DNA of 42,028 nt from an uncultured Pseudobutyrivibrio sp. GTDB taxonomy: Bacteria; Bacillota; Clostridia; Lachnospirales; Lachnospiraceae. A model generated the notes under the pieces. That model was given only the letters and a program-made list of their open reading frames with translations, was not told the origin of the DNA and did not search any database. Within the stretch, counting starts at the first letter, position 1; each line of letters opens with the position of its first letter. The position numbers and the translations under genes are program-made. Shown piece by piece: positions 1-42,028 of the stretch. The DNA is taken from assembly GCA_946403965.1 (NCBI GenBank), contig CAMJBT010000026.1, positions 1-42,028 on the forward strand, given 5' to 3'.

Positions 1-1214
1 TCTGCTGCGTAAACGCCTGGAAGCTCCTTACCCTCAAGGAACTCAAGTGATGCACCACCACCTGTAGAGATGTGGCTCATCTTGTCAGCAAAACCAAGCT
101 GGTTAACAGCTGCTGCTGAATCACCACCACCGATGATTGTTGTAGCATCTGTATCAGCAAGTGCCTGAGCAACTGCCTTTGTACCTGCAGCAAGTGCTGG
201 GTTCTCGAAAAGACCCATTGGTCCGTTCCAAAGAACTGTCTTAGCAGACTTAACCTTGCTAGCGAAGAGCTCTACAGTCTTAGGTCCGATATCGCATCCC
301 ATTCTGTCTGCTGGCATGTTCTCGTTGTCATAAACTTCTGTCTCAACTGCAGCATCAATTGGATTTGGGAATGAAGCAACTGTTACAGAGTCAAGTGGAA
401 GAAGGATTTCCTTACCAGTGCTCTTTGCCTTCTCAAGCATCTCCTTGCAGTAATCAAGCTTTGTATCATCACAAAGTGATGTACCGATTTCGTATCCCAT
501 AGCCTTAAGGAATGTGAATGCCATACCACCACCGATGATAAGTGTATCGCACTTCTCAAGAAGGTTGTTGATTACGTTAAGCTTATCAGCAACCTTAGCA
601 CCACCAAGGATTGCTACAAATGGATGTACTGGGTTCTCTACAGCGTTTCCAAGGAAATCAATTTCCTTCTGCATAAGGTATCCAACTACGTTAGAACCAC
701 CCTTCTCTGTGATGAACTTTGTAACACCAGCTACAGAAGCGTGAGCTCTGTGTGATGAACCGAAAGCATCGCATACATAATCATCTGCAAGATCAGCAAG
801 CTCCTTAGAGAATGCCTCACCGTTCTTTGTCTCCTCTTCGCCTCTGAAACGAGTATTCTGAAGAAGGACAACATCTCCTTCGTTCATAGCGTTAACAGCA
901 GCTGTAGCAGCCTCACCTGTTACGTTGTAATCTGAAACGAAGTTTACTCCCTTACCAAGCTTCTCTGAAAGTCTCTTTGCAACTGGTGCAAGTGACTCGC
1001 CCTCGTTAGGACCATTCTTAACCTTTCCAAGGTGTGAGCAAAGGATAACCTTTCCACCATCAGCGATAAGCTTCTTGATTGTTGGAAGTGCTGCGTTGAT
1101 ACGTGTCTCGTCTGTGATTTCTCCTGCCTTAAGAGGTACGTTGAAATCGCAACGAACGAGAACGCGACGCCCCTTTACGTTGATATCATCAACTGTCTTT
1201 TTGTTTAATGCCAT
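1..1214 (-). CDS. pgk: Phosphoglycerate kinase, 3' end cut by window edge
   Basis: Interconverts 1,3-bisphosphoglycerate plus ADP and 3-phosphoglycerate plus ATP in cytoplasmic glycolysis. The start ATG at 1214 follows AAGGAGG with good spacing. Reading the minus strand gives an uninterrupted frame to the window edge (404 codons). It carries PGK hallmarks: VRCDFNVPL near residue 20, the FRGEE stretch, GGAKVADKL near 205, NGPMGLFEN near 330, and the nucleotide-binding GGGDSAAAV near 370. Bacterial PGKs are about 395-400 residues long, so only a few C-terminal residues are missing. It lies downstream of gap on the same strand, with a terminator in the 190-bp gap, so it may have its own promoter or rely on read-through. 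Identification is certain from motifs. Confidence 0.97.
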
Positions 1215-1342
1215 TTTAAATTCCTCCTTATTATCCAAGCCCGCTGGTTACAGCCACAAGCCTAATGAAATTCTCTGCCAAGCAACACGCTTCGCTTGAG
1301 AATTATTAGAGTTTGTTTCCTACCAGCTCACTTAAATGCCAT

Positions 1343-1380
1343 AAAAAAAGGGCCGCGGTCCAATAGGACCGGACCCTTAA
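1343..1380 (-). terminator. Intrinsic terminator after gap
   Basis: On the minus strand an imperfect GC-rich stem (AAGGGTCCGGTCC paired with GGACCGCGGCCCTT, loop TATT) is followed by seven T. It lies 24 bp past the gap stop codon and about 130 bp before the pgk start, so it can separate or attenuate the two genes. Confidence 0.85.
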
Positions 1381-1403
1381 AAGTCGTATTTCGTATAAAC
1401 GAA

Positions 1404-2420
1404 TTAAGCTAACTCTGAGAAGTACTTGATTGTACGAACCATCTGTGATGTGTAGCTGTTCTCGTTATCATACCAAGAAACAACCTGTACCTCGTACTGA
1501 TCATCAGAAACCTTAGAAACCATTGTCTGTGTAGCATCGAAGAGAGAACCAAATCTCATACCTACGATATCTGAAGAAACGATTTCATCCTCGTTGTAAC
1601 CGAATGACTCGTTAGCTGCTGCCTTCATAGCTGCGTTGATACCCTCAACAGTAACATCCTTAGCGTTTACAACTGCTGTAAGGATTGTTGTAGAACCTGT
1701 TGGTGTAGGAACACGCTGTGCAGAACCGATAAGCTTTCCGTTAAGCTCTGGGATAACAAGACCGATAGCCTTTGCTGCACCTGTTGAGTTAGGAACGATG
1801 TTAACTGCTGCTGCACGTGAACGACGAAGATCACCCTTTCTCTGTGGGCCATCAAGTGTCATCTGATCACCTGTGTAAGCATGGATTGTTACCATGATAC
1901 CAGACTGGATTGGAGCGTACTTGTTAAGTGCGTCAGCCATTGGTGCTAAGCAGTTTGTTGTACATGAAGCTGCTGAAATGATGTTATCAGAAGCCTTAAG
2001 TGTCTCATGGTTTGTGTTGTAAACGATTGTAGGAAGATCGTTTCCTGCTGGTGCAGAGATAACAACCTTTCTAGCACCTGCATTGATATGAGCCTGTGCC
2101 TTTTCCTTTGATGTGTAGAATCCTGAACACTCAAGAACTACGTCAACCTTAAGGTCACCCCATGGGCAATTGTTTGCATCTGGGAATGCATAAATCTTGA
2201 TTTCCTTACCACATACGATGATTGAATCGTCTGTTGAAGAAACCTCATCTGCATGCTCGTACTTTCCCTGTGATGAATCATACTTTAAAAGATGTGCTAA
2301 CATCTTTGGGCTAGTTAAGTCGTTGATTGCTACTACTTCGTAACCTTCTGCGCCGAACATCTGACGGAATGCAAGACGTCCGATACGGCCAAAACCGTTG
2401 ATTGCTACTCTTACTGCCAT
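1404..2420 (-). CDS. gap: Glyceraldehyde-3-phosphate dehydrogenase, type I
   Basis: Oxidises and phosphorylates glyceraldehyde 3-phosphate with NAD+ in glycolysis. The 338-residue length is normal for the family. The N-terminal Rossmann motif NGFGRIG is at 8-14. Asp34 (INDLTS) is the residue that favours NAD+ over NADP+. The catalytic SCTTNC motif puts the nucleophile at Cys153 and the partner histidine at His180. The start follows AGGAGG with an 8-nt spacer. It is the first gene of a gap-pgk pair with its own promoter at 2499-2527 and a terminator at 1343-1380. Two of the 62-residue open frames inside it are shadows. Confidence 0.98.
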
Positions 2421-2498
2421 TTTTAAATCCTCCTAAAGATTCTTTTAAAAAATATTTTTTTCTTAGGGCTTTTCAGAAAATCGCCCCGTATGCAATAC

Positions 2499-2527
2499 AT
2501 TTTAAACAATATGATTCTGTAATTCAA
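2499..2527 (-). promoter_or_regulatory. Sigma-A type promoter of gap
   Basis: Minus strand: -35 TTGAAT, 17-bp spacer, -10 TAAAAT. The expected start is near 2492, giving a leader of about 70 nt. The leader holds a small hairpin (GGGC and TTTTC paired with GAAAA and GCCC) followed by an A-rich, not U-rich, stretch, so that hairpin is not a terminator. Confidence 0.65.
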
Positions 2528-2570
2528 CCCCAAATTCAAATATTGTTAATTTTTTCTCAAACTTTTATTG

Positions 2571-4043
2571 TTATATGTCGTTATTATCTTGTATATCAAC
2601 CTCTTCAAATAGCGTACATCTACCTTTTCCATTTGATTTAGATACATACAAAGCCCTATCCGCTAAATTCATATTATTTTCCAAGCTCAAATGAGGATTA
2701 ACTTTTACTATTCCGCAGCTCAATGTAACACTTCTATGGGTATCAGCCTTTGCCAGCTCTTTCATCAAGTCTTCCAACGCTGCTTTCGTCTCATCTTCAC
2801 TTCCTCGAAGGACACCTATAAACTCATCGCCGCCCCATCTTGCAACCAAACCTCTGTCATTTACCATCTCACGAAGTCCTTCCGCCACTATCTTGATTAT
2901 ATTATTTCCATAGAGATGACCATAAGAATCATTGAAAATCTTGAAATCATCTATATCAACCATAAAAAGAGTAGGAACAGCACCTTTTCCTTCTGCCTTT
3001 TTAAGCTTTTTATTAAACATTTCCGCAAATATCTTATTGTTGTAGAGACCAGTCAGTTCATCTACATTTTCATTTTCTCTGCTCATTTTACTTACTCTCG
3101 CAAAAAGAGTAATTGTCATAATCACATAAACAATAGTGAAGAATAAAACAATAAGTGCCCTATGATATGAGTGCCGCAATATATCAGAAATCATTGGACC
3201 AATATCTCTTTGAACAATAATATTCCAACCCAATGCTGAATTATATGTTATACAAGTGCATATATTTCCATTAAAAAATGTTTTCGTTTTACCTGCATCT
3301 ACTTTTTCAGTCACCTGATCCACAGTAAGATTCATCATTTTTGCTGCAGCATCTGGTTTTGCATAATATTTGTAGCTTCCATTATAGGAATTATTCACCG
3401 GACTAATATCCACAAAACATACTTTTACATTATATTCCTTTTCATAGTCTGTTAAAAATCCCATGTATGTATCTATACTTTTACATACACCTACCACCCC
3501 CAGTGTATTGTATCCCTGATCCTGAACTATACAATTTACAAACACACTGACTTTATCTTCATTCAATTGATCAGTATCAACCTGCACATCATGATTAAGC
3601 AAACTTCCTAAAAATCCTCGGTACCAGGAATCATAGGGATCGTTTTCATCAAGGGTTTTAAAGAAGCCTTTATCATAATAAAAATTCTTTGTAGCTTCTG
3701 ATACAAAAAACACGCAGCTATACCCATACTGATGCTGATACTCGCTAAGATAATTGTACAAATCATACGCCTTAGGTCCTGTGGTCTCTCCTGTTTCTTC
3801 TTTTATCCATTCTCTAAGGAACCTATCAGAACTAAGCAATCTAGACATCATAATCTGATCATTTACATAACTAGAGATATTAGAATTAATATCCATAGAT
3901 GTAAGTTTCACATCATTTTCAGCCTGATTTATAGCACTCTGTTTAAAAAACGAAAATTCACCAATCTGAATAGCCGCATATAAAAACAGAATCAACACTA
4001 TAACTATTGAATTGACTATAAACTGCGCATATTTTTTAAACAT
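2571..4043 (-). CDS. Membrane diguanylate cyclase with extracytoplasmic sensor domain
   Basis: Predicted to make cyclic di-GMP from two GTP. The 490 residues contain a membrane segment at about 9-29, an extracytoplasmic region of about 260 residues that looks like a Cache-type sensor, a second membrane segment at about 293-316, and a C-terminal GGDEF domain that begins DELTGLYNN. The active-site loop is the canonical RWGGDEF. No RxxD inhibitory site is found five residues before GGDEF, so product inhibition may be absent. The start follows AAGGAGAC. It is monocistronic and divergent from the PHP phosphatase gene. The ligand cannot be read from the sequence. Confidence 0.9.
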   Translation of the reverse strand: MFKKYAQFIVNSIVIVLILFLYAAIQIGEFSFFKQSAINQAENDVKLTSMDINSNISSYVNDQIMMSRLLSSDRFLREWIKEETGETTGPKAYDLYNYLSEYQHQYGYSCVFFVSEATKNFYYDKGFFKTLDENDPYDSWYRGFLGSLLNHDVQVDTDQLNEDKVSVFVNCIVQDQGYNTLGVVGVCKSIDTYMGFLTDYEKEYNVKVCFVDISPVNNSYNGSYKYYAKPDAAAKMMNLTVDQVTEKVDAGKTKTFFNGNICTCITYNSALGWNIIVQRDIGPMISDILRHSYHRALIVLFFTIVYVIMTITLFARVSKMSRENENVDELTGLYNNKIFAEMFNKKLKKAEGKGAVPTLFMVDIDDFKIFNDSYGHLYGNNIIKIVAEGLREMVNDRGLVARWGGDEFIGVLRGSEDETKAALEDLMKELAKADTHRSVTLSCGIVKVNPHLSLENNMNLADRALYVSKSNGKGRCTLFEEVDIQDNNDI

Positions 4044-4170
4044 TTAGTCTCCTTCACAAGACCTGTTAAACCTACGACTTTTTGATTTTCCTCAGGAAAT
4101 CAGGAACATACACATTCTCATTTTAATTTATCACACATGTTTGGTTTTTATGTGTTTTAGAGACATTTTC

Positions 4171-4199
4171 TAGTTTTGTGTAATGACCTATGTTAGAAT
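4171..4199 (+). promoter_or_regulatory. Extended -10 promoter of the PHP phosphatase gene
   Basis: An extended -10 (TGT then TAGAAT at 4194-4199) lies 17 bp from a weak -35 (TAGTTT). It sits downstream of an in-frame ATG at 4183, which rules that ATG out as the start for this transcript and supports the start at 4231. Confidence 0.45.
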
Positions 4200-4230
4200 T
4201 CATTTAATTAAAACTGAAAGGAGTACAAAA

Positions 4231-5040
4231 ATGTTTTGGGACAATCATATGCATAGCAACTTTTCAGGGGATTCGGATGCTACTCCTATTGATATGATTA
4301 ATTCTGCAAAGGAAAAGGGATTAAGAGGGATAACTTTTACAGATCACCTTGATTTAGATTATCCTGCCGAATATGGATTTTTTGATTTAGATTTAGAAAA
4401 GTACTATCCCACCCATCATCAACTAGCTCAAAAACATTCCACTGAAAATTTCACAATTTTAACAGGAATCGAAGTAGGTCTGCAGCCTGGTATCTTTGAT
4501 GCTACTGCAAATATTGTAAATAAATATCCCTTTGATTTTGTAATTGGAAGCACTCATCTTATAGATAAATTAGATCCATACTTTGAAAGCAGTTGGGAGA
4601 ACAAATCCCCTTCTGATTTTTTAAAAAGATACTATGAATGTGTTTTAGAAAATATCACCGTTTTTTCAGATTTTGACACATTAGCACATTTAGATTATGC
4701 CTTCAGATACGCAAAGGACTCATCTATCAAAAACAATTCCTACGCACCTTACAAGGACATTGTTGACGAAATCCTTTCTCACCTAGTAAAAAAAGACAAG
4801 GCGCTCGAAATAAATACTTCAGGTCTTAGAAAAGGTATGACCTATCCGAATCCTCACAAAGATATTGTAAAAAGATATTTTCAGCTGGGCGGTAGATTAA
4901 TTACCATCGGAGCTGATGCTCACAAGCCGGAAGATATCGCTGCAGATTTTGATTATCTTCCTGATTTTTTGAAGGATTGTGGTTTCAACGAATTTGCTGT
5001 ATACAAAAACAGAAAGCCAACGCTCTATCCCTTAGGATAA
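4231..5040 (+). CDS. hisJ: PHP-family phosphatase, histidinol-phosphatase (HisJ/HisK) type
   Basis: Predicted metal-dependent phosphatase, probably hydrolysing histidinol phosphate in histidine synthesis. The 269 residues open with the PHP motif NHMHSNFSGDS. Later metal-ligand motifs are FTDHLDLD near 40, GIEVG near 85, GSTHLID near 113, LAHLDYAF near 155 and GADAHKPED near 240. This order matches the HisJ branch. ATG 4231 follows AAAGGAG with good spacing; the frame is open to 4183 but lacks a ribosome site there. No other his genes are nearby, so a related phosphoester substrate is possible. Its 3' end lies inside a terminator shared with convergent aroK. Confidence 0.82.
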   Translation: MFWDNHMHSNFSGDSDATPIDMINSAKEKGLRGITFTDHLDLDYPAEYGFFDLDLEKYYPTHHQLAQKHSTENFTILTGIEVGLQPGIFDATANIVNKYPFDFVIGSTHLIDKLDPYFESSWENKSPSDFLKRYYECVLENITVFSDFDTLAHLDYAFRYAKDSSIKNNSYAPYKDIVDEILSHLVKKDKALEINTSGLRKGMTYPNPHKDIVKRYFQLGGRLITIGADAHKPEDIAADFDYLPDFLKDCGFNEFAVYKNRKPTLYPLG

Positions 5041-5058
5041 AGCATTGGCTTTATCTTT
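5013..5058. terminator. Bidirectional terminator between convergent hisJ and aroK
   Basis: The outer 12-bp stem (AAAGCCAACGCT with AGCATTGGCTTT, one wobble) encloses an inner TATCC-CTTA-GGATA hairpin. T-rich tracts follow on both strands. It overlaps the last codons of hisJ, so the coding end doubles as the terminator. Confidence 0.8.
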
Positions 5059-5563
5059 ATGAACATACTAATGAATGAATTTCTGCAGCTATGTCATCTA
5101 CAGTTCTGTCATCCACAGTTACAGCAAAATCAGCAGCAGCACTATACTTGTCTTCTCTAGCCTCCATCAATCTGCTGATGCCCTCGACAGTTTTGTTTCC
5201 TTCCAATAGCGGACGATTATGGCAGTGTTTCACTCTCTTAAGCACCGTCTCAGGAGTTGCTTTAAGTAGCACCACCTTTCCACTCTTTTTCATCTCCAAA
5301 ACATTTTCATGTCTAAGGACTGCTCCTCCACCACAAGAAACAACAGTGTTATCCATTTCTCCTAAATCCTTGATAAGCTGAGTCTCTAAATCTCTGAAAT
5401 ATTCCTCGCCTTTTACGGCAAAGATTTCACTGATCGTAGAATTTTGCCTTCTTTCAATTTCAGAATCCATATCGATCACTCTCATATGATAATTCTTATT
5501 TAACGCATTGGAAATTGCTGACTTTCCAGTTCCCATAAATCCAATCAAAAAAATGTTTTTCAT
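5057..5563 (-). CDS. aroK: Shikimate kinase
   Basis: Phosphorylates shikimate to shikimate 3-phosphate with ATP in chorismate synthesis. The 168 residues are typical. The P-loop GFMGTGKSA is at about 8-16, the shikimate-binding DMDSEIERR at about 31-39, the CGGGAVLR loop near 77-84, and the adenine-side HNRPLLEG near 115. The start follows GAGGG. It is divergent from aroD, another step of the same pathway, with 144 bp between the starts. That gap contains an inverted repeat (5597-5620). Confidence 0.96.
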   Translation of the reverse strand: MKNIFLIGFMGTGKSAISNALNKNYHMRVIDMDSEIERRQNSTISEIFAVKGEEYFRDLETQLIKDLGEMDNTVVSCGGGAVLRHENVLEMKKSGKVVLLKATPETVLKRVKHCHNRPLLEGNKTVEGISRLMEAREDKYSAAADFAVTVDDRTVDDIAAEIHSLVCS

Positions 5564-5596
5564 AGTAAAACCCTCTGCATCTTGTCTCTTTCCTTA

Positions 5597-5620
5597 TTTG
5601 TTATGGCTTATCCTAACAAA
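5597..5620. promoter_or_regulatory. Inverted repeat between aroK and aroD
   Basis: Perfect 7-bp arms TTTGTTA and TAACAAA are separated by 10 bp, upstream of the aroK start and in the space shared with aroD. It could be an operator or a leader hairpin of aroK. Only the symmetry is seen; no regulator is assigned. Confidence 0.35.
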
Positions 5621-5707
5621 TTATGCTAGAAATTAAAAGAGATTGCTAGTTTTTAGTATAGACTTGTGATAATCTCATAAGAAAGATTTTAAACCAAGGG
5701 GTAATTT

Positions 5708-6478
5708 ATGAAAAAATCAGTTGAAGTACGAGGCATAAGAATAGGCGATGGTATCCCTAAAATATGTGTACCTATATTTGGAAAAACCAGCGATGAACTT
5801 TTAAAATCTGCAAAGGACATTTCTGGAGTAAAACATCAAATGGTTGAATGGCGTGTTGATTGGTTCGAAAAAGAACAGGACCTTTCCGCCATGGTTATAC
5901 TTTTGTCGCAATTGCGCAGCATAATTGGAGATTTTCCTCTTCTATTCACTTTCAGAACAAAATCTGAGGGTGGGGAATCAGATATTTCAAAAGAAGAATA
6001 CTTACAGCTTAATCTGAATGCTGTTTCAACAGGTCTTATTGATTTAATAGATGTAGAACTATTTACTGGGGAAGATTTAGTAAAGCAGGTAATTGAAGCC
6101 GCTCACGAAGCTGGTGTAAAAGTAGTTCTTTCAAGCCATGACTTCGAAAAGACACCATCAAAAAAGGAAATCATAAACCGTCTTCAGCGAATGCAAAGTC
6201 TAGGTGCGGACATTGCAAAGCTTGCTGTTATGCCAGCGGACAAAGCAGATGTCATCACTTTACTTTCTGCAACAGAAGAAATGAATAGTTCATATGCGAC
6301 TATACCAATCGTAACAATGTCTATGGGCACAACCGGAGTCATCAGCAGAATATGCGGAGAATTTTCCGGTTCAGCAATAACATTTGGAACCTGCCAGGAA
6401 GCATCAGCACCTGGACAAATTCCTGCAAACGAACTTTCCACCCTTCTAAACAAACTACATAAATGTTTTAATAAATAA
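5708..6478 (+). CDS. aroD: 3-dehydroquinate dehydratase, type I
   Basis: Dehydrates 3-dehydroquinate to 3-dehydroshikimate through a Schiff base. The 256 residues match the type I class I-aldolase fold. The substrate-binding EWRVDWF is near 47-53 and RTKSEGG near 83-89. The catalytic His lies in LSSHDFEKTP near 142, and the Schiff-base Lys in ADIAKLAVMP near 170. The C-terminal TFGTCQEASAPGQIP loop is present. The start follows AAGGGG. It is divergent from aroK and followed by a strong terminator. Confidence 0.96.
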   Translation: MKKSVEVRGIRIGDGIPKICVPIFGKTSDELLKSAKDISGVKHQMVEWRVDWFEKEQDLSAMVILLSQLRSIIGDFPLLFTFRTKSEGGESDISKEEYLQLNLNAVSTGLIDLIDVELFTGEDLVKQVIEAAHEAGVKVVLSSHDFEKTPSKKEIINRLQRMQSLGADIAKLAVMPADKADVITLLSATEEMNSSYATIPIVTMSMGTTGVISRICGEFSGSAITFGTCQEASAPGQIPANELSTLLNKLHKCFNK

Positions 6479-6482
6479 CAAC

Positions 6483-6520
6483 AAAACCTTCCCCAAAATT
6501 AAAAGGGAAGGTTTTATTAT
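6483..6520. terminator. Terminator after aroD, also usable by sigH
   Basis: A perfect 11-bp stem (AAAACCTTCCC with GGGAAGGTTTT, 11-nt loop) is followed by TATTATTT on the plus strand and by a T-rich tract on the minus strand. It therefore probably ends both aroD and the convergent sigH operon. Confidence 0.85.
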
Positions 6521-6559
6521 TTCACACATTATGATATCCCCCACATATCGGGGATAATT

Positions 6560-7150
6560 TTATAAAAGCATTTTTGCTTTTTGTTTTATTCTTGTAAGTG
6601 TATTATCCACGGATTTTTCTGACTTATCAAGGCGAACCGCAATTTCTTTATAATCATAATCCTGCATATATAGATTAAAAACCTCACGTTCCATAGGAGA
6701 AAGGGCCTCCTTCAAACGTTCTATCAAATCCATATTTTCTTCTGCTTCTATTATAAGCTCTGCTGGATCATCGGATGTAAATGATGGTTCTTCCAAATCC
6801 CCGCCATCGTCTCCATAGAGAGAAACATATGCATTAAGTGGCGAATGTTTCTTTCGATTACTAGCCTCGATAGCTTTTATCATTTGCCTCTCAATACACA
6901 ACTCTGCAAAATGAAAAAAGGTTACCTCTGAGGATGTATCGTAATCCCCAATAGCGCTAAATAAGCCTATCATTCCCTCTTGAATCAAATCTTCATTTTC
7001 TCCACCAATAAGAAAATATTTCTTGGAAATATTCAGAACTAATGGCTTATATTTTTCACAAATGTAATTTACAACAGCTACATTTCCTGACTGATAGCTA
7101 GCTATAAGCTCTTCATCAGAAAGTCGGTCGTATTCTTCTCTCAAGTCCAT
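6560..7150 (-). CDS. sigH: RNA polymerase sigma factor, SigH family
   Basis: Predicted sigma-70 family factor of the SigH (sigma-30) group, which directs transition-state and early sporulation genes in Bacillus and Clostridia. The 196 residues contain region 2 (YFLIGGENEDLIQEGMIGLF), the SigH-like FAELCIERQMIKAIEASNR and HSPLNAYVSL stretches, and a region 4 helix-turn-helix (YDYKEIAVRLDKSEKSVDNTL) near the end. ATG 7150 has GGGGAG five bases upstream; an in-frame TTG at 7171 has none. The position right after rlmB matches the Bacillus order cysS-mrnC-rlmB-yacP-sigH, with yacP missing. Whether it controls sporulation here cannot be told. Confidence 0.9.
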   Translation of the reverse strand: MDLREEYDRLSDEELIASYQSGNVAVVNYICEKYKPLVLNISKKYFLIGGENEDLIQEGMIGLFSAIGDYDTSSEVTFFHFAELCIERQMIKAIEASNRKKHSPLNAYVSLYGDDGGDLEEPSFTSDDPAELIIEAEENMDLIERLKEALSPMEREVFNLYMQDYDYKEIAVRLDKSEKSVDNTLTRIKQKAKMLL

Positions 7151-7178
7151 CCTAGCTCCCCAATCACACAATCCGTTA

Positions 7179-7928
7179 TTATTTTGATCTGTTGATTCTC
7201 TGTCTTACAACTTCGTATGCAAGAACGCCGCATGCTACAGAAGCATTAAGAGAATCAATATCTCCGTACATTGGAATACTTGCAACCATATCGCAGTTCT
7301 TCTTTACAAGATCAGAAACTCCATGTCCTTCATTGCCGATTACAAGTCCAATAGAACCAGTAAGATTCAAATCATACATAGCTGTTCCACCCATATCAGC
7401 ACACACAAACCACATTCCCTTGGCCTTTAATTCTTCCATTGTCTTGGAAATATTTGTAACCTTTGCAACTGGAGTGTAGTTGATTGCACCTGCGGATGCT
7501 TTTGCAACAGTAGCTGTAAGCCCAACTGCTCGATGCTTTGGAATCACAACACCATGAGCGCCAGCCTGGTTCGCTGTACGAATAATAGCACCAAGATTGT
7601 GAGGATCCTCAATATTATCAAGAATAATAATAAATGGGTCCTCCCCTTTTTCTTCAGCCTTTGCCAAAATATCTTCAAGCTCAGCATACTCATAGCTTGC
7701 AGCATAAGCAATAACACCTTGATGCTTACCTGTCTCGGAAAGTTGATCAAGACGCTCTTTCTTCACAAAGCTAATTACTGTATCTTTGCTTTTTTTGGCT
7801 TCTCTAAGGATAGTCTGAATTGGGCCATCCTTGCAGCCATCAAGTACAAATAAACGGTCAATTGTTTTTCCTGAGCGAAATGCCTCAAGCACAGCATTTC
7901 TTCCTTCAACAATTCTACTTTCTTCCAT
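7179..7928 (-). CDS. rlmB: 23S rRNA 2'-O-methyltransferase, RlmB (TrmH/SpoU family)
   Basis: Predicted to methylate the 2'-OH of a conserved guanosine in 23S rRNA with SAM. The 249 residues include an N-terminal substrate-binding domain starting near EGRNAVLEAFRSG. The SPOUT knot motifs follow: DNIEDPHNLGAIIRTANQAG near 105-124, LVIGNEGHGVS near 195, and SLNASVACGVLAYE near 227. The start has no strong ribosome site, but the N-terminus matches the family. It is in the operon between mrnC and sigH, with 155 bp upstream holding a 13-bp palindrome (TTGTAGCCTACAA near 8010). Confidence 0.95.
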   Translation of the reverse strand: MEESRIVEGRNAVLEAFRSGKTIDRLFVLDGCKDGPIQTILREAKKSKDTVISFVKKERLDQLSETGKHQGVIAYAASYEYAELEDILAKAEEKGEDPFIIILDNIEDPHNLGAIIRTANQAGAHGVVIPKHRAVGLTATVAKASAGAINYTPVAKVTNISKTMEELKAKGMWFVCADMGGTAMYDLNLTGSIGLVIGNEGHGVSDLVKKNCDMVASIPMYGDIDSLNASVACGVLAYEVVRQRINRSK

Positions 7929-8083
7929 AATTTTCTAATACCTATAGCTTGTCATGCCAACAATTGTACTTACAAATTTAAATATACTCTAAAAAATGAA
8001 CATTAATAATTGTAGGCTACAAGCTCACTCTTTCTAAATAACTAAACAATTATTACAGGGCTACACCAAAATCTTTTAAACAA

Positions 8084-8524
8084 TTAATCAAGAATATCTA
8101 AACCTATACGATTTATACCTAGATTGATTAAATCACAGATGCGATCCATATTATCAGTGAGATAAAGGTATCCCAAGACTGCTTCAAAACCAGTAGCTTC
8201 AAGGTAGTCCATTGTGGTAGCATTCTTGGCCTTGGTGTGAGGCTTTGAATTGCGTCCGCGACGATACCAATCTGCCTCCTCCTCGGTAAAATCCTCCATC
8301 AAAGCTGCCGCAAGCTTTGCTTGTGTAGGTGCTTTAACAACCGCACTGGCTCTTTGATGAAGTTTGTTCACAGCTGTGTTGCCTTTATTCACCAGGATTG
8401 AACGAATCACCACATCAAAAATCGCATCACCTATATATGCAAGTGTCAGCGGTGAATATGTTCTGATATCCTTTGATTCAATATCAAATTTGCTATTTAA
8501 ATAATCATTTAAACCAGCTTCCAT
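8084..8524 (-). CDS. mrnC: Mini-ribonuclease III
   Basis: Predicted dsRNA-specific endonuclease that matures the ends of 23S rRNA. The 146 residues form a stand-alone RNase III catalytic domain with no dsRNA-binding domain, as usual for Mini-III. The signature LTLAYIGDAIFD holds catalytic Asp33. The RGRNSKPHTKAKNATTMDYLEATGFEAVLGYLYL region contains the second acidic cluster. It overlaps the end of cysS by 16 bp, so translation is probably coupled. Confidence 0.94.
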   Translation of the reverse strand: MEAGLNDYLNSKFDIESKDIRTYSPLTLAYIGDAIFDVVIRSILVNKGNTAVNKLHQRASAVVKAPTQAKLAAALMEDFTEEEADWYRRGRNSKPHTKAKNATTMDYLEATGFEAVLGYLYLTDNMDRICDLINLGINRIGLDILD

Positions 8525-9930
8525 ACTACTCCTTCACGAGTATCCTTTATCTCTACACCTTTTGCCAAAAGCTCATCTCTAATTGCATCCGCTGTAGCAA
8601 AATCTTTTTCCTTCTTTGCCTGGGCACGACGTGCAATTGCATCATTAATAAATGCTTCAAGCTCTGCATCAACAGATGTACCAGCTTCAACTAAAGCCTT
8701 TGCATGTCCAATCAAATCAAGAGAAAGCACTCTATCAAAACTTTCAATAAGAGCAATCTTAGTAGCGTCATTTACATCCGCCTTAAGCACATCATATAGA
8801 ATTGTAATAGCCATTGAAGTATTCAAATCATTTGAAACTGCTTCACAGAATTTAGCCTCATAATCCTTTTTTTGTGCTTCATCAACAGCACCATCAGCTT
8901 TAAGCTCTGATACACGTTTTACAAGCTTATTGTATGCAGCAACTGCATTATCTAAATTCTCGTATGAGAATACAAGTGGCTTACGATAATGTGACTGCAA
9001 GCAGAAGAATCTATAAACAAGTGGATCATATCCCTTTTCCTTAAGAAGTGAAACAGTAAGGAAAGCACCCTTTGATTTTGACATTTTTCCTGACTGATCA
9101 TTAAGGTGATTGCTGTGGAACCAATAATTACACCACTTATGTCCAAGATATGCCTCTGACTGAGCAACCTCATTTGTGTGATGTGGGAAGATATTGTCCA
9201 CACCGCCGCAATGAATATCCATATACTCGCCAAGGTGCTTCATAGAAATGCATGAGCACTCGATATGCCATCCTGGATATCCAACGCCCCAAGGGCTATC
9301 CCACTTGAGAGCCTGATCTTCAAACTTTGACTTTGTAAACCAAAGCACGAAATCTGTTTTGTTCTTTTTATTTGTATCTTCTTCTACATCATCACGAACA
9401 CCAACCTCAAGGGCTTCCTTCTCAACTGATGATGAAAAAATGTAATAATCTTCCAGCTTGCTTGTGTCAAAATAAACATTTCCACCTGCCACATAGGCGT
9501 AGCCCTTTTCAAGAAGAACCTCTACCATGTGAATAAACTCTGGAATGCAATTTGTAGCTGGCTCAACTACATCTGGGCGCTTGTTTCCCACTGCATCGAA
9601 ATCTGAAAAGAACGCATCTGTATAGAATTTTGCAATTTCCATAACAGTTTTGTGCTCACGCTTTGCACCAGCAACCATCTTGTCTTCACCAGTATCAGCA
9701 TCAGATGAAAGATGACCTACATCTGTGATATTCATTACACGCTTAACATTGTATCCAGCATATTCTAAAGACTTGATTAAAGCATCCTGCATTATATATG
9801 TACGGATATTTCCAATATGTGCAAAATGATAAACTGTAGGGCCACATGTATACATTGCAACCTTACCCTCTTCTCTAGGTTTAAACTCTTCAACTTGTCT
9901 GCTTAATGTATTATAAAATGTAAAACTCAT
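8509..9930 (-). CDS. cysS: Cysteinyl-tRNA synthetase
   Basis: Class I enzyme that charges tRNA-Cys. The 473 residues are standard. The N-terminus has the zinc-ligand Cys and HIGH-type motif (TCGPTVYHFAHIGN) near 28-41, then GWHIECSCIS near 218 and the zinc-site HHTNEVAQ. The KMSKSKG loop is near 270, and the C-terminal anticodon-binding helical region ends in VVWKLV. The start follows AAAGGAG at a rather long 11-nt spacing. It is second in the operon after ispF. No T-box is visible in the 58-bp gap, which holds only a short hairpin. Confidence 0.97.
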   Translation of the reverse strand: MSFTFYNTLSRQVEEFKPREEGKVAMYTCGPTVYHFAHIGNIRTYIMQDALIKSLEYAGYNVKRVMNITDVGHLSSDADTGEDKMVAGAKREHKTVMEIAKFYTDAFFSDFDAVGNKRPDVVEPATNCIPEFIHMVEVLLEKGYAYVAGGNVYFDTSKLEDYYIFSSSVEKEALEVGVRDDVEEDTNKKNKTDFVLWFTKSKFEDQALKWDSPWGVGYPGWHIECSCISMKHLGEYMDIHCGGVDNIFPHHTNEVAQSEAYLGHKWCNYWFHSNHLNDQSGKMSKSKGAFLTVSLLKEKGYDPLVYRFFCLQSHYRKPLVFSYENLDNAVAAYNKLVKRVSELKADGAVDEAQKKDYEAKFCEAVSNDLNTSMAITILYDVLKADVNDATKIALIESFDRVLSLDLIGHAKALVEAGTSVDAELEAFINDAIARRAQAKKEKDFATADAIRDELLAKGVEIKDTREGVVWKLV

Positions 9931-9988
9931 TTCTATTTATTCTCCTTTTCACCTCAAAACCCGTAGGACCTCTCTTCAAAGAGAAGGT

Positions 9989-10531
9989 TTATTTTCTGGC
10001 ACAGCCAGGACATGACTCGCATGAACGTCCACTGTCATAGACCACATTGCTTCCATCATAAAACTCATAAAGCAAGCAAACAGCCTGGGCGCTAATACCT
10101 TCCTCTCGGCCTGTAAATCCAAGATGTTCCTCTGTAGTAGCCTTGATGTTAACCTGATCAACATCGATACCCAAACATCGAGCCACATTCTCCTCCATCT
10201 TCTCAATATAAGGCCTAAGTTTTGGCTTCTGCGCTATAACAGTTGCATCAACATTTCCAACCACATAGCCCTTGTCCATAACAAGCTCACGCACCTGTTC
10301 TAAAAGCTTCATAGAATCTGCTCCCTTATACTTTGGATCAGTATCTGGGAAATGTGCACCGATATCTTTCAAACCTGCAGCACCAAGAACTGCATCTGCA
10401 ATAGCATGTAGAAGCACATCTGCATCTGAGTGTCCAAGCAAGCCAAGGGTATGCTCAATTTTGACTCCGCCGATTATCAGGTCACGCCCTTCAACCAGCT
10501 TATGTACATCATAACCTGTTCCTATTCTCAT
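9989..10531 (-). CDS. ispF: 2-C-methyl-D-erythritol 2,4-cyclodiphosphate synthase with a Cys-rich C-terminal tail
   Basis: Cyclises CDP-methylerythritol 2-phosphate in the MEP isoprenoid pathway. The metal ligands Asp8, His10 (GYDVHK) and His42 are present, as are [25 protein letters not shown] and the [20 protein letters not shown] end. The family is usually about 156-160 residues; this one has 180. The extra tail starts at about 159 and ends with a CxxCxxC triplet (Cys171, 174, 177) just before the stop. No frameshift is apparent. The start follows AGGAG. It heads the cysS operon. Confidence 0.95.
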
Positions 10532-10645
10532 ATTAAAATCTCCTAATCAAGATTAATAAACACTTGGTAAATTACCTATTAAATCAATTTATAATAATAT
10601 CAAAAAATGAAGCGTAGGGGAACCCCTTTACACATCTTATAACAC

Positions 10646-10680
10646 AAAAGAGCCTACCCGATTATAGGAATAGGCTCTTG
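10646..10680 (-). terminator. Terminator of the DUF4349 gene
   Basis: A 9-bp stem (AAGAGCCTA with TAGGCTCTT, 14-nt loop) is followed on the minus strand by a short T-rich tract. It lies a few bases after the stop at 10687. Confidence 0.75.
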
Positions 10681-10686
10681 TAATGA

Positions 10687-11751
10687 TTAGTTTGATTCAT
10701 CAGTGTTTTGTTCTATGTTTTTCTTCTCAAGTTTCTTTTTTCTTATAGCACCTCTTTTTCTTGTAATTATTAGGATGATAATTAGTATTACTGCTGCTAC
10801 AGCCGCATAAGGAAGCATGTAGATTAATGCAATTATCAATGTTTGAATAACAGTTACAAAACCGGTCAGCGATGACTTAAAGGCTTCTGCAAATCTATTC
10901 CATGCAGTATCCTTTTTTACTTCTGAGTATGTAACGACTTCGTTTAAATCAATAGTTACAGTGCAATAATCAATTTTATCATCGTATAAACGAAGTTGAG
11001 CTTTATAATTTTCTATATCGTAGGTTACGTCGTTAATTCGGTCCTCTATTTTAAGAAGATCTTCAACTGTTTCAGCATTTTTTTCGAGTTCTATAAGTCT
11101 ATCAAGCTTTGTATTTAAAGTCTTTAGGCGAGTCTGAACATCCACATAGCTAGATGTAATATCATCTACATATTCATTGCTGTTTGTCACAGAACCAATG
11201 TCGCCAAGGCTTTCCATAAACTTCTGATATTTATCAGCTGGAACTCTCGTAGTATAGCTGGCATTTCTTCCGCCATATTCAGCAGTGCCATTTACAGATG
11301 AATTCTCATAGTAGCCTCCATAGGAATGAACCAACTTTTTCAAAGCTTCTACATCGTCGTCAAACTTTTTTGTTTCAATATTGATGTAGGAAGTATAAAC
11401 AATTTTTCTATCTGTAGCATATTCAGTTTCTTCAGAGTCACTTTCTGAAACCTTTTCTGTGCTACCTTCACTAGACATAGCACCTGAATTTTCATCATTG
11501 CTTATATTCGGCTTCGAACCAGAAACAGACTTTGAAGATGCCTCCAATTCTTGACTTGCAACAGCATCTTCATCTATATCCGTGGCATCAGAATAATAGC
11601 TTCCTAAAGATGCATCAAAGCCCCCAGCGTCATATGAACCTTCAGTTTCATACGAATCATATGAATCTTCAGAACTATTACTAGCACAGCCCATTGCAAC
11701 CATTGCCACCGCAAGCAACATCGCTAATAAACATACAATTTTCTTCTTCAT
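10687..11751 (-). CDS. DUF4349 domain lipoprotein with C-terminal membrane anchor
   Basis: The 354-residue protein has a lipoprotein signal (lipobox VAMGC, Cys22). A low-complexity Ser/Glu/Asp/Tyr stretch runs to about 110. A DUF4349 region follows: IVYTSYINIETKKFDDD, an RVPADKYQKFM motif, and a long coiled coil at about 200-255. The C-terminus has a membrane helix at about 298-330 and a basic Lys/Arg tail. Lipid anchor plus C-terminal helix would fix both ends to the membrane. The molecular function of DUF4349 is not known to me. The start follows GGAGGGAG. It is monocistronic. A candidate promoter (TTGGGC, 17 bp, TAAAAT) would overlap the phoH terminator. Confidence 0.85.
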   Translation of the reverse strand: MKKKIVCLLAMLLAVAMVAMGCASNSSEDSYDSYETEGSYDAGGFDASLGSYYSDATDIDEDAVASQELEASSKSVSGSKPNISNDENSGAMSSEGSTEKVSESDSEETEYATDRKIVYTSYINIETKKFDDDVEALKKLVHSYGGYYENSSVNGTAEYGGRNASYTTRVPADKYQKFMESLGDIGSVTNSNEYVDDITSSYVDVQTRLKTLNTKLDRLIELEKNAETVEDLLKIEDRINDVTYDIENYKAQLRLYDDKIDYCTVTIDLNEVVTYSEVKKDTAWNRFAEAFKSSLTGFVTVIQTLIIALIYMLPYAAVAAVILIIILIITRKRGAIRKKKLEKKNIEQNTDESN

Positions 11752-11795
11752 CTTCTCCCTCCTGTGTAGTTGACATGTTTAATTTTATATTTCCA

Positions 11796-11824
11796 AAAAC
11801 CTAGGCCCAAGCTCAGCTTGGGCC
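11796..11824 (-). terminator. Terminator of the PIN-PhoH gene
   Basis: A perfect 9-bp GC-rich stem (GGCCCAAGC with GCTTGGGCC, loop TGA) is followed by TAGGTTTTTGG on the minus strand, 42 bp past the stop at 11866. Confidence 0.75.
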
Positions 11825-11865
11825 ATAGAAAGGAGGATATATAAAATGTTACAAGAGAATAATAA

Positions 11866-13149
11866 TCACTTAATTACAAGTCTCTTTGCACCTTCAGCTG
11901 CCAAAGCACTACGAACTGTTTCCATCTCATCAAATGTAATCTGTGCGCAAAGGTTTGAGCCCTTCATTCTTTCAGCTGCAAATGAAAGACCATTGTTCTT
12001 TCTATCAAGCTTTGGAGAATCAATCTGGTCAGGATCACCAAGTAAAACAACCTTTGAACCCTTGCCAGCTCTGGTAATTATTTCAAGAATCTGACCTATA
12101 GTACAGTTCTGAGCTTCATCAACAATGATGAAAGAATTTACTAAAGATCGACCTCTCATATAGGCTAGAGAACATATTTCAATAATACCTGTATCAAACA
12201 TATCCTCTATTTGAAGCTTAACTTGCTCTTTTTCCTCATTCTGTCCCTTTAAGAGCACCTGAAGGTTATCCATAAATGGAGCAATAAGAGGAGTCATTTT
12301 TTCTTCAAGATCACCTGGTAAGAAACCTAAATCATTATCTGAAAGTGTATTACTTCTGGTAATCATGATTCGATCAAAACCGTTGTGATAATAACCTTGA
12401 AGGCCTGCTGCCAACGCAAGGAAGGTCTTGGCTGTTCCAGCGCTTCCCTTTAATATAACAAGCGGAAGTGTTTCCGGACTTGCCAAAAGTGCATATAGAG
12501 CAAATCGCTGACCAACATTTCTTGGCTGACAATATGGAGTGTAATAATCCCTATCTTTCAGAAGATGCCATCCATCTTCTTTAAATGTATACAAAGCAGA
12601 ATTGCTACCATCCCTACAAATTCCAAATTCATTTTCTATAAAGCCCTTATTAAATGGACTTTCTATATCTTCTGGTGTTATATCTCTACGTCCTGTATAG
12701 TTCTCATTGTCGAGAATCATTTCATTGTGATAGCCCTGCACTACGCAACCACACATTGTGGCATTGATTCTCATGGAAATGTCATTTGTAACGAGAATTG
12801 TTTCAAGCTCGCTCATCTTTGAAATAGCAAGCACACCATTGATTATTCTGTTATCTGGTCTATCCAATGTAAACTCTGATGGAACCAGCTTTTCAAATTC
12901 AGATTCTTTGGCAATTTTAAAGGTTCCACCATTTGGCATCAAAACGCCATTCGCGTAATCCCCTTCAATGGACTCAATATTACGAATTGATTCTCTGGCA
13001 CCATAGCCAACCTCTGCATAGGCAGTTTTCTTGGAATCCAATTCCTGAAGTGTTGTAGTGGTAATGATTACATTATTGTCATCAAAACCAAAAATAGCAC
13101 TTGGACAGTGGATAAGGATGTTTGTGTCAAGTACGTAATTTTTCTTCAT
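11866..13149 (-). CDS. PIN domain-PhoH ATPase (YlaK/PhoH2 type)
   Basis: The 427-residue protein has an N-terminal PIN nuclease domain (NYVLDTNILIHCPS at the start; later acidic residues in LQELDSKK and LVTNDISMR). This is fused to a PhoH ATPase domain at about 220-425. PhoH2 proteins of this layout are RNA helicases/RNases in other bacteria. The Walker A is GSAGTAKT (235-242): the usual second-last Gly is Ala. Walker B is FIIVDEAQN, followed by a LLGDPDQID sensor. The ATG at 13149 has AAGGAG ten bases upstream; a GTG three codons earlier overlaps that site and is less likely. It has its own promoter and a structured leader. Confidence 0.88.
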   Translation of the reverse strand: MKKNYVLDTNILIHCPSAIFGFDDNNVIITTTTLQELDSKKTAYAEVGYGARESIRNIESIEGDYANGVLMPNGGTFKIAKESEFEKLVPSEFTLDRPDNRIINGVLAISKMSELETILVTNDISMRINATMCGCVVQGYHNEMILDNENYTGRRDITPEDIESPFNKGFIENEFGICRDGSNSALYTFKEDGWHLLKDRDYYTPYCQPRNVGQRFALYALLASPETLPLVILKGSAGTAKTFLALAAGLQGYYHNGFDRIMITRSNTLSDNDLGFLPGDLEEKMTPLIAPFMDNLQVLLKGQNEEKEQVKLQIEDMFDTGIIEICSLAYMRGRSLVNSFIIVDEAQNCTIGQILEIITRAGKGSKVVLLGDPDQIDSPKLDRKNNGLSFAAERMKGSNLCAQITFDEMETVRSALAAEGAKRLVIK

Positions 13150-13181
13150 AGGGGTCACGCTCCTTCAAAATATGAAATTTT

Positions 13182-13246
13182 CCACTTCTCGAGTGGATCT
13201 TGTAAACGAGAAACGAACCAGAGCTACTATACAGTTTGTACAGTAG
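13182..13246 (-). other. Two hairpins in the phoH leader
   Basis: The transcript leader from the promoter at 13260-13288 contains a 9-bp stem at 13224-13246 (CTACTGTAC with GTATAGTAG, one wobble). A second hairpin at 13182-13196 has CCACT-AGTGG arms and lies about 35 nt before the start codon. Neither is followed by a U-tract, so they are not terminators. Confidence 0.4.
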
Positions 13247-13259
13247 TTGGATTTCTATA

Positions 13260-13288
13260 ATTAAATTTTATCCTATTTGGGCTGTCAA
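13260..13288 (-). promoter_or_regulatory. Promoter of the PIN-PhoH gene
   Basis: Minus strand: perfect -35 TTGACA, 17-bp spacer, -10 TTTAAT. The expected start near 13253 gives a leader of about 105 nt. Confidence 0.7.
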
Positions 13289-13364
13289 TTCTACAACATT
13301 TTGTAGTTTTTTATGTTTATTGTGTGAATATTCCCCTTCATGTTGTTATTTAGTATAACAATTC

Positions 13365-13402
13365 AAAAGGAGTCTAATCCTAATTAGATTAGACTCCTTT
13401 TT
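13365..13402 (-). terminator. Terminator of mgtE
   Basis: A perfect stem of about 15 bp (AAAAGGAGTCTAATC and its complement, 7-nt loop) has T-runs on both sides. It lies 22 bp past the mgtE stop codon. Confidence 0.92.
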
Positions 13403-13423
13403 GTAATCAAAAACTTGTAGATT

Positions 13424-14812
13424 CTATAAACGGCCTACCAAAAGTAATCCTGCAAGACCATAGTATGTGACTACAGCAACCAAATCGTTTACTGTAGTAA
13501 TAAGTGGACCAGAGGCTACAGCAGGATCCACTTTTATCTTGTGGAAGAAAATTGGAATGATTGTACCTATGAAGCTGGAAACAATCATTGCAACAAACAG
13601 AGAAAAGCCCACGATGCCGGATACCTGGAACGCATGTGCCCACACATAGCCTTTCAACGCGTGTAAATAAATCGCTACAAAAAACAATGCCAGCAGTCCG
13701 AGAATCGCACCATTTGAACCGCCTACTCTCATTTCCTTGAGGACGAACTTGGCCTTTTCAACTCCAGAGATTTCCTCATCCATAAGAACTCGAATTGTAA
13801 CAGCCAATGATTGTGTACCAACATTTCCAGCCATATCAAGAATCAGTGACTGGAATACAACTACGATGGCAACAGAAGCCACTACTCCTTCGAAAATACC
13901 AATTACAGAGCTGGTAAAAAGTCCAAGACCAAGCAATAAAAGAAGCCATGGTATACGCTTCTTAATACTTTCTGAAAGAGATTCATGCAAATCTTCCTCA
14001 GCAGTCAAACCGGCCAACTTAGCATAGTCTTCACCCATCTCATCATCTACTGCCTCGATGATATCCTGAGAGGTGATAACGCCAATAATTTCACCTTCCT
14101 GATTAAGTACAGGAATAGAATCCTCAGCGTAATCCTTCAGCATTTCAATTGTATCTGAAATAATAGCATCTGCAGATACGCTAGGATAACTGTGACTGAT
14201 AATATCCTCCAGTGGGGTCTCTGCTCTGGCCAAAATCAAATCTCTAAGTTCAATCGCACCAGCATATTTGCTATCAGCATCCTCAACATAAATTGTGTTG
14301 ATATTATCATTATTCTGAGATTGAGAAATAAGGGCACGCATCGCTTGCTTTACAGAATAATTTTCTTTGATAACAATGAAGTTGGTAGTCATCATACTAC
14401 CGATTTCATTCTCATCGTAAGAATTAATCAATCTAACATCAGCTGATGCTTCTTTATCCATGAGTTCGATGAGCTTTTCTCTTTGCTCTTCGTCTTCAAT
14501 ATCCTCCAATGCATCTACAGCATCGTCGGCGTCCATGTTTTCAAGGACGTCAGCTGCCTGTTCAGGATTGAACTCTGCTAAGTATTCACCTACATCTTCA
14601 ATATAAGGAAAAATTTCAGAAAGTCGCTCTGCTCCTAAGATGCCAAACAAACGCTGACGATCCTCAGGTTCCAATGCCTCATAAGCCTCCGCGATATCAT
14701 TCTCATGATAATCATCCAGGGCCTCCACCATTTGCTCGGCACTAATATTAGAGCGTAGTATGTCGATAATTTCCTGTAGCTTGTTATCCTCTAATAATTC
14801 CTTTGTTTCCAT
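13424..14812 (-). CDS. mgtE: Magnesium transporter MgtE
   Basis: Mg2+-gated Mg2+ channel of the inner membrane. The 462 residues show the family order: acidic N-terminal superhelical domain at about 1-130, two CBS domains at about 135-255 (MTTNFIVIKENYSVKQA; SHSYPSVSADAIISD to ITSQDIIEAVDDE), a plug helix, then five membrane helices at about 285-462. The membrane part includes LDMAGNVGTQSLAVTIR and the GPLITTVNDLVAVVTYYGLA pore/C-terminal signature. Its own ribosome site is weak (GTGA). Expression is probably set in the 245-nt leader, which holds a leader peptide and a terminator. Confidence 0.96.
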   Translation of the reverse strand: METKELLEDNKLQEIIDILRSNISAEQMVEALDDYHENDIAEAYEALEPEDRQRLFGILGAERLSEIFPYIEDVGEYLAEFNPEQAADVLENMDADDAVDALEDIEDEEQREKLIELMDKEASADVRLINSYDENEIGSMMTTNFIVIKENYSVKQAMRALISQSQNNDNINTIYVEDADSKYAGAIELRDLILARAETPLEDIISHSYPSVSADAIISDTIEMLKDYAEDSIPVLNQEGEIIGVITSQDIIEAVDDEMGEDYAKLAGLTAEEDLHESLSESIKKRIPWLLLLLGLGLFTSSVIGIFEGVVASVAIVVVFQSLILDMAGNVGTQSLAVTIRVLMDEEISGVEKAKFVLKEMRVGGSNGAILGLLALFFVAIYLHALKGYVWAHAFQVSGIVGFSLFVAMIVSSFIGTIIPIFFHKIKVDPAVASGPLITTVNDLVAVVTYYGLAGLLLVGRL

Positions 14813-14832
14813 AGTTTCACATGAACTATAGG

Positions 14833-14866
14833 AATAAAAAAAGCGTCAACGGACAGACGATGACAC
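14833..14866 (-). terminator. Intrinsic terminator inside the mgtE leader
   Basis: On the minus strand GTGTCATCG pairs with CGTTGACGC (9 bp, one mismatch, one wobble, loop TCTGTC), followed by seven T. It lies 20-30 bp before the mgtE start and after the leader peptide, the position expected of an attenuator. It is not the end of any upstream operon, because the mgtE promoter lies 200 bp upstream of it. Confidence 0.78.
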
Positions 14867-14898
14867 TTACTCACTACGCATTTAAAAGAAACTACCCC

Positions 14899-14985
14899 TT
14901 AGATATTAAAAAGAGCAGCTTCAATGCTAAGTTCATTAAATGCCTCGTCGCAACATAATCGCCCGTGACTGTCTGATTTATCCAT
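14899..14985 (-). CDS. 28-codon putative leader peptide of mgtE
   Basis: A short frame starts with ATG 14985 after AAAGGAG at 7-nt spacing, one of the best ribosome sites in the window, and stops at TAA 14899. The peptide begins MDKSDSHGRLCCDEAFNELS and ends EAALFNI; it has five acidic residues, a Cys-Cys pair and a short hydrophobic end. It lies between the mgtE promoter and the leader terminator. The start-site segment AGAGCAGCT is exactly complementary to AGCTGCTCT in codons 22-25, so translation and RNA folding would compete. It could act in cis as a ribosome-sensing peptide. I know no named family for it. Confidence 0.65.
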   Translation of the reverse strand: MDKSDSHGRLCCDEAFNELSIEAALFNI

Positions 14986-14997
14986 AGCTGCTCTCCT
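14908..14997 (-). promoter_or_regulatory. Long-range stem enclosing the mgtE leader peptide
   Basis: AAGGAGAGCAGCT (ribosome site to start of the leader frame) pairs with AGCTGCTCTTTTT near its 3' end: 9 Watson-Crick pairs plus 4 more including 2 G-U. The 3' arm ends in a U-run. The stem would hide the leader peptide's ribosome site, or be opened by a translating ribosome. Confidence 0.55.
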
Positions 14998-15064
14998 TTC
15001 TTTAAATTGAACTATTTATTGTTTCCGTGGAAAACAATAATTTATTATTAAAAATCCATAAAAA

Positions 15065-15093
15065 ATTTAACACATAAAACCGTGTCTTGTAAA
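15065..15093 (-). promoter_or_regulatory. Promoter of the mgtE leader and mgtE
   Basis: Minus strand: -35 TTTACA, 17-bp spacer, -10 TTAAAT. The expected start near 15058 gives a leader of about 245 nt before mgtE. A small hairpin (ATTGTTT with AAACAAT) follows in the early leader. Confidence 0.6.
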
Positions 15094-15114
15094 CCCTATT
15101 TTTGCTGTTTTTTC

Positions 15115-16596
15115 TTATAATGAATGATACCAGCAATATCCGTTTCTACCTCGCTCCTTGATGATATATAGGGCTGTATCAGCACACCTCTTTAATGTAC
15201 CTATATCCTCAGCATCATCAGGATATACAGCAAGGCCAGCGCTAAAGGTAACAGTATTCTCGGTTGCCTCACTTGACTGTTTAAAATTAGGTAAAACAAT
15301 GCTGTTTATTTCTTTTTTAGCATTTTCTAATCTTTCGTCAATATCTTCTATTGAAGTAAGCTTAACAATTGCAACAAACTCATCTCCACCAAGTCTAAAA
15401 AGCTTGGCATCATCCCCCAGAGACATTTGCATTATAGAAGCAAATTTTTCAAGCAAAATATCACCTGCATCATGTCCCAGGCTGTCGTTTATATTCTTGA
15501 AGTAATCCACATCAAAGAAAATCAAAACCGATTTTTCCCACCCACTTATATACTTAATAGCCATCTCTTCAAAGGCTCGTCTATTAAAAAGACTGGTGAG
15601 TGGATCATGATTTGAAATATCTTCCAACTGTTCTTTTTCCTTCTTACTAATTTTCAATATAACAAATATCAAAAGCACTACGATTGTTAGTAATACTACC
15701 AAGAAGTTTAGGACATAATTTCTGAAGGATGTCATTGTGTCAGAAAGTACACTGCTTGGAATTCGAACTACAACATACCACCCTGGCATGCTATCAATTT
15801 TAGAGGAAAAGCTGGCATAATGTTCGCCTTCAAAATCATACTGATTACCAATCATTTCCTCACCACTACGCATGCTTTCTATCCACTTAATAAAACTCTT
15901 TCTGCCTGCATTTTCCAGAGACTGCATAGTAAAAAAACCATTAGTCCATGTTCCATTAACGCTTTCGTCAACGTTATTACAAACAATCATATTTGCAGAT
16001 TCTGAATCCATAAGCCATATTTCAAGTCCTCTTGAAAATACATCAGTTGAAGCTATCTTCTGCAAATTATTAAATAATGATGTAGCAAATATCCATCCTG
16101 TCTCAGAATTACCATAGGTCACTTTAGCAAAACGCGTAATTACCAAATGTCCATTAACAGCATTTCTATATGGCACAGAAAGTGTGAAATAGTCGATATC
16201 CCTGGCATTCTCTAAAAGATCCCATTTTTCAAACTCATCTTTTTCGCTTTCTGTTCCATAAATATTCAAATCAGCATCCACGACGCCCATACTGACAAAT
16301 TGCTTATTCTGTTTTACCAGATTATAAATTTCCTGTGGAGTAGAATAATTAGCATCACTTATTGTGGATGCAATCCCCAGAACCGTATCGTTTGATATTG
16401 TTATAGATGTGTTTATCTTTTCGGAAACAAGATTACAAATCTCCCCAGATAATCTTTGATCATGTTTTTCCATCAATGAATTAAAAGACAAAATGAGCAC
16501 ACTAAAAGAAAGCAGAAAAATGCAAAAACAAGCAACTACTGTTATATATAAAGTTCTTCTATCCTTTGAAATGAATAAACGATCTTGCTTTCTCAT
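15115..16596 (-). CDS. Membrane diguanylate cyclase paired with a sugar-binding lipoprotein
   Basis: Predicted to make cyclic di-GMP. The 493 residues have a membrane helix at about 16-38, an extracytoplasmic sensor at about 40-285 (Cache-like, with GWIFATS and YASFSSKIDSMPGWYVVVRIP strands), a second helix at about 290-312, and a GGDEF domain (DPLTSLFNRRAFE; RLGGDEFVAIV). No RxxD inhibitory site precedes the GGDEF. The gene starts 12 bp after the stop of the upstream binding-protein gene and follows GAGG. The pairing suggests that the lipoprotein presents a ligand to the sensor domain. Confidence 0.9.
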   Translation of the reverse strand: MRKQDRLFISKDRRTLYITVVACFCIFLLSFSVLILSFNSLMEKHDQRLSGEICNLVSEKINTSITISNDTVLGIASTISDANYSTPQEIYNLVKQNKQFVSMGVVDADLNIYGTESEKDEFEKWDLLENARDIDYFTLSVPYRNAVNGHLVITRFAKVTYGNSETGWIFATSLFNNLQKIASTDVFSRGLEIWLMDSESANMIVCNNVDESVNGTWTNGFFTMQSLENAGRKSFIKWIESMRSGEEMIGNQYDFEGEHYASFSSKIDSMPGWYVVVRIPSSVLSDTMTSFRNYVLNFLVVLLTIVVLLIFVILKISKKEKEQLEDISNHDPLTSLFNRRAFEEMAIKYISGWEKSVLIFFDVDYFKNINDSLGHDAGDILLEKFASIMQMSLGDDAKLFRLGGDEFVAIVKLTSIEDIDERLENAKKEINSIVLPNFKQSSEATENTVTFSAGLAVYPDDAEDIGTLKRCADTALYIIKERGRNGYCWYHSL

Positions 16597-16608
16597 AGCA
16601 TTCCTCTT

Positions 16609-17658
16609 TTAGTAATTGGCTAAAACATTCTGTACGTCCTCATCCTGATAAGTATCATAATTAACAACTATGACCCCAGTGTCATAATATTTCAATGCAG
16701 GCTTAGAATCGGCAATTAGTTCCTTTGCTGCCACCACAGCTCTATAGCCCATGTCAAATTGCCTTTGAACAATTGTAGAGGCGGTATAATCCTCAGATAC
16801 TACAAGCTTTTTTATATCATCTGAAAAATCAAATCCAACAACAACCAAGTCTCGTCTTTCGTTATCCGCTATTGTTTTTGCAATAGCCTGTGTTGGGCCA
16901 TTATTAGTGCCAAATACGCCGACAATATTTTTGTTAGTTTCCAAAAACACCTCAACCGTTCTAGCATCTACAGCTATATCGCCCTCTGCACTCATAAGGT
17001 TATCAGATATATGCCATTTTTCTGGAGCATTTTTCATCCAATACTGATAAAAACCAGCCAATCTTTCATTAACAGTCTGAGAACTTGAATTGCCTGCCAT
17101 GATGCTTATAACTAAATCCTCATCTGAAGTATGTCCTGAATTTTCAAGCTGTATAATCATTTCCTCTGCAGCTGACTTGCCGGCAAGAATGTTTTCAGTC
17201 ATGAAGCAAACATCAAAACTATCATTGTTTACAATTGTATCTACCAATACAACTGGAATTCCATTTTCCTTTGCTTTTTTAATACTCTCCCCTAATTTTA
17301 CAGAATCATTAGGAGCAAGAATTATAGCATCCGCTCCTTTTTCTATGGCCTCTTCAACTAATACCTTTTGGCCTTTCCAATCAGAATCATTATCCGTCCC
17401 TGCCCAAAACACATTGCAGCCTTCACTTATTCCTGCCGCCTTTACAGCCTTGGCAATAGATTGCCAATAGCTGCTACTGACCACCTTTACAATCAAATAA
17501 ATATTGGACTGACCTTCTTTTATTTCACTAAGAGCAGAAAACTCCGTAATAACTGATTCTCGTTCTGTACTTTCTGCCACAAATAAACTATCAGTAGTAC
17601 AAGCTGTAAGGCTCAACGATAATATAATTATTAAAAAAAAAGAAAAAAGCCTTTTCAT
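16609..17658 (-). CDS. Sugar-binding lipoprotein (periplasmic-binding-protein type I fold), no transporter genes nearby
   Basis: The 349-residue protein has a lipoprotein signal (LSLTACTTD lipobox, Cys20). The fold is that of ribose/galactose-type binding proteins: AKAVKAAGISEGCNVFWAG, EEAIEKGADAIILAPND, IPVVLVDTIV, GNSSSQTVNERLAGF, GVFGTNNGPTQAIA and LVVVGFDFSDD. It is the first gene of a two-gene operon with a diguanylate cyclase and has its own promoter at 17739-17767. No permease or ATPase gene is adjacent, so a sensory role is more likely than import. The ligand is probably a sugar by family. Confidence 0.88.
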   Translation of the reverse strand: MKRLFSFFLIIILSLSLTACTTDSLFVAESTERESVITEFSALSEIKEGQSNIYLIVKVVSSSYWQSIAKAVKAAGISEGCNVFWAGTDNDSDWKGQKVLVEEAIEKGADAIILAPNDSVKLGESIKKAKENGIPVVLVDTIVNNDSFDVCFMTENILAGKSAAEEMIIQLENSGHTSDEDLVISIMAGNSSSQTVNERLAGFYQYWMKNAPEKWHISDNLMSAEGDIAVDARTVEVFLETNKNIVGVFGTNNGPTQAIAKTIADNERRDLVVVGFDFSDDIKKLVVSEDYTASTIVQRQFDMGYRAVVAAKELIADSKPALKYYDTGVIVVNYDTYQDEDVQNVLANY

Positions 17659-17738
17659 CCTTTATCCTCATATTAAGAATTAGCATTCATAATTGTAAAG
17701 CCATTTAAAAGCCCAATTAGTCACAATAACTTAATATA

Positions 17739-17767
17739 AGTATAGGTTGAAAAGACTTAATATTCAA
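17739..17767 (-). promoter_or_regulatory. Promoter of the binding protein-cyclase operon
   Basis: Minus strand: -35 TTGAAT, 17-bp spacer, -10 TATACT. The expected start is near 17732. Confidence 0.62.
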
Positions 17768-17804
17768 TCAATTCGCAGAATATTCAAACTTTTATCAACT
17801 TCAT

Positions 17805-19283
17805 TTAACAAAGCTTTTCCACCATCGCTCTGTCAAATGTTACTGTTTTTACTGAATTAACTTCTATCTGATATAATGCATTTGCCGCTAAATGTTCTGC
17901 GGCCTGCTCTACATTTCTAATACCTGTAGAAATAACAAACTTTTCCATTACAGCATCTAAGCCATCCTCAGTAATCTGACACTCCTCAGGCGACATCCCC
18001 ATTCGCTTTAATACCTTTGGAAGCGAAAATCTTCTAAAGATTTCCTTTTTTTCTTCCACTGTATAATCAGGAATATCAATTACCGCAAATCTGGACATCA
18101 ATGGTGCGGAAATATCCGCCTTCACATTAGCTGTCGCAATTGGGTATACGCCCATTGTTGGAATCATACATTCCATATAGTTGTCAGTAAAGCCAAGGTT
18201 GTCCAAAAGTGTCAGCAACACATCTGCAGGATTACCATTCCCTTTACCTGAATTTGCTTTATCAAGCTCATTTATTATAAATACCAAATTACTTGTACCT
18301 GAATTTGCAAATGCCTCCATAATAATGCCCGGCTTTGCATTTGAATATATTCTTGAGCTGCCTGTAAGCTGTTCAGGGTCGTTGATAGAGCTCATATCAA
18401 GCGTAGTCCATGGAAGCTTTAAAATTCTTGCTACCGCATATGCAATTTGAGATTTACCCACTCCTGCGGGTCCACATAAAAGCAATCCATAGCTAGGCAA
18501 TGTGTGTGTGCGATTAACCTGTATGACAGTCTCCATAATGCGCTGCTTCACCGATTCAAGACCATAAAGCTCCTCATCAAGGATCTTACGGGCAGCAACC
18601 GGATCAATAGCTTCAAAATAATCGCTTTTCCACTGGATGCCAGTCATAATCGAAAGGGCACGCTGAGCATGTCTTCTCTCTTCGATAGTCACCTCTGCTG
18701 ACTTTGCAACCGCCAGATTTCTCCTAGCCCAAAGACGTATGTTATCTGGAAAGGTTCGACCTGCACAGGTAATAAAATCGGTGATGGACTGAATACTTGT
18801 GAGTTTCATATCATCTCCATCTTCCACGTCCTCTTCGTCAAGCTCCTCCTCAGATGGTGCATTTGAAGCAAAGAGACGTTCCATCATAAACTGCAGGAAA
18901 CCATCCTCAGATGAAAGCTTGCCGTTGCCCATACCAGTTTCACGTATTTTGTAAACAGCATATCCATCAGCTGTGGTTGCACCTGAAAGACGAACTGGTA
19001 TATGATTCTCACCAAGCCAGCCTATAAGGCTTGTAAATCTAGAATCAATTTGAAGGATATCTACTGAGACAGCACCATTTTCAGATTCATATTCAAAGCT
19101 GCTTCTGCTGATTGGATTTGTAAAAATTCCATTTGTGTGATGTGCCATTTTTCCACCCTTATCCTGTAGAATTAGAATTGGCTTTTCAGGCGTAGCCTCT
19201 GGCTCATTAGATTTAAAGGCGGTGTAGGTCACCACCGCATCCTTCTTAACACTTTCATCATTGGCAAAATCAAATACTGGCAT
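17805..19283 (-). CDS. Lon-derived AAA+ ATPase lacking the protease domain
   Basis: The 492-residue protein has an unfamiliar N-terminal part at 1-200, with an acidic run EEELDEEDVEDGDD near 145. Residues 213-492 follow the Lon ATPase module: IQWKS, ARKILDEELYGLESVKQRI, Walker A GPAGVGKS (271-278), Walker B VFIINELDK (334-342), sensor 1 in PIATANV (Asn386), arginine finger in APLMSRF (Arg398), and the sensor-2 lid STGIRNVEQ (Arg456). Lon normally has DE in Walker B; here it is Asn338-Glu339. The protein ends where the Lon Ser-Lys protease domain would begin, so it cannot be a Lon protease. A remodelling or chaperone role is inferred. The start follows GGGAG. It has its own promoter and a strong leader hairpin. 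Confidence 0.85.
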   Translation of the reverse strand: MPVFDFANDESVKKDAVVTYTAFKSNEPEATPEKPILILQDKGGKMAHHTNGIFTNPISRSSFEYESENGAVSVDILQIDSRFTSLIGWLGENHIPVRLSGATTADGYAVYKIRETGMGNGKLSSEDGFLQFMMERLFASNAPSEEELDEEDVEDGDDMKLTSIQSITDFITCAGRTFPDNIRLWARRNLAVAKSAEVTIEERRHAQRALSIMTGIQWKSDYFEAIDPVAARKILDEELYGLESVKQRIMETVIQVNRTHTLPSYGLLLCGPAGVGKSQIAYAVARILKLPWTTLDMSSINDPEQLTGSSRIYSNAKPGIIMEAFANSGTSNLVFIINELDKANSGKGNGNPADVLLTLLDNLGFTDNYMECMIPTMGVYPIATANVKADISAPLMSRFAVIDIPDYTVEEKKEIFRRFSLPKVLKRMGMSPEECQITEDGLDAVMEKFVISTGIRNVEQAAEHLAANALYQIEVNSVKTVTFDRAMVEKLC

Positions 19284-19306
19284 AGTCTCTTCTCCCTTTT
19301 TAGACT

Positions 19307-19335
19307 TTTGCAGGCACTATTTTTGTGCCTGCAAA
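19307..19335 (-). other. Perfect hairpin in the leader of the Lon-like gene
   Basis: A 10-bp perfect stem (TTGCAGGCAC and its complement, 7-nt A-rich loop) lies between the promoter and the ribosome site, which begins about 11 nt after it. On this strand an A-rich run follows, not T, so it is not a terminator of this transcript. It could act as a stabiliser or a protein-binding site. Confidence 0.6.
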
Positions 19336-19356
19336 CTGACTTTATATTTGCCTCTC

Positions 19357-19385
19357 ATTCTAGCAGAATACTTTAGCAGAGTAAA
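19357..19385 (-). promoter_or_regulatory. Extended -10 promoter of the Lon-like gene
   Basis: Minus strand: -35 TTTACT, 17-bp spacer, TGC then -10 TAGAAT. It starts just after the sigma-factor stop codon (19392), so the ATPase gene can be transcribed apart from the sigma operon. No terminator separates them, so read-through is possible. Confidence 0.68.
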
Positions 19386-19391
19386 GTGTCG

Positions 19392-21224
19392 CTATTTTTT
19401 AATTAGAGTCCAATCCTCTTCCATGTATGGAGACTTAGTTTCAATCATTTTGGCGTTATAAGTACCATCTCCATTATCTGATAATGTAAGAACATATCCA
19501 CCAGGAACATCGTAGTTATGAAGTGCGAATTTATCAGGGGTATCACTATTATGAAGAATATAACCATGTAGATCGCCATACTCATAGCTTCCTAACCCCT
19601 TTTCATCAATATCTATCTTAAGCCATGCATCAATATCCGGTGACATTTCATAGTGACCAGCCCATTTATTAGTTTCAGTAACAACAGAACTTTCTGTTTC
19701 CTGTTCAACCTTTTCTTGTTCTTCTGGCTCAGAATTGTCAACAAAAGTCTCAGGTACAATTACCGTTTCTTCTGTCTGTTTCTTTGGTAGCTCTGGAAGT
19801 GATTCATTCGTAGCTTTTATCAGCTCAACCCATTCAGCATTATGTTTTTTTGAAAATTTAAAATACTTTTCAACCGAAGGCATACTTCTGTCTACAAATG
19901 TTGTAATATCAATCCAATCAGAATAATCGAAACCATTCTTTTGTAATCCGTAATATACCTGCGCCGCTGGAACGACCTCAACGCTACACCAACTGGCATC
20001 ATCATAATTATCAAATTGACTACTATACACATCAACTAGTTTATTAGTAGGATCAATATAGTAAAGACAGCTATATTGGTTATCATCACCTTTTTCCGTT
20101 GCAATATATATCACATTATCATAGGATTTTGCATACAAATGTGGTGTCTCTTCCAAACTGTACTCTCTTAAACCAGCACCTCTTTCAAAATATGGTTCAG
20201 TAATAGGTTCTAAAACATATGAAATATCATTTTTTTCTACAATTTTACCACTGTCCTGATCTAAAACTGGATATTTTCCCCATACAAAACCTGTATAGGT
20301 ACCTATACCATTAAAATCAATATAAATAAATTTCTGTGTAACAATTTTTTTATGAGAAAACATACTATTAATAGCGACTCCTCCAACAGCTATGACAGCA
20401 GCTACTATAATTGCAATAATCGATTTTACAGAAAGTGTAATTCCTCCTATCGTTACACCAGCCTTCGCAGCACCTGTTGTTGCCGTAGCACCAGTTGTAT
20501 TCAAGCTTGCAGATGCTGTTGCAGCCCCAGAGCCTTTTGCTACGCCAACTCCACTAAGCACAGAACTTACAGGTGGAACCGCAGCCTGACACGCCAATGC
20601 ATCCTTTTTGAAAAGTGCAATAAAGAATACCATTGGCAAAAGACCATAGAGCTTTGTCCCCTTCTTTTCAAGTTCAAGAACCTTGTCCTTAATCTTGTTG
20701 CGACCGTAGTTAAGACGACTCTTAACAGTATTCTCTGAAACACCCAACGTTTCAGCAATTTCCTTTACAGACATTTCATCCATATAAAACATTGTAATGC
20801 AAATTCTCTGCTCGTCTGATAAACCTGACATCATTTCTTGTATAAGTCTGGCAGTTTCCTTTTGGTCCATTGCAAGCTCAGGACATGTGTCTATTCTATC
20901 ATCCTCGAAAATATCACTAATATCCCCTTCGTCCTCATTTTCCGTCATCGAAAAAAGCATTGGATTATCTTTCTTTAACTCATTCATAGAACGAGTTGCA
21001 ACAATTCGCCCAAACCAGCTTTCAAACTTTGAGGCACCCTCTAATTGCTCAAGACTTTGAAATGCTTTGATATATGATTCCTGTAAAACATCCTGTGCAT
21101 TATATTCATTCTTTAAATATTTTAATGCTATATAATACGCTCTCTGATATGTCTTCTCGTAAAGATAAGTGATTCCGTTATTATCACCTTTTTTCGCAAG
21201 TTCTACTGCTCTAATAATATCCAT
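19392..21224 (-). CDS. ECF-type sigma factor fused to a membrane anchor and extracytoplasmic domain
   Basis: The 610-residue protein has region 2 near the start (YLKNEYNAQDVLQESYIKAFQ; FESWFGRIVATRSMNELKK) and region 4 at about 130-190 (MSVKEIAETLGVSENTVKSRL). These are those of an ECF sigma-70 factor. A short hydrophobic patch follows near 200, then an Ala/Gly/Thr linker, one clear membrane helix at about 266-288, and about 310 extracytoplasmic residues with a Glu-rich stretch near 500 and a C-terminal beta-rich domain (WAGHYEMSPDIDAWLKID). ECF factors alone are about 180 residues. No separate anti-sigma gene is adjacent, so the fused domain may replace it. ATG 21224 has GGAG at good spacing; the in-frame TTG at 21236 lacks one. 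Confidence 0.87.
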   Translation of the reverse strand: MDIIRAVELAKKGDNNGITYLYEKTYQRAYYIALKYLKNEYNAQDVLQESYIKAFQSLEQLEGASKFESWFGRIVATRSMNELKKDNPMLFSMTENEDEGDISDIFEDDRIDTCPELAMDQKETARLIQEMMSGLSDEQRICITMFYMDEMSVKEIAETLGVSENTVKSRLNYGRNKIKDKVLELEKKGTKLYGLLPMVFFIALFKKDALACQAAVPPVSSVLSGVGVAKGSGAATASASLNTTGATATTGAAKAGVTIGGITLSVKSIIAIIVAAVIAVGGVAINSMFSHKKIVTQKFIYIDFNGIGTYTGFVWGKYPVLDQDSGKIVEKNDISYVLEPITEPYFERGAGLREYSLEETPHLYAKSYDNVIYIATEKGDDNQYSCLYYIDPTNKLVDVYSSQFDNYDDASWCSVEVVPAAQVYYGLQKNGFDYSDWIDITTFVDRSMPSVEKYFKFSKKHNAEWVELIKATNESLPELPKKQTEETVIVPETFVDNSEPEEQEKVEQETESSVVTETNKWAGHYEMSPDIDAWLKIDIDEKGLGSYEYGDLHGYILHNSDTPDKFALHNYDVPGGYVLTLSDNGDGTYNAKMIETKSPYMEEDWTLIKK

Positions 21225-21273
21225 ATATTTCTCCAAATCAAATGTGTAGTCTAACTAATTCCCTTAAAATTAA

Positions 21274-22527
21274 TTACCAAGTCTTTTCTATGATGCTGCC
21301 ACAGTCATCCACTTCTTTAGAATTAAAGTCTGCTATAGCATCATCTAATGTTTCGAAGCCATGATCTTCATCTACCGATTCATATGATAATCCATTTACT
21401 CCAACTGTCACATCATAAGCAATACCATATCCATAATTTGTAGTACCATCAGAAGTATATGTGAATAGAACTACATAATTTATACCTTCAGCATTACAAA
21501 TATCCTCTGAATACTCATGAAGAGCTTTTCCTTCAACGCTGGAAACAGAATAATCATCATTCCAGTTTTGTAAACCTGAATTAATTTCATCAATAATTTT
21601 TTGCTCATATGGTTCAATGTCTGAAATTGATGAAACCTCGCCGCCTTTTTCACTCCAAGTAGCTCCAATCGCTACGTTAGACTCAAAATCAACCATTGCT
21701 CCTGTTTCTTTTGAAAAGTAAAAATCATATCCCATACCATGAGTGATTTCATAACCTACATTTTTAACAGCATTTGGAACAACCTGGTCAATACTGAAAT
21801 GTAAATCTATACAGTTCTCTTTTGCGTGTCTCTCTGTTTTTTCAGAAAACTCAGCATCAGCGAAAAGACTGTTCTGTAAATCTTTTACCTCATCAACAGA
21901 CATTTTCATAATGTCCTCATATGACCTACCATCAATATAACGGCAATATAGCTTTGCCGCATCCTCTACTTCTATAGATGCTACTACACAATCCTTTAAA
22001 TTAGCTGACTCCTCTGATAAGTTTATAACATGAATTGTAAACCACTCATTACCATCTCTATAAATCTCTAGTTTGCTAAACTTCTTACCTTCTACTAATG
22101 CTTTAGAATTGTAATCATACTCATACTTAATCGAAGAGGATTTTACTTTTTTCATGAAATCACTCATCAAAAAACCAGGCTCATAAAGTACATCATCAAT
22201 CTGAACTGCTCTATCTGAAACCTTAACCTTCTTCCAACCAGCATCAGCCTTAAATAATTTAGCCTTCACCTCTTGCTTTTCATCCACCGCATCATCTTCA
22301 GAAGAGCCCTCGCCCATTAAATCCCCTTTGATGATAGCTGCATCTACAAGAAGCTGTTCCTCTTGTGTTAAGCCATTGTAATATTTATTGAATTCATCCT
22401 CTGACATGGAAGAAACATATTTATATATTTCCTCTGAAGTCATCTTTGATAAATTCTTTGAACCGCATCCAACAAATGCTCCTGCAATCATAAGTCCCAT
22501 GACCATAATTAAAATTTTCTTTTTCAT
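21274..22527 (-). CDS. Lipoprotein of unknown function, first gene of the sigma operon
   Basis: The 417-residue protein has a lipoprotein signal with lipobox FVGC. Short Met/Ser/Glu/Asp-rich helical segments follow (MTSEEIYKYVSSMSEDEFNKY). A lysine-rich acidic linker comes near 85, and then an uncharacterised globular part with repeated Lys/Asp/Glu motifs such as DVKVS-type strands. I do not recognise a family. The second ATG (22527) has AAGGAA eight bases upstream; the first ATG (22533) is too close to it. The stop is 49 bp from the sigma start, with no terminator between, so the two are co-transcribed. It may be a surface partner of the membrane sigma factor. Confidence 0.75.
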   Translation of the reverse strand: MKKKILIMVMGLMIAGAFVGCGSKNLSKMTSEEIYKYVSSMSEDEFNKYYNGLTQEEQLLVDAAIIKGDLMGEGSSEDDAVDEKQEVKAKLFKADAGWKKVKVSDRAVQIDDVLYEPGFLMSDFMKKVKSSSIKYEYDYNSKALVEGKKFSKLEIYRDGNEWFTIHVINLSEESANLKDCVVASIEVEDAAKLYCRYIDGRSYEDIMKMSVDEVKDLQNSLFADAEFSEKTERHAKENCIDLHFSIDQVVPNAVKNVGYEITHGMGYDFYFSKETGAMVDFESNVAIGATWSEKGGEVSSISDIEPYEQKIIDEINSGLQNWNDDYSVSSVEGKALHEYSEDICNAEGINYVVLFTYTSDGTTNYGYGIAYDVTVGVNGLSYESVDEDHGFETLDDAIADFNSKEVDDCGSIIEKTW

Positions 22528-22562
22528 ATTCATTTCCTTTTCTAAATAAAATATTTATAACC

Positions 22563-22576
22563 TGTGCTTAAGCACA
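22563..22576. promoter_or_regulatory. 14-bp perfect palindrome at the transcription start of the lipoprotein-sigma operon
   Basis: TGTGCTTAAGCACA is perfectly symmetric and covers the predicted start (about 22572) of the promoter at 22579-22607. This position is typical of a repressor operator. The regulator is unknown. Confidence 0.5.
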
Positions 22577-22578
22577 TA

Positions 22579-22607
22579 ATTATCTTGTCCTTACACTAAT
22601 AAGACAA
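22579..22607 (-). promoter_or_regulatory. Proximal promoter of the lipoprotein-sigma operon
   Basis: Minus strand: -35 TTGTCT, 17-bp spacer, -10 GATAAT. Alternating A- and T-tracts (22628-22661) lie directly upstream, which could act as an UP element or bend the DNA. Confidence 0.6.
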
Positions 22608-22710
22608 ATCAAAATGTGATTAGGTTTTAAAATTTAAAAAAAATTTTTAAAAAATTTTTTATCCTCATAATTTTCGTTATATATATGTCATTCAGCGCAA
22701 AACAGAAAGG

Positions 22711-22740
22711 ATTATATCACGATTTTCTTTTCTCTTTCAA
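22711..22740 (-). promoter_or_regulatory. Distal promoter of the lipoprotein-sigma operon
   Basis: Minus strand: -35 TTGAAA, 18-bp spacer, TGA then -10 TATAAT (extended -10). It reads toward the same operon from 130 bp farther upstream, just after the yitT terminator. The rest of the 22534-22898 gap holds the operator, the A/T-tract block and that terminator; I see no small gene in it. Confidence 0.5.
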
Positions 22741-22780
22741 TCAATTTTCACAGATTGAACACAATTTCGTCGGTTATAAC

Positions 22781-22830
22781 AAAAAAAGAGAAAGGAAACT
22801 GATTTCCTTGTATCAGTATCCTTTCTCTTT
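22781..22830 (-). terminator. Strong terminator downstream of yitT-family gene
   Basis: An 18-bp stem with one mismatch (AAAGAGAAAGGA and ACTGAT arms with their complements, 8-nt loop) is followed by seven T on the minus strand. Confidence 0.92.
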
Positions 22831-22898
22831 GAGTATTATGTTACAAAATATTACTATATTTTAAGCTTCTTTAAATGCCTCTTTTTTTGCATATACTT

Positions 22899-23750
22899 TT
22901 AAAGATATTTCTTTTGCTCCGTAAAGCCTCTCCCCTTTACCTCAGAAACACGGCTTACAATTATGAAAGCTTCCGGATCTATTTCATGAACAAGCTTCTC
23001 AGCTTTGGCAAGCTCTCTAGTGGATACAATTGAAAGACATATCTCTGTATCCTTTCCTAGGTATCCTGTACGACCATACATAACGGTAACACCACGGTCT
23101 ACGTCCTGAAGGATTGCACGACGAATTTCATCGCTCTTTTTACTTACTACCTTAATCTGTGTTTTGGCTTTTCCAAGAATAAGTGTTTTATCCATTGTCA
23201 TTGTGTAGATTACGACAAGAATAATACCGTATAAAACTAAATTAATATCGGTAAACATAGCCTGAACTGCGAGAATGCAGATATCAAGGGCCCACATCAC
23301 TCTGGAAATAGATGTACCAAAAAATTTATTCAATACAATCGGAGGAATATCCATACCACCTGTGGACGAACCCGTTCTAATAACAACTCCAAGACTAAAT
23401 CCTACCAGTAATCCACCGAAAACTGTGCAAAGCACAACATCGTCAATAGGTGGATAATGGGCTGCTATAATCTCTGCAATATGAATTTCTACAGGCCAAC
23501 AAAATGTAGCAAGCAATGTGTTTGCTGCAAATTTTTTACCCATGGCCCACCAGCCAACAAAAAATAATACTGTATTTATAACAAATGCAGCGTAGGATGT
23601 TTTCACCCCAAACATATGGTGAATAAACAGCGCAATTCCTGTTCCACCACCAGTGATTAAGCCTGATGGTTCAATAAAAAAAGCAACTCCTACCGCATAA
23701 AAGAAAAGTCCAATTACTACAATAAAACTAGTTTTAATTATCTGCTTCAT
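22899..23750 (-). CDS. YitT-family membrane protein (DUF2179 C-terminus)
   Basis: The 283-residue protein has about five membrane helices: near 5-25, 45-65, 75-95, 105-130 and 160-180. The N-terminal family motif FFIEPSGLITGGGTGIAL is present, as are GFSLGVVIRTGSSTGGMDI and a cytoplasmic C-terminal DUF2179 domain (RRAILQDVDRGVTVMYGRTGYLGKDTEICLSIV). The family function is not settled. ATG 23750 has GGAG five bases upstream and gives the usual length. The frame extends upstream to 23846 but crosses the promoter at 23794-23822, so the longer form is unlikely. Confidence 0.92.
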   Translation of the reverse strand: MKQIIKTSFIVVIGLFFYAVGVAFFIEPSGLITGGGTGIALFIHHMFGVKTSYAAFVINTVLFFVGWWAMGKKFAANTLLATFCWPVEIHIAEIIAAHYPPIDDVVLCTVFGGLLVGFSLGVVIRTGSSTGGMDIPPIVLNKFFGTSISRVMWALDICILAVQAMFTDINLVLYGIILVVIYTMTMDKTLILGKAKTQIKVVSKKSDEIRRAILQDVDRGVTVMYGRTGYLGKDTEICLSIVSTRELAKAEKLVHEIDPEAFIIVSRVSEVKGRGFTEQKKYL

Positions 23751-23793
23751 GGTGTCTCCAAATATCATTCTCTCTAAGTAAGCAACGAGGAGT

Positions 23794-23822
23794 ATTGTAC
23801 ACCATCGGCGGACATTTGTCAG
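23794..23822 (-). promoter_or_regulatory. Promoter of the yitT-family gene
   Basis: Minus strand: -35 CTGACA, 17-bp spacer, -10 TACAAT. It lies between the upstream terminator and the yitT start. Confidence 0.65.
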
Positions 23823-23864
23823 CACAGCACGGTAGTGTGTTATCACATTAGCGTAATAAAGAGT

Positions 23865-23891
23865 AAAAAAGAACCCTTATAAAAGGGTTCT
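23865..23891 (-). terminator. Terminator of the 243-residue membrane protein gene
   Basis: A 9-bp stem (AGAACCCTT and its complement, 4-5 nt loop) directly after the stop codon, followed by six T on the minus strand. Confidence 0.9.
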
Positions 23892-24622
23892 CATAAATCA
23901 AAATCTGCAACTTCTTCGTCAAGTTCAAACCATTCTGCTTCAAGCTTTCCTTCAAGCCCTTCCCTTATAAGCTTCCAGTTTTTTAAAAACCATACAGTCT
24001 GACCTGGATGCTTGTAAAGGGAAAGCATTTGTGCACCTTCATATTTATACGGGTAAACCAATGGAATACTGGTAGGTCTTGCTGTAGTGAAAAATACCAC
24101 TTGACGATACATCTGATTTTCCAGAGTGTTTGGTGTAGCACAATAATATATGTAATCACCATAGTCAGTTCCATAATGAAAATCAACTTTGTACTGTTCT
24201 ACATCCATTGGATCCATATCAGAACAACTGAACTCCTCCACACGTAGGGATTTTACATCAATATCTTCAAGTTCATGTTGCTGCTTTGCCTTTTCCACTG
24301 CAGCTTTCCATTTTTTAACTTCCAGTGGACTCATCAGGCCTGCGAAAAATCTATCTTCCTGTTCCAGCTTTTCAGATTCCTCTTCTGAAGCGTTGGGATC
24401 CTTTCCTGTTTTTAGCCAATAATTTATAGTATTAAGATGTTTATTAAGCTCTTCTATATGAGGTGCATAATGTTTATCAAGTGCAACCATATCATCCCAT
24501 TGTTCTTTGAATGCTGCCTTTACTGCATCCCTGGCATTTTTCTTCTTGAAATAAATGGGCATAGCAATTAACAAATTCAAGCTTATAAACAATACGCAAA
24601 TATTTATTGTTACCCAATCCAT
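23891..24622 (-). CDS. Unrecognised membrane-anchored protein
   Basis: The 243 residues start with one membrane helix at about 7-24, followed by Lys-rich KKKN, so the rest is probably cytoplasmic. A helical, Lys/Glu-rich segment follows to about 115. The C-terminal half is beta-rich (DFHYGTDYGDYIYYCATPN; RQVVFFTTARPTSIPLVYPYKYEG) and ends in an acidic tail. I do not recognise a family. The start follows GGGGG with a 7-nt spacer, 15 bp after the stop of the coiled-coil protein gene, so the two form an operon. Confidence 0.7.
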   Translation of the reverse strand: MDWVTINICVLFISLNLLIAMPIYFKKKNARDAVKAAFKEQWDDMVALDKHYAPHIEELNKHLNTINYWLKTGKDPNASEEESEKLEQEDRFFAGLMSPLEVKKWKAAVEKAKQQHELEDIDVKSLRVEEFSCSDMDPMDVEQYKVDFHYGTDYGDYIYYCATPNTLENQMYRQVVFFTTARPTSIPLVYPYKYEGAQMLSLYKHPGQTVWFLKNWKLIREGLEGKLEAEWFELDEEVADFDL

Positions 24623-24637
24623 AAATCAGCCCCCATT

Positions 24638-25051
24638 TTATGAGAAAAAGTGTGAATAAAATAACAACACAACCAGGATTACAAGCATTCCTGTGTTTAT
24701 AAAGGACAAAGTAATAAGCTTTCCCCACCTCTGCTTGTTGGCCGTTTCCAACTTCTGACTTATCTCACCTGTCACTTTGTCTAACTGAGCTTTTATAGGT
24801 GCTTCGTAATCAAGCGATCTTTGTAATCGAACCATTTTATCATCAATACCTTTTAGCATACGCTCATTTTTCAACTGAGCATTTAAAGCAGCCTGTTTAG
24901 CCTCTTTGCTATTATCATATAAAAAATCCAGAGCATCCTGCATGGAATACAGCTCTTCCTGAAGTCTACTAATCTCCTGACGGATAGCATCCTCATCCAT
25001 GCCCACATATCTATGCCTGAAAATATCTTTGCCTTTGTAATCTCCCTGCAT
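24638..25051 (-). CDS. Small coiled-coil protein with C-terminal membrane anchor
   Basis: The 137-residue protein has a long coiled coil from about 20 to 105 (DAIRQEISRLQEELYSMQDA; MVRLQRSLDYEAPIKAQLDK) and one membrane helix at about 112-134, with only three residues after it. This is a tail-anchored layout with the coiled coil in the cytoplasm. ATG 25051 follows GGGAGAAGAGG; the frame is open 33 bp farther but without a ribosome site. It is followed after 15 bp by the membrane-anchored protein gene. Function unknown. Confidence 0.7.
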   Translation of the reverse strand: MQGDYKGKDIFRHRYVGMDEDAIRQEISRLQEELYSMQDALDFLYDNSKEAKQAALNAQLKNERMLKGIDDKMVRLQRSLDYEAPIKAQLDKVTGEISQKLETANKQRWGKLITLSFINTGMLVILVVLLFYSHFFS

Positions 25052-25202
25052 AACCTCTTCTCCCTTGAGTTTTTGCAAATACAAAACGATGGCTTATTAT
25101 TTTCCCCACCTAATAATTTCTTTATTAAATTTTAACACTTTTAACTACATTTTGTATAGACAATATATCAAATTGCCACATTTCGTGCGATAATAACAAA
25201 CC

Positions 25203-26471
25203 CTACCAATGAGTTTTATGCTCATCAATTATCTCATTTGTTTCGGTGTTCACAAGATAAAAACCTTTTAGTATAGCCTCCGTCTGGCCAAGGGAATTCC
25301 CCTCCTCATCCAAAGGTTCTGCTTCAAGCACCAATTCCAGACACTCATTACCATTTTCATCATTTTTTATTCCATTATCATAGAGATTGTATTCAAAATC
25401 TTCATCCCTATCGATAGTGCCTCGCACAACCCCTTTGGCTGTGTAGCTCAGCTTCACATCAGTAAAATCATCAATAATTTCTTCCTGAACAAGATAGTTT
25501 GCAAGAGCTATCATGTGATTCATAATATCAATATCATTCACAGGTTCCGAAGATGCATCTATGTAATAATCATCTTCATAATCATCCTCATAAGAATAAT
25601 AATCATCATTATATTCATCATAGATTGCAGTATTATCTTCTGACGTACCAACAAAAATATTTCTGAAGGAATCTACAATCAAAAAAGCATTTATAAAAAA
25701 CGTAATCATAAAAATTATTATGGTTACAACAATCTTTATAAGCTTTTCCTGTCGTCCTGCAATTACATTTGAAATAATATATGTGAACACAGCAGCCATT
25801 GAAAGTGCCATTAGCAAAGACTGAATATCAAAAATAATCTTTGGGATACCGTAGGCTACAAGCACCTCGTTGTCTAAACCTTCAATAACACAGGATATTC
25901 CAAGAATCAAAAAAACTAAAAACGACAAATAGAAAACAACTGTTTTTGGCTTTTGCAAGAGTTGAACATCAACAGTCTTTTGAGGGCTTTCAATCCAAGT
26001 TGCAAGGACTTGATAATCCTTGTTCTTTATTGGTTTTCTGCTAAGTGACAAAGCTTTTTTGCACATTTCCTTATCACCTTTTATGGCCTCAAGACGACCA
26101 CAGGCTAGTGCAAATACAGAAGAATAATTTTTGTTTTTATGCCAAAATTTCGCATATAAATAAAGATTGAAATATATACGTTCCTGCACATCAAGTTTTA
26201 CAACCTTTGAACGAACAATGTGCATTATCAATATAGTAAATCCTACAAACAGGAAAAATGCACTACATGCCAAATATAAATAAAATGCGACATCATCATA
26301 TATAGCCAACTGAACCTTTTGTTTTACAAAAAACAGCATCAGAAATACATATGCCACAATATAAAAGGCTAGTATTCCAATACTTAGCATTCTTCTTTTT
26401 GCCCACGCAACACCTACCGATGTACCATCAAGAGAAGAAATATCAAATTCATTTTCATCATAATAATTCAT
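25203..26471 (-). CDS. Multi-pass membrane protein of unknown function with acidic extracytoplasmic domain
   Basis: The 422 residues have about 28 cytoplasmic residues, then two membrane helices (32-55, 65-90), a cytoplasmic stretch to about 170, three more helices (about 178-198, 210-235, 245-268), and a C-terminal extracytoplasmic domain. That domain begins with an extreme Asp/Glu/Tyr run near 285-305 (YSYEDDYEDDYYI) and continues as a beta-rich region (LSYTAKGVVRGTIDRDEDFE). No family is recognised. The start follows GAGG. It has no obvious terminator before the next operon 150 bp away. The acidic run could bind cations. Confidence 0.7.
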   Translation of the reverse strand: MNYYDENEFDISSLDGTSVGVAWAKRRMLSIGILAFYIVAYVFLMLFFVKQKVQLAIYDDVAFYLYLACSAFFLFVGFTILIMHIVRSKVVKLDVQERIYFNLYLYAKFWHKNKNYSSVFALACGRLEAIKGDKEMCKKALSLSRKPIKNKDYQVLATWIESPQKTVDVQLLQKPKTVVFYLSFLVFLILGISCVIEGLDNEVLVAYGIPKIIFDIQSLLMALSMAAVFTYIISNVIAGRQEKLIKIVVTIIIFMITFFINAFLIVDSFRNIFVGTSEDNTAIYDEYNDDYYSYEDDYEDDYYIDASSEPVNDIDIMNHMIALANYLVQEEIIDDFTDVKLSYTAKGVVRGTIDRDEDFEYNLYDNGIKNDENGNECLELVLEAEPLDEEGNSLGQTEAILKGFYLVNTETNEIIDEHKTHW

Positions 26472-26550
26472 GTTTCAAATTCCTCTAAACCTTAATTTTA
26501 TGTATAATCCCACACTGACAATTGTACCATTGCATCTACCTCCAAACAAC

Positions 26551-26580
26551 GAAAAAGAGACGGCAATTGGTTGCCGTCTC
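26551..26580 (-). terminator. Terminator of the MCP-binding protein operon
   Basis: A perfect 10-bp stem (GAGACGGCAA and its complement, 4-nt loop) is followed by TTTTTC on the minus strand, 20 bp past the stop of the binding-protein gene. Confidence 0.92.
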
Positions 26581-26600
26581 AATATTCTTAAGTAATAATA

Positions 26601-27590
26601 TTATTCTGTAATATATTGATCTACATTGCTTGAATCAACTCTTTCGAAAGGAACCCAGATATATTTACCATCTTCTGTTGCTCCTTCTATATCCTTTACA
26701 TTATCTCCATTTGCCAGCTTTAATGCTGCCTCAACTGCTGCCTCTCCTTGTCCAACACCAGACTGATATACAGTAAGTGCCATATCACCGTTTTTAATTG
26801 CTTCACATGCATCACCTGCTGCATTTACTCCCATTATTGGCACATTATTAAGATTGACACCATTTTCCTTGCAATATTCAACTATGCCCATGGCCATAGT
26901 ATCATTGTTGCAAAGTATACAGTCTAAGGCATTTCCTGTGCTAAGGAATATTTCAAACATATCCTTTGCTTTACCTTTGTCCCAATCTGCATAGTCTTCA
27001 AACACATAATTGATTTGTTTTCCACTTTTATCAAATACCCGCTTTGCTCCTTTTGTTCTTCCATCTGTAGCAGACTGGCCTCTAGGTCCTTTTATAATCA
27101 TCACATTCAATTCTGATTTTGAGCCTAGTTTTTCTAATGCATATTCAGCTTGAAATTGTCCAGCAACATTTTCATCAGAACCAACATATATATATTTATT
27201 AGCTGTCAGTCTTTTATCAGCAGGGCAGTTACATATAAATATAATAGGAATATCTCCTGCTATCGCCTCCAGTTCTACAGCTGTATCTGCAGAAACAGGA
27301 CCGCATATAATCACATCATAATCCTGTTGAACAGCACTTTTCACTTGTTCTACCTGCTTTTCTATGGAATCCTCAGCAAATCCCACTTCAATGCTAGCCC
27401 CTTCTGCTTTTGCCTTAGCTTGTGCCGCCTCAACCAGCGTTCCCCTAAAGCTGCCAGGTTTCGCTTCATTATACATAGTAAGATATATTTTTGTTCCACC
27501 ACTACTTCCTACAGAGCTATTTCCACAAGCAGATAGCAACATCATCCCCGCCAGCATGGCACACATTACGATTCGGAGTGTTCTTTTCAT
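26601..27590 (-). CDS. Sugar-binding lipoprotein (ribose-binding type) coupled to a chemoreceptor
   Basis: The 329-residue protein has a lipoprotein signal (lipobox LLSACGN). The binding-protein fold is seen in QVKSAVQQDYDVIICGPVSADTAV, IIFICNCPAD, KGPRGQSATDGRTKGAKRVF, CILCNNDTMAMGIVEYCKENG and PIMGVNAAGDACEAI. ATG 27590 lies one base after the MCP stop codon, and its ribosome site AAGGAGG is inside the last MCP codons, so translation is coupled. An upstream in-frame start inside the MCP gene lacks support. No permease or ATPase is adjacent. It probably delivers a sugar signal to the receptor. Confidence 0.88.
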   Translation of the reverse strand: MKRTLRIVMCAMLAGMMLLSACGNSSVGSSGGTKIYLTMYNEAKPGSFRGTLVEAAQAKAKAEGASIEVGFAEDSIEKQVEQVKSAVQQDYDVIICGPVSADTAVELEAIAGDIPIIFICNCPADKRLTANKYIYVGSDENVAGQFQAEYALEKLGSKSELNVMIIKGPRGQSATDGRTKGAKRVFDKSGKQINYVFEDYADWDKGKAKDMFEIFLSTGNALDCILCNNDTMAMGIVEYCKENGVNLNNVPIMGVNAAGDACEAIKNGDMALTVYQSGVGQGEAAVEAALKLANGDNVKDIEGATEDGKYIWVPFERVDSSNVDQYITE

Positions 27591-27591
27591 A

Positions 27592-29589
27592 TCAGTTCTC
27601 CTCCTTCTCAATCTTAAACATTGCAACCTGATTGGCAAGTTCTTCAGCTGACCTTGTTAATTCTTTTGCATCACTAGCCACCGTCTCACTATTTCCAGTA
27701 ATATGATTTGCCTGTTCCACCATGTTATCTGATGTTGCAAGAATTTCCTCTGAACTTGCAGCCTGTTCCTCGGAGATAGCAGCTACACTGCTTGCAACTT
27801 CATCAACCTTCTCAACCTTTTCTATCATTTCCTGAACCAATGTATTAACCTCATCGATATTAGCAAAAATGACATCAAATGTTTTAAGAGCGCCTCCTAC
27901 AAGCTCACTACTATTATTAATATTGTCCACGCTATTATCAGCCTGGGCTACAGCATCCTTAACCAATTCATTTATTTCATAAATTAAACCTTCAATACTT
28001 GAAACAGACTCTGCACTACTTTTTGCTAATTTCCCAATTTCTGTTGCAACAACTGCAAATCCCTTTCCTGCTTCGCCAACACGAGCGGCCTCTATTGAAG
28101 CGTTCAACGACAATAGGTTGGTTTCTTCTGCTATATTACTGATTACACTTGTAATATTAGTAATTTCACCTGATGCAGTTCCCACCTTATCAATGGCAGC
28201 CTGAAGTTTGGTAACAGAATCATTAATCGACTTCATAGCATCGCCTACATTCTGCATGTCTGTCTTTCCTTCTTCTGAAACCTCCACTGTTTCTTTCATC
28301 TTCGTGTCAACTTTGGCACCATTTTCTCTTGTTTCAGCAACTACCATAGCAAGTGTAGTTGCATTTTCTGCAATTTCATTTACAGAAACAGAAAGTTGCT
28401 CAACAGTATTGTTAAGTTCTTGCATTGATTGACTTTGCGTGCGAGACGCATCATACATCTGTCCAGAAACAGTCGTGCTATTATCCGCCTGCATATGTAG
28501 CTTACCAGAAACTCCATGAATCGAAGAAATCATTTGACGCATTGAATCAATGAATTTTTCCACATGAACGCTCATTAAGCCAATTTCATCTCTACTTTTT
28601 GTATCAACAGATACAGTAAAATCTCCATCTGTCATTGCAGTAATAGCTTCTGTCAAATTCTTAACAGGGCTAATCACTATATGAACCACTCTGGCAATCA
28701 AAATTCCCAGTAACAGCAATGATATTGCACCAATAATAATCATCGCTGTTCTGATCAACTTAACATCCTTATAAACCACTGCAGATGGTACATACGAAAC
28801 CAAAATCCAGTTTGTACCTTCTACTTCCATGAAATATGTGATATTTTTATCAATTTCATCTGGTGTCAGGTCGTAATCAGCTATTTTTGCTGCTGCCCCT
28901 TGTAAAAACTTTCCAGATGCACTTGAAATCTTCGTAGAAATCAGGCTGTTGTCACGATGAGCCAATATTGTTCCATTACTTGCATCAACAAGGAATGTCT
29001 GAGCATCATCCATCTGGACAAAACTATTAACAATAATACTGATTCTCTGAAGAGACATATCAGCAGACAGTACCTTTAGGACACCTGATTTATCATTGAG
29101 TATACCTGATGCACTAATTACTGCTTCACCGGCAGCATTAGTATAGGCAGATGTAAATCCCATATTTAATCTGGTAAGACCTTCGTTGTACCAAATGGAA
29201 TCTGTAACACTGCCCTTATTACCTTCAAATTCCCCAGCTGTGATTATCCTACCATTCTGCTCTCCAATATAGAGACCGTCTGGATAGTTATCATCGAAAC
29301 CATAATATTGGTCCAGCATACCTTGAAGTTGTTCCTCATCTGGTTGTGTGCCCTCGATTGTCTGCTTAACGATTTGGAAAGCAGCAAGATTTTCATTTAA
29401 CCAAGATTCAATTTCGCTAGCCTGACTTTCAATTGATGAGCGCAGTAAATTCTGAGAGTATTGTGTTAAAAGATTTTTGGAAATAATGTAGGAAATGCCA
29501 ATTAACAGCACTACAATTAGAATTACCACTGGAAGAATGACACCTAATAACTTGGTCTTTATCGAGACCATACCTTCTTTTTTATCCAT
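27592..29589 (-). CDS. Methyl-accepting chemotaxis protein
   Basis: Transmembrane chemoreceptor, 665 residues. It has a membrane helix at about 11-32, an extracytoplasmic dCache-type sensor at about 35-280, a second helix at about 288-308, a HAMP domain at about 308-362 ([20 protein letters not shown]), and a long cytoplasmic signalling coil. The hairpin signature is [22 protein letters not shown]-terminal pentapeptide for CheR tethering is not seen. The start follows GGAAGG. It is followed by the sugar-binding lipoprotein gene with one base between. Promoter and operator lie at 29660-29697. Confidence 0.95.
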
Positions 29590-29659
29590 GTGTTGTACCT
29601 TCCTTTAAACCGAAACACATTTACAGGTCGTTCTAGTAGATAATTGTAAGATATAAACA

Positions 29660-29688
29660 ATTATAACACGGCATCATATTGTGCACAA
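29660..29688 (-). promoter_or_regulatory. Promoter of the MCP-binding protein operon
   Basis: Minus strand: -35 TTGTGC, 17-bp spacer, TGT then -10 TATAAT (extended -10). The leader is about 65 nt. Confidence 0.7.
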
Positions 29689-29697
29689 TGCACAATA
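29677..29697. promoter_or_regulatory. Inverted-repeat operator over the -35 of the MCP operon
   Basis: Perfect 9-bp arms (TATTGTGCA and its complement) are separated by 3 bp. The repeat covers the -35 box, so a bound regulator would block RNA polymerase. No matching copy was noticed elsewhere in the window. Confidence 0.58.
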
Positions 29698-29760
29698 GAA
29701 AAATTCACAGAATAGATATATAATTATCACATTTTACTTAAAACCTATCTTTTTATAGTA

Positions 29761-29796
29761 AAAAAGACAGTGAACCAAAGTCCACTGCCTTTTTTT
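29761..29796 (-). terminator. Terminator of the GH30 operon
   Basis: The 9-bp stem AAGGCAGTG with CACTGTCTT (one wobble, 10-nt loop) is flanked by A- and T-runs on both sides, directly after the GH30 stop codon. Confidence 0.85.
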
Positions 29797-31134
29797 CTAA
29801 TTATATTCCTTGGTCTCCAACAGGAATGTAACAATAGAATGGGGTTTCTGTTCTATTTTGCCTGTCTTATCCTTCAAGGTAAGATTGTATGAGATTTCTT
29901 TATCTGTTCTATTTAAAGCGACTACTGCAATGGTGCCATCCTCATTTAAGAAACCACAGGTCTCAATATCTGATGTAAAGGATGAAACCAGTATTCTCTT
30001 AGCTCCCGGTGTGATGAATCTGCTAAAATGACCAATATAGTAATAGGAGAGGTTTATATCAATCTTGTCATTTTCAATATCACACATAACAGGGGCACTG
30101 CAATAATTGCCCACATGATTTGGACCGCCTTCTGAATTTAAATAAATATTCCAATCAAGCCAGCCATTTGTTCCTGCCACCAGATTTCCCACCATATCAT
30201 GTGCGTACATTTCTGCGTGTGCAAGCTGATTGCTTCCATCAAATCTGGAATATTCCACACAGCCCTCTGTAAATAAAAGTTCTTTATCAGGATATTGCTC
30301 TCTAACCGCCTTTAGTGCTTCGAAATGATCACCGGTATACCAGTGATAACCAATTCCATCAATAACATTTTCAGCGTCATCCACATCAAATGTCTTTTCT
30401 AAACGTTCTACAATAATATCCTTATTGTGATCCCATACATTAATCTTTACATTACTATGTCCATTGCAAGACAATGCTGGCTTTAGATAGTCTCTGACAA
30501 ACTCTGCTTCTTCAGCACCTGTAAAAGTACATGAATCCCATGTCTGCACTGCAGCCGGCTCATTTTGAACTGTAAGTCTGCTAATATGAATTCCTTCCTT
30601 ATCGTACATATCCAAATATGTAGCAATCATTGATGCCCACATTGATTTGAAGCTGTCCATAAGTTTTCCACCATGGTTCATCTCCTGATTAGTTTTCATA
30701 AAACCAGGTGGGCTCCAAGGGGATGCCAAAATAGATATTCTGCTATTCTTTTTCAATGCTGCCTTGATTAAAGGAATCAGATATTCTTTGTCTCTTTCAA
30801 TAGAGAAGCTGGTTAGTAGCTTATCTGTAGGCTCGTTTATATAAGCATAATTTCCCAGTGAGAAATCGCAACTTTGAATATGGGTACGACAAAAACTATA
30901 TCGATTCCCCTTAGTTCCAAAATACAAATCAATAAGCTTTTTCTTTGACGCCTCTCCCATATTAGCATAGGTGTATGCTGCCGCCTCGGTAAATGCCCCT
31001 CCAAATCCTACAATCTTCTGATATGTATGGTTTGGATAAACCTTTAGCTGATTGAATTCACCGATTGGCCCCTCCTTGAAACTCAATGTTTTTTCTATTA
31101 ACTGTTCATTCTCATCTGAGAAATATACTTTCAT
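29797..31134 (-). CDS. Glycoside hydrolase family 30, cytoplasmic
   Basis: Retaining beta-glycosidase, probably cleaving imported oligosaccharides. The 445 residues open the (beta/alpha)8 barrel with GFGGAFTEAAAYTYANM near 43, and have SPWSPPGFMK near 138. The acid/base Glu192 is in LTVQNEP and the nucleophile Glu290 in LLFTEGCVEY. A beta-sandwich C-terminal domain follows. No signal peptide is seen, so it acts inside the cell. The start follows GAGGGTG, 36 bp after the binding-protein gene, as the last gene of the permease operon. Family members act on glucosylceramide, beta-1,6-glucan or xylan; which applies cannot be read here. Confidence 0.92.
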   Translation of the reverse strand: MKVYFSDENEQLIEKTLSFKEGPIGEFNQLKVYPNHTYQKIVGFGGAFTEAAAYTYANMGEASKKKLIDLYFGTKGNRYSFCRTHIQSCDFSLGNYAYINEPTDKLLTSFSIERDKEYLIPLIKAALKKNSRISILASPWSPPGFMKTNQEMNHGGKLMDSFKSMWASMIATYLDMYDKEGIHISRLTVQNEPAAVQTWDSCTFTGAEEAEFVRDYLKPALSCNGHSNVKINVWDHNKDIIVERLEKTFDVDDAENVIDGIGYHWYTGDHFEALKAVREQYPDKELLFTEGCVEYSRFDGSNQLAHAEMYAHDMVGNLVAGTNGWLDWNIYLNSEGGPNHVGNYCSAPVMCDIENDKIDINLSYYYIGHFSRFITPGAKRILVSSFTSDIETCGFLNEDGTIAVVALNRTDKEISYNLTLKDKTGKIEQKPHSIVTFLLETKEYN

Positions 31135-31170
31135 TTATTCACCCTCATATACTCGCTGAAATGATCTCAT

Positions 31171-32814
31171 TTACTCTGAAATCTTTTCAGCGTTTCTTTT
31201 CATTTTTTCTGTCTTTACTTTTACTATATCGTTCCAGCTATTTTCATCCAGGAACTGCTTGTATGCCTTAAGTGTGCTATCAAAAGCAGCATCATCTTTT
31301 GCACGAATCAATGATACCAATGTTGATGACCAGTTTGTTTTAATTGCAGCATTTGCTCTTGCTTCTGCTGTGCCTGCATCCGGGTCAACATTTTCCAAAA
31401 TATAGTGATGGTAGAGCTTTCCTCTGCCCCATTCCTGAATCTGAACAATAGATTCTGGGAATGCATCCACTCCTAATTTTCTATACTTGTCATGTCCAAA
31501 TGGAATGAATTCAGCAAGACGCATCTCCTTTTTAAAACGGTCATTGTCTTTAAGCTGCAATTCCTTTGCCTCATCTGTTAGTTCATATAATCCATCAGAA
31601 TTGATTGTATAGGTCTCACCTTCCACACCATATGTTGTAAGAATCTGGCCTTCATCAGACAACAAATATGTATACAGCTGAATTGCCTTTGCTGGATCCT
31701 TACAGGTCTTTGATATGTATGTAACCATCCATCCACTTAAACCTGCCTGATTAAGCTTTGGTTCATTTCCTACTGTGCTGGCAGGACCATCAATCGCAAT
31801 ATACTTATGTCCTGTATCATTTGTAAATTGTGTCAAGAAACCAGACTGTTGAGGCACGCCCGCCATCATTACACAGCCATACTTTCCTATACTCAGTTTT
31901 TCCTGCCATGCAGTGTTGTCGTCTGTAAAGCTGTCATCATTAATAAGACCATCTCTATATGCCTCATTTAATGTCTTTACCCAAGAAAGATAATCCTCAT
32001 CAAGGTTTCTGTCATAAAAACTATTATCATTATCCGCAAGAGGTACACCAATGTAATCCTGTAGTATATCCCCTAGAGAACTTGTTCCATCAGTCTCAAA
32101 ATTATTGAATCCAAATGGTACCAACTCTGGATACTTAGCTTTTATGTCCTTTAATGCAGCAATAAACTGCTCTTTAGTTTTCATCTCAGGCTTTCCAATA
32201 GCTTCATAAACATCATCTCTTATAACAAAGGCACTACTTGCTTCGATATCTCCATTTTCATAATCAGCTATTGTATTTGAGTAATTTGCATATCCATATG
32301 TTTTATCATCAGATAGCTTAAACCAATTTAAAGTATCCTCTGCTGCAACCTTATAGAAATATGGATCATAATTGTCTGCCAGATCCTGCAATGAATATGC
32401 CCATGTATCTGCTTTCTGAGCAATGCTTGAGTTTGCATCAAACACTGTTATAATGTCTGGCATATCCCCGCTTGCAAAAAATGTGTTTAACTTTGTGTCA
32501 TCTCCTACAGAAAATTCCACATTAAGCTTCATATCTTCCTTAATCTTTTTGGTAACAACATCATTACCCCACTCTGTATTCCACCAATCCGCATTTACGT
32601 ACCAGCTCAATGTAGAGCTTTCCTTGGTGTCTAACTGCCAAGCTGGAACATTTTCATCTAATGTATAACGCCCATCTTCCACAACACCATCTTCTCCTGT
32701 TACTACCATTTTTCCACCTGCGGAACTCTTTGAATCTCCACAGCCTGTCATGGTTCCAACTGCAATTGTAGACATCATTGCAAAGGCAACCACTCTTCTT
32801 CCCTTCTTCATCAT
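31171..32814 (-). CDS. Carbohydrate ABC transporter substrate-binding lipoprotein (LplA type)
   Basis: The 547-residue protein has a lipoprotein signal (lipobox MTGCGDS). A large two-domain binding-protein body follows, with the family 1 features YGYANYSNT, FVIRDDVYEAIGKPEMKTKEQF, and AGLSGWMVTYISKTCKDPAKAIQLYTYLLSDEGQ. It captures a saccharide for the two permeases encoded just upstream. ATG 32814 has GGAGG eight bases before it; the frame-first ATG (32829) overlaps that site and is rejected. The length and permease partners are typical of lpl/ytc-type systems. Confidence 0.92.
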   Translation of the reverse strand: MMKKGRRVVAFAMMSTIAVGTMTGCGDSKSSAGGKMVVTGEDGVVEDGRYTLDENVPAWQLDTKESSTLSWYVNADWWNTEWGNDVVTKKIKEDMKLNVEFSVGDDTKLNTFFASGDMPDIITVFDANSSIAQKADTWAYSLQDLADNYDPYFYKVAAEDTLNWFKLSDDKTYGYANYSNTIADYENGDIEASSAFVIRDDVYEAIGKPEMKTKEQFIAALKDIKAKYPELVPFGFNNFETDGTSSLGDILQDYIGVPLADNDNSFYDRNLDEDYLSWVKTLNEAYRDGLINDDSFTDDNTAWQEKLSIGKYGCVMMAGVPQQSGFLTQFTNDTGHKYIAIDGPASTVGNEPKLNQAGLSGWMVTYISKTCKDPAKAIQLYTYLLSDEGQILTTYGVEGETYTINSDGLYELTDEAKELQLKDNDRFKKEMRLAEFIPFGHDKYRKLGVDAFPESIVQIQEWGRGKLYHHYILENVDPDAGTAEARANAAIKTNWSSTLVSLIRAKDDAAFDSTLKAYKQFLDENSWNDIVKVKTEKMKRNAEKISE

Positions 32815-32837
32815 AAATAAAACCTCCATAAATACAT

Positions 32838-33707
32838 TTATTCTTTCACAGCACCTAGCATCATTCCTGATACAAAGTGCTTTTGAAGCAATGGATAAAT
32901 AATCAAAATAGGCACTGTTGTAATCACTATTGTTGATAACTGAATTCCCTTTGATGTCGTCTCTAAAACTACAGTTCCTATAGTGTTCATAGTCGCTGCC
33001 TGCTGCTGAACAATAATGTCATAAAGCTTCATCTGCACAGGATATAACCCCGGATCCGTGATATAAAGCTTAGCTGTCATGAAATCATTCCACTGGAACA
33101 CTCCATTGAACAAAGCAATTGTTGCTAAAGCAGGCTTTGAAAGTGGCATAACTATTCTGGTAAAGCAAGTCCAAACTCCTCCACCGTCAATTTTGGCTGA
33201 TTCCTCCAAAGAAGCAGGAACCTGTCTAAAAAAGTTCATTAATATAACCACGTCATAATAGCTAAACAACTGTGGGATGATATACACAAGAAAGTTATTA
33301 AGAAGGCCAAGCTTTCTCATCAATAAATATGTAGGAATCATTCCGCCTGAAAAAAACAGTGTTATAACTCCCATCACTGTATACAACTTTCTAAATTTCA
33401 GTTCTTTCTTGCTGAGAGCATAAGCAACAACTGAGCAGAAAAACACGTGTGTTACAACTCCAATTACAGTTTTTAAAACTGATATTAAATAGGCTCTCCA
33501 GATACTGCTATCCTTCAGTACCGCCTTGTAATTATCAACCGTCCATTCCTTTGGGAAAAACACAAAATTTCCTTCTGCCAGGCATTTACTACTAGCAAAT
33601 GAAGATGCCAGAATGTTTAAAACTGGTGCAAGTATAATTATTGAGATCAATGTAACTAAAAAGACATTGAAAATATTAAAAGCTTTTGTCGAACTAAAAC
33701 GTCCCAT
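32838..33707 (-). CDS. Carbohydrate ABC transporter permease (LplC type)
   Basis: The 289-residue membrane protein has six predicted helices. The ABC permease coupling motif is EESAKIDGGGVWTCFTRIVMPLSKPALATI (EAA loop) near 170-200. Family-typical ends are FKEWTV-like FFPKEWTVDNYKAV near the start and QKHFVSGMMLGAVKE at the C-terminus. It forms a heterodimer with the product of the upstream gene. The start follows GAGGAGAAGG, 11 bp after the first permease. No ATPase gene is in the operon, which is usual for this class. Confidence 0.94.
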   Translation of the reverse strand: MGRFSSTKAFNIFNVFLVTLISIIILAPVLNILASSFASSKCLAEGNFVFFPKEWTVDNYKAVLKDSSIWRAYLISVLKTVIGVVTHVFFCSVVAYALSKKELKFRKLYTVMGVITLFFSGGMIPTYLLMRKLGLLNNFLVYIIPQLFSYYDVVILMNFFRQVPASLEESAKIDGGGVWTCFTRIVMPLSKPALATIALFNGVFQWNDFMTAKLYITDPGLYPVQMKLYDIIVQQQAATMNTIGTVVLETTSKGIQLSTIVITTVPILIIYPLLQKHFVSGMMLGAVKE

Positions 33708-33718
33708 ATCCTTCTCCT

Positions 33719-34615
33719 CTATAAAACCGACCCGTCATTTAATCGCTTGGTAACCTGATTTGCCAAAAGCAACAGGATTACCGAAACTACTGATACTCCA
33801 AGCCCTACTGCAGTGGCGTATGAAAAATCTCCCTGAGTGAGACCCATTCTATAAACATATGAATCAATTACCTCTGCCTTACTAAGGTTTTGTGAATTCA
33901 TCAAAACCAGAGTCTGATCAAGATTTGATTTCAACAAACTACTTATTGTCAAAATGAAATTCAAACTAATAATTGTGGAAAGCATTGGTAATGTAATACT
34001 TACAATCTGTTTAAGCTTTCCTGCCCCATCAATCTTTGCTGCTTCATAATAAGTAGGATCAATGCCTGCCATAGTGGCCAGATAAAGAATTGTTCCCCAT
34101 CCTGCTTCCTTCCATGTATCTGACAAAACAGCTATCATCCAGTACTTGCCAGGGTCTAACAGAAAATTCTTAGGTTTTGCAAGTATGCCCGAGTTCACCA
34201 AAATAGTATTTATCATACCATTTGTAGAAAGCCAGTTGACCACCATTCCACCAAGGATAATCCATGATAGAAAGTGAGGAAGATAAGAAATAGTTTGTGT
34301 AATTCTCTTAAACGGACCATCCTTTAGCTCATAAATCATAATGGCTAAAACAATTGGAGTGGTGAAACCAATCAAAAGCTTTAATAAGCTTATTCCTAGT
34401 GTATTAACAACGGATTGCCAAAAATATTTATCCGTCGCTATAATCCTGAAATTTTCTAAGCCCACCCATCTAGCTGTGTCGATAGTGTCTATTACCGTAT
34501 AATTTTTAAAAGCAATGGTCAGACCATAAATTGGGTAATAGCAAAAAATCAACATGAATATCACCCCTGGGATAATCATGAGTTGCAAGGGGATTTGTTT
34601 TCTAAATTCTCTCAT
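33719..34615 (-). CDS. Carbohydrate ABC transporter permease (LplB type), first gene of the operon
   Basis: The 298-residue membrane protein has six predicted helices. It begins with a short positively charged segment and IPLQLMIIPGVIFMLIFCYYPIYG. The EAA coupling loop is DPTYYEAAKIDGAGKLKQIVSITLPML near 190-215. It leads the operon permease-permease-binding protein-GH30. The start follows GAGGTG. Its promoter (34716-34743) faces the divergent AraC gene and adjoins the conserved 44-bp element. Confidence 0.94.
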   Translation of the reverse strand: MREFRKQIPLQLMIIPGVIFMLIFCYYPIYGLTIAFKNYTVIDTIDTARWVGLENFRIIATDKYFWQSVVNTLGISLLKLLIGFTTPIVLAIMIYELKDGPFKRITQTISYLPHFLSWIILGGMVVNWLSTNGMINTILVNSGILAKPKNFLLDPGKYWMIAVLSDTWKEAGWGTILYLATMAGIDPTYYEAAKIDGAGKLKQIVSITLPMLSTIISLNFILTISSLLKSNLDQTLVLMNSQNLSKAEVIDSYVYRMGLTQGDFSYATAVGLGVSVVSVILLLLANQVTKRLNDGSVL

Positions 34616-34715
34616 AACACACCTCTTTATATAATTTCTTCTCCTGGCTGATTAATATTTTTAAAATAGGTCAATTCCGCTAAACCTTTAAAATATTTAT
34701 CAGCTGTTATATATA

Positions 34716-34743
34716 ATTATAGATTTCACAAAATTACCAACAA
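34716..34743 (-). promoter_or_regulatory. Promoter of the permease-GH30 operon
   Basis: Minus strand: -35 TTGTTG, 16-bp spacer, -10 TATAAT. The weak -35 overlaps the end of the conserved 44-bp element, the arrangement of an activator-dependent promoter. Confidence 0.6.
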
Positions 34744-34782
34744 GCGATTATACTGCTGCAAAAAGAGTCGATTTTGCTTTTT
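34739..34782. repeat. Conserved regulatory element, copy 1 (permease/AraC intergenic region)
   Basis: This element matches 35 of 44 positions, without gaps, with 37616-37659 upstream of the GH5 gene. Read on the minus strand it has GCA boxes 21 bp apart, two helical turns, as in AraC-family sites. It ends in the -35 of the permease promoter and also covers the -35 of the divergent AraC promoter. Confidence 0.7.
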
Positions 34783-34801
34783 ATAAGATTTGTAGTATAA
34801 T
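34774..34801 (+). promoter_or_regulatory. Promoter of the AraC regulator gene
   Basis: -35 TTGCTT, 16-bp spacer, -10 TATAAT. The -35 lies inside the conserved element, so autoregulation is likely. The leader is about 47 nt. Confidence 0.6.
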
Positions 34802-34854
34802 GTCCCAAACGCCTGTTTAATCAGGTCGTTATTGATTTATTTAAGGGGTTAATA

Positions 34855-35709
34855 ATGGAGAAAAAAACGAAAGCAAATCATGAAAGTGATCGAATTACAG
34901 ATGGATTTGACATATTCTTTTGGATTTTCAATGATCCTAGTAGCTATGTTTCAACCCACTGGCATACAGCTATCGAAATTCACTACATATTAGAAGGCTC
35001 AGTAGAAATCTACCTTCCAAATCAGACCCACTATCTAGAGTCTGGAGATATTGCACTTATAGATTCCACAGTCTTACATTCTATAAAATCGGGACATGGA
35101 AATAAGGCTATATTAATTCAAATTCCCTACCCTCTTCTGTCCAGATACATACCAAACTTTGATGAAATGCTTTTTTCTTTTGATACCAAGTCAGAGGATC
35201 CAGATATTGTATCGAAAAAGAAAGCTCTTATAAAAATTATCAATAGAATGAAGAAGTTATTTGAGGATAAACCAGACGGAGGTATACTGAAATTCAACAG
35301 TCTTATTTTTGATTTAATGTATCATCTATATCACGATTTTTCTCACCCAAAGGATTCCGAACAGCTTCTTTTGGAAAAGAAGAGCTTTGACAGAATAAAG
35401 ACAATCATGAAATACACAAACGATCACTACAATGAGCCAATTTCAATCCCTGAAATTGCATCAATTGTGGCCTTAAACGAAGATTATTTCTGCCATTTCT
35501 TCAAAAAGAATTTAGGCATCACATACCTGCAATATTTAAATGAGCTTAGAATGTCACATATACACCAGGAGCTTCTTTCTACAGATATACCTCTAGGGGA
35601 ACTATTAGAAAAGCACGGCTTCTCGAACTATAAAGTATTTCGAAGAATGTTTCAGGAACAGTTTGGTACCACACCGGCCCAATACAGAAAGTTAAACAAG
35701 AAAAAATGA
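34855..35709 (+). CDS. AraC-family transcription regulator
   Basis: The 284-residue protein has an N-terminal cupin-like sugar-sensing domain at about 25-90 (HWHTAIEIHYILEGSVEIYL; LESGDIALIDSTVLHSI). The C-terminal AraC DNA-binding domain at about 183-284 has two helix-turn-helix units (ISIPEIASIVALNEDYFCHFF and IPLGELLEKHGFSNYKVFRRMF) and the closing FGTTPAQYRK. It is divergent from the permease operon and convergent with GH5. It is the natural candidate for binding the two 44-bp elements at 34739-34782 and 37616-37659. The start follows AAGGGG. Confidence 0.95.
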   Translation: MEKKTKANHESDRITDGFDIFFWIFNDPSSYVSTHWHTAIEIHYILEGSVEIYLPNQTHYLESGDIALIDSTVLHSIKSGHGNKAILIQIPYPLLSRYIPNFDEMLFSFDTKSEDPDIVSKKKALIKIINRMKKLFEDKPDGGILKFNSLIFDLMYHLYHDFSHPKDSEQLLLEKKSFDRIKTIMKYTNDHYNEPISIPEIASIVALNEDYFCHFFKKNLGITYLQYLNELRMSHIHQELLSTDIPLGELLEKHGFSNYKVFRRMFQEQFGTTPAQYRKLNKKK

Positions 35710-35722
35710 CATTTCTCATAAT

Positions 35723-35760
35723 AGAAAATGGCTAGCATCTTTCGATACTAGCCATTTTCT
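35723..35760. terminator. Bidirectional terminator between AraC and GH5 genes
   Basis: The 13-bp stem AGAAAATGGCTAG and its complement contains an inner ATC-GAT extension and TTTC loop. It has T-rich sequence on the plus strand and serves both convergent genes. Confidence 0.8.
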
Positions 35761-35782
35761 CAAGCCGAGCCACATGAATTCA

Positions 35783-37552
35783 CTACTTTATAAAATTAAC
35801 ATGGAAGCATTCCCAAAGTTGAATGCTATCACTATCTGCCTTCAGTACACATTTTCCATCATCTGTAATATCAGCCTTTACATATTTATCATTAGCTTTT
35901 GATTTAAAGGCATATTGTCCATCTGAAACCTTGATAATTTCATACTTCTCCCAACCTTGAATCTTTTCACTTCTAGCCAAAAGCTGATTGTTCTCATCGA
36001 TTACTGAACAAATATATTTATTATTTGCACCTGACTTGAATGAATATGTGCCATCACTATTCTTTACAACAGTAATCACTTCCCATGCACCGCCAAAGGA
36101 ATCTCTAACAGCTGCCATTGGCTGTTTTCCCTCATCCTGTGCACATACCACTTTTTCATTTGCATCAGCAGTAAAATAATACTGTCCTTCTTTTAAAACA
36201 TCATCATTTGAACCAGATGGAATGTTTGAAGTATTTTTTGCAGTAAAGTATGGTTTTAGAGCATTAACAAGAGCATCATTACGCTCCGATGTTTTAACAT
36301 TTGCCCATTTACTCTTAATCTGGTCAAATGAATCTGTTTCAATATTTACTTTGTTGTTGGAGGTATGATGATATAATCCCCAATTTCCATATGAACTAAC
36401 AGTTTTGTATGTCCATGTAGTCCAGTTAAGCCCTGCATTATTTAAAAGTTCTACGCCTTGCTTCCATGCATCAATATTGTTGAAATAGCAGAACTCGCCC
36501 ATGTAGCTTGGCACATTATAGTTTGCTGCATTGATACCATCAATTTTCTTTTGCATGTTCTTTATTTGGTTGCCACCAGCATTGTCATAATCATCATAAA
36601 GATAATTGTGATATTCATACATAACATTCTGCCAGCCATATGATGATGGGTTTGGCAAATCCACCGCATCCCATGTTGCCTCCATAATAATCACATGGTT
36701 TGAATCAATTGCGCGAATGCGTTTATATGCATTATCATAAATTCCCCAAAGAAGATTTCTAAGTTCGCTATCAGACAAGCCTGAGTTGTATCTATATGTA
36801 CAATATGGCTCGTTCAATAAATCATAACCTGCCACCGCAGGATTGTCCTTATATCTTCTGGCAAGCTTTTCCCAAATTCTATAATATCTTTCCTGATTGG
36901 CTGCTGCATTCTGCCCCCAGAAAAATTGTGAAGCACCCTTTTTGTCATTACCACCGTCTACGCCAGAGTGATCACTTCCGTTCTGAGAGCCCGGCGCTCC
37001 ATGAAAATCTAGAACAACATAGATTCCACGATTGCCTGCTTCCCTAACAAACCAATCAATTCTGTCCCAGCCTTCCTTTACATCATTACCGTTTTTATCT
37101 TCTAGATTAAGATACCAAATTGGAAGTCTGATACAGTTAATTCCCATGTCTCTACAATTATCAAAATCCTGTGTTGTCCAGTACTGATCCTGATAATAAT
37201 TTACAAGCTCACGCATTTTATCGTTTCCAAAACGATTGGTAAGTGTATTATAGATGTCCATTTCACAATTCACATTTGAAGAATTGTTGGTTAAGCACAT
37301 CCAAAATTCTTGAAGCAAATAGCCACCAGCATTTGTTCCTCTTAAATAAACTACATCTCCATTACCATAATTATTTCGAAGTACCTTGCCATCAGCCTTC
37401 AAATAATCTGAATTCCCGATTTGTGATGCTTTCACCTTGTTCATCGCATCGCCCTTTCCTGTAAGAGTAGGTACCAAATTACTTGCAAACAAAATGGTAC
37501 ACATACATACAGTAGCAATTACCTTTCCCCATTTTCTTTTTTTCATTCCCAT
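35783..37552 (-). CDS. Secreted glycoside hydrolase family 5 with fascin-like beta-trefoil domain
   Basis: Predicted secreted endo- or exo-beta-glucanase of 589 residues. It has a signal peptide at about 1-31 and a GH5 barrel at about 55-440. VVLDFHGAPGSQNGSDHSG near 180 closely resembles yeast-type exo-beta-1,3-glucanases. Acid/base Glu248 lies in DLLNEP and nucleophile Glu353 in SYMGEF. A linker near 450 leads to a C-terminal trefoil of three similar segments (YYFTADANEKVV, YSFKSGANNKYICS, YAFKSKANDKYVKA) that may bind carbohydrate. No cell-wall anchor is seen. The start follows GGAG. Its promoter at 37592-37620 adjoins the second copy of the 44-bp element. Confidence 0.92.
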   Translation of the reverse strand: MGMKKRKWGKVIATVCMCTILFASNLVPTLTGKGDAMNKVKASQIGNSDYLKADGKVLRNNYGNGDVVYLRGTNAGGYLLQEFWMCLTNNSSNVNCEMDIYNTLTNRFGNDKMRELVNYYQDQYWTTQDFDNCRDMGINCIRLPIWYLNLEDKNGNDVKEGWDRIDWFVREAGNRGIYVVLDFHGAPGSQNGSDHSGVDGGNDKKGASQFFWGQNAAANQERYYRIWEKLARRYKDNPAVAGYDLLNEPYCTYRYNSGLSDSELRNLLWGIYDNAYKRIRAIDSNHVIIMEATWDAVDLPNPSSYGWQNVMYEYHNYLYDDYDNAGGNQIKNMQKKIDGINAANYNVPSYMGEFCYFNNIDAWKQGVELLNNAGLNWTTWTYKTVSSYGNWGLYHHTSNNKVNIETDSFDQIKSKWANVKTSERNDALVNALKPYFTAKNTSNIPSGSNDDVLKEGQYYFTADANEKVVCAQDEGKQPMAAVRDSFGGAWEVITVVKNSDGTYSFKSGANNKYICSVIDENNQLLARSEKIQGWEKYEIIKVSDGQYAFKSKANDKYVKADITDDGKCVLKADSDSIQLWECFHVNFIK

Positions 37553-37591
37553 TTTTCTACTCCTATGTGTTTAATTTATTTTACATAATAA

Positions 37592-37620
37592 AGAATAGAA
37601 AAACCTCAACTTTAGAACAA
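37592..37620 (-). promoter_or_regulatory. Promoter of the GH5 gene
   Basis: Minus strand: -35 TTGTTC, 17-bp spacer, -10 TATTCT. As at the permease operon, the -35 overlaps the conserved element in the same register. Confidence 0.55.
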
Positions 37621-37659
37621 GTGACTATTCTGCGATAAAATGAATCGATTTTGCTGTTT
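37616..37659. repeat. Conserved regulatory element, copy 2 (upstream of GH5)
   Basis: Second copy of the element at 34739-34782, in the same orientation. The identical core is TCGATTTTGCT at 37645-37655. The -35 box starts 3 bp before the CAAG of the element in both copies. Confidence 0.7.
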
Positions 37660-37679
37660 TTTAAATTTGAAATTAATAA

Positions 37680-38453
37680 CTATAATTCTGTTGTAAATTC
37701 ATAGTATTCGTCGTAAACAATTATGTTTACAACCGGTGAATCCCAAAATCCATGCTTTAAAGATGCATTTCCTCGTTCGTAAATATCTGAACGAATTGAA
37801 TTTTCATCTATAATAAATTCACTGCAGCATCTGGAATGACAAGTGAAGGTGTTTGTAGAATCTGTATCTTCATCAGCTTTTAAATCACCCATAATACACG
37901 GTATCACTACGCCATTTTCCAAAATCAAATCCAGGTACTGCCCCACCTCTGTATCAAATCGACTTCCAACAGCAATTAAATAGCGATTATCTAATTTCAT
38001 AAAACCATCCCTATCAGGTGTTGCCAATCGATTAATTTCTCCTGCATCTCCGTAAGTAATCATGCTAGTTCGTTCGATAGTTTTACCACCTTTATAGCTA
38101 ACAGTATTTCCTGTTGCAGGGTTTACAAAGCTGCTTGGAATTTCATATGAAACTTTATCAGTTTCTGCTGCAGTTAATGTTGCAGTTTCAGCCATAGTTG
38201 TTTTTTCTTTTTCAATTGTAGCCCCAGCCCCTTCAATAGATTCATTTATTTTTTTCTGGTCTTCAATTGATTCTTTTTCATTTTTTTCTGTATCTTGTGT
38301 CTCTTCTGTATGCTGAGCCTCATTATCCTCAATAGGCATTGCATAGCTTCTAGTATAACTCTGACAATGTAAACAAATTAATAGTGAAGTGATTAAAATT
38401 AAACAACAGGCCAGGCGGCCCGATCGAATATTAATACTATTCAATCCTTTCAT
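37680..38453 (-). CDS. Secreted protein of unknown function
   Basis: The 257 residues start with a signal peptide or signal anchor at about 12-38, followed by a Glu/Thr/Lys-rich low-complexity stretch to about 95. The C-terminal domain at about 105-257 has SFVNPATGN, RYLIAVGSRFDTEVGQYLDL, VVIPCIMGDLKADEDTDSTN and a CHSRCC cluster. It resembles secreted 3D/double-psi-barrel-like domains found near cell-wall enzymes, but this is a weak match. No catalytic residues can be named. The start follows GAGAGG. No clear terminator follows, and GH5 with its own promoter lies 127 bp on. Confidence 0.6.
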   Translation of the reverse strand: MKGLNSINIRSGRLACCLILITSLLICLHCQSYTRSYAMPIEDNEAQHTEETQDTEKNEKESIEDQKKINESIEGAGATIEKEKTTMAETATLTAAETDKVSYEIPSSFVNPATGNTVSYKGGKTIERTSMITYGDAGEINRLATPDRDGFMKLDNRYLIAVGSRFDTEVGQYLDLILENGVVIPCIMGDLKADEDTDSTNTFTCHSRCCSEFIIDENSIRSDIYERGNASLKHGFWDSPVVNIIVYDEYYEFTTEL

Positions 38454-38493
38454 GATTTATTACCTCTCTTTCACAAAGTAGCTAGTCTAACAT

Positions 38494-38529
38494 AAAAAAG
38501 ACATATAGCAAAAGCTAAATGTCTTTTTT
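38494..38529. terminator. Terminator downstream of the HAD gene
   Basis: The long stem AAAAAAGACAT plus TAGC with their complements (one mismatch, AAAA loop) has T6 on both strands. It ends the HAD transcript before the secreted-protein gene. Confidence 0.88.
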
Positions 38530-38636
38530 GTGGCACTATTCTCAATAAAAAAGAGGTTGTTACATTATCCTCAAATAGTTTTTCTTATATACTGTTTGCA
38601 TCAATGAACTATCCCAAAAATGCATTTTAAGTCTTA

Positions 38637-39137
38637 CTACATAAATCTTTCCATAACCTCTGTAGTATGCATGGAAAGAATTCCAGCTCCAAATGCCTCC
38701 ATAATTTCTGTATAGCTATCATCAATAAACATAATTTCATCCATATTAAAGCCATCACGTTCAGCAATCATTTTCATAATTAAAACCTTTTTGTGGCGGC
38801 TCTCTGTAGATATTAAATCTCCATGGTGCTCAAACACCCCAGGATAGCACTCTCGCAAGCGATTATACTTTGAATTATATTCGAATGAATTACTGCATTC
38901 AGTAAGGCCATAGACCTTCACCCCCTGTTCAAAGTGAAGCCTATCAATTAGATTCTTTACACCTCTAGGAGCCTGACATCTGATGTATGCATTGTTGTTT
39001 ATATTGTATCTTAGCCAATCTTCGGGACTCTCAAAGCCAACGACACGTTTACCATCTTCGTTGTACATTTTCAGACAAAGCAACGTATTATCTACATCCC
39101 CAAATAAGACTTTTATCTTTTTTAATTTTTCCTGCAT
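38637..39137 (-). CDS. HAD-superfamily hydrolase-like protein
   Basis: The 166 residues have HAD motif I DVDNTLL near 15, motif II in GLTECS near 78, a Lys in SRHKKV near 115 and motif IV IMFIDDSYTEI near 137. The first motif's DxD and the last DD fit a phosphatase. Only a small cap insertion is present near 30-50. The substrate is unknown. ATG 39137 follows AAGGAGG; the in-frame TTG six bases upstream is less likely. A promoter in the 96-bp gap after the Memo gene is not clear. Confidence 0.8.
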   Translation of the reverse strand: MQEKLKKIKVLFGDVDNTLLCLKMYNEDGKRVVGFESPEDWLRYNINNNAYIRCQAPRGVKNLIDRLHFEQGVKVYGLTECSNSFEYNSKYNRLRECYPGVFEHHGDLISTESRHKKVLIMKMIAERDGFNMDEIMFIDDSYTEIMEAFGAGILSMHTTEVMERFM

Positions 39138-39233
39138 TGACAACCTCCTTTATTAATATTTGACATTACACTTGTTTCACCCAATTTTTTACTTTGACCA
39201 TTTCAATTGACTCAGTAGTGCTGACGCCTTTGA

Positions 39234-40619
39234 TTATATATGTCTTATTACCTCAAATCTTTGCAGGCTGATTGGCTCATTCTCTCCAATGCCACCCTTT
39301 TGTCTTGCAATAGAAATCTGCTGATTAACAGAATTCACCCCATCCAAATCTGGGAGTAGCAAACCTCTTCTACCACCACTACTAACTATGACGCCATATC
39401 GTTTAACATCCAATTTATCTGGCGAATCAATACTCTCTGGTGCACTTAAAACATCTACATTTATTTCCAGGTCAGGGATTTCTTCCGGGCTAATAGGATT
39501 AAATCTAGTGTCTCTGGTAGATGCACTGATTGCATTTTGAATAATCTCCTCGGCCACACATTTGGTGGTAGGGAGAATTGTTCCAATACAACCTCTTAGC
39601 CTTCCAGCCTTGTGAATAGATACAAATGCCCCTGCCTGAGTTTCAAGCATTTCGTTTGGCAAATTACTTGGAAGATCAAGCACCTTTTGATTTAGGATAT
39701 AGCTCTCTAAGGATTTTCTCGCAAGCTTTACATATTCATCTGATGAGGTATTTGAGTCATTTAATGTCTCTTTTAGTTTCGCCAGATAAATATCTCTAAA
39801 ATGACGGCTTTCATCCTCGCCCGTTGGATAAAATGAGGCTATGCCATATCCAACACCGGTTACATCCTGATGTGAATATACTGTGGCATTTACTGCCTTT
39901 CCATCCAACGCTCCTGCCATAATTACAAATGAACGATGGCCACATTCTGCAGCCTTTTCGCAAAAATCATCTTTGAAATCAAACATCTCCCCAAATGATG
40001 CGTGCTTTGCCACATCCATAATTCGCTCATCATAAACAGGACCTTCCTTTGAATAACCATAAGGGCCATAGTCCTGTAGCTTGTGAGATAAATCCCCACT
40101 AGCCACGAAAACTACTCTTCTATTTGTGATACTTATCGCCTTTTGAATCATCTGACCCAAACAATAATGATCAAGTAGACCAAGACCTGATAAACCTATT
40201 CTAACAATCTTCCCACCCTTATATTTTTTTCGAATAAACCATAAAGGAACCATGGTTCCATGGTCTAGCTCAGGATCACGCTCTCCTAGAGTTCCTGCTG
40301 CAAAATCAGCTTCATATGCAATATCATTAATGGCATCTACTAACTTATCATCATACTCCTCGTCAAAAGAAACTTCTGGCGCATTAAATCTGGCAAAGGA
40401 ACCTTTTGCACCTTTTCCTGGAGAAATATGAAAATAATCAGTATACATTGTGCTATGAGGACTTGTAATGATGATAGTTTCAGGCGCAATTTTTGCTATC
40501 TCATCTGCCACTTTCTCATAAGCATCTGTAGTTTCTTGGATTTGCTTTTCGCCACCTTTTCCAACAGCTGGAACAATCAGCGGTGGATGTGGAACCATAA
40601 ATGCAGCTTCTATTGCCAT
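39234..40619 (-). CDS. amrBA: AmmeMemoRadiSam proteins A and B fused (Memo domain plus AMMECR1 domain)
   Basis: The 461-residue fusion has a Memo domain at about 1-265 (VPHPPLIVPAVGKG; SPHSTMYTDYFHIS; DHGTMVPLWFI; ASGDLSHKL) with conserved His residues of a metal-binding dioxygenase-like fold. An AMMECR1 domain at about 285-461 contains the invariant RLRGCIGT. In many genomes these are two genes or a fusion next to a radical SAM enzyme, as here. The start follows GGGGGG, 13 bp after the radical SAM stop, so they form an operon. The reaction is not known to me; the domain architecture is certain. Confidence 0.93.
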   Translation of the reverse strand: MAIEAAFMVPHPPLIVPAVGKGGEKQIQETTDAYEKVADEIAKIAPETIIITSPHSTMYTDYFHISPGKGAKGSFARFNAPEVSFDEEYDDKLVDAINDIAYEADFAAGTLGERDPELDHGTMVPLWFIRKKYKGGKIVRIGLSGLGLLDHYCLGQMIQKAISITNRRVVFVASGDLSHKLQDYGPYGYSKEGPVYDERIMDVAKHASFGEMFDFKDDFCEKAAECGHRSFVIMAGALDGKAVNATVYSHQDVTGVGYGIASFYPTGEDESRHFRDIYLAKLKETLNDSNTSSDEYVKLARKSLESYILNQKVLDLPSNLPNEMLETQAGAFVSIHKAGRLRGCIGTILPTTKCVAEEIIQNAISASTRDTRFNPISPEEIPDLEINVDVLSAPESIDSPDKLDVKRYGVIVSSGGRRGLLLPDLDGVNSVNQQISIARQKGGIGENEPISLQRFEVIRHI

Positions 40620-40632
40620 AGTCTTTTCCCCC

Positions 40633-41469
40633 CTAACAGTTTCCCGTATATACGTATCTCAAATGTTCTTCTGCTATAGTTTTTAAATGATAGATTGTCT
40701 CTACCGGCGTTGCTTCCTTATCAAGCATATGAAATCTAGGAAAAAATCTCGATATATGAAGTGGAATGTCCTTATTTAGCGCTGCAATCCAGGCACTTAA
40801 TTCATCCATTTCTTCATCGGAATCATTTTCACCAGGGATTATTAATGTGGTCAGCTCCACATGGCAATGCCTTACAGCTTCAGCAATAAAATCCATTACC
40901 ATCTTTCTATTTCCCTGCAAAACAGCTTCATAATAATAATCTGTAAATCCCTTTAAATCGATGTTCATGGCATCGATATATCGAAAAATTTCTTTTACAG
41001 TATCTACTTCTGCCATACCGTTTGAAACAATAACTGTTTTTAGGCCCTTTTCTTTCAATAGTCTTGCAGTATCTACCACATACTCATAGGAAATAAGTGG
41101 CTCATTATATGTAAATGCTACACCAATGTTTCCATTTTCTTTTTGTTCCTCTGCTATTTTTGCAAGATTTTCTGGCGAAACAAAAGTTGCCTCTCGTCTA
41201 AAAGCCTCCACTTCATCTCCCCAGGAAATATGATAGTTCTGGCAAAATGGGCATCTTAGATTACAGCCATAGTTTCCAACTGATAAAATTTTGCTTCCTG
41301 GATGAAAGCGATTTAGTGGTTTCTTTTCAATAGGATCTAAGGCTATAGATGTAAGCTTTCCGTAATTATCTGGGATAACTTTGCCATCCTTACAGGTTCT
41401 TACTTCACAAAAACCATAGCCTCCTTCACTAATATTGCATTGTCTGAAACATAGATTACATTTGGCCAT
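40633..41469 (-). CDS. amrS: AmmeMemoRadiSam system radical SAM enzyme
   Basis: The 278-residue protein has an N-terminal Cys cluster (CNLCFRQC, then GFCEVRTC) typical of this subfamily. The radical SAM motif CNLRCPFC near 72-79 binds the [4Fe-4S] cluster. FTYNEPLISYE near 123 and VIVSNGM near 150 are SAM-binding motifs. It is related to pyruvate formate-lyase activating enzymes. ATG 41469 has GAGGTG directly upstream; the GTG two codons before is part of that site. It is the first gene of the pair with the Memo-AMMECR1 fusion. Confidence 0.93.
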   Translation of the reverse strand: MAKCNLCFRQCNISEGGYGFCEVRTCKDGKVIPDNYGKLTSIALDPIEKKPLNRFHPGSKILSVGNYGCNLRCPFCQNYHISWGDEVEAFRREATFVSPENLAKIAEEQKENGNIGVAFTYNEPLISYEYVVDTARLLKEKGLKTVIVSNGMAEVDTVKEIFRYIDAMNIDLKGFTDYYYEAVLQGNRKMVMDFIAEAVRHCHVELTTLIIPGENDSDEEMDELSAWIAALNKDIPLHISRFFPRFHMLDKEATPVETIYHLKTIAEEHLRYVYTGNC

Positions 41470-41571
41470 AAGCACCTCTTATAAACCATAGGTTTTTGAT
41501 TTTTTGATTGCTTTTTCAAACTTCAATACCACTTATAATCATACCACATTACCAATGGCCCCAACATTTTT

Positions 41572-41608
41572 TATCAAAAAAGCCCAGTCCCCAAAAGAAG
41601 CTGTGCCA
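41572..41608 (-). terminator. Weak terminator-like hairpin
   Basis: The stem GCACAG with CTGGGC (one mismatch, 13-nt loop) is followed by six T on the minus strand. It lies just past the 3' end of the small frameshifted gene, which supports that gene having been real. Confidence 0.4.
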
Positions 41609-41618
41609 AACATTTTTA

Positions 41619-41877
41619 TTATAAATATTCATCAACGAATCTCTCTAACTTATCAAAAGGAATATAATTCTTAGCACCACTACAAGCTGCCGATTTATCT
41701 TTTCTTGTAAATAACAAGATCTGGATTTATTCCCTCGGTCTCATATGTGCATACCATTATAAAATCCCTATTTGCAAGAACCCCGAAACATCTGTCTCCA
41801 CAAAACTCTGACTCAAGCAATATTTCGCTTAGGAGCAATACACTCTGAATATCCGGATAGCTTATGTCTCTCTTCAT
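41619..41877 (-). pseudogene. Small gene with an apparent 1-nt frameshift
   Basis: The first frame (MKRDISYPDIQSVLLLSEIL to INPDLVIYKKR) stops at 41695. A second frame continues as DKSAACSGAKNYIPFDKLER then FVDEYL and a stop at 41619. Removing one A in the AAGAAAAG run would join them into one protein of about 87 residues ending in a natural-looking helix. No ribosome site precedes the ATG, and a TAG lies immediately upstream. It is divergent from the MerR gene. A sequencing error, a true inactivation, or a programmed shift are all possible. The family is not recognised. Confidence 0.5.
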
Positions 41878-41909
41878 CTAAAACTTTAAGTTCAATATTC
41901 AAAAAAGTG

Positions 41910-41940
41910 TTGACTCTTACGTTACATAATAGTTTATTGT
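41910..41940 (+). promoter_or_regulatory. MerR-type promoter and operator
   Basis: -35 TTGACT and -10 TATTGT are 19 bp apart, the over-long spacing that MerR regulators correct by twisting DNA. Between them lies an imperfect inverted repeat (arms like ACTCTTACGT and ACATAATAGT, 41913-41933). It precedes the MerR gene, which suggests autoregulation. Confidence 0.65.
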
Positions 41941-41964
41941 ATAATTACCACGGAGGGAAAAACA

Positions 41965-42028
41965 ATGATGACGGTAAATGAAGTAAGCAAATTAGCAGGC
42001 GTGAGTATACGCACACTGCAATACTATG
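41965..42028 (+). CDS. MerR-family regulator, 5' end only
   Basis: Starts after GGAGGG with ATG-ATG. The 21 visible codons, MMTVNEVSKLAGVSIRTLQY then Tyr, match the N-terminal MerR helix-turn-helix. The rest is beyond the window. The TTACGTTAC-containing operator upstream suggests the TipAL/Mta-like group, but the effector domain is not visible. Confidence 0.85.
   Translation, partial: MMTVNEVSKLAGVSIRTLQYY

Follow-up and report, generated by a model that had tools for sequence, protein, structure and literature searches.

A probable leader-peptide attenuator upstream of mgtE in Pseudobutyrivibrio and other Lachnospiraceae-type genomes

The M-box (ykoK leader, RF00380) controls mgtE-type genes in Gram-positive bacteria, according to PMC12810186. 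How, then, might mgtE be regulated in a genome that contains no M-box? The question is raised by the window analysed here, a 42,028-nt stretch of DNA from an uncultured Pseudobutyrivibrio sp. (contig CAMJBT010000026.1). Its mgtE product scored 294 bits against TIGR00400 in NCBIfam (cut-off 232.75), and MgtE, MgtE_N, and CBS domains were found with Pfam. The first-pass annotation, made from the letters of the window, had seen no M-box motifs, and this was borne out: the Rfam scan of the window returned 0 matches at gathering score, M-box included, and no M-box was detected in the window's whole genome, with the control genomes of B. subtilis and L. lactis positive. Eight below-threshold Rfam matches lay near the leader, the M-box not among them. 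The scans of the window, of the leaders of its relatives, and of the genome ruled out the M-box or another Rfam family as the explanation.

The region upstream of mgtE contains the following features, listed by window position in the direction of transcription.

15064-15093, minus strand: promoter-like site, TTTACA, 18 nt, TAAATT with TG (9/12 matches)
14993-14999, minus strand: Shine-Dalgarno sequence AAAGGAG of the leader ORF, invariant in 29 genus leaders
14986-14994, minus strand: 5' arm of stem P1, AGAGCAGCT, overlapping the leader ribosome site (pairing in the genus alignment, permutations)
14899-14985, minus strand: leader ORF of 28 codons plus stop, MDKSDSHGRLCCDEAFNELSIEAALFNI (open reading frame)
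14956-14982, minus strand: core codons 2-10, DKSDSHGRL, family consensus D[S/N]CDSxGRS (conservation)
14959-14961, minus strand: near-invariant CGA, codon 9 (codon counts)
14939-14949, minus strand: candidate antiterminator segment GACGAGGCATT, beginning at the 10th base past the CGA codon (pairing in the genus alignment, family profile)
14912-14920, minus strand: 3' arm of stem P1, AGCTGCTCT, codons 22-25 (pairing in the genus alignment)
14888-14894, minus strand: TAGTTTC, complementary to the mgtE start region GAAACTA (modest support)
14856-14867, minus strand: terminator 5' arm and loop AGTGTCATCGTC, the candidate antiterminator partner, its first part pairing with the terminator 3' arm
14836-14849, minus strand: terminator 3' arm TTGACGCT and seven-T run (sequence letters)
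14812-14818, minus strand: GAAACTA at the mgtE start codon (pairing energy)
13424-14812, minus strand: mgtE, Mg2+ transporter of the MgtE family, 462 aa (TIGR00400; MgtE, MgtE_N, CBS)

The 28-codon ORF with a strong ribosome site that had been claimed for this region is present, with AAAGGAG before its start. The claim that a segment of the start region is exactly complementary to codons 22-25 also held, the two strands being AGAGCAGCT (14994-14986) and AGCTGCTCT (14920-14912). An attenuator terminator with seven T had been placed 20-30 bp before mgtE; the terminator-like hairpin AGTGTCA/TTGACGCT, with a loop of 11 and then seven T (14842-14836), ends 23 nt before the mgtE start (14812). The simple terminator scan covered loops of 3-8 only, and this hairpin is absent from its list. 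By eye, mgtE has no Shine-Dalgarno sequence, in agreement with the poor ribosome site first attributed to it. The leader folded more strongly than shuffled sequences (z -4.42, 0/200). The good promoter read at 15065-15093 stood only in part: the site is present (15093-15064), and a similar TTTACA..T[AG]TGnTA block lies upstream of the leader in 19/28 genus loci, but the window held 13 promoter-like sites against 12.3 expected from shuffles, which is no excess. Two further hairpins were observed around the locus: TTATTGTTTTCCACGGAAACAATAA in the leader 5' UTR (15016-15040), which among 28 genus upstream regions occurs in the window's own genome only, and a long hairpin 3' of mgtE (13365-13401) that was terminator-like in the terminator scan.

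Comparison within the genus revealed an mgtE match in 28/29 genomes, the 29th genome being 83% complete, and the leader ORF was present at all 28 loci with mgtE. The genome G077, from a second genus, carries a close mgtE (89% identity) and also has the leader, giving the 29 sequences referred to here as genus leaders. The core MDKSDSHGRL was unchanged in 26 of them, and the three changed cores read MDKTDSHGRL, MDKSDSHGQL, and MDKCDSHSRL. The first-pass annotation had suggested looking for codon-level conservation of the peptide. This was found: the core was kept, and differences in codons 2-10 fell mostly at third positions (GAT/GAC, TCA/TCC/TCG, CAC/CAT), which argues for a translated peptide. 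Judged by this codon pattern, the mini-ORF is under selection as a peptide. The acidic character ascribed to it (D/E at 2, 5, 13, 14, 18, and 22) was retained only at D2 and D5, the sole acidic residues kept in 29/29 genus leaders; positions 13 and 14 were lost in 5/29, and positions 18 and 22 varied. A peptide acidic as a whole was ruled out on these grounds. The genus core also contains K3, H7, and R9. Its exact form is local, since a pattern search with two mismatches allowed found it in 3/397 family genomes and 2/334 genera. The window's genome contains one copy of the genus-form leader; a second pattern match, with three mismatches, was no better than the reversed-pattern control.

To place the leader in a wider context, mgtE was surveyed in other genera, with matches in 111 of 150 genomes searched, plus 14 partly overlapping genomes. 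Type A comprised the closer mgtE genes (sharing 49-64% identity with the MgtE of the window, together with G077) and type B the distant ones (23-32% identity). A recognisable leader was found in 26/45 type-A upstream regions, a count that excludes the window, L054 (whose contig begins inside the gene), and L078 (the second gene of a tandem). The remaining 19/45 lacked a recognisable leader, and no Rfam element accounts for them. The type-A consensus was M-D-[S/N/K/G]-[C/S]-D-S-x-G-R-S with a variable tail, and residue 2 was Asp in 20/25 survey leaders other than G077. For type B, 50 regions (43 + 7) representing part of the matches listed were used and 14 leaders curated; short leaders with Arg-Ser occur here as well (MDGHSGRS, MEGRSRK, MSYKSDDPLPRSRS). 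The leader peptides gave no family match, three having been tested in NCBIfam and two in Pfam.

An exact DNA-pattern scan for MD[S/N]CDSxGR[S..] across a genome contig collection (84,980 species, 257 billion bases) returned 40 loci with mgtE downstream of every one, so that the peptide-core pattern alone found only mgtE leaders. The taxon labels were mostly Lachnospiraceae or its genera, and the named taxa included Anaerobutyricum hallii, Coprococcus comes, Eubacterium ramulus, Blautia, and Roseburia; a few MAGs carried broader or other labels, one of them Saccharofermentans. The ORF stop lay 84-356 nt from mgtE in 38/40 loci. In L143, mgtE is broken into two pieces with the middle missing, and in L168 (Clostridium fessum) it lies ~205-223 nt past the ORF stop. 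The arrangement of leader and mgtE is not an artefact.

Several individual loci showed additional features. Two mgtE genes (L147 and L152), each with a leader of this family, occur in the MAG Clostridiales AS22ysBPME_279. At L036:619-772, an M-box lies upstream of a related type-B leader ORF (MDSSPSRGQDYH) and mgtE, and two Mg2+ controls may be stacked there. In one relative, a TwoAYGGAY RNA (RF01731; L158:1209-1373) lies ~320 nt upstream of the leader. The type-B leaders L037-L040, L088, L097, and L100 have D and P before the Arg and are closer to a stretch of MgtL, encoded in the mgtA leader of E. coli and Salmonella, than type-A leaders are; they adjoin or overlap the mgtE start.

Codon usage within the core was more constrained than the peptide alone would specify. 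After removal of near-copies, 54/64 type-A leaders were kept; in the canonical set of 35 leaders, codon 9 was CGA in 35/35 and codon 10 was AGT in 34/35, although the scan pattern permitted other Arg and Ser codons at these two positions (it forced AGY at codon 6). In the background, CGA makes up 6.6% of Arg codons in mgtE genes and 11.1% in window ORFs, and AGT makes up 14.7% of Ser codons in mgtE genes. The 25 survey leaders had been curated by peptide, not by codon; their first Arg codon was CGA in 22/23 with an Arg in range, and Ser was encoded by AGT in 50/58 cases within codons 2-10 versus 8/48 after codon 12. In the genus leaders, codon 9 was CGA in 28/29 and codon 10 was TTA in 29/29. 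Third positions of the D, C, and G codons varied while the core residues stayed. Residue conservation together with the CGA/AGT bias indicates that constraint acts on the amino acids and also on particular codons.

The hexamer CGAAGT was in frame in 15/25 curated survey leaders. With automatic start choice, it occurred in 16/45 type-A and 20/50 type-B regions, in frame in 10 and 15, respectively, versus 1 and 2 occurrences anywhere in the region for the antisense 6-mer control. It was in frame in L048, L068, L072, L073, L084, and L107 once curated starts were used, and out of frame, apparently by chance, in L081, L043, L103, L110, and L122. The ATG-to-CGA distance among leaders with in-frame CGAAGT ranged from 3 to 16 codons.

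These codon data bear on two alternatives. In the first, the leader would encode a ribosome-arrest peptide: under a certain condition, the MDSCDSxGRS chain would halt the ribosome at the Arg-Ser bond, and the halted ribosome would cover the antiterminator segment and favour termination. This would fit the sharp drop in conservation past residue 10 and the retention of residues 2-6 and 8-10 at the amino-acid level. However, purely peptide-based arrest does not need the choice of Arg and Ser codons that is held as well, and CGA-AGT is in frame in 11/14 curated type-B leaders despite widely differing preceding residues; we consider this reading unlikely. In the second, an undescribed RNA aptamer (riboswitch) would sense Mg2+ directly and the ORF would be incidental. 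Conservation of AGT and CGA at the nucleotide level, beyond that of the amino acids, and the strong leader fold point in this direction, whereas the freely varying third positions of the D, C, and G codons, the Shine-Dalgarno sequence before the ORF, and the in-frame placement of CGAAGT across such different ATG-to-CGA distances speak for a translated element. The core itself also showed no pairing peak in type A, and no Rfam match was obtained; the aptamer is, in our judgement, highly improbable.

Analysis of base pairing supported the stem that the first-pass annotation had drawn over the leader's ribosome site. In stem P1, 259/261 genus cells were paired, compared with 28-67% when the arms were slid, and one pair was G-C in 16 sequences and A-T in 13, an exchange within the genus of the kind expected from covariation. 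Pairing between the Shine-Dalgarno region and the 3' part of the ORF beat 300/300 permutations in each set, with -18.3 versus -17.1 kcal/mol permuted in the genus (n = 21), -12.6 versus -10.1 kcal/mol in type A (n = 53), and -14.2 versus -10.4 kcal/mol in type B (n = 14). The genus-wide pairing of TAGTTTC with the mgtE start was less pronounced (-12.7 versus -11.9 permuted, 5/300 as low), and GAAACTA at the start codon may provide a second, translational layer of control. A candidate genus pairing between GTCAY (codons 6-7) and RTGAC in the terminator 3' arm was dropped, the matching C/T change being essentially that of one clade.

A terminator-like hairpin with a T-run, chosen without reference to the ORF, was found in 30/53 type-A leaders; the hairpin and T-run search detected no terminator in the other 23/53. 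ORF windows fully complementary to the terminator 5' arm lay +9 and +10 nt downstream of the Arg codon in 13 and 12 of the 30 leaders, respectively, and at other offsets in 0-5/30. In the 23 leaders with no detected terminator, the best pairing was again at +9, with other sequence before mgtE as the partner and 0/200 permutations as strong. Across leaders, the segment starts about 9-11 nt after the in-frame CGA. An earlier comparison of the ORF segment with the terminator 3' arm, based on exact identity, was coarse and overlooked G-U variants; this 5'-arm complementarity profile took its place.

In the window, segment GACGAGGCATT pairs with AGTGTC-A-TCGTC with one bulged base. Across the genus, 254/288 segment and partner cells were paired, compared with 30-55% when slid, and the overlap between segment and terminator stem is partial. 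Five genus leaders (L005, L008, L010, L012, and L013) are without segment and without partner, and no clear terminator hairpin was seen in them by eye; L027 has kept the segment and lost the partner. The type-B set showed no pairing peak at +9: its pairing was equalled by 29/200 permutations at +9 to +11 and by 3/200 at +15 to +18, and its best single offset was +35. By eye, the partner has a further possible pairing target, the ribosome site of mgtE itself, in L150 and in type-B L109. Predicted pairing of an ORF segment with the terminator 5' arm, at a ribosome-footprint distance from the candidate control codon, is thus seen in type A and the genus and is not clear in type B. This pairing, the near-invariant CGA, and the family-wide spread go beyond the first-pass annotation.

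The same geometry resembles classical attenuation, and CGA and several AGT codons stand where regulatory codons would be, as in an amino-acid/tRNA attenuator responding to Arg, Ser, or Cys starvation, or in a general translation-slowing sensor that drives mgtE by happenstance. Yet the core usually contains one CGA, and the gene downstream was mgtE at 40/40 scan loci. No codon run for an amino acid made or taken up by the operon is present in the leaders, and we know of no link between MgtE and Arg, Ser, or Cys. A sensor of this type appears very unlikely.

The leader is probably a cis-acting leader-peptide attenuator of mgtE, belonging to a family spread across Lachnospiraceae-type genomes, in which early stalling or drop-off of the ribosome would turn mgtE on. 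Ribosomes reading the whole mini-ORF would sit over the segment and hold the ribosome-site stem apart, the terminator would form, and mgtE would be off. A ribosome that halts when CGA occupies its A site, or that is lost within the first nine codons (D2, D5, then CGA), would leave the segment free to pair with the terminator 5' arm, and mgtE would be transcribed. Loss of a ribosome would let stem P1 close behind it, and a ribosome reaching the end of the ORF would open the stem. The leading edge of a CGA-halted ribosome would end just before the segment: CGA occupies nt 25-27, and its presence in the A site puts the first base of the P-site codon at nt 22 and the ribosome edge at about nt 36-38, next to the segment start at nt 37-38. 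Toeprints fall 15-16 nt away from the P-site codon (PMC11282234). From the downstream gene and the analogy with mgtL, we infer that the natural signal would be low Mg2+; the on/off direction is likewise inferred. Several results tell against this reading: the 19/45 type-A regions with no recognised leader, the 23/53 type-A leaders in which no terminator was detected, the five genus leaders devoid of both pairing partners, and the missing +9 peak in type B.

What the ribosome might sense is more tentative. CGA and AGU are both read by wobble pairs. One possible but doubtful reading is that the sensor is the decoding of the fixed CGA-AGU pair early in a ribosome-weakening peptide, with the antiterminator placed at the leading edge of the ribosome that holds CGA in its A site, rather than a nascent-chain motif or an aptamer. 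Against a halt at CGA, four consecutive CGA codons did not impede translation in B. subtilis (PMC10454642). On MgtL, ribosomes drop off at the acidic N-terminus when Mg2+ is low (PMC11282234). In mgtQ, Asp2 and Glu5 are reported to destabilise the ribosome and are needed for the Mg2+ transporter gene mgtB to be translated (PMC8092293); D2 and D5 of the mgtE leader match these two residues. D2 and D5 alone are a weak candidate for a ribosome-destabilising motif.

The first-pass annotation had likened the locus to mgtL in logic and not in sequence, and both halves of this comparison were upheld. Like mgtL, the mgtE leader is a short conserved ORF with an acidic N-terminus, shows selection on its peptide, and precedes a gene for Mg2+ uptake; as in mgtL, translation is proposed to decide transcription into the transporter gene. 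In E. coli mgtL (L169:1432-1485), the first Arg codon is also CGA, at codon 10, near the position of the mgtE-leader CGA, which may be a coincidence. The peptides are unlike each other, and the mgtE-leader core contains no Pro by eye, so that a likeness to the EPDP motif is absent. MgtL combines EPDP with a Rho-dependent terminator (PMC11282234), whereas the mgtE leader has an intrinsic terminator-like hairpin with a T-run, a different transporter family downstream, and a nearly invariant CGA codon whose spacing to the antiterminator segment is constant. The mgtQ ORF, in the Salmonella mgtC-mgtB intergenic region, resembles the mgtE leader in that its Asp2 and Glu5 free the Mg2+ transporter gene (PMC8092293), the mgtE leader having conserved D2 and D5, but it has 8 codons, is intergenic, and acts by translational control only. 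A mycobacterial M-box leader likewise contains a small conserved ORF, uORF2 (Rv1805A), in a Mg2+-related leader; that leader is under M-box and Rho control, and its peptide is mycobacteria-specific according to PMC12810186.

A literature search covering titles and the starts of abstracts, with most subscription papers and preprints outside its scope, yielded no report of a leader peptide for mgtE. The premature-terminator survey PMC2965389 has no mgtE in its main text, and PMC12288461 mentions mgtE only as a riboswitch. On present sequence comparisons, the mgtE leader would work like mgtL and mgtQ with no sequence motif visibly common to them, and appears undescribed in the literature searched.

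To our knowledge, leader-peptide control of Mg2+ transporters has been worked out mainly in enteric bacteria. If the reading proposed here is true, the leader belongs to a new family of ribosome-based Mg2+ switches before mgtE in a dominant gut family. Conservation of one control codon and one footprint distance across such a family would point to more than one origin of Mg2+ sensing by the ribosome. The leader provides exact mutable sites, which make ribosomal Mg2+ sensing directly testable, and it represents a possible route of mgtE regulation in a genome without an M-box.
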